Program-made: the position numbers and the translations under genes
NCBI RefSeq assembly: GCF_903853455.1
Contig: NZ_CAINTR010000133.1
Span: 1-64,000, forward strand
Reading direction: 5' to 3'
Length of the DNA: 64,000 nt
From: an uncultured Magnetospirillum sp.
GTDB lineage: Bacteria; Pseudomonadota; Alphaproteobacteria; Rhodospirillales; Magnetospirillaceae
Part shown: positions 1-64,000 of the stretch, one piece after another
How positions within the stretch are numbered: the first letter of the stretch is position 1
Layout of the letters: each line of letters opens with the position of its first letter
The notes under the pieces: model-generated
What the model was told of the DNA's origin: nothing
The model's input: the letters and a program-made list of their open reading frames with translations, nothing else
Database searches by the model: none

Positions 1-140
1 ACTTCGCCTCGAGATCCGCAATGATCCCAACTGCAACGTGCTCAATCCCACCCATCCCACCGCCTCCGCTCGATCAAAGGGCGGAATCCTTGAATCACAC
101 ACCGATTCTTTTAGGCAAGCAGAAACTGAGGGATGGTGAG
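1..140 (+). other. Foreign-looking 5' segment joined to the repeat gene
   Basis: The giant repeat protein shows recognisable repeat sequence only from about base 140 (AVGHDNLDGSWTF...). The preceding 40 codons of that frame, rich in Pro and without repeat similarity, do not match any other copy of the repeat. In another frame an ORF open at the window edge runs from base 2 to a TGA at 137-139 and contains the plausible coding stretch RNDPNCNVLNPTHP. This looks like the 3' end of an unrelated gene or mobile element, or an assembly join, abutting an internal part of the repeat gene. I do not recognise the protein family. No inverted repeat or target duplication can be tested because the other end lies outside the window. 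Confidence 0.4.
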
Positions 141-3100
141 GCCGTCGGTCACGACAACCTTGACGGCAGCTGGACCTTCTCCGCCACCGACATGACGGCG
201 ATCAAGGCGACCGGGGCCGCTCTTTATGTCCAGCCGCCGACCGATTGGAGCGACTGGAACACTGCCGGCAACACCACCGGCATGCAACTGACCGCGACCC
301 TGACCTCCACCCAGGTCGATCCCGACACCAACGCGGTGACCACCGCCACGGCGGCACCGTTCAGCTTCGGCGTCGAGGTCAAGTCGGTGGCCGATGCCCC
401 GACGGTGACCACGGTTACCGCCAGCGGCCACGAATCCGACGGCATCACCGCCAATTGGATTCCCCTGTCCATTTCCACCGCCGTGACCGACACCGACGGT
501 TCGGAAAGCATCTCCGGCGTGGTCATCAGTGGGGTTCCCACCGGGGCGCAGTTGCAACTGGCCGACGGGACGATTCTGTCCGGCAGCAGCTCGTTCACCC
601 TCAGTCAGGCGCAGTTGGCGGGGATCAAGATCCAGCCGGCCACGCATGACGTCAAGGACTTCACCCTGACCATCACCTCGACCTCCACCGAGGCCGGGGT
701 GGCGTCCCACATCGCCACCGCCACCGCCACCGGCACCAATACGTTGTTGGTGAAGGTGGCCGGCGTCGCCGACACGCCGACCATCACCGAGACCACCGCC
801 GCCTCGGGGAACGAGGACACCCGGATCGACCTGCACCTCAATCCGCAACTGACCGATACCGGCGAGTATCTGACCATGAGCCTGTCGGGCGTGCCGAGCG
901 GCTCGCACTTCTATACCGCCGCCAGCGGCGGCAGCGCGGTGGGAACCGACAATGGCAACGGCACCTGGACCTTCTCCCAGGCCGACATGACCGCGGTCAA
1001 GACCGCCGGCCTGTTCGTGCTGCCGCCCACCAACTGGAGCGACTACTCCACCGCCACTCACAATAGCGGCATGTCGCTGACCGCGACCCTGACCTCCAAC
1101 CAGCTCGACACCGACACCAACATCACCACCACCGCCAGCGCGGCGCCGATCACCTTCGGTGTCGAGGTCAAGTCGGTGGCCGATGTCCCGACGGTGACGG
1201 TGACCAATGCCACGATCAGCCAGAACGACGGCAGCGGCGCCGACAGCCATTGGGTGGCTCTTGCCATCACTCCGGCGGTGACCGACACCGATGGTTCGGA
1301 AGTCATCTCGTCCGTCACCATCAAGGGGGTGCCGACCGGCGCCCTGCTCAACCACGGTACCGACAATCACGACGGCAGTTGGACGCTGTCCACCACCGAT
1401 CTGGCCGGGCTCAAGATCCTGCCGCCGGCTCACAGCGCCGCCGACTTCAATCTGACGGTGACCGCAACCGCCACCGAGTTGGGCGATTCCAGCCATATTG
1501 CCGTCCTCAACGCCGATTCCGTGTCCCAGACCCTGACGGTGACGGTGACCGGCCAAGCCGAGGCGCCGGTGGTCGGCCAAAGCACGGCGGCGCTGGGCCT
1601 CGAGGACAGCCGTATCAACGTCAACCTGTCGGTGGTGCTGCCGGGAGTGGGCGAGACCGTCACCGGCGTGACCATCAAGAACGTGCCGGCGGGCTCGGTG
1701 TTCTTCGCCAGCGAAGACACCGCCGATTCCACCAAGCTGGGGACCTATGATTCCGCGTCGGCGACATGGTCGTTCACTCCGGCGGAAGTGGCCACCATCC
1801 AGTCGGCCGGGCATGGCCTGTTCATCCAGCCGCCCAAGGATTGGAGCGATTGGAGCACGGCCAGCCACACCACCGGCATGCAGTTGCTGACCACCGTCAG
1901 CGCCAAGGAAACGGACCCCAACACCAACGCCGTCACCACCGCCTCCACCACCCAGACCCTGGCGGTCGAAGTCAAGGCGGTGGCCGATGCCCCGACCGTG
2001 ACCGCTTCGGCGGCGCGTGGCAATGAAGACAGCCCCATCGCGCTGACCATTGCGCCGCACCTTGCCGACGTCGATGGGTCGGAGACCATCTCCTCGCTCA
2101 CCATCACCGGGGTGCCCACCGGGGCCCATCTCAACCACGGCACCGACAACGGTGGTGGATCTTGGACGCTGAGCGCCACCGATCTTACCGGCTTGACCAT
2201 CACGCCGCCGGCCTACAGCAAGACCGCGTTCACCCTGCACATCACCGCCACCTCGACCGAGGGTGGCGACGCCGCGCATATCGCCGTCGCCAACGCCACG
2301 TCGCCGGTGGTTGACCTCAAGGTCACCGTCGATGCGGTCGCGGATGTTCCGACCGTGACCGTGGTTCCGGCTTCGGGCAATGAAGACACTTGGATTCCGC
2401 TGTCGATCACGGCGGCGACGCCCGATACCAGCGGTACCGAAATCGTCACCGTCGCCATCACCGGGGTGCCGACCGGCGCCATTCTCAACCACGGCACCTA
2501 CAATGCCGGTACCGGCACCTGGACGGTCAGTCAGAACGACCTCGCCGACCTCAAGGTCCTGCCGCAGAAGGACAACAACGCCGACTTCACCCTGCATGCC
2601 CAGGCGATCACCACCGAGCCGTCCGATGGCAGCACCAATCACTCCGCCATCTTCGACGTCAACGTGGTGGTCACCGGCACCCCCGAGGCGCCCAATTTCA
2701 CCGAGACCGCCCATGCCATCGGGCTTGAAGACACCCGCATCAACCTCAACCTCACCGGGTCGCTGACCGACGGCAACGAAGTGCTGACCCTGAAACTGGC
2801 CGGCATCCCCGCCGGCTCGCACTTCTTCTCGGCGGGCAGCGCCAATGTGGTCAATGGATCCGACACCACCGCCATCGGCCATGACAACGGCAACGGCACC
2901 TGGACCTTCACCACCGCCGAAGTGGCGGCGATCAAGGCCGGCGGCATCTTCTTGCAGCCACCGACCGATTGGAGCGACTGGAGCGGCATCAGCCACGCCA
3001 CCAATGCCTGGACCGAGTGGAATCCCGGCCAGGGCGGCATCGCGGTCACCGCGACGCTGACCTCCACCGATACCGACGTCAACACCGGGGTCAAGACTCC

Positions 3101-6100
3101 CGCCGACACCAACATCAACTTCACCGTCCACGTGACCGGCGTCGCCGATGCCGCCAACGGCCTGCCGGCCGGGCATTTCATCGCCAGCGCGGCGGAAGAC
3201 ACCGGAAACACGACGCACGGCACCCTGGTCGATCTCGGCTTCGGCCAGTTGTCGCTCAAGGATGCCGATGGCTCCGAGCATCTGTCGGTGGTGGTGAGCA
3301 ATCTGCCTGCCGGCACCCATCTGGTGTTCGCCAACGGCGTTTCGGCCGACAACATCGTGCCCATCGCCGCCGGCAAGTGGTCGATCGAGGCGCAGTATCT
3401 GTCGTCGTTGCGGCTTGCCGTCAACGAGAACGTCAATTCCGACGTGGCCGGAACCTTCCATCTCAACGCCGACGTGGTGACCACCGAGGTGGACGGCAAT
3501 GTCCATGTGGATAGTCGGATCGTCGATGTGACGGTGACGCCGGTGACCGATGCCGCCCATATCTCCGGCGGCAATACCGGTCAGGAAGACACGACGATTC
3601 CGCTCAGCCTGTCGGTGTCGGCCGGTGGAACCGCCGAGACCGTCGATTCCGTCACCCTTAACCTCAGCGCCGCCCACACTTTGGGCGCCAAGGTGTATTA
3701 CGACGGCAGCGAGATCACCGGCGACAGCTACACGCTGTCCGGGACGGCCGATCTCTCCAAGTTCACCGTCTCCACGCCCCATAATTGGAGCGATTGGAGC
3801 GATGGCGGCGCCGGTATCGCCATCGGTGTCTTGGTGACTTCACACGACCACACCGCCGCCGAACTGACCACCACCGGAAGTGTGTCGGTGCATGTGTCGG
3901 GCGTCGCCGATGCCCCGACCTTCACTGCCCTGAGTTCCCTTACCGTCAACAGCTCGGTCACCACCGCCACTCTGGATGTGAAGCATGCCGTCCAACTGAC
4001 CGATACCGATGGGTCCGAGAAACTGTCCATGGTGGTGGATGGGTTGCCCGATGGCGCGTTGCTGATGACCGGCGGCACCCTGGCCGGCTATTCCGAGGGG
4101 GGTGGCACCTGGCTGGTCACTGCCGCTCAGTGGGATTCGGCGGTGGCCGGCGGCGGCTTCACGATCGTGGTACCCCACGGCGTATCCACCGCGTCGTCCA
4201 CCGTCACTGTCCATGCGTTCAGCACCGAGCAGGATGACGGCAGCACAGCGTCGGCCTCGCAGAGTTTCACCTTGACCTGGGACGGCAGCGTTGATTCCGG
4301 CACCGGTGTGGGCGGCTCCCTGACCAATCCGACCGCGCCGACGGTCACTCTGTCCGGCGTCAACGTGTCGGCCGGAATCGATGTGGGTAACGAAGACAGC
4401 GCCATCGCGCTGAACATCTCCATTCCCAGCCATGCCGGCTTGACCGCTTCGGTGGTGATCGACGCCGCGTCGCTGAACGGCGCCCACCTCTCGACCGGAA
4501 TTTATGACTCGGTCCATAACACCTGGACCGTGCCCGAATCCAGCATCGCCGGCCTGACCATCACGCCGCCCGCCAACTGGAACAGCGCCCAGGCCGGCAT
4601 TGATCTGTCGCTGGCGGCCAAGGTGGTGTTCGTCGATACCACCAATGGCGGCACCACCTCCACCGCCCTGACCATTCCGGTCCATGTCAACCCGGTGACC
4701 GATACCCCCAGCATTTCCGGCTCGGGGTCCGGCCTGGAGGATACGGCCATCTCGCTGGGGCTGTCGGCCTCGCCCGGCGCCACCGGTGAAACCATCTCCG
4801 CCGTCACCCTGAGCGGCGTTCCCGCCGGGGCTCAGATCATCGACGGCAACGGCCTTGTGGTGGCCCCCGACGCGGCCGGTGGCAGCACCTATACTCTCAC
4901 CGGGTTGAGTGCGACGGATCTGGCGGCGCTCAAGATCATTCCGCCCCATAACTGGAGCAATTATTCCGGTTCCATCAGCCTGGATGTGGCGGTGACCGCC
5001 CAGGATCATACCGCCGCCGCCGTGACCGCCCACAAGACGGTCAGCGTCAGCGTCACCGGTGTCACCGATCTGGCCGATGTCAGCGCCAGCGCCGTGCACG
5101 GTGCCGAGAACCAGTGGATCGACCTGTCCACCAGCCTGCACGCCGCCTTGACCGATACGGACGGCTCGGAAGGGATCTCCGTCGTTCTGGCCAATGTTCC
5201 GACCGGAGCGGTGCTCAACCACGGCTTCAACAACGGCGACGGCACCTGGCGGTTGGATGCCGCCGACCTGCCGACCCTGAAGATTCTGATGCCCACCGAC
5301 TTCAACGGTCGGCAGACCATGACCCTCGAGGGGCTGACCTGGGAGAAGGACGGCAGCGACGGGCTCAAGACCGCCTCCGCCAACTTCACCGTCACCGTCG
5401 ATGCCGCCGCCGAGACTCCGGCCGTGTCGGTGACCTCCGCCCGGGGTTCCGAGGACAGCGGCATTCCGCTCAGCATTTCCGCCTCCGTGGTGCATGCCCT
5501 GGGTAGCGACGCCATCGACCATGTGACCATCGCCGGCGTGCCGACCGGTGCCCATCTCAGCGCCGGAACCGATAACGGCAACGGCAGCTGGACCCTGACC
5601 GCCGATCAACTGACCGGCCTGACGATCACGCCGCCGCTGCACAGCGATGCCGCGTTCTCCCTGACGGTGACCGCCACGGCGGCCGAGACCGATGCCATCA
5701 GTCATGCGGTCAGCACCGCCACCTCGGCGGCCATCACGCTCGACGTCAAGGTCGATGCCGTCGCCAATGGCGGCACCGTCACCGTCGCGCCCGCCAGCGG
5801 GGCCGAGAACACCTGGATCGACCTGTCGGGCAAGATCACCCCCCATCTGATCGACACCGATGGGTCGGAGTCGATCACGGCGGTGGTGATTTCCGGCATG
5901 CCCAGCGGGGCGGTACTCAATCACGGCGTTCTGAACGCCGACGGCTCCTGGACGGTGGCGCCCAGCGATCTGGCCAGCCTCAAGCTGATGCCGGTGACCA
6001 ACGACGCCCACGACTTCACCCTGTCGGCGGCGGCGACCACCACCGAGGCCGCCAACGGCGCCAGCGCCACCGGAGCCGCGGTCAGCTTCACCGTCACGGT

Positions 6101-8759
6101 GGACGCGGCGGCCGCGCCGGTAAGCCTGACCCAGGCCGCTCCGGCGGCCGGCAACGAAGACACCCGCATCAACCTCAACCTTGCGACCTTGGTCACCGAC
6201 ACCAACGAGACCGCCACCCTGACCATCAGCGGCGTTCCCGCCGGGGCGCATTTCTACGATGCCGCCGTCGGCGGCGGCACGCTCGGGACCGACAACGGCA
6301 ACGGCAGTTGGACCTTCTCCGCCGGTCAACTGGCGGATATGCAGGCGTCGGGGCATGGCCTTTACGTTGTGCCGCCCACCAATTGGAGCGATTGGAGTTC
6401 CACCGGCCATACCGCCGGCATGCAGCTGACCGCGACGGTCAATGCCAGCGTGACCGATCCCGACGCCCCCCATACAGTGTCGAACACCTCGACCTCGCTG
6501 TCCTTCGACCTGCATGTGACCGCCGTCGCCGATGCTCCGGCCGTGGTGGTCACCCAGGCCCAGGGCGCCGAGGACAGCTGGATCAACCTGTCCATCACCT
6601 CCGCCCTGACCGATACCAGCGGGTCGGAATACCTGTCGCCGGTGACGGTGACCGGCTTGCCCGCCGGTGCCACCTTGAACCATGGCGTCGCCAATGCCGA
6701 CGGCAGTTGGACCTTGCAGCCGGGCGACCTGACCGGCTTGCAGGTCAAGCCCGGTTCCCATGACGTCACCGACTTCGACCTGACGGTCAGCGCGACCGCG
6801 CATGATTGGCAGAACACCGACACAGCGACCACCACGCAGACCCTGCATGTGGTGGTGGATGCCCAGGCCAACGCGCCGAGCTTCAGCCATACCGCGGCGT
6901 CTTCGGGGAACGAGGACACGCGCATCAATCTCAACCTGACCGGTGCCGTCACTGATTCCCACGAATCGCTGTCGCTGAGTCTGGCCGGCGTCCCGGCCGG
7001 CAGCCAGTTCTTCGCCACGGCCAGCGGCGGTGCCGCCATCGGCAGCTACGACGCCGTCAGCGGCACCTGGAGCTTCACCGCCGATGAGGTGGCGCAGACC
7101 CAGGCGGCAGGGCAGGGGCTGTTCATCGTGCCGCCCGCCAATTGGAGCGACTGGAACACCGCCGGCCACACCACCGGCATGCAACTGACCGCGACCCTGA
7201 CCTCGACCCAGGTCGATCCCGACAGCCAGGCGACGACCTCCGCCAACACGGTGCAGAGCTTCGCCGTCAACGTGGCGTCGGTCGCCGACGCGCCGACCGT
7301 GACGGTGGTGGATACCTCCGCCGTGGTCGATGTGCCGGTGGCACTGTCGATCACCCCGCATCTGGCCGATACCGATGGGTCCGAGAGCATTTCGGCCATC
7401 ACCATCACCGGCATGCCGAGTGGCGCCGCCCTGAACCACGGCACCCACAACGCCGACGGCTCCTGGACCGTCGCCGCCGCCGATCTTTCCGATCTGAAGC
7501 TGACCTCGGCGCCTCAGGATGCGCATGACCTGACCTTGCATGTGACCGCCACCGCCACCGAGGCGGCGGGCCACGTCGCCGCCGGGCTGGGTTCGGCGAC
7601 CTCCTCCGCCTTCGACCTGCATGTGGCGGTCACCGAATCCGCCCATGCGCCGGTTCTGACCGCCATTCCGGTGGTGTCCGGCCATGAGGACAGCTTGGTC
7701 AATCTCAACCTGACCGAGGCGCTGGCCAATTCCCACGAGACCCTGTCCCTGACCCTGGCGGGAGTGCCGGCCGACTTCAGCTTCGTCTCCGTGGCGGGCG
7801 GGGCCGCCATCGGGACGTGGCACGCTGACAGCAGCAGTTGGACCTTTACCGCCGCCGAATTGGCGCAGACCCAGACCACCGGCCATGGGCTGTTCCTGGA
7901 GCCGCCGGCCAATTGGAGCGATTGGAACACCGCCGACCACACCAGCGGCCTGTCGCTGACCGCGACCCTGGCCTCGACCACCGCCACCGATCCCGATACC
8001 AACCTGGCGTCGACCGCCACCAGCACGGCCAGCTTTACCGTGCATGTCGCCGGTGTGGCGGATGCTCCCAACCTGCTGGTCACCAATGAGGTTGCGACGG
8101 CGGGGACGGCGACGCCGTTGTCGATTTCGTCGTCGCTGGTCGATACCGACGGATCCGAGAGCCTGAGCCTGACCCTCACCGGTCTGGCGTCGGACGCTTC
8201 CCTCAATCACGGCATCCATAATACCGACGGCAGCTGGACCTTGAGCAGCGGGGACCTGTCGAGCCTGTCGGTCACCAGTACGTCGGCCGATGCCGGAGTC
8301 AACACCCTGCACATCGCCGCCACCTCGACCGAGGCGGGGAGCGGCAGCACGGCGAACACCATCGCCGACCTGGTGCTGAAGCTGAACTCCGCCGATCTCG
8401 GGACGGTGGACAGCAACAGCATGCTGCATTTCGACACGTTGCCGCCGCCTCCCGCCAACGGGGCGCAACTGGCGGAGTTCGTCTTCAGCAGTCTGGATGG
8501 CATCCATTCCCTGGATGTGACCGGCGTCAACCAGCCGGCCCATCTCGGCAGCTTCACCTTCGACAATGTGACTGTTGCCGCCGGAACCCACGGCTTCATC
8601 GACGGCGACGGGATCCACACCACCGACGCCAATGGCGCCACCAGCGTACATCACCTCGATCCGGCCACCTTCATCGACACCACAAAAATACACGGTGATT
8701 TAGCATTTGATCATAGTGTGGTGTTACACGTTGAAGGTCTCGACAAGATCTCCTTCTGA
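21..8759 (+). CDS. Giant Ig/cadherin-like repeat protein, probable type I-secreted adhesin (5'-truncated)
   Basis: The frame encodes about 2,900 residues of tandem domains of roughly 95-110 residues. Two repeat types can be told apart. Type A has a GNEDTRINLNL start, GVPAGSxFF, GTWTF and PPxNWSDW, with about ten copies. Type B has TDTDGSExIS, GVPTGAxLNHG, DGSWTL and a TATE motif, with about eleven or twelve copies. The composition is rich in Thr, Ala, Ser, Asp and Gly and almost free of Cys, typical of large secreted adhesins. The last 120 residues are not repeat-like and may carry the C-terminal secretion signal. No GGxGxD RTX nonapeptides are seen. The ATG at 21 has no convincing ribosome site and lies in the foreign-looking segment, so the true start is missing. 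The exporter genes follow after 17 nt. Function as an adhesin is inferred. Confidence 0.8.
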   Translation: MIPTATCSIPPIPPPPLDQRAESLNHTPILLGKQKLRDGEAVGHDNLDGSWTFSATDMTAIKATGAALYVQPPTDWSDWNTAGNTTGMQLTATLTSTQVDPDTNAVTTATAAPFSFGVEVKSVADAPTVTTVTASGHESDGITANWIPLSISTAVTDTDGSESISGVVISGVPTGAQLQLADGTILSGSSSFTLSQAQLAGIKIQPATHDVKDFTLTITSTSTEAGVASHIATATATGTNTLLVKVAGVADTPTITETTAASGNEDTRIDLHLNPQLTDTGEYLTMSLSGVPSGSHFYTAASGGSAVGTDNGNGTWTFSQADMTAVKTAGLFVLPPTNWSDYSTATHNSGMSLTATLTSNQLDTDTNITTTASAAPITFGVEVKSVADVPTVTVTNATISQNDGSGADSHWVALAITPAVTDTDGSEVISSVTIKGVPTGALLNHGTDNHDGSWTLSTTDLAGLKILPPAHSAADFNLTVTATATELGDSSHIAVLNADSVSQTLTVTVTGQAEAPVVGQSTAALGLEDSRINVNLSVVLPGVGETVTGVTIKNVPAGSVFFASEDTADSTKLGTYDSASATWSFTPAEVATIQSAGHGLFIQPPKDWSDWSTASHTTGMQLLTTVSAKETDPNTNAVTTASTTQTLAVEVKAVADAPTVTASAARGNEDSPIALTIAPHLADVDGSETISSLTITGVPTGAHLNHGTDNGGGSWTLSATDLTGLTITPPAYSKTAFTLHITATSTEGGDAAHIAVANATSPVVDLKVTVDAVADVPTVTVVPASGNEDTWIPLSITAATPDTSGTEIVTVAITGVPTGAILNHGTYNAGTGTWTVSQNDLADLKVLPQKDNNADFTLHAQAITTEPSDGSTNHSAIFDVNVVVTGTPEAPNFTETAHAIGLEDTRINLNLTGSLTDGNEVLTLKLAGIPAGSHFFSAGSANVVNGSDTTAIGHDNGNGTWTFTTAEVAAIKAGGIFLQPPTDWSDWSGISHATNAWTEWNPGQGGIAVTATLTSTDTDVNTGVKTPADTNINFTVHVTGVADAANGLPAGHFIASAAEDTGNTTHGTLVDLGFGQLSLKDADGSEHLSVVVSNLPAGTHLVFANGVSADNIVPIAAGKWSIEAQYLSSLRLAVNENVNSDVAGTFHLNADVVTTEVDGNVHVDSRIVDVTVTPVTDAAHISGGNTGQEDTTIPLSLSVSAGGTAETVDSVTLNLSAAHTLGAKVYYDGSEITGDSYTLSGTADLSKFTVSTPHNWSDWSDGGAGIAIGVLVTSHDHTAAELTTTGSVSVHVSGVADAPTFTALSSLTVNSSVTTATLDVKHAVQLTDTDGSEKLSMVVDGLPDGALLMTGGTLAGYSEGGGTWLVTAAQWDSAVAGGGFTIVVPHGVSTASSTVTVHAFSTEQDDGSTASASQSFTLTWDGSVDSGTGVGGSLTNPTAPTVTLSGVNVSAGIDVGNEDSAIALNISIPSHAGLTASVVIDAASLNGAHLSTGIYDSVHNTWTVPESSIAGLTITPPANWNSAQAGIDLSLAAKVVFVDTTNGGTTSTALTIPVHVNPVTDTPSISGSGSGLEDTAISLGLSASPGATGETISAVTLSGVPAGAQIIDGNGLVVAPDAAGGSTYTLTGLSATDLAALKIIPPHNWSNYSGSISLDVAVTAQDHTAAAVTAHKTVSVSVTGVTDLADVSASAVHGAENQWIDLSTSLHAALTDTDGSEGISVVLANVPTGAVLNHGFNNGDGTWRLDAADLPTLKILMPTDFNGRQTMTLEGLTWEKDGSDGLKTASANFTVTVDAAAETPAVSVTSARGSEDSGIPLSISASVVHALGSDAIDHVTIAGVPTGAHLSAGTDNGNGSWTLTADQLTGLTITPPLHSDAAFSLTVTATAAETDAISHAVSTATSAAITLDVKVDAVANGGTVTVAPASGAENTWIDLSGKITPHLIDTDGSESITAVVISGMPSGAVLNHGVLNADGSWTVAPSDLASLKLMPVTNDAHDFTLSAAATTTEAANGASATGAAVSFTVTVDAAAAPVSLTQAAPAAGNEDTRINLNLATLVTDTNETATLTISGVPAGAHFYDAAVGGGTLGTDNGNGSWTFSAGQLADMQASGHGLYVVPPTNWSDWSSTGHTAGMQLTATVNASVTDPDAPHTVSNTSTSLSFDLHVTAVADAPAVVVTQAQGAEDSWINLSITSALTDTSGSEYLSPVTVTGLPAGATLNHGVANADGSWTLQPGDLTGLQVKPGSHDVTDFDLTVSATAHDWQNTDTATTTQTLHVVVDAQANAPSFSHTAASSGNEDTRINLNLTGAVTDSHESLSLSLAGVPAGSQFFATASGGAAIGSYDAVSGTWSFTADEVAQTQAAGQGLFIVPPANWSDWNTAGHTTGMQLTATLTSTQVDPDSQATTSANTVQSFAVNVASVADAPTVTVVDTSAVVDVPVALSITPHLADTDGSESISAITITGMPSGAALNHGTHNADGSWTVAAADLSDLKLTSAPQDAHDLTLHVTATATEAAGHVAAGLGSATSSAFDLHVAVTESAHAPVLTAIPVVSGHEDSLVNLNLTEALANSHETLSLTLAGVPADFSFVSVAGGAAIGTWHADSSSWTFTAAELAQTQTTGHGLFLEPPANWSDWNTADHTSGLSLTATLASTTATDPDTNLASTATSTASFTVHVAGVADAPNLLVTNEVATAGTATPLSISSSLVDTDGSESLSLTLTGLASDASLNHGIHNTDGSWTLSSGDLSSLSVTSTSADAGVNTLHIAATSTEAGSGSTANTIADLVLKLNSADLGTVDSNSMLHFDTLPPPPANGAQLAEFVFSSLDGIHSLDVTGVNQPAHLGSFTFDNVTVAAGTHGFIDGDGIHTTDANGATSVHHLDPATFIDTTKIHGDLAFDHSVVLHVEGLDKISF
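141..8380 (+). repeat. In-gene tandem repeat array (types A and B)
   Basis: The coding repeats are also similar at DNA level. The block at about 240-325 recurs nearly identically at about 7138-7222, roughly 6.9 kb away, with only a few base differences. Such copies could allow repeat loss or gain by recombination, and also make assembly of this gene unreliable. Confidence 0.75.
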
Positions 8760-8776
8760 ACTCGAGTGATGGGCGT

Positions 8777-11700
8777 TTGGACGAGTTGAAATCGCTGATG
8801 TATTTTCTAGCCGGGGGAGCGAAGAGGCTGTGGTCCTCCTTGTTCCCCGTTTGGCTGCCCGAGGAGCTGCGGTCGCTGCGGCGGGCGTTTGTCTCCCATC
8901 CCCGCAGCGTCGGGTCGCTGTCCGGTTTCAAGCGCTATCTCCCGGACCTGATCGCGGTCTCGCTGGTGCTGAACCTGCTCGGTTTGGCCTTGCCGCTGAC
9001 GCTGCTTCAGGTCTACGACCGCATTCTACCCAGCAATGCCACGGATACGCTGACCGCCTTGGCCATCGGCATCGTGGTGGCGGTGACGCTCGAAACCGTG
9101 CTGCGGATCTGCCGGTCGGCGGTGACCGGCTGGACCAGCGGCCGGTTCGAGCACATGGCGGCGACGCGGGCGTTCAATTCCCTGTTGCGGCAGCCGCTCG
9201 AAGTATTCGAGCGCAAGGGAACCGGCGTCCACATCGAAACCTTGAACGCGATCCACACCCTTAAGGACTTTTACGCCGGGCAGGCGTTTCTCAGCGTCTT
9301 CGACTTGCCGTTCGCCTTGATCTATCTGTTGTTGATGCTGGCATTCGGCGGCTGGCTGGTGATGGTGCCGCTGGTCCTGATGGTGATCTTTTCCATCGCC
9401 GGCCTGGTGGTCGGGCGAACGATGATGGACGCCATCCGCCGCCGCATGGCGTCGGACGACCAGCGAGTCAATTTTATCATCGAGGTTCTGTCCGGAATCC
9501 AGACCATCAAGGCGCTGGGCATGGAGGCGCAGATGATGCGCCGCCACGAGCGCTTGCTGGAGAACAGTTCGCAGGCGGAATTCAGCGTGTCGGAGCTGTC
9601 GGCCAAGGGGCAATCCCTGGCGTTGCTGTTCTCTCATCTGACCACCATCCTGGTGGTGGCTTTCGGCTGCATCCAAGTGATCGACGGCAACATGACCACC
9701 GGCGTGCTGGCGGCCTGCTCGCTGCTGGCCGGGCGTTGTATCCAGCCGATGCAGGCGGCGCTCGACCGCTGGACCCGGTTCCAGACCGCCCGGCTGGCCG
9801 AGGAGCGGCTGGCCAACATGCTGGACAGCGACACGTTCGGCGGCGCCCCCATTCTGCCGGCGCTCGACGTGATTTCCGGCGATCTCGTCCTGGAGGGGGT
9901 CAGCCTGCGCTTCGGCGACGGGCCGGCCATCATCGACGCCTTGGATTTCCACATCGGAGCCGGCGAGCTGATCGGCGTCTCGGGCGAGAATGGCGTCGGC
10001 AAGTCGTCGTTGCTGGGGCTGATGGCCGGGCTGGTGGCGCCGAGCTCGGGCCATGTGATGGTGGATAACTGCAATCTTGCCGGGTTCGATCCGGTCTCGG
10101 TGCGGGCGACCATCGCCTATATCCCACAGCGGCCGGAGATGTTTCTCGGCACCATCATCGAGAACATGACCCTGTTCGATGTGTCGCGCAGCGCCAAAGC
10201 CAAGCAGCTTGCCCGCGACCTTGGAATCGACCGCTTCGTCGCCCGCCTGCCGCTCGGCTACGAGACCATGGTGGGCGAGGGCGGGAACGACTCGTTGCCG
10301 CGCGGCATCCGTCAGTTGCTGTCCATCGTGCGGGCCTTGGCGCAAGAGCCGCGCATCGTCCTGTTCGACGAAGCCAACACGGCGGTGGATGGCGGCGGCG
10401 ACCAGGCGCTGCGGGCGGTGTTCGAGGCCCTCAAGGGCAAGGCGACGATCGTGCTGATGACGTCGCGGCCGTCGATGTTGAGTCTTGCCGACCGAACCTA
10501 CAAGCTGCTCCAAGGCCGTCTGGTGGATTCGAAGACCGCTGCCGCCGAAGCCGCCGCGCGGCCTGCCGGCGAGCCGGTTCCGCTGGCTCAGGTGGCGGCG
10601 TTGCAATCGGTTCAGGGGTCCCCCTTGTTGTCCTCGGCCTCCCTGGAGGACCGGCTGGCGCAAAAGGGCGCCGTGGCCATGGGCTTCATCGCCGAGGTGG
10701 AAAAGGCGTCGCCATTCGGCCGCTGCCTGATGCCGTTGTTGACGTCCATGCGCTGGACAGGCGACCTGCGTCACCTTGCCGAGGCGCTGCCCCATTTCAA
10801 CAACAGCCTGGACAATGTGGCCTTCCGCAATGTCATGGGGCATCTGGGCTATGGCAACGAGGCGGTGGAGCTGGAAGGCGACACCCTCGATCCCCGTGTG
10901 CTGCCCTGTCTGTTCGTCGATTACAACGGCAGCCCGATGGTGCTGACGTCCATGCAGGGCACCCGGGTGGTCGGTCTCGACCTGTCCAGTGGCGAGGACA
11001 AGGTGCTGCCGGCGTCCAATCTCTACGGCACCGTCTACTTCTTCACGCCGCTGGACCATGCGCGCCAGCAGGCGGTCCAGGGCCAGTGGTTCAAGAAGGT
11101 GGTGTCACGCTTCCACGGCTTGGTCTGGGCCCTGTTGGGGCAAAGCCTGATCATCAACCTGTTGTCGCTCGGCGTGCCGCTGTTCACCATGTCGGTCTAC
11201 GACAAGGTTATTTCCACCGGCGACATCGGCATGCTGGTCGCGTTCCTCTGCGGCGTTCTGATCGTCATCGCCGGCGACGAGGTGTTGCGCGAACTGCGTT
11301 CCAAGGCCTCGGCCTATGTGGGGGCCCGGATCAGCTACATCGTCACCACGATGGTGTTCGAGCGGACGCTGCTGCTGCCCCTGGGGCTGACGGAGCGGGC
11401 CAGCATCGGCAGCCAGTTGGCGCGCTTCAAGGATCTGGAAAGCTTCCGCGATTTTTTCGGCGGCGGTATCGCCGCCATCCTGATCGATCTGCCCTTCGTG
11501 GTGGTCTATCTGATCGTTCTGGTCATGCTGGGAGGCGTGGTGGCCTTGGTGCCGGTGGTGGCGCTGGCCATTTTCGCGGTGATCGTGCTGGCGGCCATGC
11601 CGGTGGTGCGCCGCCGGGTGTCGGGATCCGGCCGCACGGTCACCCATCGCCAGGAATTCGTGGTCGAGACTCTGCTGAAGATGCGCTCCATCCGCTATGC

Positions 11701-12760
11701 CGGCATGGAGACCGCCTGGAAGGATCGCTTCAGCGACACCTGCGCCCAGGCCGCCATGGCCGGATACGAGTCGTCGCTGCTGACCGGCGTGCTGGCCAGC
11801 CTGTCGCAGGCCATGGTGGTGCTGTCGGGCATGGCGACCATGATCGTCGGCGTCTACCAGGTGCTTCAGAACAACATGACCGCCGGCGCCCTGATCGCGT
11901 CCATGATGGTGGTGTGGCGCATCCTGGCCCCCATGCAGACCGGTTTCTCGCTGATCCAGCGGATCGAGCAGACCCGGTCTTCCATTCGTCAGTTGGAGGC
12001 GTTGGCCTCCTTCCGCACTGAAAGCGACAGCCGTCCCGCCTCGGGCGCCGGCTTGGCGTTGCGCGGCGCGGTGACCTTCTCGCGCGTGTCGCTGCGCTAT
12101 TCCAACGATGCCGACCCGGCTCTGCTGGGCGTCAGCTTCGAGGCTCAGCCGGGTGAGGTGATCGCCGTCGTCGGGTCCGACGGCGCCGGCAAGTCGACGG
12201 TTCTGAAGCTGATCGCCGGTCTCTATGCGCCGCAGGCCGGCAATGTGATGATCGACGATCTCGATATTCGTCAGATGGACCCGATCGAGCTGCGCAAATC
12301 CATCGGCTATGCCCCGCAGGTGCCGCAACTGTTCTTCGGCACCATTGCCCAGAATCTTCGTCTGGCGCAACCCAATGCCAGCGATGCGGATTTGCGGCAG
12401 GCTCTGGCTCTGGCGGGGGTGTGGGACGAAGTTTCGGCACTGTCACGCGGTCTCGACACCAGGGTCGGAGATGCCGCCACCAACCGCATTTCCACCAGTC
12501 TGGCCCAGGGGATTTCCCTGGCGCGGGCTTATTTGAAGAAAAGCACGATCCTGCTGCTCGACGAACCCGTCACCGGGCTCGATTTCGAGGGCGACCGTTG
12601 TTTCCGCGAATTCGTCGAGGCGATGCGGGGCAAGGCGACCATCTTCATCGTCACCCATCGTCCCAGCCACCTTTCCCTGGCCGACCAGATCGTCGTGCTG
12701 GAGAAAGGAGCGGTGCGGGCGGTGGGACCGGCGGCGGAGATTCGGGCGAAGTTGGCGTGA
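8777..12760 (+). CDS. Double ABC type I secretion exporter (two TMD-NBD halves in one chain)
   Basis: At 1,327 residues this is twice the usual length of an HlyB/LapB-type exporter and holds two complete halves. Half 1 has a membrane domain at about residues 50-330 and an ATPase with Walker A GENGVGKSS near 403 and Walker B IVLFDEA near 526. A region at about 640-760 resembles the C39-like domain of type I exporters but shows no catalytic Cys. Half 2 has a membrane domain at about 775-1075 and an ATPase with Walker A GSDGAGKST near 1134 and Walker B ILLLDEP. Both LSGGQ signatures are degenerate (LPRGI and ISTSL), and the first H-loop reads TSR instead of THR. The start is TTG at 8777, with an in-frame ATG at 8798 as alternative. 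It sits between the repeat protein and a HlyD protein, so its likely cargo is the repeat protein. Confidence 0.88.
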   Translation: MDELKSLMYFLAGGAKRLWSSLFPVWLPEELRSLRRAFVSHPRSVGSLSGFKRYLPDLIAVSLVLNLLGLALPLTLLQVYDRILPSNATDTLTALAIGIVVAVTLETVLRICRSAVTGWTSGRFEHMAATRAFNSLLRQPLEVFERKGTGVHIETLNAIHTLKDFYAGQAFLSVFDLPFALIYLLLMLAFGGWLVMVPLVLMVIFSIAGLVVGRTMMDAIRRRMASDDQRVNFIIEVLSGIQTIKALGMEAQMMRRHERLLENSSQAEFSVSELSAKGQSLALLFSHLTTILVVAFGCIQVIDGNMTTGVLAACSLLAGRCIQPMQAALDRWTRFQTARLAEERLANMLDSDTFGGAPILPALDVISGDLVLEGVSLRFGDGPAIIDALDFHIGAGELIGVSGENGVGKSSLLGLMAGLVAPSSGHVMVDNCNLAGFDPVSVRATIAYIPQRPEMFLGTIIENMTLFDVSRSAKAKQLARDLGIDRFVARLPLGYETMVGEGGNDSLPRGIRQLLSIVRALAQEPRIVLFDEANTAVDGGGDQALRAVFEALKGKATIVLMTSRPSMLSLADRTYKLLQGRLVDSKTAAAEAAARPAGEPVPLAQVAALQSVQGSPLLSSASLEDRLAQKGAVAMGFIAEVEKASPFGRCLMPLLTSMRWTGDLRHLAEALPHFNNSLDNVAFRNVMGHLGYGNEAVELEGDTLDPRVLPCLFVDYNGSPMVLTSMQGTRVVGLDLSSGEDKVLPASNLYGTVYFFTPLDHARQQAVQGQWFKKVVSRFHGLVWALLGQSLIINLLSLGVPLFTMSVYDKVISTGDIGMLVAFLCGVLIVIAGDEVLRELRSKASAYVGARISYIVTTMVFERTLLLPLGLTERASIGSQLARFKDLESFRDFFGGGIAAILIDLPFVVVYLIVLVMLGGVVALVPVVALAIFAVIVLAAMPVVRRRVSGSGRTVTHRQEFVVETLLKMRSIRYAGMETAWKDRFSDTCAQAAMAGYESSLLTGVLASLSQAMVVLSGMATMIVGVYQVLQNNMTAGALIASMMVVWRILAPMQTGFSLIQRIEQTRSSIRQLEALASFRTESDSRPASGAGLALRGAVTFSRVSLRYSNDADPALLGVSFEAQPGEVIAVVGSDGAGKSTVLKLIAGLYAPQAGNVMIDDLDIRQMDPIELRKSIGYAPQVPQLFFGTIAQNLRLAQPNASDADLRQALALAGVWDEVSALSRGLDTRVGDAATNRISTSLAQGISLARAYLKKSTILLLDEPVTGLDFEGDRCFREFVEAMRGKATIFIVTHRPSHLSLADQIVVLEKGAVRAVGPAAEIRAKLA

Positions 12761-12773
12761 TGGAGGACCTGTC

Positions 12774-14795
12774 GTGAGTGTATTCGACGCCCTGCCGCTG
12801 TTGGCAGCCATCCAGAGTCTGGTCGTTCTCGCCTATCTGATGGCGCGGCGGCGGTCCAGTTTCGGCAACGAAATGGCTCAGATGGCGGTCTTCGCCGCCT
12901 TGGCCGGGGCGTTGCTCGGCGAGCCTGGCTCGGCCTCCTGGCTCGGCCTTCCGGTAGCTTTCGCGCGGGTGGCGGCGGTGGCCTGGGTGGTGGTGGCGGC
13001 GGCGTCGGCTCTCTTCGCCCGGACCATTCTTCATATTCCGCCGGACAGCCGCCAGGGATGGCCGGCCTTGTTCGTCATTCCGGCGGTGGTGTTGGCGCTG
13101 ATGACGACGGTAGGGGCGTCCGGCTGCGAGGGGGCCGCCTGCACTACCTGGCCCCGGATCGAGGCGGGGTGGGGGGCGATTGCGTCCGGCATCTGCGTTG
13201 GGTTGATCGGACGGCGGATCGCCGCCCTGCACTCCGCCCTGGTGGCGCGCCCGAAGGGGCGGTCGCGGGTGCTGGCCGTCTCTGCCCTGATGGGGGTGCT
13301 GGCGCTGCGGACCTTGGAGGCGCTGGCCTATGTGGCCAGCCCGGAATTCGCCCACAGCTACGTGGCGGCGGCGGTGGCGGTCGGGCTTGTCGTGATGCTG
13401 CAGGCGCTGGTGTTCTCGCTGACCCGGCTCTATCCCGAGACCGAGGACGACGCTCCCATGGATCTGGTGGTGTCGAGCCACATCAATCGTTTCCGCCGTC
13501 ATCTCGCCCAGGCGGTGGTGTTCGAGGAAGGCGGTGTCGGACCTCTGGTGCGCGGCACCATGCTGACCACCATCTTGACGGTGGCCGCCTTGGTCGGTTG
13601 GGCGGCGGTCACGCCGGTCAAGGAAGTGGCGGTGACCAACGGTCAGGTGGTTCCCTCCAGCTTCATTCGTCCGGTCCAGCATCTGGAAGGCGGCATCGTC
13701 CAGCAGGTCATGGTCAAGGAAGGACAGTTGGTCAACCAGGGCGAGGTGCTGATCAAGCTCGACCCGGCCCAGGCCCTGTCCGAACTGGAACAGATGCGGG
13801 CGCGCGAAACCGGGTTGTTGCTGCGGGCCGAGCGGCTGCGCGCCTTTGCCGAGGGGCGCGCCCCCGATTTCTCCGGCGCGCGCGACGATTCGGGCGACCA
13901 GGGGCAGGCCCAGGACCAAGGAATTATCTACGAAGCCCAGGAGCGGGCACGGGATTCGGCCTCCCTGGTGCTGGAAAAGCAGATCGAACAACGCCGCGCC
14001 GATATCGCGTTGTATCGCGACCAGATCACCGCCATGGATCAGCAGATCGACCTGCTGGCCAAGGAAGTGGAGATCCGCAAATACCTGGTGGAAAAGGAAC
14101 TGACCTCCAAGGTCGTGTACTTCAACATCCTGCGCGAATATGAGCGCCTGAAGGGGGAGCGTACCCGCTTTCAGGGACAGTTGAAGACGGCGCGCGAAGC
14201 CTTGGCGGAGGCCGATACCCGTTTGGCCGATCAGAAGACCAAGGCGTCGCACGACGCCTTCAACGAGATGGGGACCGTCACCGCCGAACTGGCGCAGTTG
14301 CGCGAAGCCCGCTCCAAGTTGGAAGATCGCGTGCTGCGGCTGGAAATCATTTCTCCGGTCCGTGGCATCGTCCAAGAACTGGCGGTCACCAGCCCCGGCG
14401 CCGTCATCCAGGCGGGCGGCATGGTCACCAAGATCGTGCCGGTGGACGACGTCCTGCTGGTGGAAAACCAGATCACGCCGCGCGACGTTGGCCATATCGT
14501 GCCCGGCCAGAAAGTACGGATAAAGGTCGGCAGCTATGATTTCGCCCGGTTCGGCGCGGTTGGCGGCACGATCGACCAAGTCTCGCCGTCCACCTTCCTC
14601 GACGAGAAGAAGACTCCCTACTACAAAGGGTTGGTGGAACTGGACAAGCCCTATGTGGGCAACAACCCCGAGCGCAACCACATCCTGCCCGGGATGACCG
14701 TTCAGGTGGATGTCATCACCGGCGAGAAGACCATTCTGCAATACCTGCTCAAGCCGATTTATCTGGCGGCGACGCAGGCGTTCCAGGAGCGGTGA
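12774..14795 (+). CDS. HlyD-family membrane fusion protein with multi-pass N-terminal domain
   Basis: The C-terminal part is a standard type I secretion periplasmic adaptor. It has a single membrane segment at about residues 262-284, a lipoyl/barrel start (HLEGGIVQQVMVKEGQLVNQG), a long coiled coil at about 345-500 and a C-terminal barrel ending with an LPGMTVQVDV motif. Unusually, about 250 residues precede this and contain around seven hydrophobic segments (roughly 6-23, 35-50, 62-86, 98-115, 133-152, 164-187 and 194-219). HlyD proteins normally have only a short cytosolic N-terminus and total 400-480 residues; this one has 673. The start is GTG at 12774, 13 nt after the ABC gene. No TolC-like outer membrane gene is nearby. 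The role of the extra membrane domain is unknown. Confidence 0.88.
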   Translation: MSVFDALPLLAAIQSLVVLAYLMARRRSSFGNEMAQMAVFAALAGALLGEPGSASWLGLPVAFARVAAVAWVVVAAASALFARTILHIPPDSRQGWPALFVIPAVVLALMTTVGASGCEGAACTTWPRIEAGWGAIASGICVGLIGRRIAALHSALVARPKGRSRVLAVSALMGVLALRTLEALAYVASPEFAHSYVAAAVAVGLVVMLQALVFSLTRLYPETEDDAPMDLVVSSHINRFRRHLAQAVVFEEGGVGPLVRGTMLTTILTVAALVGWAAVTPVKEVAVTNGQVVPSSFIRPVQHLEGGIVQQVMVKEGQLVNQGEVLIKLDPAQALSELEQMRARETGLLLRAERLRAFAEGRAPDFSGARDDSGDQGQAQDQGIIYEAQERARDSASLVLEKQIEQRRADIALYRDQITAMDQQIDLLAKEVEIRKYLVEKELTSKVVYFNILREYERLKGERTRFQGQLKTAREALAEADTRLADQKTKASHDAFNEMGTVTAELAQLREARSKLEDRVLRLEIISPVRGIVQELAVTSPGAVIQAGGMVTKIVPVDDVLLVENQITPRDVGHIVPGQKVRIKVGSYDFARFGAVGGTIDQVSPSTFLDEKKTPYYKGLVELDKPYVGNNPERNHILPGMTVQVDVITGEKTILQYLLKPIYLAATQAFQER

Positions 14796-15242
14796 TCAGA
14801 GCTTCGGCCGCCGGACGATGTTGAACCAGTATTCCTGGATACCGTGGATGGCCTGGAACAGGTCGTCCACGTCCATGGGCTTGGTGACGTAGCCGTGGGC
14901 GCCGGACTGATATGCCGAGCTGACGTCGCGCTCGGCGGCGGAGGTTGACAGGATAACCACCGGGAGATGGCGCAGATGGGGGTCCGCTCGAATCTCGTCC
15001 AGAACCTGGAAACCATTCTTACGCGGCATGTTGATGTCGAGCAGAACCAGATGGGGGTGCTGGCGGGAGGCCCCGGTTGACGGCCCCGTTTGCAGACGTA
15101 GCTTTTCCATGGCCTCCACGCCATCGCTGGCACGGTCCACCACACAGTGGAAGCGCCCAAAATCGATGGCCTTGGTGACCAGCGCGGCATCCGCGGGATC
15201 GTCATCGACAATCAGCACATGGTAGGGAATTGTTTGTTCCAT
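14796..15242 (-). CDS. Single-domain response regulator (CheY/Rcp1-like)
   Basis: This 148-residue protein is only a receiver domain. The acidic pair DDD lies near residues 13-15, the phospho-acceptor Asp is in LVLLDINMP, the conserved Ser/Thr is in VVILSTS, and the Lys is in YVTKPMD. There is no output domain, so it should act by protein-protein contact. The long loop before the phospho-acceptor resembles Rcp1-type regulators that serve bacteriophytochrome or hybrid kinases. No kinase is adjacent. Its stop directly abuts the convergent HlyD stop. A perfect -10 hexamer TATAAT lies upstream on the minus strand at 15281-15286, though without a good -35. Confidence 0.93.
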   Translation of the reverse strand: MEQTIPYHVLIVDDDPADAALVTKAIDFGRFHCVVDRASDGVEAMEKLRLQTGPSTGASRQHPHLVLLDINMPRKNGFQVLDEIRADPHLRHLPVVILSTSAAERDVSSAYQSGAHGYVTKPMDVDDLFQAIHGIQEYWFNIVRRPKL

Positions 15243-15280
15243 GGAGGCGCTGCGGGTCCAATTCCAAGTGGGGTGAAGAC

Positions 15281-15286
15281 ATTATA
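15281..15286 (-). promoter_or_regulatory. Candidate -10 for the CheY-like gene
   Basis: The minus strand reads TATAAT here, about 40 nt upstream of the response-regulator start at 15242. No matching -35 is visible at 16-18 bp, so this is only a weak prediction. Confidence 0.3.
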
Positions 15287-15368
15287 GCTAAGACTACTCC
15301 CAAGGCATGACTAAATTTCGTTCCAAATGTAAACGCACTATGAGTGAGGGCGCTGAATAAGGGAAAAT

Positions 15369-15620
15369 ATGTCGAATTGGTTCGTCTATCTTCTGCTCAA
15401 TGAGAAGTTGATCAGTTACACCGGCATCGCAGTGGATGTGGATGAGCGGTTGCGTCGCCATAACGCGGGCCAAGGCGCGAAATTCACACGTGGCCGTGGT
15501 CCCTGGCGGGTGATTTACACCGAAGGACCGCTGTCTCACGGCGATGCGTTGCGGCGGGAGGCGGCGCTCCGGACAGATCGCCGCTTCAAGAATTCGCTCA
15601 AGACCGAGGCGATGAAATAG
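15369..15620 (+). CDS. GIY-YIG domain small protein (UPF0213/YhbQ-like)
   Basis: An 83-residue protein made of one GIY-YIG nuclease-fold domain. It has WFVYLLL at the start, then SYTGIAVDVDERLRRHNAGQGAKFTRGRGPW, where Y-TG, R and the ARGR-like region match the single-domain YhbQ group. The catalytic-type Tyr, Arg and Glu (in RREAALR) are present. Members are thought to act on structured or damaged DNA, but the role here is not shown. It stands alone between the response regulator and the homospermidine synthase leader. Confidence 0.85.
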   Translation: MSNWFVYLLLNEKLISYTGIAVDVDERLRRHNAGQGAKFTRGRGPWRVIYTEGPLSHGDALRREAALRTDRRFKNSLKTEAMK

Positions 15621-15706
15621 GAGCGCAGCAAAGGATTATGGGATGCGTTCCGGTGTTCGGCGATATCGCTGTGGTATCGTTATTGCCGGGTTTTCGACGA
15701 CAGGTG

Positions 15707-15735
15707 TTGCATCGCCGAAGAAGGGGCGGTATATA
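15707..15735 (+). promoter_or_regulatory. Candidate sigma70 promoter for the hss leader
   Basis: TTGCAT at 15707-15712 is followed after 17 bp by TATATA at 15730-15735. Transcription would begin near 15742, giving a leader of about 310 nt before the homospermidine synthase ATG at 16056. The 435-base stretch 15621-16055 has no other convincing gene and appears to be this promoter plus leader. Confidence 0.5.
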
Positions 15736-15850
15736 ACCCTGAGTGACGCACACGTACGTGCCTATGGCCCTGTGAGGTTATGCAACGACGGACGCGTCCT
15801 TTTTGGACGAGCCGACCGGTTGTGGGTCGGTGCCCGAAAGGGAGGTGGAC

Positions 15851-15904
15851 ATGGTTGTGACCCGTAAGATGGGCGTTATCCCGGAAATCAGTAAAAGTAT
15901 GTGA
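15851..15904 (+). CDS. 17-residue upstream ORF in the hss leader
   Basis: ATG at 15851 is preceded by a strong ribosome site (GGGAGGTGG, ending about 2-3 nt before the ATG; the core GGGAGG is about 5 nt away). The encoded peptide is MVVTRKMGVIPEISKSM and its TGA is at 15902-15904. The stop touches the base of a strong hairpin at 15904-15945. A short, well-initiated ORF followed at once by a hairpin and then a polyamine biosynthesis gene is the classical arrangement of a regulatory leader peptide. Regulation by polyamine-sensitive translation is an inference. The known alphaproteobacterial speF leader RNA is an alternative family to compare with. Confidence 0.5.
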   Translation: MVVTRKMGVIPEISKSM

Positions 15905-15945
15905 CGGCGGCTGTCGCGACCGTTCAGTCGGTTGCTTGCCGCCGT
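15904..15945 (+). promoter_or_regulatory. Leader hairpin upstream of hss
   Basis: ACGGCGGC at 15904-15911 pairs perfectly with GCCGCCGT at 15938-15945. An inner CGAC/GTCG stem closes a six-base loop. There is no T-run, so it is more likely a regulatory or stalling structure than a simple terminator. It lies directly after the upstream ORF stop and about 110 nt before hss. Confidence 0.5.
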
Positions 15946-16055
15946 TGCCAACAAACAGCGTGGTCTCCGCTTCGGGGGCCGCGCGGTGGCTGTCGTTTTC
16001 GGGCCGAAGTGTTGATGACCCGCCAGCGGATCGTTGAGCAAAGTGGAGAATAATT

Positions 16056-17459
16056 ATGAGCAGAATTGTATTTCCGGGCCGATTGGTCATGATTGGATGT
16101 GGCAGCATCGGACAGGGCGTTTTGCCGCTGATGCTGCGTCATATCGATCTTGACCCGGCCAAGATCACCATCATTACGGCCTGCGAACGCGGTCGCGATG
16201 TTGCCAACGAATACGGTCTTCGCTTCATCAATCACCCTTTGACCGAGGATGATTATCGCGACCGACTGACTCCCATGCTGCGCAAGGGCGACTTCCTGCT
16301 GAATGTTTCGGTGGACGTGTCGTCTGTGGCGCTGGTCGAGCTTTGTCGCGATGTGGGTGCGCTTTACCTTGATACATGCATCGAGCCGTGGCCGGGGGGG
16401 TATACCGATCCCAACCTGACGCCATCGCTCCGCTCCAATTACGCCCTGCGCGAGAAGATGCTGACGCTGCGGGTCGATGGCCCGGCGCCGACCGCGCTGG
16501 TGACCCATGGCGCCAATCCCGGTCTGGTGTCGCACTTCGTCAAGCAGGCGCTGCTGAACGTCGCCGCCGACAGCGGCATCGCCACCGAGACTCCCAAGAC
16601 CCGCAAGAGCTGGAGCGAATTGGCCGCCCGGCTCGGCGTCAAGGTCATCCATATCGCCGAGCGCGACACCCAGGTGACCACCCAGCCCAAGGCGGTGGGG
16701 GAGTTTGTCAACACCTGGTCCATCGACGGTTTCGTCGGCGAGGGCTGCCAGCCGGCCGAGCTGGGATGGGGCAGTCATGAAAAGGCGCTGCCGCCCGATG
16801 GCTTCCGTCACGACTTCGGCCGCGACAGCGCCATTTATCTGATGCGTCCCGGCGCCAGCCAGCGGGTGCGGACCTGGACGCCGAAGGAGGGCCCGTTCCA
16901 TGGCTTTCTGATCACCCACAGCGAAGCCATCTCCATCTCCGATTACTACACGGTGAAGGACGGCGACACCGTCACCTATCGTCCGACGGTTCACTACGCC
17001 TACCACCCTTGCGACGACGCCGTGGTGTCGCTGCATGAGGTGGCTGGCAAGAACTGGCAGATGCAGCCGTCCCAGCGCCTGATGATGAAAGAGATCGTCG
17101 GTGGCGCCGACGAGTTGGGGGTTCTGCTGGCCGGTCATGCCAAGGGCGCCTACTGGTACGGCTCTCAGTTGACCATCGACGAGGCGCGGTCGCTGGCGCC
17201 TCATAACAACGCCACCAGCTTGCAGGTGACCTCGACCGTTCTGGCCGGTGTGATCTGGGCGTTGGAGAACCCCGCCATGGGGGTGGTGGAGCCCGACGAG
17301 ATCGACTTCCAGCGTATCCTGGAGATCTGCCGCCCCTATCTGGGGCCGATGGTGGGGGCCTATACCGACTGGACGCCGCTTGATGGGCGTGGCCGCCTGT
17401 TCCCCGAGGACATCGACCCCAGCGATCCCTGGCAGTTCAAGAACATCCGGGTGCTGTAG
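16056..17459 (+). CDS. hss: Homospermidine synthase
   Basis: The 467-residue product matches the bacterial homospermidine synthase family in length and sequence. It starts with an NAD-binding Rossmann motif (IGCGSIGQG, about residues 12-20) and contains the conserved Trp/Asn/His-rich active-site regions (for example HGANPGLVSHFVKQAL and GAYWYGSQL). The enzyme makes sym-homospermidine from putrescine, or from putrescine and spermidine, using NAD internally in the cytosol. The start ATG has GTGGAG at a normal distance. No ornithine decarboxylase is adjacent, so expression is probably governed by its own leader. The gene ends 23 nt before a perfect hairpin shared with the convergent genes. Confidence 0.96.
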   Translation: MSRIVFPGRLVMIGCGSIGQGVLPLMLRHIDLDPAKITIITACERGRDVANEYGLRFINHPLTEDDYRDRLTPMLRKGDFLLNVSVDVSSVALVELCRDVGALYLDTCIEPWPGGYTDPNLTPSLRSNYALREKMLTLRVDGPAPTALVTHGANPGLVSHFVKQALLNVAADSGIATETPKTRKSWSELAARLGVKVIHIAERDTQVTTQPKAVGEFVNTWSIDGFVGEGCQPAELGWGSHEKALPPDGFRHDFGRDSAIYLMRPGASQRVRTWTPKEGPFHGFLITHSEAISISDYYTVKDGDTVTYRPTVHYAYHPCDDAVVSLHEVAGKNWQMQPSQRLMMKEIVGGADELGVLLAGHAKGAYWYGSQLTIDEARSLAPHNNATSLQVTSTVLAGVIWALENPAMGVVEPDEIDFQRILEICRPYLGPMVGAYTDWTPLDGRGRLFPEDIDPSDPWQFKNIRVL

Positions 17460-17482
17460 CCTTTTGGTGCCGGAGACAAGGA

Positions 17483-17512
17483 AATGGCGGCCGGAGCGAT
17501 CCGGCCGCCATT
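17483..17512. terminator. Perfect hairpin between convergent genes
   Basis: AATGGCGGCCGGA at 17483-17495, loop GCGA, and its exact complement at 17500-17512 form a 13-bp stem. It lies between the hss stop at 17459 and the minus-strand small gene ending at 17519, so it can end transcripts from both sides. Confidence 0.7.
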
Positions 17513-17518
17513 ACGTTT

Positions 17519-17695
17519 CTATCGTCCCAACAGCCAGTTGGTGCGGGCGACCGCGCCGCGGGCGGCGTCAAGCAGTCCGGCCTTGGTGATGACGGCGGCG
17601 GCGGTCAGCAGGGTGACCTCGTCGGCGCGATCCAGCAGGTCGAAGGCCTGGGAAAGCTCGCGGCCGGCTTCCAGCAGTTTGTTCCAGTCTGTCAT
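17519..17695 (-). CDS. Small hypothetical protein, 58 residues
   Basis: The frame starts at ATG 17695 and ends with TAG at 17519. The product begins MTDWNKLLEAGRELSQAFD and is an acidic, Leu/Ala-rich, probably helical peptide with no membrane segment. Its start overlaps the stop of the upstream gene as ATGA, which suggests translational coupling and supports it being real. I do not recognise a family. Confidence 0.6.
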   Translation of the reverse strand: MTDWNKLLEAGRELSQAFDLLDRADEVTLLTAAAVITKAGLLDAARGAVARTNWLLGR

Positions 17696-18090
17696 TGTTT
17701 CCTCCCTTGGTGCGTCGGGGCCTTCTTGCGGAACCCCGCCTTGTGCATCGCCTTCTTCAGGTCGTCCCAGGCGGTGAAAATTTCCGCAGCCAACTGGGCT
17801 TGGTCGGTGTCGCTCGGACTTCGAAAATAAGATTCGGCCAGTCGCATTTGGCTTGCCAGTTTGCCGGCTGATTCGCGGGTGGCGCCGTGCGACAGCAAGG
17901 CGGTCCGGGCTTCAAGGAATATTTCGATTTCGCGGACTTCGTCACGAGTGCAGACGGAGCGAAGCGTGTCGTCGATCCTGGCCGCCTGCTTGTCGATCCG
18001 GCCAACCAGCTCGGAGCGGCCGCGCTTGATCTTCGGATCGTAGACGGTCCGGATGAGCTGGATGACCTGGCTGCGTTCGCGGAACTGCAT
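17692..18090 (-). CDS. Hypothetical helical protein, 132 residues
   Basis: The ATG at 18090 is preferred over one at 18129 because AGGAG lies six nt before it. The product, beginning MQFRERSQVIQLIRTVYD, is highly charged and predicted helical throughout, with no signal peptide, membrane segment or recognised motif. It ends with a basic tail (HKAGFRKKAPTHQGRKQ). It forms a coupled pair with the 58-residue gene after it. The function is unknown. Confidence 0.7.
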   Translation of the reverse strand: MQFRERSQVIQLIRTVYDPKIKRGRSELVGRIDKQAARIDDTLRSVCTRDEVREIEIFLEARTALLSHGATRESAGKLASQMRLAESYFRSPSDTDQAQLAAEIFTAWDDLKKAMHKAGFRKKAPTHQGRKQ

Positions 18091-18217
18091 CTCTCGCTCC
18101 TGCCCGGATGCGGACCGCATGCGGTCCAAATTCAGTCCGCATATGATGCGCGCGAAAGGGGAGCTTCACAAGTGAATTCTGGCAAATTTCCGCTGAATTT
18201 CCGCTAAATCTAGGGCG

Positions 18218-18541
18218 TCACTTGCAGGCGAAGTAGCCTTCGTTGTGGATCGTCCTGGAGCAGGTGGAGAGAGGCTCGCCGGCCTCCTGGCGGTCCCGGT
18301 TTTCTTCGTTGCAGCGGCTGAATTGGCGATCATCGGAGGATGACGACATGGGCGCCACCTTGACCGGGACATAGCCGTTCGGGCAGGTCCGCCGGGCGGC
18401 GAAGGAGCATGTTTCCAGAACGCGCATGCCGTTTTCACAGTCGACGTAATAGTAGGCCGTGCCGTCGGACTTTTCGAATTTGGTGATTTCGGCGCAGGCG
18501 GTCAACGCCAAAGCCAAAAACACTGCTGCCAAGGGTTTCAT
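18218..18541 (-). CDS. Small Cys-rich lipoprotein
   Basis: The 107-residue product starts with a lipoprotein signal (MKPLAAVFLALALTAC), so Cys16 should be lipidated after cleavage. The mature part has six further Cys residues (in VDCEN, ETCSF, RTCPN, SRCNE, STCSR and the C-terminal FACK), which could form disulfides in the periplasm. A GGGGAAG ribosome site precedes the ATG. It is otherwise unrecognised, and no operon partner is evident. Confidence 0.75.
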   Translation of the reverse strand: MKPLAAVFLALALTACAEITKFEKSDGTAYYYVDCENGMRVLETCSFAARRTCPNGYVPVKVAPMSSSSDDRQFSRCNEENRDRQEAGEPLSTCSRTIHNEGYFACK

Positions 18542-18770
18542 TGATCTTCCCCGCGGAGGTGAACTCCGGATGCCATGACGTGTGAGGTGAGGATAATGAC
18601 TGGCGAGCCCGGGGGGAATAGCTGTTGTTGCTGCCGCACCATGGAGGAAGGGGGCGATGATTGTCCCCGCCCCATACGATGGTAATGGATGCCGATGCTA
18701 AAAAGAGTTGCATTGTGCCGAACCCTCGATAGAATGCCCGAAGATTCCTAAGTCGTTCGGGAGTGCTACC

Positions 18771-19238
18771 TTGATTAAGAGAAATGTATCGACGAGGGGC
18801 CGCCTTGAGAGCGGAGCTCCCAATCCGGTCGATGTTCATGTGGGTGCCCGCATGCGGTTGCGCCGCACTTTGCTGGGCATGAGCCAGGAAAAACTGGGTG
18901 AGGCCATCGGCCTGACCTTTCAGCAGGTTCAGAAATACGAGCGTGGCGCCAATCGCATCGGGGCGAGCCGGTTGTTCGACCTGTCGCGGGTTCTGGACGT
19001 TCCGGTGTCGTATTTCTTCGACGACATGTCGGACAATACCCAGAGCCAGAGCCCGGTCAACATCATTAAGGGCTCGTCCGGTCTGTCCGAGGAGCCGGCG
19101 ACGTTCGAAGTCGATCCCATGACCAAGCGCGAGACGTTGGAACTGGTGCGAGCTTACTACAACATCACCGATCCTCAAGTTCGCAAGCGGGTCTACGAGT
19201 TGGCCAAGGCTTTGGCCGCCGTCGCCAGCGCCGAATAG
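18771..19238 (+). CDS. XRE-family transcriptional regulator
   Basis: A helix-turn-helix of the Cro/CI type covers about residues 20-75 of the 155-residue product (VGARMRLRRTLLGMSQEKLGEAIGLTFQQVQKYERG, described by its hallmark Q--Q-YE-G motif). The C-terminus is variable and helical. This architecture is common in Rhodospirillales and Rhizobiales regulators related to SinR/PhrR. The TTG at 18771 is chosen because GGGAG lies seven nt upstream and homologs usually begin shortly before PNPVDVHVGAR; an ATG at 18708 lacks a site. A clear terminator follows the gene. Confidence 0.9.
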   Translation: MIKRNVSTRGRLESGAPNPVDVHVGARMRLRRTLLGMSQEKLGEAIGLTFQQVQKYERGANRIGASRLFDLSRVLDVPVSYFFDDMSDNTQSQSPVNIIKGSSGLSEEPATFEVDPMTKRETLELVRAYYNITDPQVRKRVYELAKALAAVASAE

Positions 19239-19262
19239 GCTGCGCGCGTCTCATCGGATTGA

Positions 19263-19290
19263 AAACGGCCGGGGCATGCTCCGGCCGTTT
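19263..19290 (+). terminator. Terminator after the XRE gene
   Basis: AAACGGCCGG at 19263-19272 pairs with CCGGCCGTTT at 19281-19290, followed by CTCT. It lies 24 nt past the stop codon. Confidence 0.7.
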
Positions 19291-19356
19291 CTCTGTCCGC
19301 TTGTCAAGAGCCGGTCGCCCGGTCATTCTCAAGGCTTGTGATATAGAGCGGATGCC

Positions 19357-20262
19357 ATGGATTCATCTCCCGAATTTCCCGAAATGATGGACACTCATCA
19401 GGTGGCCAACTACCTGCGGGTCAAGGAGCGCAAGGTCTACGAACTGCTGAAGGATCGGCGCATCCCGTGTACGCGGGTGACCGGCAAGTGGCTGTTTCCC
19501 AAGACCGAGATCGATGCCTGGTTGAAGCGTAACAGCGCATCCGCCGTCGGTTCGCCTCGCGGCGGTCAGGTGCCGATGGTGGTGGCCGGCAGCCATGATC
19601 CGCTGTTGGAGTGGTGTCTGCGCGAGGTGGGTGGCGGGTTGGCCGTGCTGCCGGGGAGTTCGTCCGACGGTTTGGCGCGGCTGGCCGCCGGCGAAGCGGC
19701 GGCTGCGGGCATCCATCTGCTCGATCCGGACAGCGGCACCTATAACCTACCGCAGGTCAAGCAGGCCCTGGCTGATCGCAACGTGGTGCTGATCGAGTGG
19801 GCCTGGCGTCGCCAAGGCCTCGTCGTGGCGGCGGGAAATCCGCTGGCGATCCAGGCGGTGGGGGATCTGGCGCGATCCAGGGCACGGGTGGTGTTGCGGC
19901 AGGACGGGGCGGGGAGCCGGGTTTTGTTCGAGCGGTTGCTCGCCGAGGCGGGGCTCTCGTCCGCCGACATTCAGACCGCCAGTGTTCCGGTCCGTAGTGA
20001 GACCGATGTGGGGCTGGCCATTATCGAGGGCGGTGCCGATGCCGGTCTGGCGGTGGCCTCGGTCGCCAACAGCCTCAAACTCGGCTTCGTTCCCCTGCAT
20101 AAGGAGCGTTTCGATCTGGTCGTCGATCGTCGGGCCTATTTCGAGCCACCGGTGCAGGCTCTGCTGGCCTTCACTCGGACGGTCGAGTTCGCGGCGCGGG
20201 CCGAAGCTCTTGGCGGCTACGACATTTCCGGGATCGGCTCGATCCGTTGGAACGCCCCCTGA
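19357..20262 (+). CDS. HTH (excisionase-type) regulator with PBP-like ligand domain
   Basis: Residues 10-55 form a MerR/excisionase-type helix-turn-helix (DTHQVANYLRVKERKVYELLKDRRIP and the KWLFPKTEIDAWL wing). Residues 70-290 match the periplasmic-binding-protein-like domain (PBP_like, PF12727 type) found in regulators and in molybdenum-cofactor-related proteins. Such proteins often sit near molybdate or tungstate transport genes and are thought to sense the oxyanion or a cofactor. It faces a DUF2478 gene tail to tail (9 bp apart), and DUF2478 is also linked to molybdenum gene sets, so a metal-oxyanion role is plausible. No transport gene is in the window. Confidence 0.85.
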   Translation: MDSSPEFPEMMDTHQVANYLRVKERKVYELLKDRRIPCTRVTGKWLFPKTEIDAWLKRNSASAVGSPRGGQVPMVVAGSHDPLLEWCLREVGGGLAVLPGSSSDGLARLAAGEAAAAGIHLLDPDSGTYNLPQVKQALADRNVVLIEWAWRRQGLVVAAGNPLAIQAVGDLARSRARVVLRQDGAGSRVLFERLLAEAGLSSADIQTASVPVRSETDVGLAIIEGGADAGLAVASVANSLKLGFVPLHKERFDLVVDRRAYFEPPVQALLAFTRTVEFAARAEALGGYDISGIGSIRWNAP

Positions 20263-20271
20263 TTCCGGGGG

Positions 20272-20859
20272 TCAGGGTGTTGTCGGGCGCGCTGTCTTGG
20301 GCGTGTTGCGGAAGGCGCGCGGCAAGCCCCGTGGGCGCACCCCATCCCACCATCGCATCAGGCCGCCGCAATTGGGCGGAATCTCTCCCGCCAAACCGCC
20401 GGTGAAGTCTCGCCACAGGGACAGGCTGGGGCCCTCGACGGTCGTGATCAGCGGAATGCCCAGGGCCATGATGGCCAGCATTTCGTCGGCCAGCCCTTGT
20501 CCCCGGGACTCCAGTTTGCCGAAGGTGTTGACGACGATCAGATCGGTGTCGGCGGCCATGGCGCGATGCAGCACATGACTGGCCTCGGTGAAACCGGATG
20601 TATCGACGTGGCAACAGGAAGATTGCGGGCCGGGGTCCTGGTTGATGCGGTATTCCGCACGGGTGTCGAGGTCCACCAGCATGGTGGTGCAGCCGCACGG
20701 ACTGGTTTCCGGAGCGTTGCGTTGGATCAGCCCACGCACCAGATAGCCTTGCCCCTGGAGGATTCGGGTGAAGCCTTCCAGGCAATCGATCACGCCGCTT
20801 CCCGGCGGGCGAACGACCGCTGCCGCCTTTACTCCCCCGGGAGATTCGCCATCGGCCAT
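20272..20859 (-). CDS. DUF2478 family protein (putative nucleotide-binding, molybdenum-associated)
   Basis: The 195-residue product has the features of DUF2478 (PF10649): a start of AAVVRPPGSGVIDCLEGF in place of a P-loop, a Cys-containing CGCTTMLVDLDT segment, DLIVVNTFGKLESRGQGL and a late GGLAGEI segment. The family resembles NTPase-like folds and is found near molybdenum enzymes and ModE-like regulators. The biochemical role is not established. The ATG at 20859 has an excellent AAGGAGG site; the longer frame to 20922 is not needed. Confidence 0.8.
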   Translation of the reverse strand: MADGESPGGVKAAAVVRPPGSGVIDCLEGFTRILQGQGYLVRGLIQRNAPETSPCGCTTMLVDLDTRAEYRINQDPGPQSSCCHVDTSGFTEASHVLHRAMAADTDLIVVNTFGKLESRGQGLADEMLAIMALGIPLITTVEGPSLSLWRDFTGGLAGEIPPNCGGLMRWWDGVRPRGLPRAFRNTPKTARPTTP

Positions 20860-21028
20860 ACGCCCCCTCCTTGCGGCACTACCAGCAATGGTACCGTAAC
20901 ATAACGGGTGAGGTTGTGACACAGGACTTCCGATTTAGGTGTACCGCGGTTTCGGAACGGGCTGTGCCGCTTATTCCGGGTGGTGTAGGCTTTTGCCGTT
21001 GGTGGAGTGTCTGTGGAAAGAGAGCCCT

Positions 21029-22378
21029 ATGACCGAGCGTCATCCCAGTTTCGGCGAAGCGTTCAAGGTCTGGCTCAAGATCGGCCTTCTCAGCTTCGGC
21101 GGTCCCGCCGGCCAGATCGCCACCATGCACAGGATCCTGGTGGAGGAAAAGGGCTGGGTGGGCGAGGCCCGTTTTCTGCACGCCTTGAACTATTGCATGC
21201 TGCTGCCCGGCCCCGAGGCGCAGCAACTGGCGACCTATATCGGCTGGCTGCTCCATCGCGGTCTGGGCGGAGTAGTCGCCGGCACCCTGTTCGTGCTGCC
21301 GGGCTCCGTAGTGATGATGGGATTGGCCAGCCTTTACGCCGGATTTCATCAGGTGCCGCTGGTGGAAGGGCTGTTCTATGGCATTAAACCGGCGGTGCTG
21401 GCGGTGGTGGTCGAGGCCTTGCTGCGCATCGGCAAGCGGGCGTTGAAGGGCGGCGAATTTCTGTGGATCGCGGCGGCGGCCTTCGTCGCCATCTTTTTCC
21501 TGGGGCTGCCGTTTCCGTTGATCGTGTTGAGTGCCGGTGTGGTGGGGGGGCTGGCGGCCCGTGCCGGCCGTCCGGCCTTCCAGCCGAAACGGGACGCCGC
21601 CGGAAGCGGCGGCGCCGCGGACCGGGCCATTGAGCTGGGAGCCGACCACACCCGCCCCAATCTCCGCCGTTCACTGGTCGTCGCGGCGATCTGCCTGGTG
21701 CTGTGGTGGGCACCGGTTGCCGTGGCGTTGGCCTGGGGTCAGGGGGCGTTCGGCGCGGTCGGACTGTTTTTCAGCAAGATGGCGGTGGTGACTTTCGGCG
21801 GCGCCTATGCCGTGCTGGCCTATGTGGCCCAGGAAGCGGTGGAGGTCCATGGCTGGTTGCAGCCGGGCGAGATGCTGGAGGGTCTCGGTCTGGCCGAGAC
21901 CACGCCGGGGCCGCTGATCCTGGTCAACCAGTTCGTCGGTTTTCTCGCCTGCTTCCGCAATCCGGGAAGTCTGGGGCCGTGGCTGGGAGGCGTAGTGGGG
22001 GCGACGCTTACCGTTTGGGTCACCTTCACGCCGTGTTTCCTGTGGATTTTGGCCGGTGCCCCCTATGTGGAGGCTTTGCGGGGGAACCGGGCTCTGTCGG
22101 GAGCTCTGGCCGCGATCACCGCCGCCGTGGTGGGGGTGATCGGCAATCTGGCGGTCTGGTTCGCCCTGCACGTCATCTTCACCCAGGTGAAGGAAAACCG
22201 CCTGGGGAGCCTGTACCTCACCATTCCCGACCCCGCCAGCCTGGACCCGGTGTCGCTGGTGCTGGCGCTCGCCGCTGCCGTCGCCATGCTGCGGTTCCAC
22301 ATGGGCATGTTGCCGACCCTGGCGGCCTGCGGGACGGTGGGGGTGATGTGGCGGCTCCTTCTTCCCATACTGTATTGA
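21029..22378 (+). CDS. chrA: Chromate transporter, long-chain CHR family
   Basis: The 449-residue membrane protein has the duplicated CHR architecture. The first half begins with FKVWLKIGLLSFGGPAGQI and the second with FFSKMAVVTFGGAYAVLAYV, each followed by the Pro/Gly-rich LPGPEAQQLA or AETTPGPL motif. About ten to twelve membrane segments are present. ChrA proteins export chromate, driven by the proton gradient; some members may handle sulfate-like anions. The ATG at 21029 sits behind GGAAAGAGAG. No chrB regulator is adjacent. Confidence 0.93.
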   Translation: MTERHPSFGEAFKVWLKIGLLSFGGPAGQIATMHRILVEEKGWVGEARFLHALNYCMLLPGPEAQQLATYIGWLLHRGLGGVVAGTLFVLPGSVVMMGLASLYAGFHQVPLVEGLFYGIKPAVLAVVVEALLRIGKRALKGGEFLWIAAAAFVAIFFLGLPFPLIVLSAGVVGGLAARAGRPAFQPKRDAAGSGGAADRAIELGADHTRPNLRRSLVVAAICLVLWWAPVAVALAWGQGAFGAVGLFFSKMAVVTFGGAYAVLAYVAQEAVEVHGWLQPGEMLEGLGLAETTPGPLILVNQFVGFLACFRNPGSLGPWLGGVVGATLTVWVTFTPCFLWILAGAPYVEALRGNRALSGALAAITAAVVGVIGNLAVWFALHVIFTQVKENRLGSLYLTIPDPASLDPVSLVLALAAAVAMLRFHMGMLPTLAACGTVGVMWRLLLPILY

Positions 22379-22604
22379 GGGATTCGAGCCGGGTGACATC
22401 CCGTTGATTTCAGGCGGACATGCCCACCTCAATCACGCAGATACAGTTTGTTACCAATTCCAAAGAACATCGCCATACGGCTGTTACGAACGGGTGTCAT
22501 TTTCAAGACGCGCCGCCGAGGGCCGTCACCGTCCGTCATCGAGACGGCGGCTTGGTTGACGTCGTGGCGCTTTCTGGAGATCGACCTGAAAGCGATATCG
22601 GGCC

Positions 22605-23516
22605 ATGGCAGAAAAAGAAGCGAAATCATCGAGCTACGATTTCGACGGACTCCAAGGCAGAATCTCACGGATTCGATCTGGCCAGATATTTTTTATTTGT
22701 GGAATGATGAAGTCAGGCACCACTTGGGTGCAGCTTCTCCTTGACGCCCATCCTAATATATCCTGCAATGGGGAAGGGCACTTCATGGACGTATTGGCAG
22801 ATCACCTCGTCAATGCGTTAGACCGTTACAATGAATACATTGATGGTAAGAATATGACGCTGTTCGATCAGATCAGCCGTATTCCCAAGGTGACGACGGA
22901 CCACCTTTTCCACATCCTGGCGACCAGCATCTGTTTGTTGTTGGATGAAAAGTGCCGGGAAAGAAATTGGGTCGCGGTCGGCGAGAAGACTCCCGACAAT
23001 GCCTCCGGTTTGCCGACTCTTGCCCTGCTGTTTCCGAAAGCCAAGTTCATCCATGTGGTGCGTGACGGCCGGGATTGCGCGGTTTCAGGATGGTTCCACA
23101 ATCTGCGCCTGGATCACGGCCGAACCGTCGATACCTATGCCTCGTTCGACAATTATGTCGCTCAGTTCGCCGAGACTTGGGCCGGTGTCGTCAAAACGGC
23201 GACGGAGTTCGGCCATACGGTTCCGGGGCGCTACATGACGGTCCGGTATGAGGATCTGAGCGCCGCCGCTCCCGCCGAGTTGACGCGGATGTTCAAGTTT
23301 CTTGGGGCAAGGTCGGGCCACCGTGAAATCGAACACTGCGCCTCGGCGGCGTCATTCGCCACGTTGAGCGGTGGGCGTGAGTCCGGCGATGAAAGCCGGG
23401 CATCGTTTTTCCGCAAGGGCGTCATCGGTGATTGGCACAATCACTTGAGCCCCGATGTCGAACGGGCTTTTGCCGACAAAGCGGGAGATTGGCTGAAGCA
23501 TTTCGGTTATTCCTGA
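22605..23516 (+). CDS. PAPS-dependent sulfotransferase family protein
   Basis: The 303-residue product carries the 5'-phosphosulfate loop (KSGTTWV from K36) and the 3'-phosphate motif (VVRDGRDCAVSGW from about residue 151). The family transfers sulfate from PAPS to hydroxyls of sugars, lipids or peptides. The 5' part of the gene and the 226 bp before it are visibly more AT-rich than neighbouring genes, which hints at acquisition. The next gene is a TPR-glycosyltransferase, 30 nt away, so a sulfated glycan or glycosylated protein is a plausible product. PAPS could come from the CysNC enzyme encoded 20 kb away. No strong ribosome site precedes the ATG. Confidence 0.85.
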   Translation: MAEKEAKSSSYDFDGLQGRISRIRSGQIFFICGMMKSGTTWVQLLLDAHPNISCNGEGHFMDVLADHLVNALDRYNEYIDGKNMTLFDQISRIPKVTTDHLFHILATSICLLLDEKCRERNWVAVGEKTPDNASGLPTLALLFPKAKFIHVVRDGRDCAVSGWFHNLRLDHGRTVDTYASFDNYVAQFAETWAGVVKTATEFGHTVPGRYMTVRYEDLSAAAPAELTRMFKFLGARSGHREIEHCASAASFATLSGGRESGDESRASFFRKGVIGDWHNHLSPDVERAFADKAGDWLKHFGYS

Positions 23517-23546
23517 TGCGACAACCCATTTTCGCGGAGTAGCGTC

Positions 23547-25091
23547 GTGACGGCGGATGACGATCGGCGATCCATCATCGCGGCACTGGAGCAAGGCGAT
23601 TTCGCCGTCGCCGAGGCCGGCTGCCAATCGCTGCTGTCGCGGGGCGCTACCGGCGAGGGGCTGTATTTGCTGGCGGTGGTCCGGGCCGCGCAGGACGACC
23701 CGTTTTCGGCGCTGCCCTTGGTCGAGCAGGCCGAGGCCTTGCTGCCCGGCCGGGAGGATGTCGCCTATAACCATGGCGTAATTCTGCGCGACCTGGGGCG
23801 GCTGGCCGAGGCGGCCGAGGCATGGCGGCGCGTCACCGACCTGGTTCCGACCCATCACGACGCCTGGCTCAATCGGGCTGCGGCGGTGGAAGCCGTCGCC
23901 GACCTTGATGCCGCCGGCGAGATTTATGGCGAGGCTCTCCGCCATTGTCCGGACGAACCTCGCCTGCTCTACAATTTCGCTGATTTCCACTATCGCCGAG
24001 GGGCGGTCGAGGCGGCAGTCCAGGCTTATGATCGCCTGTTGCAGGCTTTCCCCGGCTGGTCGGCCGCTTGGACCAATCTTGGCATGAGCCATCTGCGCGC
24101 CGGTCGTTTCGACGCCGCCGAAGCTTGCCATCGCCGCGCCATTGCCGAGGCGAACTCCAGCGACGATCTGGCCTTGGCTCAATTCAATCTGGGCAACTTG
24201 CTGCTACGGCAAGGGCGTTGGGCCGAGGGATTCGCCGCGTATGAGTGGCGACTCCGTCTGCCCGGCGTGTCGCGGTTGGACTGGCCGGTTCCGGAATGGA
24301 ACGGCGACGAGCCGTCCGGTTGCCGGGTCCTGGTGTGGAACGACCAGGGCATGGGCGATGCCCTGCAATTCCTGCGCTTTGTGCGTCCCGTCGCCGAACG
24401 GGGGCATCGAGTCTTCGTCGTTCTCCGCGACGAAATCAAGACTCTGGCGGCCTCGGTGCCGGGGGTGGAGGCGGCCTTCGGCTTGTCGGATCCTCTCCCC
24501 GACATGGACGTCCATCTGCCGCTGTGCAGCCTGCCGCACAAATTGGGACTGACGCCGGAAGCATCCTGGCCCGGCGGTCCCTATCTATCGACCCCATCCA
24601 CCGTGTCGCTGCCCCCGGCCACGGGCAAGCGGGTGGGATTGGTCTGGGCCGGCAATCCCGGGCACAGCAACGATTCCAATCGCAGCATCAGCCTTTCCGA
24701 TTTGGCGCCGCTGCTGGACCTTCCGGGGATCGATTGGTGCAGTCTGCAACTGGGGGCCGGATTGGAGCAACTGGCCGGCTCGCCCTGGGCCGACCGGGTG
24801 CGCGACCTGTCGCCGTTGTTGACCGACTTCGCGGCGACGGCGGCGGTGATGGCGCAGTTGGACCTGCTGATTTCGGTGGATACCGCCGTGGTCCATCTGG
24901 CCGGCGCTCTCGACCGCCCCGCCTGGGGCCTGCTGCCGGCCATCGGGACCGACTGGCGCTGGCGGTTCGAGGGCGAGACGACCGACTGGTATCCCAGCCT
25001 GCGCTTGTTTCGTCAGGCCGAGGCCGGCGACTGGCGGCCGGTCATGGCCGACATTGCGTCACTTCTTCTTGCGCAGCGCTACGGCGGGTAG
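23547..25091 (+). CDS. TPR-repeat glycosyltransferase-like protein
   Basis: About the first 240 of 514 residues are tetratricopeptide repeats (for example AWTNLGMSHLRAGRFDAAEA and ALAQFNLGNLLLRQGRWAEG). The rest resembles the GT9/GT41-like fold seen in bacterial TPR-glycosyltransferases, with VLVWNDQGMGDALQFLRF early, VGLVWAGNPGHSNDSNRS in the middle and LLISVDTAVVHLAGAL near the end. Relatives glycosylate flagellins or surface proteins, but the substrate here is unknown. The start is GTG at 23547. The 3' end overlaps a short minus-strand gene by 33 nt. Confidence 0.85.
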   Translation: MTADDDRRSIIAALEQGDFAVAEAGCQSLLSRGATGEGLYLLAVVRAAQDDPFSALPLVEQAEALLPGREDVAYNHGVILRDLGRLAEAAEAWRRVTDLVPTHHDAWLNRAAAVEAVADLDAAGEIYGEALRHCPDEPRLLYNFADFHYRRGAVEAAVQAYDRLLQAFPGWSAAWTNLGMSHLRAGRFDAAEACHRRAIAEANSSDDLALAQFNLGNLLLRQGRWAEGFAAYEWRLRLPGVSRLDWPVPEWNGDEPSGCRVLVWNDQGMGDALQFLRFVRPVAERGHRVFVVLRDEIKTLAASVPGVEAAFGLSDPLPDMDVHLPLCSLPHKLGLTPEASWPGGPYLSTPSTVSLPPATGKRVGLVWAGNPGHSNDSNRSISLSDLAPLLDLPGIDWCSLQLGAGLEQLAGSPWADRVRDLSPLLTDFAATAAVMAQLDLLISVDTAVVHLAGALDRPAWGLLPAIGTDWRWRFEGETTDWYPSLRLFRQAEAGDWRPVMADIASLLLAQRYGG

Positions 25092-25370
25092 CAGTTCTTC
25101 GGTGGTCAAGCTGCGCCCAAGCTGATCCTCCAGATGCGGCAGCAGCTGGGGAAAGAACTTCAGCGGAGCCAACAGCTTGATCGCCGCCGCCGTTCCTGCG
25201 GTCTCGTCGGCGGCGTCGCGACGGCAGCGCAGCAGCACCGACGCCACCAGCCAGTCATCCCAGTCGTCCTGGTCATGGCCCTTGGGTGGTGGCAGTCCGG
25301 CGAAACGGCCCAACATCTCCATCAGCTCGTGTCGCGACATCTCCGCGACAGTCTTGGTGTTCCCGCTCAT
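25059..25370 (-). CDS. Hypothetical protein, about 103 residues
   Basis: The product is acidic in the middle (GHDQDDWDDWLVAS) and basic at the end (ALRKKK), with no signal or membrane segment. It fills the only gap between the TPR-glycosyltransferase and the MFS gene, and overlaps the former by 33 nt tail to tail. The ATG at 25370 is preferred over 25388, though no strong ribosome site is seen for either. No family is recognised. Confidence 0.55.
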   Translation of the reverse strand: MSGNTKTVAEMSRHELMEMLGRFAGLPPPKGHDQDDWDDWLVASVLLRCRRDAADETAGTAAAIKLLAPLKFFPQLLPHLEDQLGRSLTTEELLPAVALRKKK

Positions 25371-25442
25371 ACCCCGTACATCCAACAAAGATATTCCCCA
25401 TCGCGGAGTCTACTCCAGCCATCGGCCAGGGGGAAACGGGAT

Positions 25443-26603
25443 TTAGGCCTTGATCAGAGGTCCGCCGGCCCACGAGCGGTTCAACCGCCAGGCCAGCAGC
25501 GCCGACGCTGCCGACAGCCCCGCCATGGCCAGGAACGAGCCGCCGCCCAGGCGCTCGTAGAGGTACCCGCTCACCGGTGTCATCAGGCCGGGGGCCAGCC
25601 CGACAGCGATGGCGGCATAAAGCCCCTGGGCCCGGGCGGACAGGGACGGGGGAACGGCGCGCAGGATGAAGTGCATGGCTCCCAGATGGGCGCAGCCGAA
25701 CGTGGCGGCATGCAGGAGCTGGGCACCGGCGACCCAGACCATGTCGGCGGTGGTCCCCAGGATGGTCCAGCGCAGGGCGCCACCCAGGGCGGCGGCCAGC
25801 AACAGCCCGGCGGGACCGAAGCGGACGACCACGCGGCTGCTGACGGCGAACAGGACGATCTCGGCCACCACGCCCTCGGACCACAGCACTCCGATCTCCG
25901 GATCGGACAGGCCGGCGGCCTTCCAATGGATGGTGGCGAAGGCGTAATAGACGGTATGAGCCGCCTGGTTGAGCGAGGCGGTCAGCAGGAACAGCAGAAA
26001 AACCCCGCTGGCCAACAACGGTCGCACCGGTGGCGGCGGGTCGTCGTGCGGCGGGACGCGGGCATCGGGCAGGACGGCGCAACTGGCGGCGGTCAGCAGC
26101 AGCGTCGCCGAGATTAGCCAGGGCAGGATCGAGACCGGCCAATCGACCAGCGCCTGGCCGATCAGGGTGGCGGCGGCAATGAAGGCCAGCGACCCCCACA
26201 GCCGAACCCTTCCGTAATCCAGCCGATGGGTATGGACCACCATCATGGCCAGCGAATCGCCCACCGGCATCAGGCTGGTGAAGGGAAAGATCGCCACCAC
26301 GGTCATGATCAGGATCGGCACGAAGCCGGTGGCGAGCGGGAACAGCAGCCACAGCAGCCCTGCGGCCAGCGCCAGGGCCAGCATGGGGCGTTTGCGGTCG
26401 CCGCGATGATCGACCAGATGCCCGACCACGGGATTGGCCACCAGCCGGGTCAGGTAACCGGCGGCGACCAGCAGGCCGATTTCGGAGGGGCTGAGGCCGC
26501 GATCCTTGAGCCAGAGCGGCCAGAACGGGATGTGGATGCCCACGGCGGCGAACAGGGCGGCGTAGAACGCGGCCAGCCGGACGGCGGCGGAACGTCGGGT
26601 CAT
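25443..26603 (-). CDS. MFS transporter (HcaT/LacY-like, MFS_1_like)
   Basis: The 386-residue product has about twelve membrane segments and the MFS loop motif (VGHLVDHRGDRKRP, about residues 57-70). It resembles the PF12832 group that includes the 3-phenylpropionate permease HcaT. The substrate cannot be told from sequence. The ATG at 26603 overlaps the stop of the upstream deacetylase gene as ATGA, so the two are probably translated together; the 519-residue frame reaching upstream is not needed. Confidence 0.88.
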   Translation of the reverse strand: MTRRSAAVRLAAFYAALFAAVGIHIPFWPLWLKDRGLSPSEIGLLVAAGYLTRLVANPVVGHLVDHRGDRKRPMLALALAAGLLWLLFPLATGFVPILIMTVVAIFPFTSLMPVGDSLAMMVVHTHRLDYGRVRLWGSLAFIAAATLIGQALVDWPVSILPWLISATLLLTAASCAVLPDARVPPHDDPPPPVRPLLASGVFLLFLLTASLNQAAHTVYYAFATIHWKAAGLSDPEIGVLWSEGVVAEIVLFAVSSRVVVRFGPAGLLLAAALGGALRWTILGTTADMVWVAGAQLLHAATFGCAHLGAMHFILRAVPPSLSARAQGLYAAIAVGLAPGLMTPVSGYLYERLGGGSFLAMAGLSAASALLAWRLNRSWAGGPLIKA

Positions 26604-27436
26604 AGCCCCGACAGCGTGAGGCCACGGTCCGTCAGCGAGGCCGGGCAGGCGTCCGAGGCCAGGAAGCGGTATTCCACCTCGCGCTGGTCGGTCAGCCATT
26701 CGCACGCCTTCAGCGCCTCGTCGACCTCGCCGGGATGACACATCACCAAGGTCCGCGGGCCGGGGGAATCGGTGAAGCGCCGGAACAGCTCGGAATAGGA
26801 AACTTTGCCGGAGAAGTCGTAGACGCCGCGGAAGCCCCGGTTGTGGGGGGCTCCGGCGGCTTTGAGCATCCAGCGCAGACGCAGGCCCAGCAGGGCGATG
26901 ACAGTGGCCCGAACCGGGTCGATTCCCCGCGCCAGGATGGCCAGGGGATTCTCCCAGCACGACCGCACCCAGCCGCCGGTGGGCTTGAGCCGGCGGCGCC
27001 ACAGATCCATGACCACGTCACGCACGATGGGGAGCTGGTGGACATGATGATGGCCGTCGAGGAAGTCGGGGGCGCGACCCATGGCGGCTTGGAACGCATC
27101 GACCTGACGTTCCAGTTCGGCGGCGATCTCGGCCCGGTCGAGGCGGCGGGTGACGGCGCGCTTGACCATGGTTCCCACCGGCGGCAGCGTCCCATGGGGC
27201 GCGAGCTTGGGCATGGCTCCCAAGGGTCGTTGATCGGTCAGGGTCAGATGGACGCCGAACTGGGCCTTGCCCTCCAGCGGTTTCAGCAGAACCGCTTCGT
27301 CCGGCCAGTGGGGACTGCCGGTCATGCAGCCGGTGGCCTGTAACCGGCCGGCTTCGATCAGGGCGCGGATGGCGCGGCCGATTCCGGGGGCAAGACCATA
27401 ATCGTCGGCGCAAAGGGTGAGGGTGGAGCGTGTCAT
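26600..27436 (-). CDS. YdjC/ChbG/HpnK-family deacetylase
   Basis: The 278-residue product has the family metal motif LCADDYGL (about residues 7-14), the HLTLTDQRPLG segment, the second metal motif FLDGHHHVHQLP and a late CHPGEVD. These provide the Asp and His ligands for a divalent metal. Members remove N-acetyl groups from chito-oligosaccharides or, as HpnK, act in hopanoid side-chain formation. No other hopanoid genes are present here. The ATG at 27436 begins the conserved sequence; the extension to 27493 does not match the family. It is coupled to the following MFS gene. Confidence 0.88.
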   Translation of the reverse strand: MTRSTLTLCADDYGLAPGIGRAIRALIEAGRLQATGCMTGSPHWPDEAVLLKPLEGKAQFGVHLTLTDQRPLGAMPKLAPHGTLPPVGTMVKRAVTRRLDRAEIAAELERQVDAFQAAMGRAPDFLDGHHHVHQLPIVRDVVMDLWRRRLKPTGGWVRSCWENPLAILARGIDPVRATVIALLGLRLRWMLKAAGAPHNRGFRGVYDFSGKVSYSELFRRFTDSPGPRTLVMCHPGEVDEALKACEWLTDQREVEYRFLASDACPASLTDRGLTLSGL

Positions 27437-27640
27437 GGGGCGAAGATAGGCCCGGCCCCGCCGAGGCGCAAGACGGCTGTCTTCTAAGGCCAACGCCGGA
27501 TGGTCAGGGCTGAATTTGTTCCTTATAACCAGGCGCTTGTTAGGTGTTTCGACTCAGGGCCTTAAATTTTGCCGGCTCGAATGCCACCTGAAACGATGCG
27601 GCGATTGCCGGCAACATGATGCCAACGAGATGGGACCCGC

Positions 27641-29860
27641 ATGACGACCTCAGCCCCCTCCGATAGCCTGAGCGAAGCCGCCCTGTCCGAGAAGGCCTGG
27701 GTCGCCGAGCGGCGGCGGCGGCCGCGTGGTCGCGGGCTGACCTTGCAGATCAACATTGTCGCCGCCTTCGCGGCGCTGTTGACCGTCATCATCGTGACCT
27801 TGGTGGCCTTCGCCTACAACAAGAACGAAGGGGCGGTTCTCGACCTAGTCGAGCGCTTCGTTGATCGGACAGCGGCGTCCGGCATCAACAGCGCCGTGGC
27901 CTTGCTCAAGCCGGTGGCGGCGGATGTGCAGGCGACCGCCGAACTTGCCGCCATCGACGAGGCCAAGGCACGCGATGGAAGCCTGTTTCCCTATATGATG
28001 AGCCTGCTCGATTCCACGCCGCAGCTGCAAAGCATCTATCTGGCGTTCGAGGCGGATGGCAGGTTCCTCCAGGTGTTTCCCATCCCGCCGGGCACCGAGA
28101 AGTTCGGCGTCAACAACAACCCGCCGCCGCCCGATGCGCGGTTCGCCCTGCGGGTCATAGATCGTACGGGCGGAGGCTATTCGGATGTCTGGAGCTATGT
28201 GAAGCGTGACGGCACGGTTGTTGGCAGTGAAAGCTCCAATACCCTCAATTACGATGCGCGGGACCGCTCCTGGTACAAGGATGTGGCGACGCGGCGCGGC
28301 CTGATCTGGACCGACCTTGTGGTCTATACCAGCACGCGTCAGCCCGGAATTGCCGCGGCCTACCCGATCATCGCCCGCGATGGCCGCCTGATCGGCGCCG
28401 CCGCCGCCAATATCACCACCAACCAGCTTTCCGACTTTCTCGCCAGCCTCGACCTCGGTCCGTCCGGTGTCGGCCTGATCGTCGACGAGCAAGACCAGAT
28501 CATCGCCTATCCCGATGCGTCTCGCGCCATTCGCCAGGACGGCATGAAGCTGTCGCTGGTGAAGGCCGGCGAGTTGAACGACGCCAGGATTTCCGATGCG
28601 TTCGCCGCCTACCGCGCCGCGCCGGCGCGGTTGGTGCATTTCGAATCCGGTGGACATCGTCATCTGGGGTCGTTCAGCGGTCTGCCGGACGAATTCGGCA
28701 AGAAGTGGCTGCTGGCCATTGTCGTGCTGGAAAACGATTTCGTCGGCACCTTGAAGGAAAACACTCGCGACATCGTCATGGTCGGGATGGGGCTGATGGT
28801 GCTGGGCATGATCGGTCTGGCGGTGCTGTCGAGCTGGATATCCAGGCCGTTGGCCCGTCTGTCCGTCGAGATCCAGAAAATCCAGAAATTCGACCTCGCC
28901 AACCCCATCGTTTTGAATGCCAGGGTGGTGGAAGTGGGCGACCTGATCAACTCGCTCAACATGATGAAGAGGGCGCTTCGCACCTTTGGCATGTTCGTTC
29001 CCCGCGATCTGGTCCGCGAACTGGTCGCCAGCGGTCGCACCATCGAGCTGGGCGGGCAAGACCGCACCCTGACGGTGATGTTCACCGACATCGCCGACTT
29101 TACCGGGTTGTCGGAGCGCATGGCGGCCGGCGATCTGCTGGTTCACGTCTCGCGTCATCTCGCCGCCATTTCCGATTGCGTGGGCCAGGAGGACGGCACC
29201 GTCGACAAGTATATCGGCGACGCCGTCATGGCCTTCTGGGGGGCGCCCAATTGGCGCGAGGATCACGCCTTGCGGGCCTGTGTCGCCACGCTCAAGGCCA
29301 AGCGGGTTCAGGCCCTGATGAACGACGAATGGGCGGCGGCGGGATTGCCGACCATGTTCGTTCGCATTGGCCTGCATACCGCCAACGTCATCGTCGGCAA
29401 TATCGGCTCGGTCCAGCGCATGAGCTACACGGCGGTCGGCGATGGCGTCAATGTGGCGTCTCGCCTTGAAGGCGTCAACAAGCTCTACGGCACCCAAATC
29501 TGTATCAGCGAGGCGGTGGTCGACTCGGCCGGCGACAGCATCCTGGTCCGTCCGCTGGACGTGGTGGCGGTGAAGGGGCGCAAGGCGGGCGAGAAGATCT
29601 TCGAACTGGTGGCGCTGCGCCAGGGGCCCGCCGAGTTGCTGGCCACTCCCGAACAGCTGGAGCATTGCCGGCTGACCGAAGCCGCTTTCGCGGCCTATCA
29701 AAGCCGGGATTGGACGCTGGCCGTCCATCTCTACGAGCAGGTCGCGACCCTGGCGCCCAACGACAAGATTCCGGCGATCTTCATGGAACGCTGCCGTCAG
29801 TATCTGGCCGATCCGCCGCCGTCGGATTGGACCGGAATTCATGAGATGAAGACGAAGTAG
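27641..29860 (+). CDS. Membrane adenylate/guanylate cyclase with Cache sensor and HAMP
   Basis: The 739-residue protein has a cytosolic N-terminus, a membrane helix at about 37-60, a large periplasmic double-Cache domain at about 65-370 (DRSWYKDVATRRGLIWTD), a second helix at about 378-402 and a HAMP region at about 405-455. A class III cyclase domain follows at about 475-650. Metal-binding Asp483 (FTDIADF) and Asp527 (DKYIGDAV) are present, as are Lys523 and the VGDGVNVASRLE motif with its Asn and Arg. A C-terminal helical or TPR-like tail follows. It should make cAMP, or possibly cGMP, in response to a periplasmic ligand. It stands as a single gene. Confidence 0.93.
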   Translation: MTTSAPSDSLSEAALSEKAWVAERRRRPRGRGLTLQINIVAAFAALLTVIIVTLVAFAYNKNEGAVLDLVERFVDRTAASGINSAVALLKPVAADVQATAELAAIDEAKARDGSLFPYMMSLLDSTPQLQSIYLAFEADGRFLQVFPIPPGTEKFGVNNNPPPPDARFALRVIDRTGGGYSDVWSYVKRDGTVVGSESSNTLNYDARDRSWYKDVATRRGLIWTDLVVYTSTRQPGIAAAYPIIARDGRLIGAAAANITTNQLSDFLASLDLGPSGVGLIVDEQDQIIAYPDASRAIRQDGMKLSLVKAGELNDARISDAFAAYRAAPARLVHFESGGHRHLGSFSGLPDEFGKKWLLAIVVLENDFVGTLKENTRDIVMVGMGLMVLGMIGLAVLSSWISRPLARLSVEIQKIQKFDLANPIVLNARVVEVGDLINSLNMMKRALRTFGMFVPRDLVRELVASGRTIELGGQDRTLTVMFTDIADFTGLSERMAAGDLLVHVSRHLAAISDCVGQEDGTVDKYIGDAVMAFWGAPNWREDHALRACVATLKAKRVQALMNDEWAAAGLPTMFVRIGLHTANVIVGNIGSVQRMSYTAVGDGVNVASRLEGVNKLYGTQICISEAVVDSAGDSILVRPLDVVAVKGRKAGEKIFELVALRQGPAELLATPEQLEHCRLTEAAFAAYQSRDWTLAVHLYEQVATLAPNDKIPAIFMERCRQYLADPPPSDWTGIHEMKTK

Positions 29861-29938
29861 CATCCTTCCTTTGGATTTTCGACCTAGATCGGGGGGCGGT
29901 CGTGCCCGCCCGCCCCCGGGAGATGCATGCTTGACTCA

Positions 29939-29972
29939 ATTAATCCCACAGTCTACAGATTGTTAGATTAAT
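29939..29972. promoter_or_regulatory. Inverted repeat upstream of the sulfate-binding protein gene
   Basis: ATTAATC at 29939-29945 and GATTAAT at 29966-29972 are perfect complements separated by 20 bp, in a locally AT-rich stretch ending about 27 nt before the start codon. The placement suits a dimeric regulator controlling sulfate uptake, but no regulator is identified. Confidence 0.4.
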
Positions 29973-29998
29973 AGGTTTCAGAGCGGGCGGAGGTCGTG

Positions 29999-31042
29999 AT
30001 GTGGCTGTTTCGGAATGAGGAGGTTCAGCGCCTGGCGCTGGCCGGGCTGTTCGCGGTGTTGCTGGCCTTGGGGCTGGCCACGGCCATTCCCGGCGCCCAT
30101 GGTGCCGAGACCAAGACGCTGCTGAACGTCTCTTATGATCCTACCCGCGAACTGTATCAGGCGATCAACGACGCCTTCATCGCGCAGTGGAAGACCAAGA
30201 CCGGCGAGGACCTCAAGATCAACCAGTCCCACGGCGGATCGGGCAAGCAGGCCCGGTCGGTGATCGACGGGCTGGAGGCCGATGTGGTGACCTTGGCGCT
30301 GGCCTACGATATCGACGCCATCGCCGACAAAGCCAAGTTGCTGGATGGCAAGTGGCAGTCCCGACTCGCCTATAACAGCGCCCCTTACACCTCCACCATC
30401 GTGTTTCTGGTCCGGAAGGGCAATCCCAAGCAAATCAAGGATTGGGGCGATCTGATCAAGCCGGGCGTGTCGGTGATCACTCCCAATCCCAAGACCTCCG
30501 GCGGGGCGCGGTGGAATTATCTGGCGGCCTGGGGGTATGAGCTCAACCAAACCAATGGCGATCAGGCCAAGGCAGAGGAGTTCGTCTCCAAGCTGTACAA
30601 GAACGTGCCGGTGCTGGATTCCGGGGCGCGCGGCGCCACCGTCACCTTCGCCCAGCGCGGCTTGGGCGACGTGCTGCTGGCCTGGGAGAACGAGGCTTAT
30701 CTCGCCTTGCAGGAATTCGGCGGCGGGTTCGAGATCGTGGTGCCGTCACTGTCGATCCTGGCCGAGCCGCCGGTGGCGGTGGTGGACAAGGTGGTCGACA
30801 AGCGTGGCACCCGCGCGGTGGCCGAGGCCTATCTCCAGTTTCTCTACACCCCCGAGGCCCAGGCCATCATCGCCAAGAACTTCTACCGTCCGCGTGACCC
30901 GGACGTGATCAAGAAGACCGCCGGGACCTTCAAGCCGGTCCGGCTGTTCACCATCGATGACGTGTTCGGCGGCTGGACCAAGGCTCAGGCTACCCATTTC
31001 GCCGATGGCGGGGTGTTCGACCGCATCTCGGCGAAGAAGTAG
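29999..31042 (+). CDS. cysP: Sulfate/thiosulfate ABC transporter, periplasmic binding protein
   Basis: The product has a signal peptide (hydrophobic core [16 protein letters not shown], cleavage near AHGAET) and matches Sbp/CysP along its length (347 residues). The hallmark segments [60 protein letters not shown] and [20 protein letters not shown] are present. It captures sulfate or thiosulfate in the periplasm and hands it to CysT/CysW. GGAGG lies about six nt before the ATG at 29999. It is first in an operon with cysT and cysW. Confidence 0.95.
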
Positions 31043-31053
31043 GGGAGGGGGCC

Positions 31054-31911
31054 GTGACCGCTGCGGCGCTTCCCCTGTTGCGTCGAACCCGGGTGGCGTC
31101 CAGCGTCATCCCGGGCTTCGGCCCCACCCTGGGTTTCACCCTGTTCTATCTGTCGCTGATCGTGCTGTTGCCGTTGGCGGCGCTGCTGCTCAAGGCGGCG
31201 GGAACGACCTTGGCGCAGTGGGGGCACATTCTCAGCGATCCTCGGGTTCTGTCGGCGCTGTGGCTGTCGTTCGGCGGTGCTTTCGCCGCGGCGCTGATCA
31301 ACGCGGTGTTCGGGCTGCTGGTGGCCTGGGTGCTGGTGCGCTATCCGTTTCCCGGCCGCAAGATCGTCGATGCCTTCGTCGATCTGCCCTTCGCCTTGCC
31401 GACCGCCGTGGCCGGCATCGCCCTGACCGCGCTGTATGCTCCCAACGGTTGGCTGGGGAGGCTGTTGGAGCCGCTGGGGATCAAGGTGGCGTTCACCCCG
31501 CTGGGGGTCGTGGTCGCCATGGTGTTCATCGGTCTGCCCTTCGTGGTGCGAACCGTGGAGCCGGTTCTCCAGGATGTGGACCTGGAACTGGAGGAGGCCG
31601 CCGCCTCGCTGGGGGCCGACCGGTTGCAGACCTTCTTCCGGGTTATTCTGCCGGCCGTCGCCCCGTCGCTGCTGACCGGCTTTTCCCTGGCCTTGGCCCG
31701 CGGAGTGGGGGAGTACGGCTCGGTGATCTTCATTGCCGGCAATCTTCCCGGCGTGTCGGAAATCGCGCCGCTGCTGATCATCACCAAGCTGGAGCAGTAC
31801 GACTATGTGGGCGCCACCGCCATCGCCGCCATCATGCTGGCGATCTCGTTCACGCTGCTGCTGGCGGTCAACCTGTTGCAGAAATGGCGCCGCGTGCGCA
31901 TGGGAGGCTGA
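31054..31911 (+). CDS. cysT: Sulfate ABC transporter permease CysT
   Basis: The 285-residue inner membrane permease has about six segments and the ABC permease EAA loop (EEAAASLGADRLQTFFRVILPAVAPSLLTG), which contacts the ATPase. It begins with GTG 11 nt after the binding-protein gene and ends 3 nt before cysW. Segments such as GEYGSVIFIAGNLPG are typical of CysT/CysU. Confidence 0.95.
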   Translation: MTAAALPLLRRTRVASSVIPGFGPTLGFTLFYLSLIVLLPLAALLLKAAGTTLAQWGHILSDPRVLSALWLSFGGAFAAALINAVFGLLVAWVLVRYPFPGRKIVDAFVDLPFALPTAVAGIALTALYAPNGWLGRLLEPLGIKVAFTPLGVVVAMVFIGLPFVVRTVEPVLQDVDLELEEAAASLGADRLQTFFRVILPAVAPSLLTGFSLALARGVGEYGSVIFIAGNLPGVSEIAPLLIITKLEQYDYVGATAIAAIMLAISFTLLLAVNLLQKWRRVRMGG

Positions 31912-31914
31912 GCC

Positions 31915-32751
31915 ATGGGCAACCAAGCCATTCGCGACCCGGCACCGGTGCGCTGGATTCTGACCATCCTGGCACTGGCGTTCCTGGCGCTGTTCCTGGT
32001 GCTGCCGCTGGTGGCGGTCTTGGTGGAGGCCTTCGCCAAGGGGCTTGGCGCTTATGGCCGTGCCCTGTCCACCGACGTCACCTTGTCGTCCATCCGCCTC
32101 ACTCTGATCGTGGCAGCCATCTCGGTGCCGCTGAACGTGGTCTTCGGTTTGACGGCCAGTTGGGCCATCGCCAAGTTCGACTTCGGGGGCAAGAGCCTGC
32201 TGATTTCCCTGATCGAGTTGCCGTTCTCGGTGTCGCCGGTGATCTCGGGCCTGATCTATGTGCTGCTGTTCGGTCTTCAGGGGCTGCTGGGGCCATGGCT
32301 GGCCGAACACGACATCAGGGTGATCTTCGCGGTGCCGGGTATCGTACTGGCCACGATTTTCGTCACCTTCCCCTTCGTCGCCCGCGAGCTGATTCCGTTG
32401 ATGGAGGAGCAGGGGCGTGAGGAGGAGGAGGCTGCCTTGACGCTGGGCGCCAGTGGGTTGCGCACCTTCTGGCTGGTGACGCTGCCCAATGTGCGGTGGG
32501 GCCTGTTCTATGGCGTGCTGCTGTGCAACGCCCGCGCCATGGGGGAATTCGGGGCGGTGTCAGTGGTCTCGGGGCATATCCGGGGGCTGACCAACACCAT
32601 GCCCCTGCATGTGGAAATTCTTTACAACGAATATGATTTCGTCGGCGCCTTCGCGGTCGCGTCGCTCCTCGCCGTTCTGGCCCTGGTTACCCTGGCGGCC
32701 AAAACGGCTCTGGAATGGTGGCATCGCGACGAACTGGTCGCAAACGGCTAG
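31915..32751 (+). CDS. cysW: Sulfate ABC transporter permease CysW
   Basis: A 278-residue partner permease of CysT with about six membrane segments and an EAA loop (EEAALTLGASGLRTFWLVTLPNVRWGLFYG). GEFGAVSVVSGHIRG marks the CysW type. The ATPase gene cysA, which normally follows, is missing: the next gene is on the other strand. The ATPase must come from elsewhere in the genome. Its TAG stop overlaps the stop of the convergent response regulator (shared CTAG at 32748-32751). Confidence 0.95.
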   Translation: MGNQAIRDPAPVRWILTILALAFLALFLVLPLVAVLVEAFAKGLGAYGRALSTDVTLSSIRLTLIVAAISVPLNVVFGLTASWAIAKFDFGGKSLLISLIELPFSVSPVISGLIYVLLFGLQGLLGPWLAEHDIRVIFAVPGIVLATIFVTFPFVARELIPLMEEQGREEEEAALTLGASGLRTFWLVTLPNVRWGLFYGVLLCNARAMGEFGAVSVVSGHIRGLTNTMPLHVEILYNEYDFVGAFAVASLLAVLALVTLAAKTALEWWHRDELVANG

Positions 32752-33410
32752 TTGATCACCGGCGGCATGATCCAGCCCGATTGCAAGGCGATGCGGACCG
32801 CCTGGGCGCGGTTGGCGGCGCCGATCTTGCGATAGACGTTGCGCAGGTGAACCTTGATGGTGATTTCCTGAAGGCTGAGGGCGATGGCGATTTCCTTATT
32901 GGTCCGCCCTTCCACCAGCTGAGCCAGGATCTCGCCTTCACGCCGCGACAGACGGTCGAACGGCGGCGGCGCGCCGACCGGCTTGGCGGCGACCGGTGTC
33001 TGGCTAGCCGAGTCCTCGAAGAAGGTACTCGACGGCAGATAGGTCTCGCCGGACAGGACCAGACGCAAGGCGTTGACCATGGCGGCGCCGCTGACCGTCT
33101 TGGGAATGAAGCCGGCGGCACCGGACTGGACCGCCGCGACCACGTGATCGCGCGAGGAATAGCCCGAAACGATGACCACCGGCGTATTGGGGATCTTGGC
33201 CTTGATCTGTTGCAGACCGGTCAGCCCGTCCATGCCCGGCATCATCAGGTCCAGGAGCACCAAGCCGAGGCCGGGAGTGCTGTCCACCAACAGCAAGGCT
33301 TCGCCGAGCGTGGCCGCGTCCAGGACTTCGACGGCTGGATCGAGTTCGTGCAGAAAAGGCCGGAGCCCGTCGCGAACCAGCTTGTGGTCGTCGGCCACCA
33401 GTATTTGCAT
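32748..33410 (-). CDS. NarL/FixJ-family response regulator
   Basis: The 220-residue protein has a receiver domain (residues 1-120, phospho-acceptor in LVLLDLMMPGMDG, Lys in FIPKTVSG) and a LuxR-type DNA-binding domain at about 150-215 (LSRREGEILAQLVEGRTNKEIA, then TIKVHLRNVYRKIG). It lies just downstream of a hybrid histidine kinase on the same strand, 108 nt away, and probably forms a two-component pair with it. The target genes are unknown. Confidence 0.93.
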   Translation of the reverse strand: MQILVADDHKLVRDGLRPFLHELDPAVEVLDAATLGEALLLVDSTPGLGLVLLDLMMPGMDGLTGLQQIKAKIPNTPVVIVSGYSSRDHVVAAVQSGAAGFIPKTVSGAAMVNALRLVLSGETYLPSSTFFEDSASQTPVAAKPVGAPPPFDRLSRREGEILAQLVEGRTNKEIAIALSLQEITIKVHLRNVYRKIGAANRAQAVRIALQSGWIMPPVIN

Positions 33411-33518
33411 ATTACCCCACTCCCAGTCTTCCGGCTGATACCGGCCCTACCTACCCGGAAGTATAAACAAGCCTTGTTACATAAACAATCTCGACGATGG
33501 CATTGGCCGAAAAAACTA

Positions 33519-35600
33519 TTAGGTGGGAGGGAGTAGAAAGGTTGCGACCAAATCTCCCAGACTTCCCAGGGCGACCGGCTTTTTCAACACGGCGCAGCGG
33601 TCATCCTGAAGATTGTCGGCCACTCTTTCGGTGGCGCCCAGATGTCCGGTGACGATGATGATCGGCTGCAGCGGGTCGAAATCCCGCAGCTTTTCCACCA
33701 GTTCTTCGCCACCGCCGGCCGGCATGCGCAGGTCGGTGATGACGACGTCGGCGGGATCGGCCGAGAATACCTCCCAGGCCTTTTGGCCGGTTCCGGCGAC
33801 ACTGACCCGGCATCCGAGCGCGGTGAGATAATGGGCCAGGGCGTCGGCGGCGGCTTTTTCATCATCCACCACCAGGATGTGGGCATTGGTGAAGGCCCCC
33901 CCCGATGGCGCGCATAACGGGGGATGGGGCGGCGCCGGGTCGATGGATTTCTGATCCAGCGGCAGCGAGATGGCAAAGCTGGCGCCGGCCGGGCTGTCTT
34001 GCAATTCGAGGCGCCCGTCCATGGCGGCGATCAGGCTGAAGCTCACCGACAGGCCGAGGCCGGTGCCGCGCCCGGCTTCCTTGGTGGTGAAGAACGGCTC
34101 GAAGATATGGGACTTGATGGCCTCGGAAATGCCGGGGCCATTGTCGGAGATCACGATCTTGAGCTGATCGTGGTCGCGTTCCGCCTTTAGGTCGATATGG
34201 CCATGCCAGTCTTTCGGCATGTCTTGTTTGCGGTCGCGGAGCGCGTGGTGGGAATTGTTCAGCAGGTTCATCACCACCTGCTCCAACTGGACGCGGCGGC
34301 CGCGAACCGGCAATGCTCCCAGCGGCAGGTCCAGGTCGAGGGTGATGCCGTCGGGGCGGAGCTGGCTCAGCAAGACGTCGGTGGCGGTCCGAATGCCTTG
34401 CAGCGCGTCGAAGACCTGAACCGGGCTGGTGTCGCGGCGGCTGAAGATGCGGATGTCGTCGATGATTTCGGCAGCGCGTTCCGACTGTTCCGCCACCAGC
34501 TGGAACTGCTGCGCCTGCCATTCCGGCGAGGCCTTGCCGCGTTCGATCAGCATCAGCGCCCCCTCGGAGGCAAGGCGGATGATGTTGAGCGGCTGCGACA
34601 GTTCGTGGACGAGGCCGGCGGCCATTTCCCCGAGAGTGGCCAGCTTGGCGGTCTGAAGCATCTGCTCCTGATCCTGGGTGCGCTCGGTGATGTCGCGGAT
34701 GGCCAGCATTCGGGCGGAGACGCCGCGGAAGGCGATGGAACAGGCGGCGACTTCGGCCTCGAAGATCCGTCCGTCAAGGCGGATAAGCTTGTATTGGGCG
34801 AGAAAGGGCGGTGGCGGCGGGTCGGCGATGCGGGCCACCGCGATGGCCCGCGAGTCCGGATGGATCATGTCCAGCAGCGGCCGGCCGACCAGCGCCACGC
34901 CGGGGCCGACGCCGAACAATTGTGCCGATGCCGGATTGGCGAACAGGATGGTTCCGTGGCTGTGCACGATGATGGGGTCGGGACTCATTTCGATCAGCGA
35001 GCGGTAGCGCTCCTCGCTTTCCGCCAGTTCCTTGACCATCAGGTCGTGTTTCGCCTTCATCCGGAGCGCGGCGATGCCATGGGCGAGGTTGCCGGCCAGT
35101 GCTGTGAGAAGCCTCACGGTCACCGGATCGAAGGCTCCCGGTTCGTCGGCATAGAACATCAGGGCGCCGATCCGGTTGTCGTCCTCGCCGATCGGCAGGG
35201 TGATGCTGGAGCGGAACCGGTGGCGCTTCGCCGCCTCGCGCCAGGGGGTGAAGATGGGGGCGGTCTCGATATCGGAGACGATATAGGGCTGTCCGGTCCG
35301 GATGGCGATGCCGGCGGGACCTTGCCCGAACTCGTCGTCGGCCCAGGATACCTGGATCTGATCCACATAGGCGGCCGCGACGCCGGCGGTGGCGACCGGC
35401 AGAACGGTTTTGGCGGAATCCTGGCGGGCATAGCCGATCCACACCAGACGATACCCGACCACCTCGGCCCCGATCAGACAGATCTGGTCCAGCAATTCGT
35501 ATTCGTTGGTGGCGCGGACCAAAGCCTCGGTGGCGCGGGCGAGAACCGTCACCGCACGGTCGAGCAGCCTCGTCTCGTCACCGGCTTGCTGCTCGGGCAT
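33519..35600 (-). CDS. Hybrid sensor histidine kinase (GAF-PAS-HisKA-HATPase-REC)
   Basis: The 693-residue cytosolic protein has, in order, a GAF domain (about 40-190), a PAS domain (about 205-310), a HisKA domain with the phospho-acceptor His332 ([11 protein letters not shown]), an ATPase domain (about 435-550, with the DNGPGI and GTGLGLS motifs) and a C-terminal receiver domain (about 570-690, phospho-acceptor in VVITDLRMP). No membrane segment is seen, so it senses a cytosolic signal through GAF and PAS. The ATG at 35600 is preceded by GAGGAG at six nt. The NarL-type regulator downstream is the likely output. It reads away from the lipoprotein-like gene upstream. Confidence 0.93.
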
Positions 35601-35680
35601 GCTGTTCTCCTCGGTGGTCACGCTCTCGGGTGATGATAGAGTGGGAGGAAGGCGCTGCCAAAGGGTTCCTCATGCAGCCT

Positions 35681-35722
35681 CGCCACCTCGTGGTTTTCTT
35701 GCGCCACGTGGTGCTTTTCTTG
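35681..35722. repeat. Tandem imperfect 21-bp repeat
   Basis: Two adjacent copies, at 35681-35701 and 35702-35722, share CGCCAC, a GTGGT or GGTGC core and TTTTCTTG. They sit just before the ribosome site of the gene at 35737, in the gap between divergent genes, and might be an operator or a recent small duplication. Confidence 0.5.
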
Positions 35723-35736
35723 CGAAGGAGAGATTT

Positions 35737-36399
35737 GTGTCCAAGATCGTGCTGGCCGTCATCTTCATGATCATGGGGGGAGCGGCGCGGGCCGCCGAGC
35801 CCGCCCTCGACCTGCTCGACTCGGCGGCGTCCTATCGCGCCGACTTTTCCATCAGCAGCTCGCGCGGCACCTATCACGGCACAGTGTGGCACGCCCAGGG
35901 CCGCGAGCGTCGCGAGGTCGAGACCAGCGGCGGCGGCCAGGGCGTCCTGATCCTGCGTGACAGCGATGCCGCCTATGTCCTCGGGCTTTCCGGCAAGTGG
36001 TATGTGGGGCTCTCGCTGAAGGCCGCCGGCGCGCTGGCCGGGGGGCTGGATACCTGGCGGGTCGAGCGGAGCAAGGTGCGTGAGGAGAGCGTGGCGGGCA
36101 TTCGCGCCACACGCTGGAAGGCGCGGGCCGATGGTCCCAAAGGCGGCTTCAGTGGCGACATCTGGACCAGCCGCGAGGGAATCGTGGTCAAGGCGGTGGG
36201 GGTGGTCGACAACGCCAACGGCGACGACTCGCCGGTGGAGATGACGCTGTCGGGACTGCGGGTGGGACCGGTCGATCAGCAGATGCTGGAGGTGCCTCAG
36301 GGCTGGTTCGGCTTCGACCTGCGCAAGGTCCCGGCCGACCGCATCCAGCAGGCTCTCGAAGGGATCAAGCCGTTGCTGGAAGGCCGTAAGGGGCGGTAA
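35737..36399 (+). CDS. Secreted protein of unknown function (DUF4412-like)
   Basis: The 220-residue product has an N-terminal signal peptide (KIVLAVIFMIMGGAARAAEP), so it is probably periplasmic. The mature part looks beta-rich, with motifs such as VWHAQGRERREVET, ISGYW-type Trp turns and VKAVGVVDNANGDDSPVEMTL, resembling outer-membrane lipoprotein-carrier-like or DUF4412 proteins. The GTG at 35737 is chosen because AAGGAG lies six nt upstream and the signal peptide begins there. It converges with the YcbK-like gene. The function is unknown. Confidence 0.75.
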   Translation: MSKIVLAVIFMIMGGAARAAEPALDLLDSAASYRADFSISSSRGTYHGTVWHAQGRERREVETSGGGQGVLILRDSDAAYVLGLSGKWYVGLSLKAAGALAGGLDTWRVERSKVREESVAGIRATRWKARADGPKGGFSGDIWTSREGIVVKAVGVVDNANGDDSPVEMTLSGLRVGPVDQQMLEVPQGWFGFDLRKVPADRIQQALEGIKPLLEGRKGR

Positions 36400-36408
36400 G
36401 GCCGAAAG

Positions 36409-36957
36409 CTACCAGGTCCGAACCCGGCCGGTGTCGATATGGACGAAGTCGGAGTCGGGGTAGACGCCGACGCCGCCGCCCTTGAGCGCCCTGGCGGCGC
36501 GGCCCACATAGCGGACAGGATGGCCGGGCAGGCGGATGTCCACCGCCTTGCCCTCCATGTGCAGGCTGTGGGTGGCGACGCCGTCGCCATAGGACGCCAG
36601 GATGGCGTTGGTGGCGGGGGAGCGGTAGCCGCTGATGATGTGGATGGCGCCTTTGGCGCCGACCTTGTGCTGCACCGAGACCATCAGGTCCAGCAGACGC
36701 GGGTCGATGGGATGGATCGAGCCGTTGCGGTGGTCGCGCAGGAAACGGCTGACTTGGGCGATGGTCTTGGTCTGATAACGCCCCTCGGCCCAATAGACCG
36801 ACTTCAGCGATTCACCGGTGTGGGTGTTGTAGAGGTGAAGCGAGCGCTCGGGCAGGCGGCGCACGGCGGCCTCGACCGGGTTGGTGACGACAAGGGCGGC
36901 GGCGGCACCGATCCCCATGGTCAGGAAGCCACGTCGGCTTTTCGCCTTCTCGATCAT
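36409..36957 (-). CDS. YcbK/MepK-like DUF882 peptidase, TAT-exported
   Basis: The 182-residue protein begins with a twin-arginine signal (SRRGFLTMGIGAAAALVV). The rest matches DUF882 (M15-like zinc peptidase fold): RSLHLYNTHTGESL, ISGYRSPATNAIL, HSLHMEGKAVDIR with the metal His and Asp, and DFVHIDTG with the second metal His. The E. coli member MepK cleaves 3-3 cross-links of peptidoglycan. An L,D-transpeptidase that makes such cross-links is encoded next to it on the same strand, about 110 nt upstream, so the two probably act on the same bonds in the periplasm. Confidence 0.9.
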   Translation of the reverse strand: MIEKAKSRRGFLTMGIGAAAALVVTNPVEAAVRRLPERSLHLYNTHTGESLKSVYWAEGRYQTKTIAQVSRFLRDHRNGSIHPIDPRLLDLMVSVQHKVGAKGAIHIISGYRSPATNAILASYGDGVATHSLHMEGKAVDIRLPGHPVRYVGRAARALKGGGVGVYPDSDFVHIDTGRVRTW

Positions 36958-37070
36958 TCCCCCTCCCTGCGTTCACCCCAGGTCTTCCCCCTCGGGTGGA
37001 GACCTTATTACCATTTTCGGGTGGGCAGGAGTCAACTACCGCTTCGGTCCGACGGGGAATTTATAGCAAT

Positions 37071-38690
37071 CTATAGCGTTCGACCTGTGCCGGTGCTGGC
37101 GGCGCGCGGAGCCGCCGGTCGCGCCTGCTCGAGAACCGGGGCCAGACGGCGGTCATGGCCGTAGATGTCGTCACGGAAGTGGATGACGCCCTCGTCGTCG
37201 GCCCAGGCGGTCAGGTAGACCAGATAGACCGGCATGGTGCGTTCCATCTTCAGGGTCCGGGTCGAGGCGTTGGCGGCGATGTTCTCGCCGAGGCGTCCCT
37301 GCCAGTGGCTTCCCAACATCAGCTCGCCCAGCTCGATCGGCCGCTCCAGCCTGACGCATCCATGCGACAGCGCCCGATATGGCCGGGAGAAGACCTTCCG
37401 GTTCGGGGTGTCGTGCATGTAGATGTCATCGGAATCCTTGAGGTTGAACTTCAACTGGCCCAGGGCGTTGTCGGGGCCCGGCGGCTGACGCAGACGGTAG
37501 GGAAACTTCTTGCCGATGGCGTTCCAGTCGATACCGTCGCCGGCCGCCTCTGGGCTGTCCTCGGGGTATTCGGTGATCTTGAGGTTGCTCGACGCCAGAT
37601 AGTTGGGATCACGCCGCAACTTAGGCAGTATTTCCTTGTTGACGATGCTGGGGGGCACCGACCAGGGGGGATTGAGCACCAGCGAACTCATGGTGGCGTT
37701 CATGCTGGGAGTCGGGTGCTTGGTGTCTCCCACCACCACCCGCATGGACAGCGCGATGGCGCCGTCATCGACCACATCCAGCATGGCCGCCGGGATGTTC
37801 ACGACGATATGGTGGGGGCCGGGCATGCGCGGCATCCAGCGCCAGCGTTCCAGGTTGACGGCGATCTGGCGGGCGCGGGCCTCGGCCGGGATGTTGAGAG
37901 TGGCGAAGGTGCGGGCGCCGATGGTGCCGTCGGGGTCGAGTCCGTGCCGTCGTTGGAAGCGCTTGACCGCCTCCACCACCGGGCCGTCGAAGTCGCGTCC
38001 CTCGGCGAGGCTGGAGGCCAGTTCTCCCGAGGCGATCAGCCGTTTGCGCAGGATCGGAAGCCGGTCGTCGGCCTCGCCGGGAACCAGCTTGGGGCCGTCC
38101 GGAAGCACGGGCCAGCCGCCGGCGCGGACGATGGCGCGGCTCCGCTCCAGGGCATCCTTGAGGCGGACATACCCGACGAAATGCGGCGTGGTTGCGGCAA
38201 CCTGATCGGCGAGGGATTTGCCTTCGGCCAAGGGAAGGAGAAAATGGGAGCCGTCAAACGCGCCCCTGGTGTCAGGGCCGAAGCCGCCATAGGCCCGCTC
38301 CGGAACCGCCGCGCCGATGGCGATGTCGCGGCCGAACCGAAGCAGGGCGCCGCTGATCAGCACATCGCGCAGGAGATCGGAGGCCTGTTCGGGAACCATG
38401 TAGGTGCCGGGATTGAGTCCCTCCGCCAGGGCGATGGTCTGAATCTCGGCCAGCAGCCGTTCGGCCTGGGCGGCATTGCCCCCGGACCATGCCGGCTGGA
38501 AAGCGCGGGCGCGATAGAAATCCCGGAGCGCCTTGGCCTCGACGGCCGGCTCGGTCAGCGGTGCCGAGGAAATCAGGGATTCGAGGCGCTTTTGCGGGTC
38601 GCTGATCGGCTCGGCTCGAACGGACATATCCATCCCGGCGGCAGCCAAGCCCAGGGCAAAGGTGACGAACAAAGGACGGGTAAACGACAA
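37071..38690 (-). CDS. L,D-transpeptidase of YcbB (LdtD) type
   Basis: The product of about 539 residues has a signal peptide, a YcbB-type scaffold domain, a peptidoglycan-binding domain (AVKRFQRRHGLDPDGTIGARTFATLN) and a YkuD catalytic domain with the SHGCVRLERP motif, Cys445 being the nucleophile. It forms 3-3 peptide cross-links in peptidoglycan. The TTG at 38690 is chosen because GAGGT lies about five nt upstream and it starts just before the signal peptide (SFTRPLFVTFALGLAAAG); the frame continues open to 39182 through the rhodanese gene on the same strand, which is not coding for this protein. The YcbK-like gene follows. Confidence 0.9.
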   Translation of the reverse strand: MSFTRPLFVTFALGLAAAGMDMSVRAEPISDPQKRLESLISSAPLTEPAVEAKALRDFYRARAFQPAWSGGNAAQAERLLAEIQTIALAEGLNPGTYMVPEQASDLLRDVLISGALLRFGRDIAIGAAVPERAYGGFGPDTRGAFDGSHFLLPLAEGKSLADQVAATTPHFVGYVRLKDALERSRAIVRAGGWPVLPDGPKLVPGEADDRLPILRKRLIASGELASSLAEGRDFDGPVVEAVKRFQRRHGLDPDGTIGARTFATLNIPAEARARQIAVNLERWRWMPRMPGPHHIVVNIPAAMLDVVDDGAIALSMRVVVGDTKHPTPSMNATMSSLVLNPPWSVPPSIVNKEILPKLRRDPNYLASSNLKITEYPEDSPEAAGDGIDWNAIGKKFPYRLRQPPGPDNALGQLKFNLKDSDDIYMHDTPNRKVFSRPYRALSHGCVRLERPIELGELMLGSHWQGRLGENIAANASTRTLKMERTMPVYLVYLTAWADDEGVIHFRDDIYGHDRRLAPVLEQARPAAPRAASTGTGRTL

Positions 38691-38800
38691 AAGTAACCTC
38701 GAACCCCGGGGAAGGGGCGCTGCCTCGTGTTTCTGTGAGTCGATATCGATCCATTCCGTCGACGTGTCAACGGTCAACAGCAGGGTGATACGTAATATTC

Positions 38801-39247
38801 TTATCCTTGCGCCCAAGGAAGGTTGGAGGACTTCCATCCGGCTTGGCCGCCACGGTGCTTCTGACTGTCGTGAGGTCCCTCGAACCCGTCGGTGACGTTC
38901 CAGGCGGCCTGGTATCCCAGGGCGGTGAGGTATTCCGCCGCCGCCTTGGAGCGGACGCCCGAGCGGCACAGCAGCAACAGAACGTCGTCCTTGCGGATGC
39001 CGTGGCCTTCCAACTGGGCGGCGAAGGCGTCGTTGCGGGCCATGGAGGGGAAGACCTGCCATGACACCAGCAGCACTTGCTTGTCGATGGGGGCGAGATC
39101 CGGGACGCCGACGAAGGACCATTCGGCCTGGGTGCGAACATCCACCAGTTTGGCGTTCGGCTCCTGGGAAAGGCGCTCCCACGCTTGGGTTGGGGTGATT
39201 TCCCCGGCATAGGTCAAGGCGGCGGGGGCGGGGGGGGCGGCGTTCAT
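38801..39247 (-). CDS. Rhodanese-like sulfurtransferase
   Basis: A single rhodanese domain of 148 residues with the active-site loop CRSGVRS (Cys94) and the LVDVRTQAEW start. Extra residues at the C-terminus (HDSQKHRGGQAGWKSSNLPW) are typical of a family found near sulfite reductases and sulfur genes in alphaproteobacteria. It faces away from the sulfite reductase operon and shares a 155-bp intergenic region with it, so it may be co-regulated and may deliver sulfane sulfur. Confidence 0.93.
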   Translation of the reverse strand: MNAAPPAPAALTYAGEITPTQAWERLSQEPNAKLVDVRTQAEWSFVGVPDLAPIDKQVLLVSWQVFPSMARNDAFAAQLEGHGIRKDDVLLLLCRSGVRSKAAAEYLTALGYQAAWNVTDGFEGPHDSQKHRGGQAGWKSSNLPWAQG

Positions 39248-39304
39248 CGGGACGGCTCCTATGGGCTTAAACTACACAAAATCTACCGCATAATAGGACT
39301 ATAC

Positions 39305-39332
39305 CACACAAAAACATGTTGACCTTTGTGTG
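39305..39332. promoter_or_regulatory. Operator-like inverted repeat and promoter between rhodanese and sulfite reductase genes
   Basis: CACACAAA at 39305-39312 and TTTGTGTG at 39325-39332 are perfect complements with a 12-bp spacer. A -35-like TTGACC at 39319-39324 overlaps it, with GTATTC 17 bp later as a weak -10, so a bound protein would block the promoter of the assimilation operon. A further small palindrome ATAGGACTAT lies just upstream, around 39294-39303. The whole intergenic region is AT-rich. Confidence 0.5.
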
Positions 39333-39402
39333 AAATACAGGGTATTCGGTAGTTATGTTACATCATACACACGCCAATGTGTAAATAGAAAAGAGGCCAG
39401 CC

Positions 39403-41498
<2,096 letters not shown>

Positions 41499-41499
<1 letters not shown>

Positions 41500-42209
41500 T
41501 GAGCGCCATCGAACCGGGAACGGTTCAGCGGCTGAAGGCGCTCCACGGCCATCTCGACGGCAAGGAGTTGCTGGAGGCCCTGATCCATGGCGAGCTGCGC
41601 GGCCGTATCGCGGTGACGTCGTCCTTCGGCGCCGAATCGGCGGTGCTGCTGGATCTCGTCGCCCAGGTCGATCCGGCGACACCGGTGATTTTCCTCGACA
41701 CCGGCGAACTATTCGACGAGACGGTGGAATATCGGACCCAGATCCAACGCAAGCTGGGCCTCACCAACGTCATCGTGGTCCGTCCCACCGAGGCGGAACT
41801 GGCGGAAGCCGAGGATCTGTGGCGCGACGACACCGACCGCTGCTGCGAACTGCGGAAGGTCCGGCCGCTGGCGCGGGCGACGCGGGCTTTCGACGCCCTG
41901 GTGGACGGCCGCAAGCGCGCCCATGGCTTCGAGCGCGAGGATATCGGCGCCATCGAGGACGGGGGCGGCGTCATCAAGATCAGCCCGCTGGCCAGTTGGA
42001 GCGCCGAGCGCATCGAGCAGGCCTTCGTCAGCCGGGAATTGCCGCGCCATCCGCTGGTGGCGCAGAACTACCGCTCCATCGGGTGCTGGCCCTGTACCCG
42101 GCCGGTGGAGCCGGGGCAACCGGCCCGCGCCGGCCGCTGGGCCGGCAAGGCCAAGAGCGAATGCGGAATTCATACCCTGGTCCTCGGCCGCGACGGCGCG
42201 GGAATCTGA
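41499..42209 (+). CDS. cysH: Adenylyl-/phosphoadenylyl-sulfate reductase
   Basis: The 236-residue product has the 4Fe-4S Cys pairs typical of the APS-reducing CysH group: Cys115-Cys116 (DRCCELRKV) and Cys196-x2-Cys199 (GCWPC). The catalytic Cys222 lies in ECGIH near the C-terminus. A substrate loop (SSFGAESAVLLDL) and FLDTGELFDET are conserved. It reduces activated sulfate to sulfite using thioredoxin. Because the cluster also encodes an APS kinase (in cysNC), PAPS could be made as well, but the cluster motif points to APS as substrate. It overlaps the upstream gene by one nt. Confidence 0.95.
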
Positions 42210-42231
42210 ACAATAAAAGCGAGCTTTAGAG

Positions 42232-43038
42232 ATGAGCATGAATGATCTCGACGCCCTGGAAGCCCAGTCCATCTACATCCTGCGCGAGGCCTTCAACCGC
42301 CTCGACAAGATCGCCATGCTGTGGTCGATCGGCAAGGATTCCAACGTGATGCTGTGGCTGGCCCGCAAGGCGTTCTTTGGCCATGTGCCGTTTCCGGTGG
42401 TCCATGTGGACACCAAGCACAAGATCCCCGAGATGATCGAATTCCGCGACCGTGTCGCCAAGGAATGGAACCTGCCGCTGATCATCGGCGAGAACACCGC
42501 CGCCCTGGCCGCCGGCATGGGGCCGCACCTGGGTCGGGTGTCGTGCTGCACGGCGCTCAAGACCGACGGCTTGAAGCAGATTCTGGGCGAGCACGGCTAC
42601 ACCGGCGTCATCGCCGGCATTCGCCGCGACGAGGAGGGCACCCGGGCCAAGGAACGGGTGTTCAGCCCCCGCACCGAGGAGGCCGGGTGGGACTTCAAGG
42701 ACCAGCCGCCCGAATTCTGGGACCAGTTCAAGACCGACTTCGCCCCCGGCACCCATCTGCGCATCCATCCGCTGCTGGCCTGGACCGAGTTGGATGTGTG
42801 GCGCTACATCGAGCGGGAAAGCATTCCGGTGGTCGAGCTGTACTTCTCCAAGAACGGCCGGCGCTACCGCTCGCTGGGCTGCGCGCCCTGCACCGGCTCG
42901 GTGGCATCGACCGCCTCCACGGTCGCCGAGATCATCGAGGAGTTGGAGACCACCAAGATTTCCGAGCGCTCCGGCCGCGCCCAGGATCAGGAATCCGAGG
43001 ATGCTTTCGAGCGTCTGCGCGCCGGCGGATACATGTAG
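42232..43038 (+). CDS. cysD: Sulfate adenylyltransferase subunit 2
   Basis: The 268-residue product matches CysD, an ATP-pyrophosphatase-type subunit with the [17 protein letters not shown] loop, [32 protein letters not shown] and the C-terminal [16 protein letters not shown] region. With CysN it makes APS from sulfate and ATP, coupled to GTP hydrolysis. It lies between cysH and cysNC with 22 and 17 nt gaps. Confidence 0.96.
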
Positions 43039-43055
43039 GCGAGGAGCCATCAGAA

Positions 43056-44996
43056 ATGAGCAGCACTGCGACCGCCCACGTTCAAACTCAGCAATCCGAG
43101 GCTCCCGTGTCCAACGCCAGCAGCAATTCCCCCATGAAGATCGTCGTTGTCGGCCATGTGGACCACGGCAAGTCCACCTTGGTCGGGCGCATTCTCTACG
43201 AGACCGGCGCCTTGCCCGACGGCAAGGTCGAATATCTGCGTGAAGTCTGCGAAAAGCGCGGCATGCCGTTCGAATGGGCCTTCCTCATGGATGCCCTTCA
43301 GGCCGAACGCGACCAGGGCATCACCATCGACACCGCCCAGATCCGCTTCCGCACCGAGGCGCGGCCCTATGTCATCATCGACGCGCCGGGTCACAAGGAG
43401 TTCCTCAAGAACATGATCTCCGGCGCGGCCTCGGCCGAGGCCGCCGTGCTGGTGATCGACGCCGACGAAGGGGTACAGGAGCAGTCGCGCCGTCACGGCT
43501 ATCTGCTGCACCTGCTGGGCTTGCGTCAGATCGCGGTGGCGGTCAACAAGATGGATCTGGTCAATTTCGATCAGGCCCGCTTCGAGGAGGTCAAGGCCGA
43601 GATCGTCGCCTATCTCAACTCCATCGGCGTCGAACCGACCTATGTGATCCCGGTGGCGGCCCGTAGCGGCGCCAACATCAACTCCCAGGCGGACGAAACC
43701 CCCTGGTACGGCGGCCCCAGCGTGTTGCAGGCCCTGGACCGGTTCGAACCGGCCAAGGCGGCCACCGAATTGCCGCTGCGCCTGCCGGTTCAAGACGTCT
43801 ACAAGTTCGACGAGCGGCGCATCATCGCCGGGCGCATCGAATCGGGGCGCCTCAAGGTCGGCGACACCCTGGTGTTCGCGCCGTCGGGCAAGTCGGCCCG
43901 CATCGCCACCATCGAGTCCTGGGGCGGCAACCACGTTGCCGCCGTGGCGGCCGGTGCCGGCCAGTCCGTGGGCATCACCCTGGACGAGCAGATTTTCGTC
44001 GAGCGCGGGCAGGTGGCAAGCCTGATCGAATCCGCGCCGACCCTGTCGCACAGCATCAAGGCGCGCCTGTTCTGGCTGGGCCGCCAGCCGTTGAAGGTCG
44101 GCAGCCGCTACAAGCTGAAGCTGGCCACCGCCGAGCATGTGGTGGAAGTCACCGCCATCGAGCGGGTGATCGACGTGGAGGATCTGGCCAACCACCACGG
44201 CGCCGAGGTCGGCCGCAATGCGGTCGCCGAAGTGGTGTTTCGTGGCAAGGCCCCCATTTCCCACGACTCCTTCATCGCCAATCCCCGCCTGGGACGTTTC
44301 GTCCTGGTGGAGGGCTATGATATCGTCGGCGGCGGCGTCATCGCCGAGGCCGATACCGTGCGTCAGGATCATAAATCGTCCAACATCACCTTCGTCGACC
44401 ACAAGGTGAATTTCGAGAACCGCGCCTTGGGTAACGGCCATCGCGGCGGCGTGGTGTGGTTGACCGGGCTGTCGGGCTCCGGCAAGTCCACCATCGCCAT
44501 GGAAGTGGAGCGTCAGCTGTTCCTCAAGGGCTGGCAGGTCTCGGTGCTGGACGGCGACAACGTCCGTCACGGCCTGTGCTCCGATCTGGGCTTCAGCCCG
44601 GTGGACCGCGCCGAGAACATCCGCCGGATCGGCGAAGTGGCGCATCTGTTCGCCCAGGCCGGCATGCTGGTGGTGACGGCGTTCATCTCGCCCTATCGCA
44701 GCGACCGCGACCGGGTGCGGGCCATCGACCCGGAGCTGTTCCACGAGATCCATGTGGCCACCGGCCTCGACGAATGCGAACGCCGTGACCCCAAGGGGCT
44801 GTACAAGAAGGCCCGCGCCGGCCAGATCCCGGAATTCACCGGCATCTCGGCCCCCTACGAGGAACCCATCGTGCCGGAACTGGCCGTGGTGACCGATGGC
44901 AAGAGCATCGAGGAGAGCGTGGCCGAAGTGCTGCGCTATGTCGAGGCGACCTTCTCGCTGTCGGCGCGCGAGCAGGCGGTCGGCTGGGGGCTATAG
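43056..44996 (+). CDS. cysNC: Bifunctional sulfate adenylyltransferase GTPase subunit / APS kinase
   Basis: The 646-residue fusion has an N-terminal elongation-factor-like GTPase (G1 GHVDHGKST, G3 DAPGHKE, G4 NKMD) followed by beta-barrel domains. A C-terminal APS kinase begins near residue 465 (P-loop GLSGSGKST, then VSVLDGDNVRHGL and RDPKGLYKKARAG). The CysN part powers APS synthesis with CysD and the CysC part phosphorylates APS to PAPS. GAGGAG precedes the ATG at 43056; the much longer frame reaching 42321 overlaps cysD and is not coding. PAPS from this enzyme could serve the sulfotransferase at 22.6 kb. Confidence 0.96.
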   Translation: MSSTATAHVQTQQSEAPVSNASSNSPMKIVVVGHVDHGKSTLVGRILYETGALPDGKVEYLREVCEKRGMPFEWAFLMDALQAERDQGITIDTAQIRFRTEARPYVIIDAPGHKEFLKNMISGAASAEAAVLVIDADEGVQEQSRRHGYLLHLLGLRQIAVAVNKMDLVNFDQARFEEVKAEIVAYLNSIGVEPTYVIPVAARSGANINSQADETPWYGGPSVLQALDRFEPAKAATELPLRLPVQDVYKFDERRIIAGRIESGRLKVGDTLVFAPSGKSARIATIESWGGNHVAAVAAGAGQSVGITLDEQIFVERGQVASLIESAPTLSHSIKARLFWLGRQPLKVGSRYKLKLATAEHVVEVTAIERVIDVEDLANHHGAEVGRNAVAEVVFRGKAPISHDSFIANPRLGRFVLVEGYDIVGGGVIAEADTVRQDHKSSNITFVDHKVNFENRALGNGHRGGVVWLTGLSGSGKSTIAMEVERQLFLKGWQVSVLDGDNVRHGLCSDLGFSPVDRAENIRRIGEVAHLFAQAGMLVVTAFISPYRSDRDRVRAIDPELFHEIHVATGLDECERRDPKGLYKKARAGQIPEFTGISAPYEEPIVPELAVVTDGKSIEESVAEVLRYVEATFSLSAREQAVGWGL

Positions 44997-45098
44997 CCGA
45001 AGAGGCTTGACCAAAGGCAAGTTCGGTTTCACCAATCGCATGATCTACTCCTGGCCGGAAGGGGGCCGGGGGTCCCTCATGCGGATGGTAAGCAACTG

Positions 45099-45671
45099 AT
45101 GTCTGATCGCATTCTTATCCTGGTCGCGCTGTCCGTGATCCTGGCCATGGTGGTGGGCACCAGCCTGCAATTGCGCAAGCCGCAATTCGCGCCGCCGCTC
45201 AACATCGAATCCATGGTCAAGGCCAGTCCGCCGCGTCCGCTGGAAGCGGTCGCGTCGGTGGACGCCGACGGCATCGCCGTGCCGTTCAACAGCCGCATCA
45301 AGCGTCCGACCCTGATCAGCTTCTGGGCCACCTGGTGCGTGCCCTGCCTGCGTGAGTTGCCCACCGTCGGGCAATTCAGGACCATGGCCGCCGCCGCCGG
45401 CATCGATGTGCTGACCGTCTCCGAGGACAAGGAAGGCGCCGGCCCGCCGGTGCATCTGCTGGCCGAGAAGGGGCTCGGCGACCTGCCGCTGGTGGTCGAT
45501 GCCGACGGCGCCCTGGCCAAGGCGCTGGGGGTGCGGGGCATGCCCACCACTTTGATCATCAATGCCAAGGGCGAGGAAATCGCCCGCATGGAAGGCGAAG
45601 CCGATTGGGGCCAAAGGTCGTCGCTGGATGCGGTGATCGGCCTGTTGGACATCGGCGTGCCGACCCGGTAA
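45099..45671 (+). CDS. Membrane-anchored TlpA/ResA-like thiol-disulfide protein
   Basis: The 190-residue protein has an N-terminal membrane anchor (ILILVALSVILAMVVGTSL) and a periplasmic thioredoxin fold with the redox pair Cys80/Cys83 (WATWCVPC) and the cis-Pro in GMPTTLIIN. TlpA-type proteins keep Cys residues of CuA sites or cytochrome c precursors reduced. It lies 20 nt before ctaA at the start of the heme-copper cluster, so it probably prepares the CuA subunits encoded downstream. Confidence 0.88.
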   Translation: MSDRILILVALSVILAMVVGTSLQLRKPQFAPPLNIESMVKASPPRPLEAVASVDADGIAVPFNSRIKRPTLISFWATWCVPCLRELPTVGQFRTMAAAAGIDVLTVSEDKEGAGPPVHLLAEKGLGDLPLVVDADGALAKALGVRGMPTTLIINAKGEEIARMEGEADWGQRSSLDAVIGLLDIGVPTR

Positions 45672-45691
45672 CCAGGGGAGTGAAGACGTCC

Positions 45692-46717
45692 ATGGGATCG
45701 GCTCATCGCGATGTGGCCGTCTGGCTGCTGGTCTGCTGCGTCATGGTGGCGGTGATGGTGGCGTTGGGCGGTTTGACCCGGCTCACCCATTCCGGCCTGT
45801 CCATGGTGGAGTGGGAGCCCATCGTCGGCATTATCCCGCCGTTGTCGGACTCCGATTGGCTGGGCTTGTTCGCCAAGTACCGCCTCAGCCCCGAATACAT
45901 CAAGATCAACGCCGGCATGAGCCTTGCCGAATTCAAGGGCATCTTCTGGCTGGAATACATTCATCGGGTGTGGGGACGGGCCATCGGTCTGGTGTTCCTG
46001 CTGCCCTTCCTGTGGCTGGCGGGTTCGGGCCGGATCGGCAAGGGATTGATCCCGCGTCTGATCGGCCTGTTCGCCCTGGGAGCGGCCCAGGGCGGCATGG
46101 GTTGGTTCATGGTCAAGAGCGGTCTGGTGGACAATCCGGCGGTCAGCCATGTTCGCCTCACCGTCCATCTCGCCCTGGCGCTGCTCATCCATGCCTGGAT
46201 GTTCTGGATGGCGCTCGACATCCTGGCCGATCACCGGGAGCAACCGGCCCGGCTGGAGCTGGGTCGGCAGGCCGTGTCCCGCTGGCTGGGCGTCTTGACG
46301 GCCCTGGTGGTGGTCACACTGTTGTTCGGCGGTCTGGTGGCGGGGCTGAAGGCCGGTCTCATCTACAACACCTGGCCGCTGATGGACGGCCGCCTGATTC
46401 CCACCGATCTGTTCGCGGACGGCATCCTCGATTTGTTCGAGGATATCAAGACGGTTCAGTTCACCCATCGCAGCCTGGCTGAACTGACGGTGGCGGTCGC
46501 GATCATCGGCTGGTTCCGGGGCCGGGCTCTGCTGCGGCAGGCCGTGCCGTGCTCGGTGAACGCGGTGGTGGCCATGGCGGTGCTGCAAGCGACTTTGGGA
46601 ATTGGAACCTTGATCTTTGTCGTGCCGGTCTGGCTGGCCTCGGCTCATCAGATGGGGGCGATGGTCCTGTTGACCCTGTGCCTGTGGGCGTTGCACGACC
46701 TGCGTTCGCGCGCCTGA
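45692..46717 (+). CDS. ctaA: Heme A synthase
   Basis: The 341-residue membrane protein has about eight segments and the conserved CtaA features: GGLTRLTHSGLSMVEWEPI, the first-half His in FWLEYIHRVWGR, GLVAGLKAGLIYNTWPLMDG in the second half, and the heme His residues in FTHRSLAEL and ASAHQMGAM. It oxidises heme O to heme A in the inner membrane. It lacks the Cys pair of Bacillus-type CtaA and is closer to the alphaproteobacterial type. With ctaB 3 kb downstream in the same cluster it would supply heme A or O to the oxidase-like subunits. Confidence 0.94.
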   Translation: MGSAHRDVAVWLLVCCVMVAVMVALGGLTRLTHSGLSMVEWEPIVGIIPPLSDSDWLGLFAKYRLSPEYIKINAGMSLAEFKGIFWLEYIHRVWGRAIGLVFLLPFLWLAGSGRIGKGLIPRLIGLFALGAAQGGMGWFMVKSGLVDNPAVSHVRLTVHLALALLIHAWMFWMALDILADHREQPARLELGRQAVSRWLGVLTALVVVTLLFGGLVAGLKAGLIYNTWPLMDGRLIPTDLFADGILDLFEDIKTVQFTHRSLAELTVAVAIIGWFRGRALLRQAVPCSVNAVVAMAVLQATLGIGTLIFVVPVWLASAHQMGAMVLLTLCLWALHDLRSRA

Positions 46718-46743
46718 TTTCCCAAAATCCTCATTCCATGAAA

Positions 46744-46766
46744 CTGCGGAAATCGTTTCGCCGCAG
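46744..46766 (+). promoter_or_regulatory. Hairpin in the gap after ctaA
   Basis: CTGCGG at 46744-46749 pairs with CCGCAG at 46761-46766. It lies in the 150-bp gap between ctaA and the first structural gene, the largest gap in the cluster, where a second promoter is also likely. No T-run follows, so termination is uncertain. Confidence 0.35.
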
Positions 46767-46867
46767 CGGCGGGACTTTACCAAAGTCACAGAGATGAACT
46801 TTCGGTAATGCGACGGTCAACGTCCGGTCGTCCGGAGTTTTTCGGAAATGCCAAGGGAGTTCGATCG

Positions 46868-47029
46868 ATGTCTCATTCAATCGAAGGCAAGGAGGAGGAG
46901 AGGGTCCCGGCGATGCAGCGCATCCTGGACAACCCGTTCCTGTTGCTTTTTATCGGGGTTGTGGTTCCGACGGTTTCCTACACCATCTGGGGGATCATGG
47001 AAGTCGCCCAGCTCCCCATCGCGAAATAA
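46868..47029 (+). CDS. Small single-pass membrane protein of the heme-copper cluster
   Basis: The 53-residue product starts MSHSIEGKEEERVPAMQ and has one membrane helix (PFLLLFIGVVVPTVSYTIWGIMEVAQL). The position just before the CuA subunit and its topology resemble the tiny accessory subunits of ba3-type oxidases such as CbaD. AAGGGAG lies eight nt before the ATG at 46868. It is likely a structural or assembly subunit. Confidence 0.75.
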   Translation: MSHSIEGKEEERVPAMQRILDNPFLLLFIGVVVPTVSYTIWGIMEVAQLPIAK

Positions 47030-47044
47030 GGGGAGGAACGCGCA

Positions 47045-47590
47045 ATGTCGATTTTTCCTCCTAAAGAGAAAATCTGGTTCAACGAACCTGTCGAGAAGGC
47101 GGAAGTCCTCTGGGTGGGGATCGCTCTGGTCTGGGCGCTCATCATGTTCGCCATGATGCCGCTGTGGCACCTCAAGGGCAGCCAGAACATGTCGAACGAG
47201 GCCTATCGCATCCAGCCGGATGCCTATCAGGCCAAGGTCGACGCGTTCGTCGAGAAGTTCAAGGTGGGCGAGGAAGGCAAGGCCAAGACTCCGGTGGTGC
47301 ATCCGCCGGCGGGGTCCGACGTCTATCTCCAGGCGCGCCTGTGGGAGTGGTATCCGGTGCTGGAGCTCGAACAGGGCAAGAGCTATCGCCTCCACCTCTC
47401 GTCGTTGGATTGGCTGCATGGGTTCTCGCTGCAGCCCGCCAACATCAACCTGGAGGTCCATCCCGGTATCGATGAAGTGGTGACCATCACTCCGACCACG
47501 TCGGGTGAATTCGGCATCATCTGCAACGAATATTGCGGGATCGGCCACCACACCATGCTCGGAAAAATCCGAGTCTTGGCTGGCAAGTAA
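47045..47590 (+). CDS. CuA-type subunit II of a heme-copper oxidoreductase
   Basis: The 181-residue protein has one membrane helix (about 20-42) and a periplasmic cupredoxin domain with a complete CuA site: His125 (DWLHGFS), Cys160-x3-Cys164-x3-His168-x2-Met171 (CNEYCGIGHHTM). It therefore should accept electrons from cytochrome c or a similar donor. It has a single membrane helix, as in ba3-type (B-family) subunit II and unlike the two-helix A-family version. It lies 16 nt before the subunit I gene. Confidence 0.93.
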   Translation: MSIFPPKEKIWFNEPVEKAEVLWVGIALVWALIMFAMMPLWHLKGSQNMSNEAYRIQPDAYQAKVDAFVEKFKVGEEGKAKTPVVHPPAGSDVYLQARLWEWYPVLELEQGKSYRLHLSSLDWLHGFSLQPANINLEVHPGIDEVVTITPTTSGEFGIICNEYCGIGHHTMLGKIRVLAGK

Positions 47591-47606
47591 TCGAGGGGGA
47601 GCGCAA

Positions 47607-49292
47607 ATGGTTGCCAAGCCCGTATTTCGAACCTGCGGCGTTACGGGTCTGAAGATCCATGACAAAGCGGAATTGCTGATCAAGTTCAATGCGGTCACCG
47701 CCGTCGTGGTGCTGGCCGTAGGTGGCTTCTTCGGCCTTCTCGTCGCCTTGACCCGTTGGCCGTCGGTGCATCTGCTGCCGGCCGACATGTTCTACCTGGC
47801 GCTGACCGCGCACGGTATCGACATCCTGATCGTCTGGTGCATCTTCTTCGAAGTGGCCCTGATGTACTTCGCCTCAGCCGTTCTTTTGGGAAGCCGATTG
47901 GCCACCCCCAAGATGGGCTGGGTGGCGTATGGGCTGATGGTCCTGGGGGCCGCCATCACCAACTGGAAGGTGCTCGAGGGCAATTCCAGCGTGATGATGA
48001 CCTCCTACGTGCCGATGCAGGCCGACCCGCTGTTCTACGTGGGGCTGATCCTGTTCGCCGTGGGTGCCCTGATCGCCTGCTTCATCTTCCTCGGAACCCT
48101 GGTCGTCGCCAAGGCCGAGAAGTGCTACGAAGGGTCGATCCCGCTGGTCACCTTCGGCGCGCTGGTGGCGTGCATCATCGCCGTCTACACCATCGCGTCC
48201 GGCGCTATCATCCTGATTCCGACCTTCCTGTGGTCGGTCGGGCTGATCAGCCACATCGATCCCTTGATGTACAAGGTGGTGTGGTGGGGCATGGGTCACT
48301 CGTCGCAGCAGATCAACGTGGCCGCCCACATTGCCGTGTGGTACGCCATCGCCGCGATCGTGTTCGGCGCCAAGCCGCTGTCGGAAAAGGTCAGCCGCAT
48401 GGCTTACCTGACCTACATCTTCTTCCTGCAGATCGCCTCGGCTCATCACCTTCTGGTCGAGCCGGGTCTGTCTTCGAGCTACAAGATCTTCAACACCTCC
48501 TACGGCATGTATCTCGCCGTGTTGGGTTCGATGATCCACGGCTTGACCGTTCCGGGCTGCATCGAGGCGGCTCAGCGCAAGAAGGGCTTCAACAAGGGCC
48601 TGTTCGAGTGGCTGCGCAAGGCTCCGTGGGGCAATCCGGCGTTTTCGGGCATGTTCCTGTCCCTGATCCTGTTCGGCTTCCTCGGCGGCATCTCCGGTGT
48701 CACCATGGGTGTGGAACAGATCAACATCATGATCCACAACACCATCTACGTGCCCGGCCACTTCCACGGAACCGTGGCGGTCGGCACGACCTTGGCCTTC
48801 ATGGCACTCTGCTTCTTCCTGGTCCCGGTCCTGTTCCGTCGTGAACTGTTCCTGCCGGGCCTCGCCAAGTTGCAGCCGTACCTGTTCGGCCTCGGCATGG
48901 GGGTGTTCTCCCTGTTCATGATGGGGGCCGGCACCCTGGGTGTGTCCCGTCGTCACTGGGACATGGCCTTCTCCGACGCTCCGCATGCCTTCAGCTATCC
49001 CCCGGCCGCCTATCTGATGATGGGCATCGTGGGGGTGTCGGCGGTGGTCGCGTTCGTCGGCGGCGCCATCTTCGTGGTGGTCATGGTCGGCACCATTCTG
49101 TTCGGCAAGCCGATGGTCACCCAGCCCGCCGCCGCCGCTCCGTCCTCGCCGCCGCCGGTGGCGTCGTACGGCAGTGCCGACACCTTTTCGGTGCCCGGTA
49201 CGTTTACCCTGGCGATGTTGTTCTTGACGATGTTCGTCTTGTACTACTTCGTCAACTGGAAGTACCTCGCCAGCACGTGGCTGTTGAGTTAG
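47607..49292 (+). CDS. Heme-copper oxidoreductase subunit I lacking the active-site Tyr
   Basis: The 561-residue protein has about twelve to fourteen membrane helices and all six canonical metal His ligands: low-spin heme His69 (TAHG) and His387, high-spin heme His385 (GHFH), and the copper/iron-B site His231, His280 and His281 (SAHH). The Tyr that is cross-linked four residues after the first CuB His in A- and B-family oxygen reductases is Gln235 here (GHSSQQ), and the preceding Glu position is Ser. The C-family Tyr on helix VII is also not evident. Loss of the Tyr is a hallmark of nitric-oxide-reducing members of the superfamily (cNOR, qNOR and the predicted sNOR/eNOR-type groups), so NO reductase or another non-canonical activity is more likely than standard O2 reduction. 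This needs biochemistry. Confidence 0.88.
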   Translation: MVAKPVFRTCGVTGLKIHDKAELLIKFNAVTAVVVLAVGGFFGLLVALTRWPSVHLLPADMFYLALTAHGIDILIVWCIFFEVALMYFASAVLLGSRLATPKMGWVAYGLMVLGAAITNWKVLEGNSSVMMTSYVPMQADPLFYVGLILFAVGALIACFIFLGTLVVAKAEKCYEGSIPLVTFGALVACIIAVYTIASGAIILIPTFLWSVGLISHIDPLMYKVVWWGMGHSSQQINVAAHIAVWYAIAAIVFGAKPLSEKVSRMAYLTYIFFLQIASAHHLLVEPGLSSSYKIFNTSYGMYLAVLGSMIHGLTVPGCIEAAQRKKGFNKGLFEWLRKAPWGNPAFSGMFLSLILFGFLGGISGVTMGVEQINIMIHNTIYVPGHFHGTVAVGTTLAFMALCFFLVPVLFRRELFLPGLAKLQPYLFGLGMGVFSLFMMGAGTLGVSRRHWDMAFSDAPHAFSYPPAAYLMMGIVGVSAVVAFVGGAIFVVVMVGTILFGKPMVTQPAAAAPSSPPPVASYGSADTFSVPGTFTLAMLFLTMFVLYYFVNWKYLASTWLLS

Positions 49293-49309
49293 TCGTTTAA
49301 CTGGTAAAG

Positions 49310-49335
49310 CGGGCGGGACCCCCGGGTTCCGCCCG
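49310..49335 (+). promoter_or_regulatory. Intercistronic hairpin after subunit I
   Basis: CGGGCGG at 49310-49316 pairs with CCGCCCG at 49329-49335. It stands in the 85-bp gap between the subunit I gene and ctaB, without a T-run, and could stabilise the upstream transcript or reduce read-through. Confidence 0.4.
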
Positions 49336-49377
49336 TCACCGGATCAAGTTTCTCTGTGGGAAGGGCGGGAGTAGGTC

Positions 49378-50244
49378 ATGGTGGCGACCCTCAGGGTAGT
49401 ATCTTCGGTTTTCAAGCTCCGTATCGGAGTCTTCTGTGCCTTGGCCGCAATTGCCGGCGCCTTGGCGACCAAGGGCGAGGTCGGCGATCCGGGGCAGATC
49501 GCCGCCGTGGCCATGGCGGTGCTGGTCTCCGCCGCCGCCGCCGGGGCGTTCAACCATTATTGGGAGCGTGATCTCGACCAATTCATGGTTCGCACCCGCA
49601 ACCGTCCCTTCGTCACCGGCCAGTTCAAGCCCGGTCTGGTCTGGCCGCTGGGCCTCGCGGCCCTGCTGATGGCGTCCGTGGCCCTGGCCGCCGTCGCGAC
49701 CAATGCCCTGGCTGCCCTGTTCGTGTTCCTCGGCGCCTTCGTCTACGGCATCGTCTACACCGTCTGGCTGAAGCGTCGCACCGCCTGGAACATCGTCATC
49801 GGTGGTCTCGCCGGCAGCTTCGCCGTGCTGGCCGGAGCCGCCGCCGCCGCGCCGTCGCTCAGTCCCGAGGCGCTGGTCCTGGCGCTGGTGCTGTTCCTGT
49901 GGACGCCACCCCATTTCTGGAGTCTGGCCACCGCGCTCAAGGACGACTACGCCGCCGCCGGGGTGCCCATGCTGCCGGTGGTGATGGATGCCGACGGCAC
50001 CAATAAGATCATCCTGGCCAACACCGTGGCGCTGGTGGCGTCGTCGCTGCTGCCCGGCCTGTTCGGCGCCGGCTGGCTTTATATGTCCGCCGCCGTGCTG
50101 GGGGGCGGCTGGTTCGTCCATAAGAGCATCGCCCTGGTCCGCCATCCCGGCCGTCCGGCCGCCATGGCGAATTTTTTCGCCTCGCTGATCCAGCTGACCC
50201 TGCTCTTGACCGCCGTCATGGTTGAGCCGTTGTTGGCTCATTAG
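49378..50244 (+). CDS. ctaB: Protoheme IX farnesyltransferase (heme O synthase)
   Basis: The 288-residue membrane prenyltransferase has the conserved aspartate-rich loop (NHYWERDLDQFMVRTRNRP) and the second motif YTVWLKRRTAWNIVIGG, then WTPPHFWSLA. It adds a farnesyl group to heme B to give heme O, the substrate of CtaA. Its place inside the cluster, between subunit I and the Sco gene, indicates the enzyme here uses O- or A-type heme. Confidence 0.94.
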   Translation: MVATLRVVSSVFKLRIGVFCALAAIAGALATKGEVGDPGQIAAVAMAVLVSAAAAGAFNHYWERDLDQFMVRTRNRPFVTGQFKPGLVWPLGLAALLMASVALAAVATNALAALFVFLGAFVYGIVYTVWLKRRTAWNIVIGGLAGSFAVLAGAAAAAPSLSPEALVLALVLFLWTPPHFWSLATALKDDYAAAGVPMLPVVMDADGTNKIILANTVALVASSLLPGLFGAGWLYMSAAVLGGGWFVHKSIALVRHPGRPAAMANFFASLIQLTLLLTAVMVEPLLAH

Positions 50245-50253
50245 TTTATCGGC

Positions 50254-51054
50254 ATGTATCGTATCAGCGCCCTGATTCTGCTGGCGATTGTCCTGTGGAC
50301 CGGTTTGCCGGCCCAGGCGGCGCCGAGCGTAGCCGCCAACGCCGAGGAGGCGTTGCGGGTGTCGCGCGCCTCGGAAGGCCGTGTCCTGGGCGAGCACCAT
50401 CTTCATGATCAGAACGGCGAGCCGGTGGACCTGGCCCGCTATCGCGGCAAGCCGCTGGTGGTCAGCATGGTCTACACCGCCTGCGACCATACCTGTCCGG
50501 TGACCACCCAGACCACCGCCAAGGCGGTGGCGACGGCGCGCCGCGCCCTGGGAAGCGACAGCTTCAACGTGGTCACCATCGGCTTCGACACGGTGCGCGA
50601 CACACCGGAGGCGTTGCGGGTTTTCGCCCGCCAGCAGGGACTCCCGGTGGAGAACTGGAGCTTTCTGGCCGGTGATTCCGACGGTATGGCGAAGCTGGCG
50701 GCGGATCTGGGCTTCAGTTGGTTCGTCACCTCGCGTGGCTTCGACCATATCGCCCAGACCACGGTGATCGACGCCGGCGGCAAGATCTACCGCCAGGTCT
50801 ACGGCGAGAATTTCGAGGTGCCGCTGCTGGTGGAGCCGCTCAAGGATCTGGTGCTGGGGCGGAGCGCGGCGCTGACCTCGGTGACGGCCATCGGCAACCG
50901 CATCCGCTTGTTCTGCACCGTCTACGACCCCTCGTCCGACGCCTATCGCTTCGATTACGGCATCGTCCTCGATCTCGGCTTCGGGGCGCTGGCGCTGGCG
51001 ACCATCATCTGGCTGACCCTGAAGCTGTGGCGCGAGAGCCGCGCTCGACACTAG
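50254..51054 (+). CDS. Sco1/SenC-like copper assembly protein
   Basis: The 266-residue protein has an N-terminal signal and a thioredoxin-like Sco domain with the copper ligands Cys77-x3-Cys81 (YTACDHTC) and His165 (FDHIAQTT). The C-terminus carries an additional membrane helix (LGFGALALATIIWLTLKLW), which typical Sco proteins lack. It should load or reduce the CuA site of the subunit II proteins of the cluster. It lies 9 nt after ctaB and 13 nt before the cytochrome b fusion. Confidence 0.9.
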   Translation: MYRISALILLAIVLWTGLPAQAAPSVAANAEEALRVSRASEGRVLGEHHLHDQNGEPVDLARYRGKPLVVSMVYTACDHTCPVTTQTTAKAVATARRALGSDSFNVVTIGFDTVRDTPEALRVFARQQGLPVENWSFLAGDSDGMAKLAADLGFSWFVTSRGFDHIAQTTVIDAGGKIYRQVYGENFEVPLLVEPLKDLVLGRSAALTSVTAIGNRIRLFCTVYDPSSDAYRFDYGIVLDLGFGALALATIIWLTLKLWRESRARH

Positions 51055-51067
51055 AGGAAACCTCGCC

Positions 51068-52632
51068 TTGTCCAATCCAATCAAATCCGCGCTGCGGGCA
51101 GGCTTGTTCCGGGTCGAAAGCGGCTGGGATGCCCTGGTCGGGCGCGACGCCAATCCCATGTACCACCTGGGCGCCATGTCGTGGTTCTTCTTCTGGGTGG
51201 TGGGAGCCAGCGGGCTGTACCTGTTCGTGCCCTACGACACCAGCGCGGCGCGGGCGTGGACCTCCATCGAGTATATCAGCCGGGAACAGTGGTACTGGGG
51301 CGGCATGATCCGCGGCCTGCATCGCTACGGCTCGGACGCCATGGTGCTGACCATGATGCTCCATCTGGTGCGGGAGTACCTGCTGGACCGCTATCATGGC
51401 GCCCGGTGGTTCGCCTGGTTCACCGGGGTGCCGCTAATCTGGATGGTGTTCAGCTCCGGCTCACCGGCTATTGGCTGGTGTGGGACGAGTTGGCTCAGTA
51501 TCTGGCCATCGGCACCGCCGAGTGGCTGGATTTCCTCGGCATTTTCGGACAAAGCATCGCGCGGAACTTCCTCAATCCGCCGGCGCTGACTGATCGCTTC
51601 TTCACCCTGCTGATCTTCATCCACATCGCGGTGCCGTTGTTCCTGCTGTTCGCCATGTGGATCCACATCCTGCGCATCAACCGGGCCGACACCAATCCGC
51701 CGCGCCAGTTGGTGATCGGGTCCGGCATCATGCTGCTGGTGCTGTCGTTGATCCATCCGGCCCAGAGTCATCCGCCGGCCGATCTGGGCAAGGCCACCGC
51801 CGTGCTGAACCCCGACTGGTTCTACATGGCGCTGTATCCGCTGTACGACATCAAGGGCCCGGCGGTCGCCTGGGCCACCGCCATCGGCCTGACCCTGGCG
51901 CTGTCGGTGATGCCGTGGATGGCCTTTGGCCGCAAGCGGAGCGCCGCGGCGGTGGTGTCGCCGCCCAACTGCAACGGCTGCGGCAATTGCGCCTCGGACT
52001 GCCCGTTCGGCGCGGTGGTGCTGCGGCCGCGCCAGGATGGTTCGGGCCATCGCGAGATCGCGGTGATGCAGCCCGATCTGTGCACCGGCTGCGGCATCTG
52101 CGTCGCCTCCTGCAACAAGTCCAATCCCTTCCTGCGCGGCGATCCCCATCAGACCGGCATCGACCTGCCCGATTTCGCCTTCGATCTGGTGGTGAAGCGG
52201 GCCTCGGCCCGGACCCACGGCCTGGTGGGCGACAACCGCGTCTTGGTCCTGGGCTGCGATCACGGCGCGGTGCTCGATCACCTCAAGGGGCCGTCGGTGG
52301 GGGTGTTGTCGCTGCACTGCACCGGTATGGTGGCGCCGTCGCTGATCGATTATGTCCTCAACAAGGATCTGGCCGACGGCGTGCTGGTGACCGGCTGCCG
52401 TCCCGGCGAGTGCTTCCATCGCCTGGGGCCGGAATGGACCGAGTTGCGTCTGGCCGGCGAGCGGGTCCCAAAACTGCGTGGCGCCGTCCCGCGCCAGCGG
52501 GTGCGGCTGTTCTGGGCCGCCAGCACCGAGACCAGGGCGCTGGCCACCGAATTGGCCGAGTTCCGCGTGGCCTTGGCCGAGTTGCCCAAGCCGGAACGGC
52601 CCCCAACCACCCAGCGGAGGACGGCGGGATGA
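51068..52632 (+). pseudogene. Cytochrome b - ferredoxin - FlpD/MvhD-like fusion, frameshifted
   Basis: From the TTG at 51068 the frame encodes the first half of a cytochrome b with the helix-B heme His pair 14 residues apart (GLHRYGSDAMVLTMMLHL), up to VFSSG. At about 51460 the reading must move to another frame to continue with TGYWLVWDELAQY, as expected for cytochrome b, so one base (a C within TCCGGCTCACC) appears to be missing. The rest encodes the second His pair (IHIAVPLFLLFAMWIHI), two 4Fe-4S ferredoxin motifs (CNGCGNCASDCP near 51970 and CTGCGICVASC near 52081) and a FlpD/MvhD-like domain (CRPGECFH near 52396). It could be a sequencing error or a true mutation. If intact, it would pass electrons between quinol, Fe-S centres and the oxidase-like enzymes. 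The stop overlaps the next start as ATGA. Confidence 0.8.
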
Positions 52633-53129
52633 TCAAGCCGCAGCATCTGGCCGGCCAGGTTCTGGCCTATACCCTGTTCGCCGCGATGATCGCCTATTTC
52701 GCCTCGTCGCCGGTCTATGTCCACCATTCGCCGGACAACGCCCTGATCAAGCTGTCGCTGACCCATGCCGGCCAGCGGGTGGGGGAGTGTCACGAGCGCA
52801 ACCCCGAGGAAATGGCCAAGCTGCCGCCCAATATGCGGGCCAAGCAGTCGTGCGGCCGCGAACGCAACGCGGTGACGCTGGAGATGGATATCGACGGCAC
52901 GCTGGCGTTCCGTCAGATGGCCAAGCCGGCCGGCCTGTCGGGCGACGGCCGCTCGCGCTTCTACGACAGCCGCGAGATCCCCGCCGGCCGCCATGTCCTG
53001 CGGGCCCGCATGCGCGACGGCACCGCCGATGTGTTCGACCAGGATGCCGCGGTCGAGGTGGTGCTTGCGCCCCGGCAGGTATTCGTGGTCGATTTCGATG
53101 AGGAAAACGGCAAGTTCTCCTTCGAATAG
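52629..53129 (+). CDS. Membrane-anchored periplasmic protein of unknown function
   Basis: The 166-residue product has one N-terminal membrane helix (HLAGQVLAYTLFAAMIAYFAS) and a periplasmic beta-rich domain with two Cys residues, Cys54 (GECHER) and Cys75 (KQSCGRE). It has no known family I can name; a copper-binding or FixH-like accessory role is possible from context. It overlaps the cytochrome b fusion by 4 nt and precedes the second subunit I by 28 nt. Confidence 0.75.
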   Translation: MIKPQHLAGQVLAYTLFAAMIAYFASSPVYVHHSPDNALIKLSLTHAGQRVGECHERNPEEMAKLPPNMRAKQSCGRERNAVTLEMDIDGTLAFRQMAKPAGLSGDGRSRFYDSREIPAGRHVLRARMRDGTADVFDQDAAVEVVLAPRQVFVVDFDEENGKFSFE

Positions 53130-53157
53130 GTCGAATTGGGCGAGTAGGGTTACCGTC

Positions 53158-54519
53158 ATGCCTCTGAACTGGACGCCCGAGACCCTGCCGCCGGCCCGCC
53201 GGTGGGAACTGCGCGGCTGGGCCTTGCTGGCGGTCGGCTCGCTGGCGGTGGCCGGATTCCTGGCCTTGGCTCTGGGAGTGTCGCGCACCCCTCGGGTGCA
53301 GGATTGGCTGCCCTGGGGACCGCATTTCTTCTACCGCGCCCTGGTCACCCATGTGGTGCTGTCGTTCGAGGTCTGGTTCCTCGCCGCCCTGGGGGCGTTG
53401 TCGGCGCTGGCCGCGCCGCCGGGCGTGTGGGGTGACCGCCTCGGCCGTCTCGGGTTGCTGCTGGCCAGCACCGGGGTGGTTCTGCTGCTGATTCCAGCCC
53501 TGGCCGACCAGGGCGAGCCGTCGCTCAACAACTATGTGCCAGTGGTGGGGCATCCGCTGTTCTATGTGGGCCTGGGCGTCCATGCCCTGGGCGTCGCCCT
53601 GGCCAGCCTGCGGCTGTTGCCGGTGCTGGCGCGGCGGCCGAGGGTCACGGTGCCGTTCGGTATCGCCTGCGCCGGCGTGACCTATCTCGCCGCCTTGGCC
53701 TGCTTCGGCCTCGCCTGGGGGCTGATTCCGGCCGGGACCGATGCCGACCTGTTCAATGAGCGGGTGTTCTGGGGCGGCGGCCATGTGCTGCAACTGCTCA
53801 ACACCCTGATCCTGATGATCGCCTGGCAGATGCTGGCCGAGCGCGAGTTCGACCGAGGGCCGGTGCCGGCGGCGTTGGCCCATGCCGCCTTTACCGCCCT
53901 GGCGCTGTTCGCGCTGGCCTCGCCGCTGATCTATCTGGTGGGTGGCGATGTGCTGGGCTTGGCCCATCGCCAGATGTTCACCCGCCTGCTGTGGATCGGC
54001 CTGCCGTTGCCGCCGCTGGTGATGGGGGGCTGCTTGGCGCTGCAAATCCTCAAGGGGCCGCGCGATTGGCGCTCGCCCGCCTTCCTCGCCCTGGCCCTGT
54101 CGCTGCTGCTGTTCGCCATCGGCGGTTTCGCCGGCTTTTTCCTCGGCGTTGCCGACACGCGGACGCCGTCCCACTATCACGCGGTGATCGGCGGAGTTCA
54201 GTTGGGACTGATGGGGGTGGTCCTGGTGGTGGTTCTGCCGTTGCTGGGACGCGGGATCGGGCGGGGCAGGGCGGTTCGCCTGCAATTCCATCTCTATGGC
54301 TGGGGCCAGTTGATCCATGCCCTGGGCTTCTTCCTGGCGGGGGCGGCGGGAGTGCCGCGCAAGACCACCGGCCTGGACCAGGGCCTCGACACGCTGTGGA
54401 AGAAGGCCGCCATGGGGGTGGTCGGCCTGGGCACCGGTCTGGCGGTGCTGGGCGGTGTCATCTTCGTGTGGATGGCGCTGGTCCGGCTGCTGGGGCGGCG
54501 GGAGACGGGGCATGAGTAG
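53158..54519 (+). CDS. Second, divergent heme-copper subunit I-like protein
   Basis: The 453-residue protein has about twelve membrane helices and a heme-copper plan with unusual residues. Low-spin heme ligands His65 (VTHVVLSFE) and His341, and high-spin heme ligand His339 (SHYH), are kept. The B-site has His209 (GGGHVLQ) and His270, but the second helix-VII His is Arg271 (AHRQMF), and the Tyr position after His209 is Leu213, with Gln212 before it. It is also shorter than oxygen reductase subunits. This fits a NOR-like or inactive member of the superfamily. It overlaps the following CuA gene by 8 nt, so the two probably make one complex. The start ATG at 53158 has only a weak site. Confidence 0.75.
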   Translation: MPLNWTPETLPPARRWELRGWALLAVGSLAVAGFLALALGVSRTPRVQDWLPWGPHFFYRALVTHVVLSFEVWFLAALGALSALAAPPGVWGDRLGRLGLLLASTGVVLLLIPALADQGEPSLNNYVPVVGHPLFYVGLGVHALGVALASLRLLPVLARRPRVTVPFGIACAGVTYLAALACFGLAWGLIPAGTDADLFNERVFWGGGHVLQLLNTLILMIAWQMLAEREFDRGPVPAALAHAAFTALALFALASPLIYLVGGDVLGLAHRQMFTRLLWIGLPLPPLVMGGCLALQILKGPRDWRSPAFLALALSLLLFAIGGFAGFFLGVADTRTPSHYHAVIGGVQLGLMGVVLVVVLPLLGRGIGRGRAVRLQFHLYGWGQLIHALGFFLAGAAGVPRKTTGLDQGLDTLWKKAAMGVVGLGTGLAVLGGVIFVWMALVRLLGRRETGHE

Positions 54520-54982
54520 CCGCCGGAACCGCTTCGCTCCGGTCGCGCTGTTGCTGGCGACCTTGATCATGCTGGTGGGCTGGTTGTCCGAGCGTACCGG
54601 CGGCGATCCGTTGCCGGTGGACTCCTACGCCGCCGATGCCGTGGCCTTTACCGCCCGCTACGATGCCATGGTGGCGGAGCATGGCAGGGAGGATGGGGCG
54701 GTGGTGCGGCCGCCGCCGGGCGACGTCTACATGCGGGTCAAGCGGTGGGACTTTAGCCCGGCGTTGGAGTTGGAGCCGGGCCGGACCTATCGCCTGCATC
54801 TGCTGTCCGAGGATGTGGTCCACTCCGCCGCCATCGGCGAGGCGGAAGTGCTGCTGGAGCCCGGCACGGTCAAGGTGGTGACCCTGGTCGCCCCCAAGGC
54901 GGGGCGGGTCCGCATCCAGTGCGGCGAGTATTGCGGCCTCGGCCATACCAAGATGATCGGCAGCATCGAGGTGGTTCGCTAG
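54512..54982 (+). CDS. Second CuA-type subunit II
   Basis: The 156-residue protein has an N-terminal membrane anchor (PVALLLATLIMLVGWLS) and a cupredoxin domain with a complete CuA site: His104 (DVVHSAAI), Cys137-x3-Cys141-x3-His145-x2-Met148 (CGEYCGLGHTKM). Together with the upstream subunit I-like gene, which it overlaps by 8 nt, it would form the second enzyme of the cluster. It is the last gene of the cluster; the next gene encodes a glycosidase 57 nt downstream. Confidence 0.9.
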   Translation: MSSRRNRFAPVALLLATLIMLVGWLSERTGGDPLPVDSYAADAVAFTARYDAMVAEHGREDGAVVRPPPGDVYMRVKRWDFSPALELEPGRTYRLHLLSEDVVHSAAIGEAEVLLEPGTVKVVTLVAPKAGRVRIQCGEYCGLGHTKMIGSIEVVR

Positions 54983-55039
54983 CTTGACGGGCCTCCTGCC
55001 CGGTGGGAAGCTTATTTTCCCAATTGGAAGCGAGGTCCC

Positions 55040-56407
55040 ATGGTCGCCAAAAAACCCGAGCAGGTCGCCAAAGCCCTGGGCCTGCGTCCCGATTTCGTCT
55101 GGGGCGTTTCCACCTCGGCCTTCCAGGTGGAAGGCGCGGTCAAGGAGGACGGGCGCGGCCCCAGCATCTGGGACACCCGCTGCCGACTTGCCGGCGGCGT
55201 CTGGAACGGCGCCAACGCCGACATCGCCTGCGACCACTATCACCGCTGGCCGGAAGACGTGGCGCTGATGAAGCAGATTGGCGTCGGCGCCTATCGCTTC
55301 TCGTTGGCTTGGCCGCGACTGCTGCCCAAGGGACGCGGCGCGGTCAATCAGGCGGGCCTCGACTTCTACGACCGCCTGATCGACGGGGTGCTGGAAGCCG
55401 GGATCGAGCCCTGGGTCTGTCTCTACCACTGGGACCTGCCCCAGGGGCTGGACGATCTCGGCGGCTGGACCAACCGCGACTGCGCCGGCTGGTTCGCCGA
55501 CTATGCCGTGCTGGCGGCCAAGCGCTATGGCGACCGGGTCAAGAACTGGGCCACCTTCAACGAGTTCTCGGTCTTCACCATGTTCGGCTACGCCATCGAC
55601 TGGGCGGCGCCGGGGGTGACCGACCGCTCCGCCCACATGAAGGCCGTCCATCACGTCAACCTCGCCCATGGCGCCGGGGTGGACGTGCTGCGCGACCATG
55701 TGGCGGGGGCCAATATCGGCGCCATCCACAATCGTCAGATCGTGCGGCCGGAAGGCGGGCTGGAGGAGAACAAGGCAGTGGCGGAACTGCTGGACGCCCA
55801 TTGGAACCTGGTCTTCGCCGATCCCCAGCATCTGGGGCATTACCCCGCCATCGTCATGGGCGCCATGGAGCCCAACATCAAGGCCGGTGATATGGCGGCC
55901 ATCTGTCGGCCCACCGACTGGATCGGTCTCAACCACTACGGCCCTATCTACGCCAAGGTCGATCCCAGCACGACTTGGGGCTATGGCTGGGGCAGCCCGC
56001 CGGAATCGGCCAACCACCCCGAGGTGGGGTGGCCGATCTTCCCCGAAGTGTTCAAGGACGAATTGCTGGAACTGACCCGGCGCTACCGGATGCCCATCTA
56101 CGTCACCGAGAACGGCTGCGGCGGCGGCAAGGGCAGCGACACCCCCGACGAGAACGGCGAGGTCAAAGACACCCACCGCATCGCCTATTTCCGCGAATAC
56201 ACCAAGGCCATGCGCGACGCGGTGGCCGAGGGCGCCGATCTGCGCGGCTATTTCGTCTGGGCGTTGCTGGACAATTTCGAGTGGGGATCGGGCTACGGCC
56301 CTCGCTTCGGCCTGCTTCATGTGGATTTCGATACCCAGAAGCGGACGCTGAAGAACTCCGGCAAGTGGTATGGCGGACTTATTCGCGGGGAGCATACGGG
56401 CGAATAG
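55040..56407 (+). CDS. Family GH1 beta-glucosidase
   Basis: The 455-residue product is a full GH1 glycosidase: FVWGVSTSAFQVEGAVKEDGRGPSIWD at the N-terminus, the acid/base Glu175 (TFNEFS), the nucleophile Glu357 (YVTENG) and a C-terminal GYFVWALLDNFEWGSGYGPRFG signature. It has no signal peptide, so it is cytosolic and probably hydrolyses short beta-glucosides. It runs in the same direction as the heme-copper cluster but has no obvious functional link to it. Confidence 0.96.
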   Translation: MVAKKPEQVAKALGLRPDFVWGVSTSAFQVEGAVKEDGRGPSIWDTRCRLAGGVWNGANADIACDHYHRWPEDVALMKQIGVGAYRFSLAWPRLLPKGRGAVNQAGLDFYDRLIDGVLEAGIEPWVCLYHWDLPQGLDDLGGWTNRDCAGWFADYAVLAAKRYGDRVKNWATFNEFSVFTMFGYAIDWAAPGVTDRSAHMKAVHHVNLAHGAGVDVLRDHVAGANIGAIHNRQIVRPEGGLEENKAVAELLDAHWNLVFADPQHLGHYPAIVMGAMEPNIKAGDMAAICRPTDWIGLNHYGPIYAKVDPSTTWGYGWGSPPESANHPEVGWPIFPEVFKDELLELTRRYRMPIYVTENGCGGGKGSDTPDENGEVKDTHRIAYFREYTKAMRDAVAEGADLRGYFVWALLDNFEWGSGYGPRFGLLHVDFDTQKRTLKNSGKWYGGLIRGEHTGE

Positions 56408-56426
56408 GGGGGCAAGATCCTCGTCT

Positions 56427-57176
56427 TCAGCCCTGGCTCTTTCCCTCGGCGGAGACGTCGAGAAGAAGGTGCCAGCCGTCGGGGCCGAACGCTTCCAGCG
56501 GCTGGAAGCGCGCCTTGTAGGACATCTTGCGGCTTTCGGCGATCCAGTAGCCGAGATAAAGGTGCGGCAAACCCAGGCCGCGGGCCTCGCCGATCAACCA
56601 CAGCACCACATGGGTCCCCAGGCTGCGATGGGCCAGGTCGGGCTCGAAGAAGCTGTAGACCGCCGACAGACCGTCGCCGATGCGATCCGCCAGACAGACG
56701 GCGGTCAGGGTGCCGTCAGGCTGACGGAACTCCACCAGGAAGGTCTCGACCGGGCTGTCCTCCACCATGGAGCGGTAGTCGTAGAATCCCATCAACGCCA
56801 TGTCGCCGCCGGCATGGCGTGATTCCTGGTAGCGGGCGAACAGGCGGAACTGCTCGGCGGTGGCCCGGGCCGGCACTTTGTGCGCCACCAACGCCTCGTT
56901 GGCGCGGGCGACCCGCCGCATGCCGCGGTCGGGACTGAACGGACCGACCACGATGCGCACCGGGATGCAGGCGTTGCAACCGGGACAGGCGGGGGTATAG
57001 GCGATGGAGTGGCTGCGGCGAAAGCCGGCGCGCGACAGCGATACGTGAAGGGCATCGGCGTCGGCGCCGTTCAACTCGGTGACGATCTTGCGCTCAAGCC
57101 TTCCCGACACGTACGGACAAGGCAGGGGGGCCGTCGTGAAAAAGAAGTGGGGCCGTTTCAGCGGAAAATGGTCCAT
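56427..57176 (-). CDS. bpt: Aspartate/glutamate leucyltransferase
   Basis: The 249-residue product matches Bpt/Ate1-type transferases: the CPYVSGRLERK segment, the CxxC-type YTPACPGCNACIPVRI, the FYDYRSMVEDSPVET region and LGYWIAESRKMSYKARFQPLE near the C-terminus. It adds leucine to proteins with N-terminal Asp or Glu and so feeds the N-end rule degradation pathway. It lies downstream of motA, motB and an RDD gene on the same strand but is not obviously related to motility. Confidence 0.95.
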   Translation of the reverse strand: MDHFPLKRPHFFFTTAPLPCPYVSGRLERKIVTELNGADADALHVSLSRAGFRRSHSIAYTPACPGCNACIPVRIVVGPFSPDRGMRRVARANEALVAHKVPARATAEQFRLFARYQESRHAGGDMALMGFYDYRSMVEDSPVETFLVEFRQPDGTLTAVCLADRIGDGLSAVYSFFEPDLAHRSLGTHVVLWLIGEARGLGLPHLYLGYWIAESRKMSYKARFQPLEAFGPDGWHLLLDVSAEGKSQG

Positions 57177-57260
57177 CACGTCACGTCAAGCCTTGTCACC
57201 ACCGGGCGGGCGCTCGTCGGTATGATATGGGACCCCCTGGCAGTCTGCACCAGATGGGTG

Positions 57261-57779
57261 TCAGTTTCCGGGGCTGCCCCACAGGGCCGAGTCGTTGACC
57301 ACCACCGTGCCGGCAAGGAAATCATGCAAGGTGCGACGTCTGGGATTGAACAGGGCCACCAGCAAAATCAGCGTGCAGGTCAAGGCGATGGAGCCGTAGA
57401 AGCCGACAGTCTGGATCATTGCCTGTAACAGGGTCGGTCGTCCACCGTCTTGCACGGTACCCGGAGCAACCGACATCACCTTGATTCCGGCAACCCGCAT
57501 CCCCAGCGTGGCCGAGCGAGGGCCGGCGATGGTCAGGGTGTGGTAGAGGATCGGCACCAGCCCCAGCAAGACCATCAAGACCGGCCACAGCAGACCGAAG
57601 GTCAGGGCGCCGAGGATCACGCTGGCGACGAACACCATGCTCCACAGCAGTCCCACCACCACCAGGTCCAGCATGTAGGCGTAGATCCGGCGCTGCGTGA
57701 TTCCCATGTAGTAGCGGGGATTGCCCCAGGGATCACCCCATTCGGGAACAGGCTCGATGATGGTGACGCCCTGCGGCAT
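57261..57779 (-). CDS. RDD-family membrane protein
   Basis: The 172-residue protein has the RDD pattern: an Arg in the first membrane helix region (RRIYAYMLDLVVV with the following Asp), several membrane segments and the R-HDFLAGTVVV motif near the C-terminus. RDD proteins are poorly understood membrane proteins, some linked to ion transport. The ATG at 57779 lies 5 nt after the motB stop, so it probably belongs to the motAB transcript. Confidence 0.88.
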   Translation of the reverse strand: MPQGVTIIEPVPEWGDPWGNPRYYMGITQRRIYAYMLDLVVVGLLWSMVFVASVILGALTFGLLWPVLMVLLGLVPILYHTLTIAGPRSATLGMRVAGIKVMSVAPGTVQDGGRPTLLQAMIQTVGFYGSIALTCTLILLVALFNPRRRTLHDFLAGTVVVNDSALWGSPGN

Positions 57780-57784
57780 GAATC

Positions 57785-58792
57785 TTATCTGGCCGGTGTG
57801 GAAGAGGTTCGGTTCATCGGCACCGACAGCGATTGCGAGGTGGTTGGGCCAATATCGTTCTCGCGCAGCAGGATGATGCTGATGCGCCGGTTGCGCAGCC
57901 CCTTGGGGTCGCTTTTGTCCAGTGGCTCCTGGTCGGCGCGGCCGATCACCCGGTCGATGCGGTTTTCCGGAACGCCCGAGGCGATCAGCGTCCGGCGGGT
58001 GGCCAGCGCGCGGTCGGCGGACAATTCCCAATTGGTGTAACCCGACGGGTCCTTGAAGGGGACGGCGTCGGTATGGCCGGAGATGGCGATGCGGTTCTCG
58101 GGCAATTGGCGGATCACGCGGGCGACCAGATCAAGCATGGCCCTGGTATGACCGAAGGGCGCGCTGGATCCCGACGGGAACATGGCCAAGCCTTCCTGAT
58201 CGGTGATCTGGATGCGCAGTCCCTCGGGGGTATTGTCCACCAGCATGCTGCCCTGGAATTGCTTCAACTCGGGGATGCCCTTGACGGCGCCCTCGAGCAT
58301 CTCCTTGGCTTTGTCGAATTTCTGCTGCTCGCGCTGAGCCTGGGCCTCCTTGAAGTCCTGCTCGCTCATGCCGGCCTTGTCCTTGCCGTCCTCGGTGCCG
58401 GTCTTGCCGGCTTTGCCCTCGGCATCGGTGTCGGAAGGGAATTCCTTGGAGCCGGTCAGGTCCTCGCCGCCGGGACCGATGGAGGTGGGGGGCAGATGCT
58501 GCACCAGGGAGGGAGACGAGGTGTTGGAGGTCTGGGCGCCCTCGCCGATCACCTTGCCGCCCAACACGCCGCCGGCGCCGGATGCGCTCTTGGACGCCAT
58601 GGTGGGGGCGAAGTAGTTGGATACGCCGGTCAACTGTTCCTCGGTCACGGCGTTCAGCAGCCACAACAGCAGGAAGAACGCCATCATCGCGGTCACGAAG
58701 TCGGCATAGGCCACCTTCCACGCGCCGCCATGGTGGCCGCCGGCCACCTTTTTGACGCGCTTGATAATGATCTGGTTGCCGCCTTCGGCCAT
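57785..58792 (-). CDS. motB: Flagellar motor stator protein MotB
   Basis: The 335-residue protein has the short cytosolic N-terminus, the membrane helix with the proton-carrying Asp31 (AYADFVTAMMAFFLLLWLL), a long linker and a C-terminal OmpA-like peptidoglycan-binding domain (ISGHTDAVPF, NWELSADRALATRRTL, GRADQEPL). The linker is long and charged. It anchors the stator to peptidoglycan and together with MotA drives flagellar rotation. It lies 22 nt after motA. Confidence 0.96.
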   Translation of the reverse strand: MAEGGNQIIIKRVKKVAGGHHGGAWKVAYADFVTAMMAFFLLLWLLNAVTEEQLTGVSNYFAPTMASKSASGAGGVLGGKVIGEGAQTSNTSSPSLVQHLPPTSIGPGGEDLTGSKEFPSDTDAEGKAGKTGTEDGKDKAGMSEQDFKEAQAQREQQKFDKAKEMLEGAVKGIPELKQFQGSMLVDNTPEGLRIQITDQEGLAMFPSGSSAPFGHTRAMLDLVARVIRQLPENRIAISGHTDAVPFKDPSGYTNWELSADRALATRRTLIASGVPENRIDRVIGRADQEPLDKSDPKGLRNRRISIILLRENDIGPTTSQSLSVPMNRTSSTPAR

Positions 58793-58814
58793 GAGCGCTT
58801 ACACCTTTTCCGCG

Positions 58815-59675
58815 TCAATCCGGCGGCAGGTTGGTCACGGTTTCTTCCAGTTCCTGGAAGGTCGGTCGCAACTCGTCGGGCAGGATCTTGCGGGCGAACT
58901 CGATGGAGACCTGCGGCGCGTAGCCCTGCATGTGTCCCAGCAACCCCGCCTTGATGGCCATGAAGTAGTAGTGGTCGGAGTCGAAACACATCTGCATATT
59001 GCGTGCGAAGGGCGCGATGAAGCCGTAGGAGAGCAGCACGCCGGTGAAGGTTCCCACCAGCGCGGCACCGATGAGGTGGCCCAGCACTTCCGGCGGTTCG
59101 GTGATGGAGCCCATGGTATGGATGACGCCCAGCACCGCGGCGACGATGCCCAGCGCCGGCATGGCGTCCGCCATCAGATTCACCGCGTGGGAGATCTCGT
59201 GATAGACCTTGTGATGGGATTCAAGCTCGCCGTCGATGATGGATTCAAGCTCGTGGGCGTTGCTGGTGCCCAGGGTCAGCAGGCGCAGGTAGTCGCACAG
59301 GAAGGTGCGGGTATGGTGGTCGCCGTTGAACTTGGGAAACTTGCCGAACAGCGGGCTTTCGTCGGGCTTTTCCACATGGCTTTCCAGCGCCAGGTCGCCC
59401 TTGGTCTTGGCCAGTTTGAACACCGCGTAGAGCATGGACAACATCTCGATGTAGTCGTCCTTGCTGTGGTGGGCTCCCTTGAAGATCAGGCTGAAATTGG
59501 CGAGGATTCCCATGACGGTCGACTTGGGATTGCCGATCAGCACCGACCCGATCGCCGCGCCGATAATGATGATGAACTCGAACGGTTGCCACAACACGCC
59601 CAGGTGGCCGCCCGGCGCCGCATAGCCGCCGATCACGGAAACGGCAATCACGACCATGCCTATAATTGCAAACAT
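58815..59675 (-). CDS. motA: Flagellar motor stator protein MotA
   Basis: The 286-residue protein has four membrane helices, the large cytosolic loop and the conserved MADAMPALGIVAAVLGVIHTMGSI segment that lines the proton channel. It forms the stator ring with MotB. It is the first gene of a minus-strand group (motA, motB, RDD gene). Candidate promoter elements lie upstream at 59739-59768. Confidence 0.97.
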   Translation of the reverse strand: MFAIIGMVVIAVSVIGGYAAPGGHLGVLWQPFEFIIIIGAAIGSVLIGNPKSTVMGILANFSLIFKGAHHSKDDYIEMLSMLYAVFKLAKTKGDLALESHVEKPDESPLFGKFPKFNGDHHTRTFLCDYLRLLTLGTSNAHELESIIDGELESHHKVYHEISHAVNLMADAMPALGIVAAVLGVIHTMGSITEPPEVLGHLIGAALVGTFTGVLLSYGFIAPFARNMQMCFDSDHYYFMAIKAGLLGHMQGYAPQVSIEFARKILPDELRPTFQELEETVTNLPPD

Positions 59676-59736
59676 ACGTTTCCCCTGCTCCGTCGGCCCG
59701 GGTGGGACGAGCAGATCATCTTCCTGAACCGGAGGA

Positions 59737-59768
59737 TGCTATAATTCCTCACTGCTGTCGCGAGTCAA
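59737..59768. promoter_or_regulatory. Overlapping divergent promoters for motA and the flavin reductase
   Basis: On the plus strand TGCTATAAT at 59737-59745 is a perfect extended -10 for the flavin reductase gene, though no -35 is evident. On the minus strand TTGACT (complement of 59763-59768) and TTATAG (complement of 59739-59744) are spaced by 18 bp and would serve motA. The two -10 elements overlap, so the promoters may compete. Confidence 0.5.
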
Positions 59769-59885
59769 CTGCGTTGTGGTGACGAAAAATGTTGGATTTG
59801 TGTCTTGCCATTTCGGTTCCGGCACAGGAGGCATTTGACCTCGGGCGGCGAACGACATTAATCTTTCTCCCCGACAATAAACATA

Positions 59886-60404
59886 ATGAGCATCTTCATG
59901 CCCCTGGACTCCCGTTCATTTCGTAAAGCGCTTGGCTGCTTCGCCTCGGGAGTCACGGTTATCACCACTTTGAGTCCGGAGACCAAGGCTCCGATCGGCG
60001 TGACCGTCAGCGCCTTCTCGTCGCTGTCGCTCGATCCGCCGCTGGTGATGTTCTGCCTGGGCAACGCGACGTCATCCATGGGGGCTTTCAAGGCTTTCGG
60101 CCATTTTGCCGTCAACATTCTGTCCGAGACCCAGCGCGACCTGTCCATCCGCTTCGCCAGCCGGGCCGAGGACAAGTGGGCGGGGATGGCCTGGGACAAG
60201 TGGGACAGCGGGGCTCCCATCCTCTCCAATTGCCTGACCAACCTGGAATGCTCGCTGGTGCAGACCATCGACGGCGGCGACCATCAGATCTTCATCGGCC
60301 GGGTTGATCGGATGAAGCATCAAGAGGGCGGCAGCCCGCTGATCTATTTCCGGGGCAGCTACCTGGAACTCAGCCCGCCGCCGACCCTGACCGATCTGGT
60401 GTGA
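59886..60404 (+). CDS. Flavin reductase-like FMN-binding protein
   Basis: The 172-residue protein has the split-barrel flavin reductase pattern: FRKALGCFASGVTVITT, PIGVTVSAFSSLSLDPPLVMFCLGNATSSMGAFKAFG, FAVNILSETQRDLSIRFA and GGSPLIYFRGSYLEL. It resembles the small reductase components of two-component monooxygenases (HpaC type) that supply reduced FMN. No monooxygenase partner is adjacent. The ATG at 59886 has no strong ribosome site; 59898 is an alternative. Confidence 0.88.
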   Translation: MSIFMPLDSRSFRKALGCFASGVTVITTLSPETKAPIGVTVSAFSSLSLDPPLVMFCLGNATSSMGAFKAFGHFAVNILSETQRDLSIRFASRAEDKWAGMAWDKWDSGAPILSNCLTNLECSLVQTIDGGDHQIFIGRVDRMKHQEGGSPLIYFRGSYLELSPPPTLTDLV

Positions 60405-60410
60405 TTCCAG

Positions 60411-62735
60411 TTACTTCCCGTGTTCCAAGGTGAAGACGGAGGTCCCGCCCTCTTGGGGCGGCCAGATCAGCCGGTTGTCGCGCCATGCTTCCATCATGTC
60501 GGCGTAATGGCGCGACAGCGGATGGCCGGATTGGCCGGTGGAGATGACAAAGCGGCTGTTGGCGAGATCGCCGAGATCGAACACCGCCCGTAACCCCGCC
60601 CCGTGGACCTGGGGAAAGCTGGTGGCCTTGGCATCCGGCAGGTAGGTGCCGCGCGACACGGTGTAGTCGTCGCCGTCGCTGGCGATTTCCAGATTGGCGA
60701 AGTGCTTCAACACCGGCACCCGGCCGAGAATGGCGCTGCCGAAGCTCGCCCGATGGGCGGCGCCCCAGGTCCATTTGCTCATATCCGGTCCCCAGGTCTC
60801 GGACAGGTCCTTGACGGCGAGGTCGAGGCTGCGCTCGATCAGATCCTCGCAGCTCTCGGGCTCCGGGGTGGAGATGTCGTCGCACCAATAGCGCCGCCGG
60901 GTCAGAACCTCGACCAGGGCCTGGGCGCGCGGCGGTCCCATGGCGTCGAACAGCTCCTTGAGCTCGTCGGCGAAGATGGCGCGGTTGAGGCGGTTGAGCC
61001 ATGCGGCGAAGATCAACGGTTCCGGCCGGGTCCGGTCGGCGCGCCCGTTCCATTCCGCCACCAGATGGGCGGCGTCGCGCGAGGGTTTGGATTTGAAGTC
61101 GAGGCCGGTCAGCAGATCCTTCAACTCTACCGCCTGCAAGGACAGGGCGTCGCCTTGGATGGCCGACATGTCGGCCAGGGCCACCGGCTTGTGCGTCTCC
61201 AGCAGGTCTTGGATGCGCTGGGCGCGGTAGCCTTCGGGCCAGGTGGCGGTGAGCAGGTAGGGGTATTTGTCGCCGGTGACCTTGTTGTTGGCGTTGACCA
61301 GCACGCCGGAGCGGGGGTTGTAGCTCTGTGGCAGTTTGGCGAAGGGAACCCAACCGGTCCAGTCGCCTTCGCCGGTCCACCCCCGCGCCGGCGCCATGCC
61401 GTTGCCGGATTTCCGGATGGGAATCTGGCCGGCGGTGTAAAAGCCGATATTGCCGTCGGTATCGGCATAGCCCAGGTTGAGGACCGGGGCTTGAAGGTTC
61501 TTCAGCGCCGCGACGAATCCGTTCCAGTCCTTGGCCAGATTCAGCCGAAGCAGCGCCTGCATGCTCAGGTCGCCCTCGGCCAGGACGGTGGAGGCGAAGG
61601 CCACCACCTCGCCGGGGCCGGCCACCTCCTTGGCGACCAGATCGGAAATGATCGGGCCGTGGCGGCTTTCGCGGATGGTGATGCCGACGTCGGCTGCGCC
61701 CTTGACCCGGATGACGTCGTCGCGGCTTAGAAACGGCTTCGATCCGTCGGGAGTCTTGTAGGCGTTGGCGCCGACGGGCTTTTCCACGAACAGGTCGACG
61801 GTGTCCGCTTGGGTCGCGGTGATCCCCCAGGCGATCCGCCGGTTATGGGCGACCAGATGGAAGGGGATTCCCGGCACCGTCGCGCCGCTGAGCCGCAGGC
61901 CGGGAGCGTCTATCTCGGCCAGATACCATAGGATAGGGGCGCGGAACGCCAGATGGGGGTCGTTGGCCAACATGGGTTTGCCGGTATCGGTGCGGCTGCC
62001 GCCGACCACCCAGATGTTGGAGGCGGGCATGGGCTTGGCGGCGGTCGGTTCGGCCTCGAGCAGGGCGCGGCCGCCATCCGGCGACAGGGTGACCGGGGCA
62101 TCCTGCGGATAGGCCGGGAACAGTTCCTGCACTCGTTTGGGGTCGAGCTTGCGGCTCAACTGCCCCCGCAGAACGTCGTCGTGCCAGTTTCCCGCCAACT
62201 GCAACCCCATCACCTTCTGCCAGACGATGGAGTCGGCGGGGCGCCAGGGTTCCGGCGTCAGCCCCAGCACGGCATATTCCAGCGGCAGGCGGTAGCTGTT
62301 TTCCGTCATCCAGGCATTGATTCCGGCGGCATAGGCGGTCAGCGCGTCGCGGGTCGTCTCGTCGAGCTTGGGAAAAGCGCGTTCGGCCAGGCCGTAAAGA
62401 CCCAGGGTCCGCATGAAGCGGTCGTTGGCCAGCCCCGGCTCGCCGACGATCTCGGCCAGACGGCCGGCTCCGATACGCCGCTGCATCTCCATCTGCCACA
62501 TGCGGTCCTGGGCATGAGCCCATCCCAGCGCGAAATAGGCGTCCGCCGGCGAACGGGCGGTGATGCGCGGTACTCCCAGGGAATCGCGGGTGATGGCGGC
62601 ACCTTGGCGGATGCCGGCCACGGGCATGGCGCCGTCGATGCGGGGCAGGCCGCTCATCAGCACCACCCATGCCGCCGAAGCGCTCAGGAGGAGGATCAGC
62701 AGAATGGAGTTGATGATCTTGGCCGTTCGCCCCAT
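60411..62735 (-). CDS. Penicillin acylase family N-terminal-serine hydrolase
   Basis: The product of about 774 residues has a membrane signal-anchor (IINSILLILLLSASAAWVVLMSG), the GVPRITARSPADAYFALGWAHAQDRMWQMEM start of the alpha chain, and the auto-processing Ser239 (PASNIWVVGGSRT) that would become the N-terminal nucleophile of the beta chain. These enzymes hydrolyse amide bonds of beta-lactams or N-acyl homoserine lactones. The last may link it to quorum quenching, but the natural substrate is unknown. The ATG at 62735 is chosen at the start of the signal sequence; a TTG at 62813 is possible. It converges with the flavin reductase gene with 6 bp between them. Confidence 0.9.
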   Translation of the reverse strand: MGRTAKIINSILLILLLSASAAWVVLMSGLPRIDGAMPVAGIRQGAAITRDSLGVPRITARSPADAYFALGWAHAQDRMWQMEMQRRIGAGRLAEIVGEPGLANDRFMRTLGLYGLAERAFPKLDETTRDALTAYAAGINAWMTENSYRLPLEYAVLGLTPEPWRPADSIVWQKVMGLQLAGNWHDDVLRGQLSRKLDPKRVQELFPAYPQDAPVTLSPDGGRALLEAEPTAAKPMPASNIWVVGGSRTDTGKPMLANDPHLAFRAPILWYLAEIDAPGLRLSGATVPGIPFHLVAHNRRIAWGITATQADTVDLFVEKPVGANAYKTPDGSKPFLSRDDVIRVKGAADVGITIRESRHGPIISDLVAKEVAGPGEVVAFASTVLAEGDLSMQALLRLNLAKDWNGFVAALKNLQAPVLNLGYADTDGNIGFYTAGQIPIRKSGNGMAPARGWTGEGDWTGWVPFAKLPQSYNPRSGVLVNANNKVTGDKYPYLLTATWPEGYRAQRIQDLLETHKPVALADMSAIQGDALSLQAVELKDLLTGLDFKSKPSRDAAHLVAEWNGRADRTRPEPLIFAAWLNRLNRAIFADELKELFDAMGPPRAQALVEVLTRRRYWCDDISTPEPESCEDLIERSLDLAVKDLSETWGPDMSKWTWGAAHRASFGSAILGRVPVLKHFANLEIASDGDDYTVSRGTYLPDAKATSFPQVHGAGLRAVFDLGDLANSRFVISTGQSGHPLSRHYADMMEAWRDNRLIWPPQEGGTSVFTLEHGK

Positions 62736-62952
62736 CTCATGACAGATGAGGACGAAATCCGGATGGTCCTGGCGGTCGTCGTTCAAGGTCTTGGCCGTAT
62801 CGCCGTTCGACAAGATCGCGTCTCCGTCCGCTCTTTGGCGGAAGAGGGAGTCCTACCCGTCGCAAACGTCTCTGTAAAGCGCCCATCGGCTTTGGATCGG
62901 CCCATGTGCCGTGTTATAGCTGCTGCCACACCATCAGGGAACGAGGACGCTT

Positions 62953-63357
62953 ATGATTGGGAAGCTGAACCATGTCGCCATCGCGGTGCCGGATCTCGAC
63001 GCCGCCACCGCCCTTTATCGCGATACGCTGGGAGCCAAGGTTTCGGCGCCGGTGCCGCAGCCGGCCCATGGCGTGACCGTGGTGTTCGTCGAGCTGCCCA
63101 ACACCAAGGTCGAGCTGCTGCACCCCTTGGGGGAGAAGTCGACCATCGCCGGTTTCCTGGAGAAGAACCCCTCCGGCGGCATCCATCATATCTGCTACGA
63201 GGTGCAGGACATCCTGGCCGCGCGCGATCAGCTCAAGGCCAAGGGAGCCCGCGTGCTCGGCGACGGCGAGCCTCGGATCGGCGCCCACGACAAGCCGGTT
63301 CTGTTCCTCCATCCCAAGGATTTCATCGGCACCCTGGTGGAGTTGGAGCAGGCTTAA
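62953..63357 (+). CDS. mce: Methylmalonyl-CoA epimerase
   Basis: The 134-residue protein is a glyoxalase-fold enzyme with IGKLNHVAIAVPDLDAAT (metal His), a middle VELPNTKVELLHPL, GGIHHICYEVQDI (second His) and a C-terminal GTLVELEQ with the metal Glu. It converts (S)- to (R)-methylmalonyl-CoA in propionate or branched-chain breakdown. No mutase gene is in the window. A short palindromic element follows. Confidence 0.93.
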   Translation: MIGKLNHVAIAVPDLDAATALYRDTLGAKVSAPVPQPAHGVTVVFVELPNTKVELLHPLGEKSTIAGFLEKNPSGGIHHICYEVQDILAARDQLKAKGARVLGDGEPRIGAHDKPVLFLHPKDFIGTLVELEQA

Positions 63358-63417
63358 GCTCTCCCGAGGTTGACGGGGGCATGCTCACGGAGCGCAGCGA
63401 CTAGCCCGTTGAGGGCG

Positions 63418-63457
63418 CGCCGCTCATGCGGCGAAAGCCAAGCACGCGGAGGCGTGC
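63418..63457. repeat. Tandem palindromic element
   Basis: Two perfect 6-bp hairpins stand side by side: CGCCGC-TCAT-GCGGCG (63418-63433) and GCACGC-GGAG-GCGTGC (63442-63457). Flanking GACTAG and GACTGAG also look related. This resembles REP- or BIME-like elements, or a short intergenic repeat. Its copy number in the genome is unknown. Confidence 0.45.
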
Positions 63458-63476
63458 GCCCGGCGACTGAGGGACG

Positions 63477-64000
63477 ATGAACATGAGCTGGTACTGCGAC
63501 ATCGCGCCGGATCATCCGGTCCACGGGCCGTATCATGACCGGGAATACGGCTTCCCGCTCGATGACGAGCGGGGGCTGTTCGAGCGCCTGAGCCTGGAGA
63601 TCTTCCAGGCCGGGCTGTCCTGGCTGATCGTGCTGAAGAAGCGGCCCGCCCTGGTGGCGGCCTTCGAGGGGTTCGATCCCGCTGTCGTCGCCACTTACGG
63701 CGAGATGGAGGTGGCGCGGCTGATGGCCGATGCCGGCATCATCCGCAATCGCCGCAAGATCCTGGCGGTGATCGAGAACGCCCGGCGGCTTGTGGCCATC
63801 CGGAACAGCCACGGCTCGTTCGCCGCCTGGATCGCCGCCCATCATCCCTTGACCAAGCCCGGCTGGGTCAAGCTGTTCAAGGCCAGCTTCGTCTTCATGG
63901 GGGGCGAGGTGGTCAACGAGTTCCTGATGAGTATCGGCTATCTGCCCGGCGCCCATGGCGAGGCCTGTCCGGTCCTTGCGCGGATCAAGCCGTTGGACCC
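63477..64000 (+). CDS. tag: DNA-3-methyladenine glycosylase I (cut by window end)
   Basis: The frame is open to the window end, giving about 174 residues of an expected 185-195. It matches Tag: SWYCDIAPDHPVHGPYHDREYG (Zn-binding Cys and His), LSLEIFQAGLSWLIVLKKRPAL, the helix-hairpin region with NRRKILAVIENAR, and HGEACPV (second Zn pair). It removes 3-methyladenine from alkylated DNA. The ATG at 63477 is followed by another in-frame ATG at 63483. The preceding 118 bases hold the palindromic element. Confidence 0.92.
   Translation, partial: MNMSWYCDIAPDHPVHGPYHDREYGFPLDDERGLFERLSLEIFQAGLSWLIVLKKRPALVAAFEGFDPAVVATYGEMEVARLMADAGIIRNRRKILAVIENARRLVAIRNSHGSFAAWIAAHHPLTKPGWVKLFKASFVFMGGEVVNEFLMSIGYLPGAHGEACPVLARIKPLD

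Follow-up and report, generated by a model that had tools for sequence, protein, structure and literature searches.

The run of 11 same-strand genes at 45099-54982 of the analyzed window (a 64,000-nucleotide stretch of DNA from an uncultured Magnetospirillum sp.) raises the question of which reaction is served by a locus that combines heme O and heme A synthesis, copper delivery and thiol reduction with two subunit-I-like proteins (HCO1 and HCO2), two CuA-type subunits, a small membrane subunit, a cytochrome b/Fe-S module and an anchored protein (Table 1). We conclude that the cluster is most likely an NO-reducing denitrification module. In the overall model, which we consider likely, its core would be an eNOR-type NO reductase with the parts that it needs, the FlpD fusion and its anchored partner would form a redox wire, and HCO2 would be an accessory without CuB. 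A first-pass annotation of this DNA had listed the same genes, contents and strand, and this list stands, except that the gene for the FlpD fusion is frameshifted, HCO2 lacks the CuB His pair, and TlpA is probably a mere neighbor. Using the start codons chosen in this analysis and the stops of the open reading frame list, the intergenic gaps from TlpA to the second subunit II are, in order, 20, 150, 15, 16, 85, 9, 13, -4, 28 and -8 nt; they are thus short except for two, as had been claimed, the larger ones separating CtaA from the small subunit and HCO1 from CtaB.

Table 1. Genes and DNA elements of the cluster, in positions of the window.
Feature	Position	Strand	Basis
TlpA/ResA-like thioredoxin-fold protein	45099..45671	+	Redoxin PF08534
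CtaA/COX15 heme A synthase	45692..46717	+	PF02628, 345.8 bits
Palindrome GACTTTACCAAAGTC, candidate operator	46773..46787	+	13-row alignment, window included
Conserved GC hairpin followed by a T-run, attenuator/terminator-like (putative)	46823..46836	+	
Small subunit, 53 aa	46868..47029	+	one hydrophobic stretch (by eye)
Predicted eNOR subunit II with CuA motif	47045..47590	+	CoxB match below cut-off; COX2 20.6 bits, below cut-off
Predicted eNOR subunit I (HCO1)	47607..49292	+	PF00115; invariant residues
CtaB heme O synthase	49378..50244	+	TIGR01473, 276.4 bits, over cut-off
Sco-type copper chaperone	50254..51054	+	PF02630
N-half of cytochrome b/2x[4Fe-4S]/FlpD fusion	51068..51458	+	PF00033
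C-part of the fusion: cytochrome b end, two 4Fe-4S clusters, FlpD	51458..52632	+	PF12838, PF02662
Anchored protein: N-terminal helix and beta-sandwich	52629..53129	+	two invariant Cys; model pLDDT 91.7
HCO2, subunit-I-like protein without CuB site	53158..54519	+	model pLDDT 94.1; top fold-search match: ba3 oxidase, TMq 0.77
Second CuA-type subunit II, partner of HCO2	54512..54982	+	CoxB match below cut-off

The cluster is real and conserved. We fetched 20 regions of the 39 relatives found, and 13 relative loci share the gene order that runs from the small subunit through the last gene, 4 of them with no CtaB match within the cluster. This is more than chance, and an order conserved in no relative, which the first-pass annotation had named as the outcome that would speak against it, is not what we observed. 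The small subunit, for which a Pfam search gave no match, is present in all 13 loci and in many other modules. A congener without the module (G002) keeps a TlpA relative (58%) between cysNC and a GH1 glycosidase; because this relative stays beside cysNC where the rest is lacking, TlpA is probably a neighbor and not a module member.

The identity of the core follows from HCO1, which retains H69, H231, H280, H281, H385 and H387 and has Gln235 where oxidases have the catalytic Tyr, all invariant in 15 aligned rows and 9 rows of alignment A4. From alignment with known oxidases, we take the six His to be the ligands of the low-spin heme, the high-spin heme and CuB. A cupredoxin/CuA subunit II is encoded immediately upstream (47045-47590), and its CuA motif is found in 13/13 relatives. 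As set out in PMC8756737, Gln in place of the cross-linked Tyr of subunit I is the mark of eNOR, a family of heme-copper NO reductases; since HCO1 combines this Gln with all six His, we predict that it is the subunit I of an eNOR-type nitric oxide reductase, converting NO to N2O. Against this reading, the genome also encodes a cNOR-type NorB; a congener (G003) gave no separate NorB-like match.

HCO1 could instead be a degenerate cytochrome c oxidase (‘ba3-a1’) that still reduces O2, perhaps partly, in a micro-oxic oxidase operon. Its closest solved relatives are indeed oxygen reductases (7deg, then a ba3-type oxidase), and section 8 of PMC6431628 places the Magnetospirilli enzyme among the B-family oxidases, as a degenerate member whose function is unknown. 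However, the same section mentions indirect hints of NO activity, PMC11388526 counts eNOR as biochemically characterized, HCO1 has Gln235 instead of the cross-linked Tyr of heme-copper oxygen reductases, and cd1-type genes and FNR/Dnr-type boxes adjoin eNOR in other lineages, so that we regard an oxygen-reducing HCO1 as very unlikely. The operon noted in 2019 in PMC6431628 is probably this very one, given that it also contains Sco, has lost the catalytic Tyr and comes from Magnetospirilli, while section 8 of that paper names neither eNOR nor the FlpD fusion nor a CuB-less paralogue. With this operon noted, and with eNOR described in PMC8756737 and PMC11388526, the first-pass view that no described system has exactly this content is not supported. 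What the cluster adds to the Gln at the Tyr position and the adjoining cupredoxin/CuA subunit II of the described eNOR family is the cytochrome b/Fe-S/FlpD partner with the anchored protein, HCO2 and a second CuA subunit. The ba3 cytochrome c oxidase of Thermus (B family; PDB 3s8f, 1ehk) resembles HCO1 in sequence and HCO2 in fold, but differs from HCO1 by the Gln for Tyr and from HCO2 by the CuB His pair. Cytochrome c oxidase is the annotation that many eNOR genes carry, as PMC8756737 points out, so the capacity to reduce NO and form N2O is missed in genomes.

We then consider how the core would receive electrons. The eNOR core consists of the small subunit, CuA subunit II, eNOR subunit I, in many cases CtaB, then Sco, the FlpD fusion and the anchored protein; it is found repeatedly across Pseudomonadota, and a few contigs labeled as other phyla carry it too. 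Among 239 genomes drawn from the class, 14 had eNOR and the very same 14 had the fusion (Fisher 6e-23), and among 298 drawn from the phylum 28 had both, 1 eNOR only and 4 the fusion only (Fisher 6e-34), in tests that ignore shared ancestry and on draws that overlap in part. In some of the genomes with both, the two genes lie on separate contigs or over 10 kb from each other. The eNOR-only genome (G337, 97% complete) has an eNOR contig that stops just past Sco; three of the fusion-only genomes are 69-82% complete, and the fourth is 96% complete in 730 contigs. In the phylum draw 29 genomes thus carry eNOR, and we fetched the eNOR locus of 11 of them. In the genomes checked, the fusion is a near-obligate partner of eNOR, which makes it a marker and gives a testable idea on the electron supply of eNOR.

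The redox ligands of the fusion are conserved as well: 4 His and 11 of 12 Cys are kept in 27/27 intact relatives, and the 12th Cys in 26/27. These are predicted to serve a complete redox wire of two hemes b, two [4Fe-4S] clusters and one FlpD cluster. The fusion matches cytochrome b6 and MvhD, and its C-part HdrA2; in contrast to these separate proteins, the parts are joined here in one membrane protein, with Sco and the anchored protein as neighbors in the window. In another context, a table row of PMC8756737 gives a comparable fusion (cytochrome b6, DMSOR-beta-like, FlpD), and our literature search on FlpD found no paper describing its pairing, with cytochrome b and Fe-S, with eNOR. The anchored protein is likely the partner of the fusion, and is encoded in one open reading frame with the FlpD protein in one locus (L105); a fold search with it gave nothing convincing (best match E 7.8e-4, TMq 0.38). 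Selenocysteine in FlpD was considered for in-match TGA codons of three genomes (G295, G382, G366) and rejected, as these are ordinary gene ends overrun by the match. An alternative is that the fusion is a biogenesis or redox-maturation factor of eNOR and not an electron donor. Co-occurrence even when unlinked is what one would expect of an assembly factor, and the anchored partner has two invariant cysteines, but assembly would hardly call for the heme b and Fe-S ligands that are conserved here in full, and we think this role rather unlikely.

In the present assembly the fusion gene is split over two frames, with the frame change near 51450, while its halves are in frame in 49/49 relative loci, a count that includes eight repeats (L046-L053, from genomes already among L026-L038). 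Since the genome is a 223-contig draft, an assembly error and a recent mutation are both possible. Together with a split HCO2 in L038 and a split HCO1 in L029, the frame change could mean that the cluster is decaying and the module non-functional in this strain. We judge this unlikely: a difference of one base in a draft assembly is often just an error, the remaining genes are open, and identity to relatives is 88-95% for HCO1 (81-90% for the two L029 pieces) and 70-89% for HCO2.

The surroundings of eNOR in other lineages point to denitrification. Outside the genus, an FNR/Dnr-type box lies upstream of 22 of 28 modules (0.022 expected per locus, for a motif fixed after inspection of the same loci). 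On the 35 fetched stretches, a hemerythrin follows the anchored protein in 13 and a cd1-type gene is found on 16; nine of the latter matches have at least 50% identity, three of these being the query loci, and the other seven reach just 25-30% identity, so that they may be something other than nitrite reductases. Pfam cd1 domains were found in seven loci. Together with Gln235 and the six His of HCO1, the co-occurrence, the conserved ligands of the fusion, the boxes, the cd1-type genes and the hemerythrin neighbors are the reasons for which we favor the eNOR/FlpD model, as are cd1-family matches in the window genome itself. Neither nirS nor hemerythrin was found in the window. FNR-type boxes were absent from the whole window and from upstream of 21 genus or family loci, and a more stringent pattern matched just once elsewhere, at chance level, so we rejected such a box here. 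Because it lacks the box, and the window nirS and hemerythrin, the Paramagnetospirillum cluster may have been re-purposed. As for other elements, among the 13 loci L026-L038, 11 carry GACTTTACCAAAGTC unchanged and two (L031, L037) differ in its first base; the palindrome matches once in the window against 0.04 expected (up to 2 mismatches). Terminator-like sites in the region numbered 11 against 6.3 expected, a promoter scan was at chance level, and an Rfam search of 44900-55100 gave nothing at the gathering threshold.

In the favored model, electrons would pass from a periplasmic carrier to the CuA of subunit II, on to the low-spin heme and then to the heme/CuB site with Gln for Tyr, where, by analogy with the eNOR family, 2 NO would be reduced to N2O, possibly with proton pumping. 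CtaA, CtaB and Sco would, judging from their families, supply heme A and copper. The fusion and its anchored partner would cross the membrane as a redox wire, most likely linking a cytoplasmic donor to the quinone pool or to eNOR by electron exchange, in a direction that we infer.

HCO2 has the fold of a heme-copper subunit I (model, ba3 match, hhalign 99.9% to eNOR); a sequence search against the PDB gave no hit at E up to 1, and as modeled it is related to PDB entries by fold only. Our search gave at least 557 candidate stretches, and from the best 80 of these we left out 4 short ones and aligned 58 sequences (the window and 57 of the remaining 76, thinned by hand). In this alignment, drawn from the best 80 of at least 557, H65, H209, H339 and H341 are kept in 58/58, none has His at 258 or 259 (the CuB pair), 6 show a His somewhere within 250-266, 46 have Tyr259, and the aligned Tyr column holds Phe in 43, Leu in 4, Ile in 4, Tyr in 4 and Val in 3. 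HCO2 thus retains its heme ligands, but of the three CuB His it has H209 alone, and it also lacks the Asn or Asp at the Tyr position that marks sNOR, gNOR and bNOR (PMC8756737, Table A4). Such a protein should do no ordinary O2 or NO chemistry, and is probably an accessory rather than a second terminal enzyme. The first-pass annotation had counted two catalytic heme-copper enzymes; the heme-copper site is complete in HCO1 and lacks the His pair in HCO2.

The neighbors of HCO2 would fit an accessory whose more likely role is in the assembly or tuning of heme-A oxidases, eNOR included. Among the best 80 of at least 557 loci, DUF420, CtaB or CtaA is close by in 59 (DUF420 in 52, CtaB in 47), and eNOR within 10 kb in 12; on the eNOR stretches fetched from the 14 other genomes of the class, HCO2 did not appear. 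These results do not support the two subunit I types forming a unit, as had been proposed together with a check for their co-occurrence with the fusion, which is nearly perfect for eNOR (14/239; 28 with both and 5 with one, of 298). A plasmid search with HCO2 gave no match. Of the assembly genes, DUF420/CtaM and CtaB are treated in PMC9145763, the part of which on oxidase assembly mentions no factor with a heme-copper-oxidase fold, unlike HCO2. The family may bear on how oxidases are built or controlled. The second subunit II had no Pfam match at 1e-5, and its CuA motif is kept in 17/17 best matches in relatives, which would fit electron transfer better than pure assembly. HCO2 might even handle NO itself, as an enzyme, electron sink or sensor with CuA and without CuB, as the CuA motif, the invariant H339 and H209, the frequent Tyr259 and its place immediately downstream of the anchored protein, seen also in another lineage (L155, L156), could suggest; the CuB pair missing throughout, the aligned column without Tyr in 54/58 (from the best 80 of at least 557) and the prevailing neighborhood make this fairly improbable. 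Magnetospirillum has a ‘cytochrome a1-like’ hemoprotein without oxidase activity, which HCO2 may explain. More broadly, Pseudomonadota eNOR may depend on a dedicated trans-membrane FlpD wire that feeds or draws cytoplasmic electrons, a type of complex undescribed before, with HCO2 as a widespread CuB-less accessory of heme-A oxidases, a tentative proposal that we hold to be more doubtful than not.

Finally, the module was said to be self-contained, able to work without the main oxidase genes, and mobile. Apart from the cluster CtaA, no COX15/CtaA was found in the genome, and the same holds for three congeners tested; as the genome also has a canonical aa3 subunit I, heme A is probably shared between the module and the aa3 oxidase, so that self-containment is not supported. 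Of mobility, a conserved respiratory module with a patchy distribution remains: within the genus it is present or absent at one site, and this and the contigs labeled as other phyla fit past transfer. Recent mobility is not supported, as the GC content of the cluster (0.651) matches that of the rest of the window (0.645) and the glycosidase gene stays downstream in 11/13 relative loci.

The first subunit I of the cluster (HCO1) hits COX1 in a domain search, and the solved structures closest to it are 7deg and then a ba3-type oxidase. In an alignment it retains H69, H231, H280, H281, H385 and H387, and Gln235 occupies the position of the oxidases' cross-linked Tyr. According to the accessible portion of PMC8756737, Gln at this position, with a cupredoxin subunit II upstream, is the defining mark of eNOR, a family of heme-copper NO reductases; the upstream subunit II is common to the family and the window. 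The first-pass annotation knew of no described system with this content, which no longer holds: eNOR is an already published family, and, as far as the available text of PMC6431628 goes, a Magnetospirilli operon, probably the present cluster, had been pointed out in 2019 as a degenerate 'ba3-a1' oxidase that may be active on NO. Our literature search found no paper describing a FlpD partnership of eNOR, and its listings none evidently about the second subunit-I-like protein (HCO2). Either may be mentioned in the principal eNOR publication (Murali 2024), which lay beyond the search.

Gene and domain annotation of the window bore out the same-strand run with the contents first described and its short gaps, the two exceptions being CtaA/small subunit (150 nt) and HCO1/CtaB (85 nt), with gap lengths resting on start codons picked by hand. 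The cytochrome b/2x[4Fe-4S]/FlpD gene (FlpD fusion) is broken in the window, where its first part and the remainder differ in frame; the genome is a draft of 223 contigs and, judged by its named relatives, falls near Paramagnetospirillum (Alphaproteobacteria, Pseudomonadota). The halves share a frame in 49 of 49 relative loci (8 of these are genomes counted twice), so intact copies exist, and across 27 intact copies all four heme His and 11 of the 12 cluster Cys never vary, and the remaining Cys is present in 26. The intergenic CtaA/small-subunit region carries a conserved palindrome, GACTTTACCAAAGTC, and a hairpin with a T-run, both kept among relatives while the surrounding intergenic sequence diverges; they are a candidate operator and attenuator. 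A tRNA-Pro called by ARAGORN within the GH1 glycosidase gene is probably false.

Coordinates of the features discussed
Feature	Location	Strand
Gene run	window 45099-54982	
Palindrome GACTTTACCAAAGTC and T-run hairpin	window 46773-46836	
Small subunit	window 46868-47029	
CuA subunit II of HCO1	window 47045-47590	
HCO1 (eNOR subunit I)	window 47607-49292	
FlpD fusion	window 51068-52632	
Anchored protein	window 52629-53129	
HCO2	window 53158-54519	
CuA subunit II of HCO2	window 54512-54982	
GH1 glycosidase	window 55040-56407	
tRNA-Pro call	window 55765-55857	minus
HCO2 joined to its CuA subunit II	L041:7457-9280	
Split eNOR subunit I	L029:6361-7978	
Split HCO2	L038:11426-12774	

Co-occurrence of the FlpD fusion with both subunit I types, as raised in the first-pass annotation, stood for HCO1 and failed for HCO2. 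In the class draw (239 genomes, own left out), eNOR (at least 64% identity) and the FlpD fusion (at least 43%) occurred in the identical 14 genomes, and HCO2 was absent from the fetched eNOR stretches of these 14. The phylum draw (298 genomes) gave 29 with eNOR, 32 with the fusion and 28 with both, two of the eNOR genes being incomplete (the one in G382 lies at the end of a contig and that in G488 is a short fragment); only G337 had eNOR without the fusion, and G386, G402, G409 and G539 the reverse. Fisher values, which ignore relatedness, were 6e-23 (class) and 6e-34 (phylum); the draws overlap in some genomes, the own genome being the sole shared eNOR-positive. Several genomes have the two genes at a distance from each other, e.g. 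G305, where both lie deep inside long contigs.

Of 20 loci fetched from relatives, 13 conserve the gene order that runs from the small subunit through the second subunit II; 12 of these belong to congeners and the thirteenth to a different genus within the family. The remaining seven stretches have HCO2 and no eNOR module. A CtaB match was missing at four of the 13, and stretch L030 matched neither TlpA nor CtaA. Where contigs permit judgement, the class's 14 other eNOR genomes keep a collinear core (small subunit, subunit II, eNOR, often CtaB, Sco, FlpD fusion, anchored protein), except that L137 and L143 have the small-subunit match on the opposite strand. This core reappears in the phylum draw, complete at some loci and divided at others. 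Among loci retrieved via HCO2, it also occurs on contigs whose labels read Hyphomicrobiaceae (L102), unnamed bacterium (L122) and Nitrospirae (L123), and in part on contigs assigned to Nitrospinota (L105) and Deltaproteobacteria (L108), with HCO2 or CtaB/Sco in other positions. In L105 a single 700-aa frame comprises FlpD fusion and anchored protein, which makes the two likely partners. In L155 and L156 (family f183), FlpD fusion genes are tandemly duplicated and HCO2 (34% identity) lies immediately 3' of the anchored protein.

HCO2 has a subunit-I fold (structure model, fold search). In all 58 aligned sequences H65, H209, H339 and H341 are retained and both positions of the CuB HH pair lack His (I258/Y259 in the window); the Tyr column lacks Tyr in 54. 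Among the best 80 of at least 557 matching loci, DUF420, CtaB or CtaA is close to HCO2 in 59, COX3 or Cox11 genes are near it in 24, and eNOR lies within 10 kb in 12, eight of these within the window's genus and family. DUF420/CtaM is required for aa3-type oxidase activity in Bacillota, as stated in the accessible part of PMC9145763. The parsimonious reading of these sequence data is that HCO2 would be an accessory of heme-A oxidases, and its CuA partner leaves room for an electron-transfer role. One open frame joins the two in L041; eNOR subunit I (L029) and HCO2 (L038) are each divided across two frames, which may be assembly error or decay.

The proposal that the cluster is self-contained was not supported: no CtaA other than the cluster's was found in the own genome (likewise in G003, G011 and G014), which additionally has aa3, cbb3 and cNOR subunits I. 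eNOR, HCO2 and CtaA are all absent from congeners G004, G006 and G015, each with one subunit-I match scoring similarly to cbb3. In G002 a CtaA lies ~3 kb from an aa3-like subunit I, and the site of the cluster is empty, cysHDNC and a TlpA relative being followed ~105 nt further by the GH1 glycosidase; at this site the block is therefore acquired or lost whole. Recent mobility of the module found no support in its composition, which resembles that of the rest of the window (GC 0.651 vs 0.645).

As to signs of denitrification, 22 of the 28 modules that lie outside the genus carry a TTGA-N6-TCAA box, which we take to be of FNR/Dnr type, no more than 300 nt ahead of the small-subunit gene, where chance would give 0.022 per locus; the motif was fixed only after palindromes had appeared in the same loci. 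At this place none was found in L102, L123, L132, L140, L161 and L162, or in the window lineage. A cd1-type gene is present on 16 of the 35 stretches fetched, which come from 31 genomes or records; identity to the queries is at least 50% for nine of these genes, three of them from the query loci themselves, and only 25-30% for the other seven. Pfam gave cd1 domains in seven loci. The window lineage departs from this pattern: neither nirS nor hemerythrin was found within the window, which has instead the conserved palindrome and hairpin, and cd1-family matches lie elsewhere in its genome. Immediately after the anchored-protein gene, 13 of the 35 stretches have a hemerythrin-like gene (L102, L122, L132, L133, L135, L136, L138, L139, L140, L142, L143, L144, L163), query loci accounting for two of the 13; in the window HCO2 takes its place.
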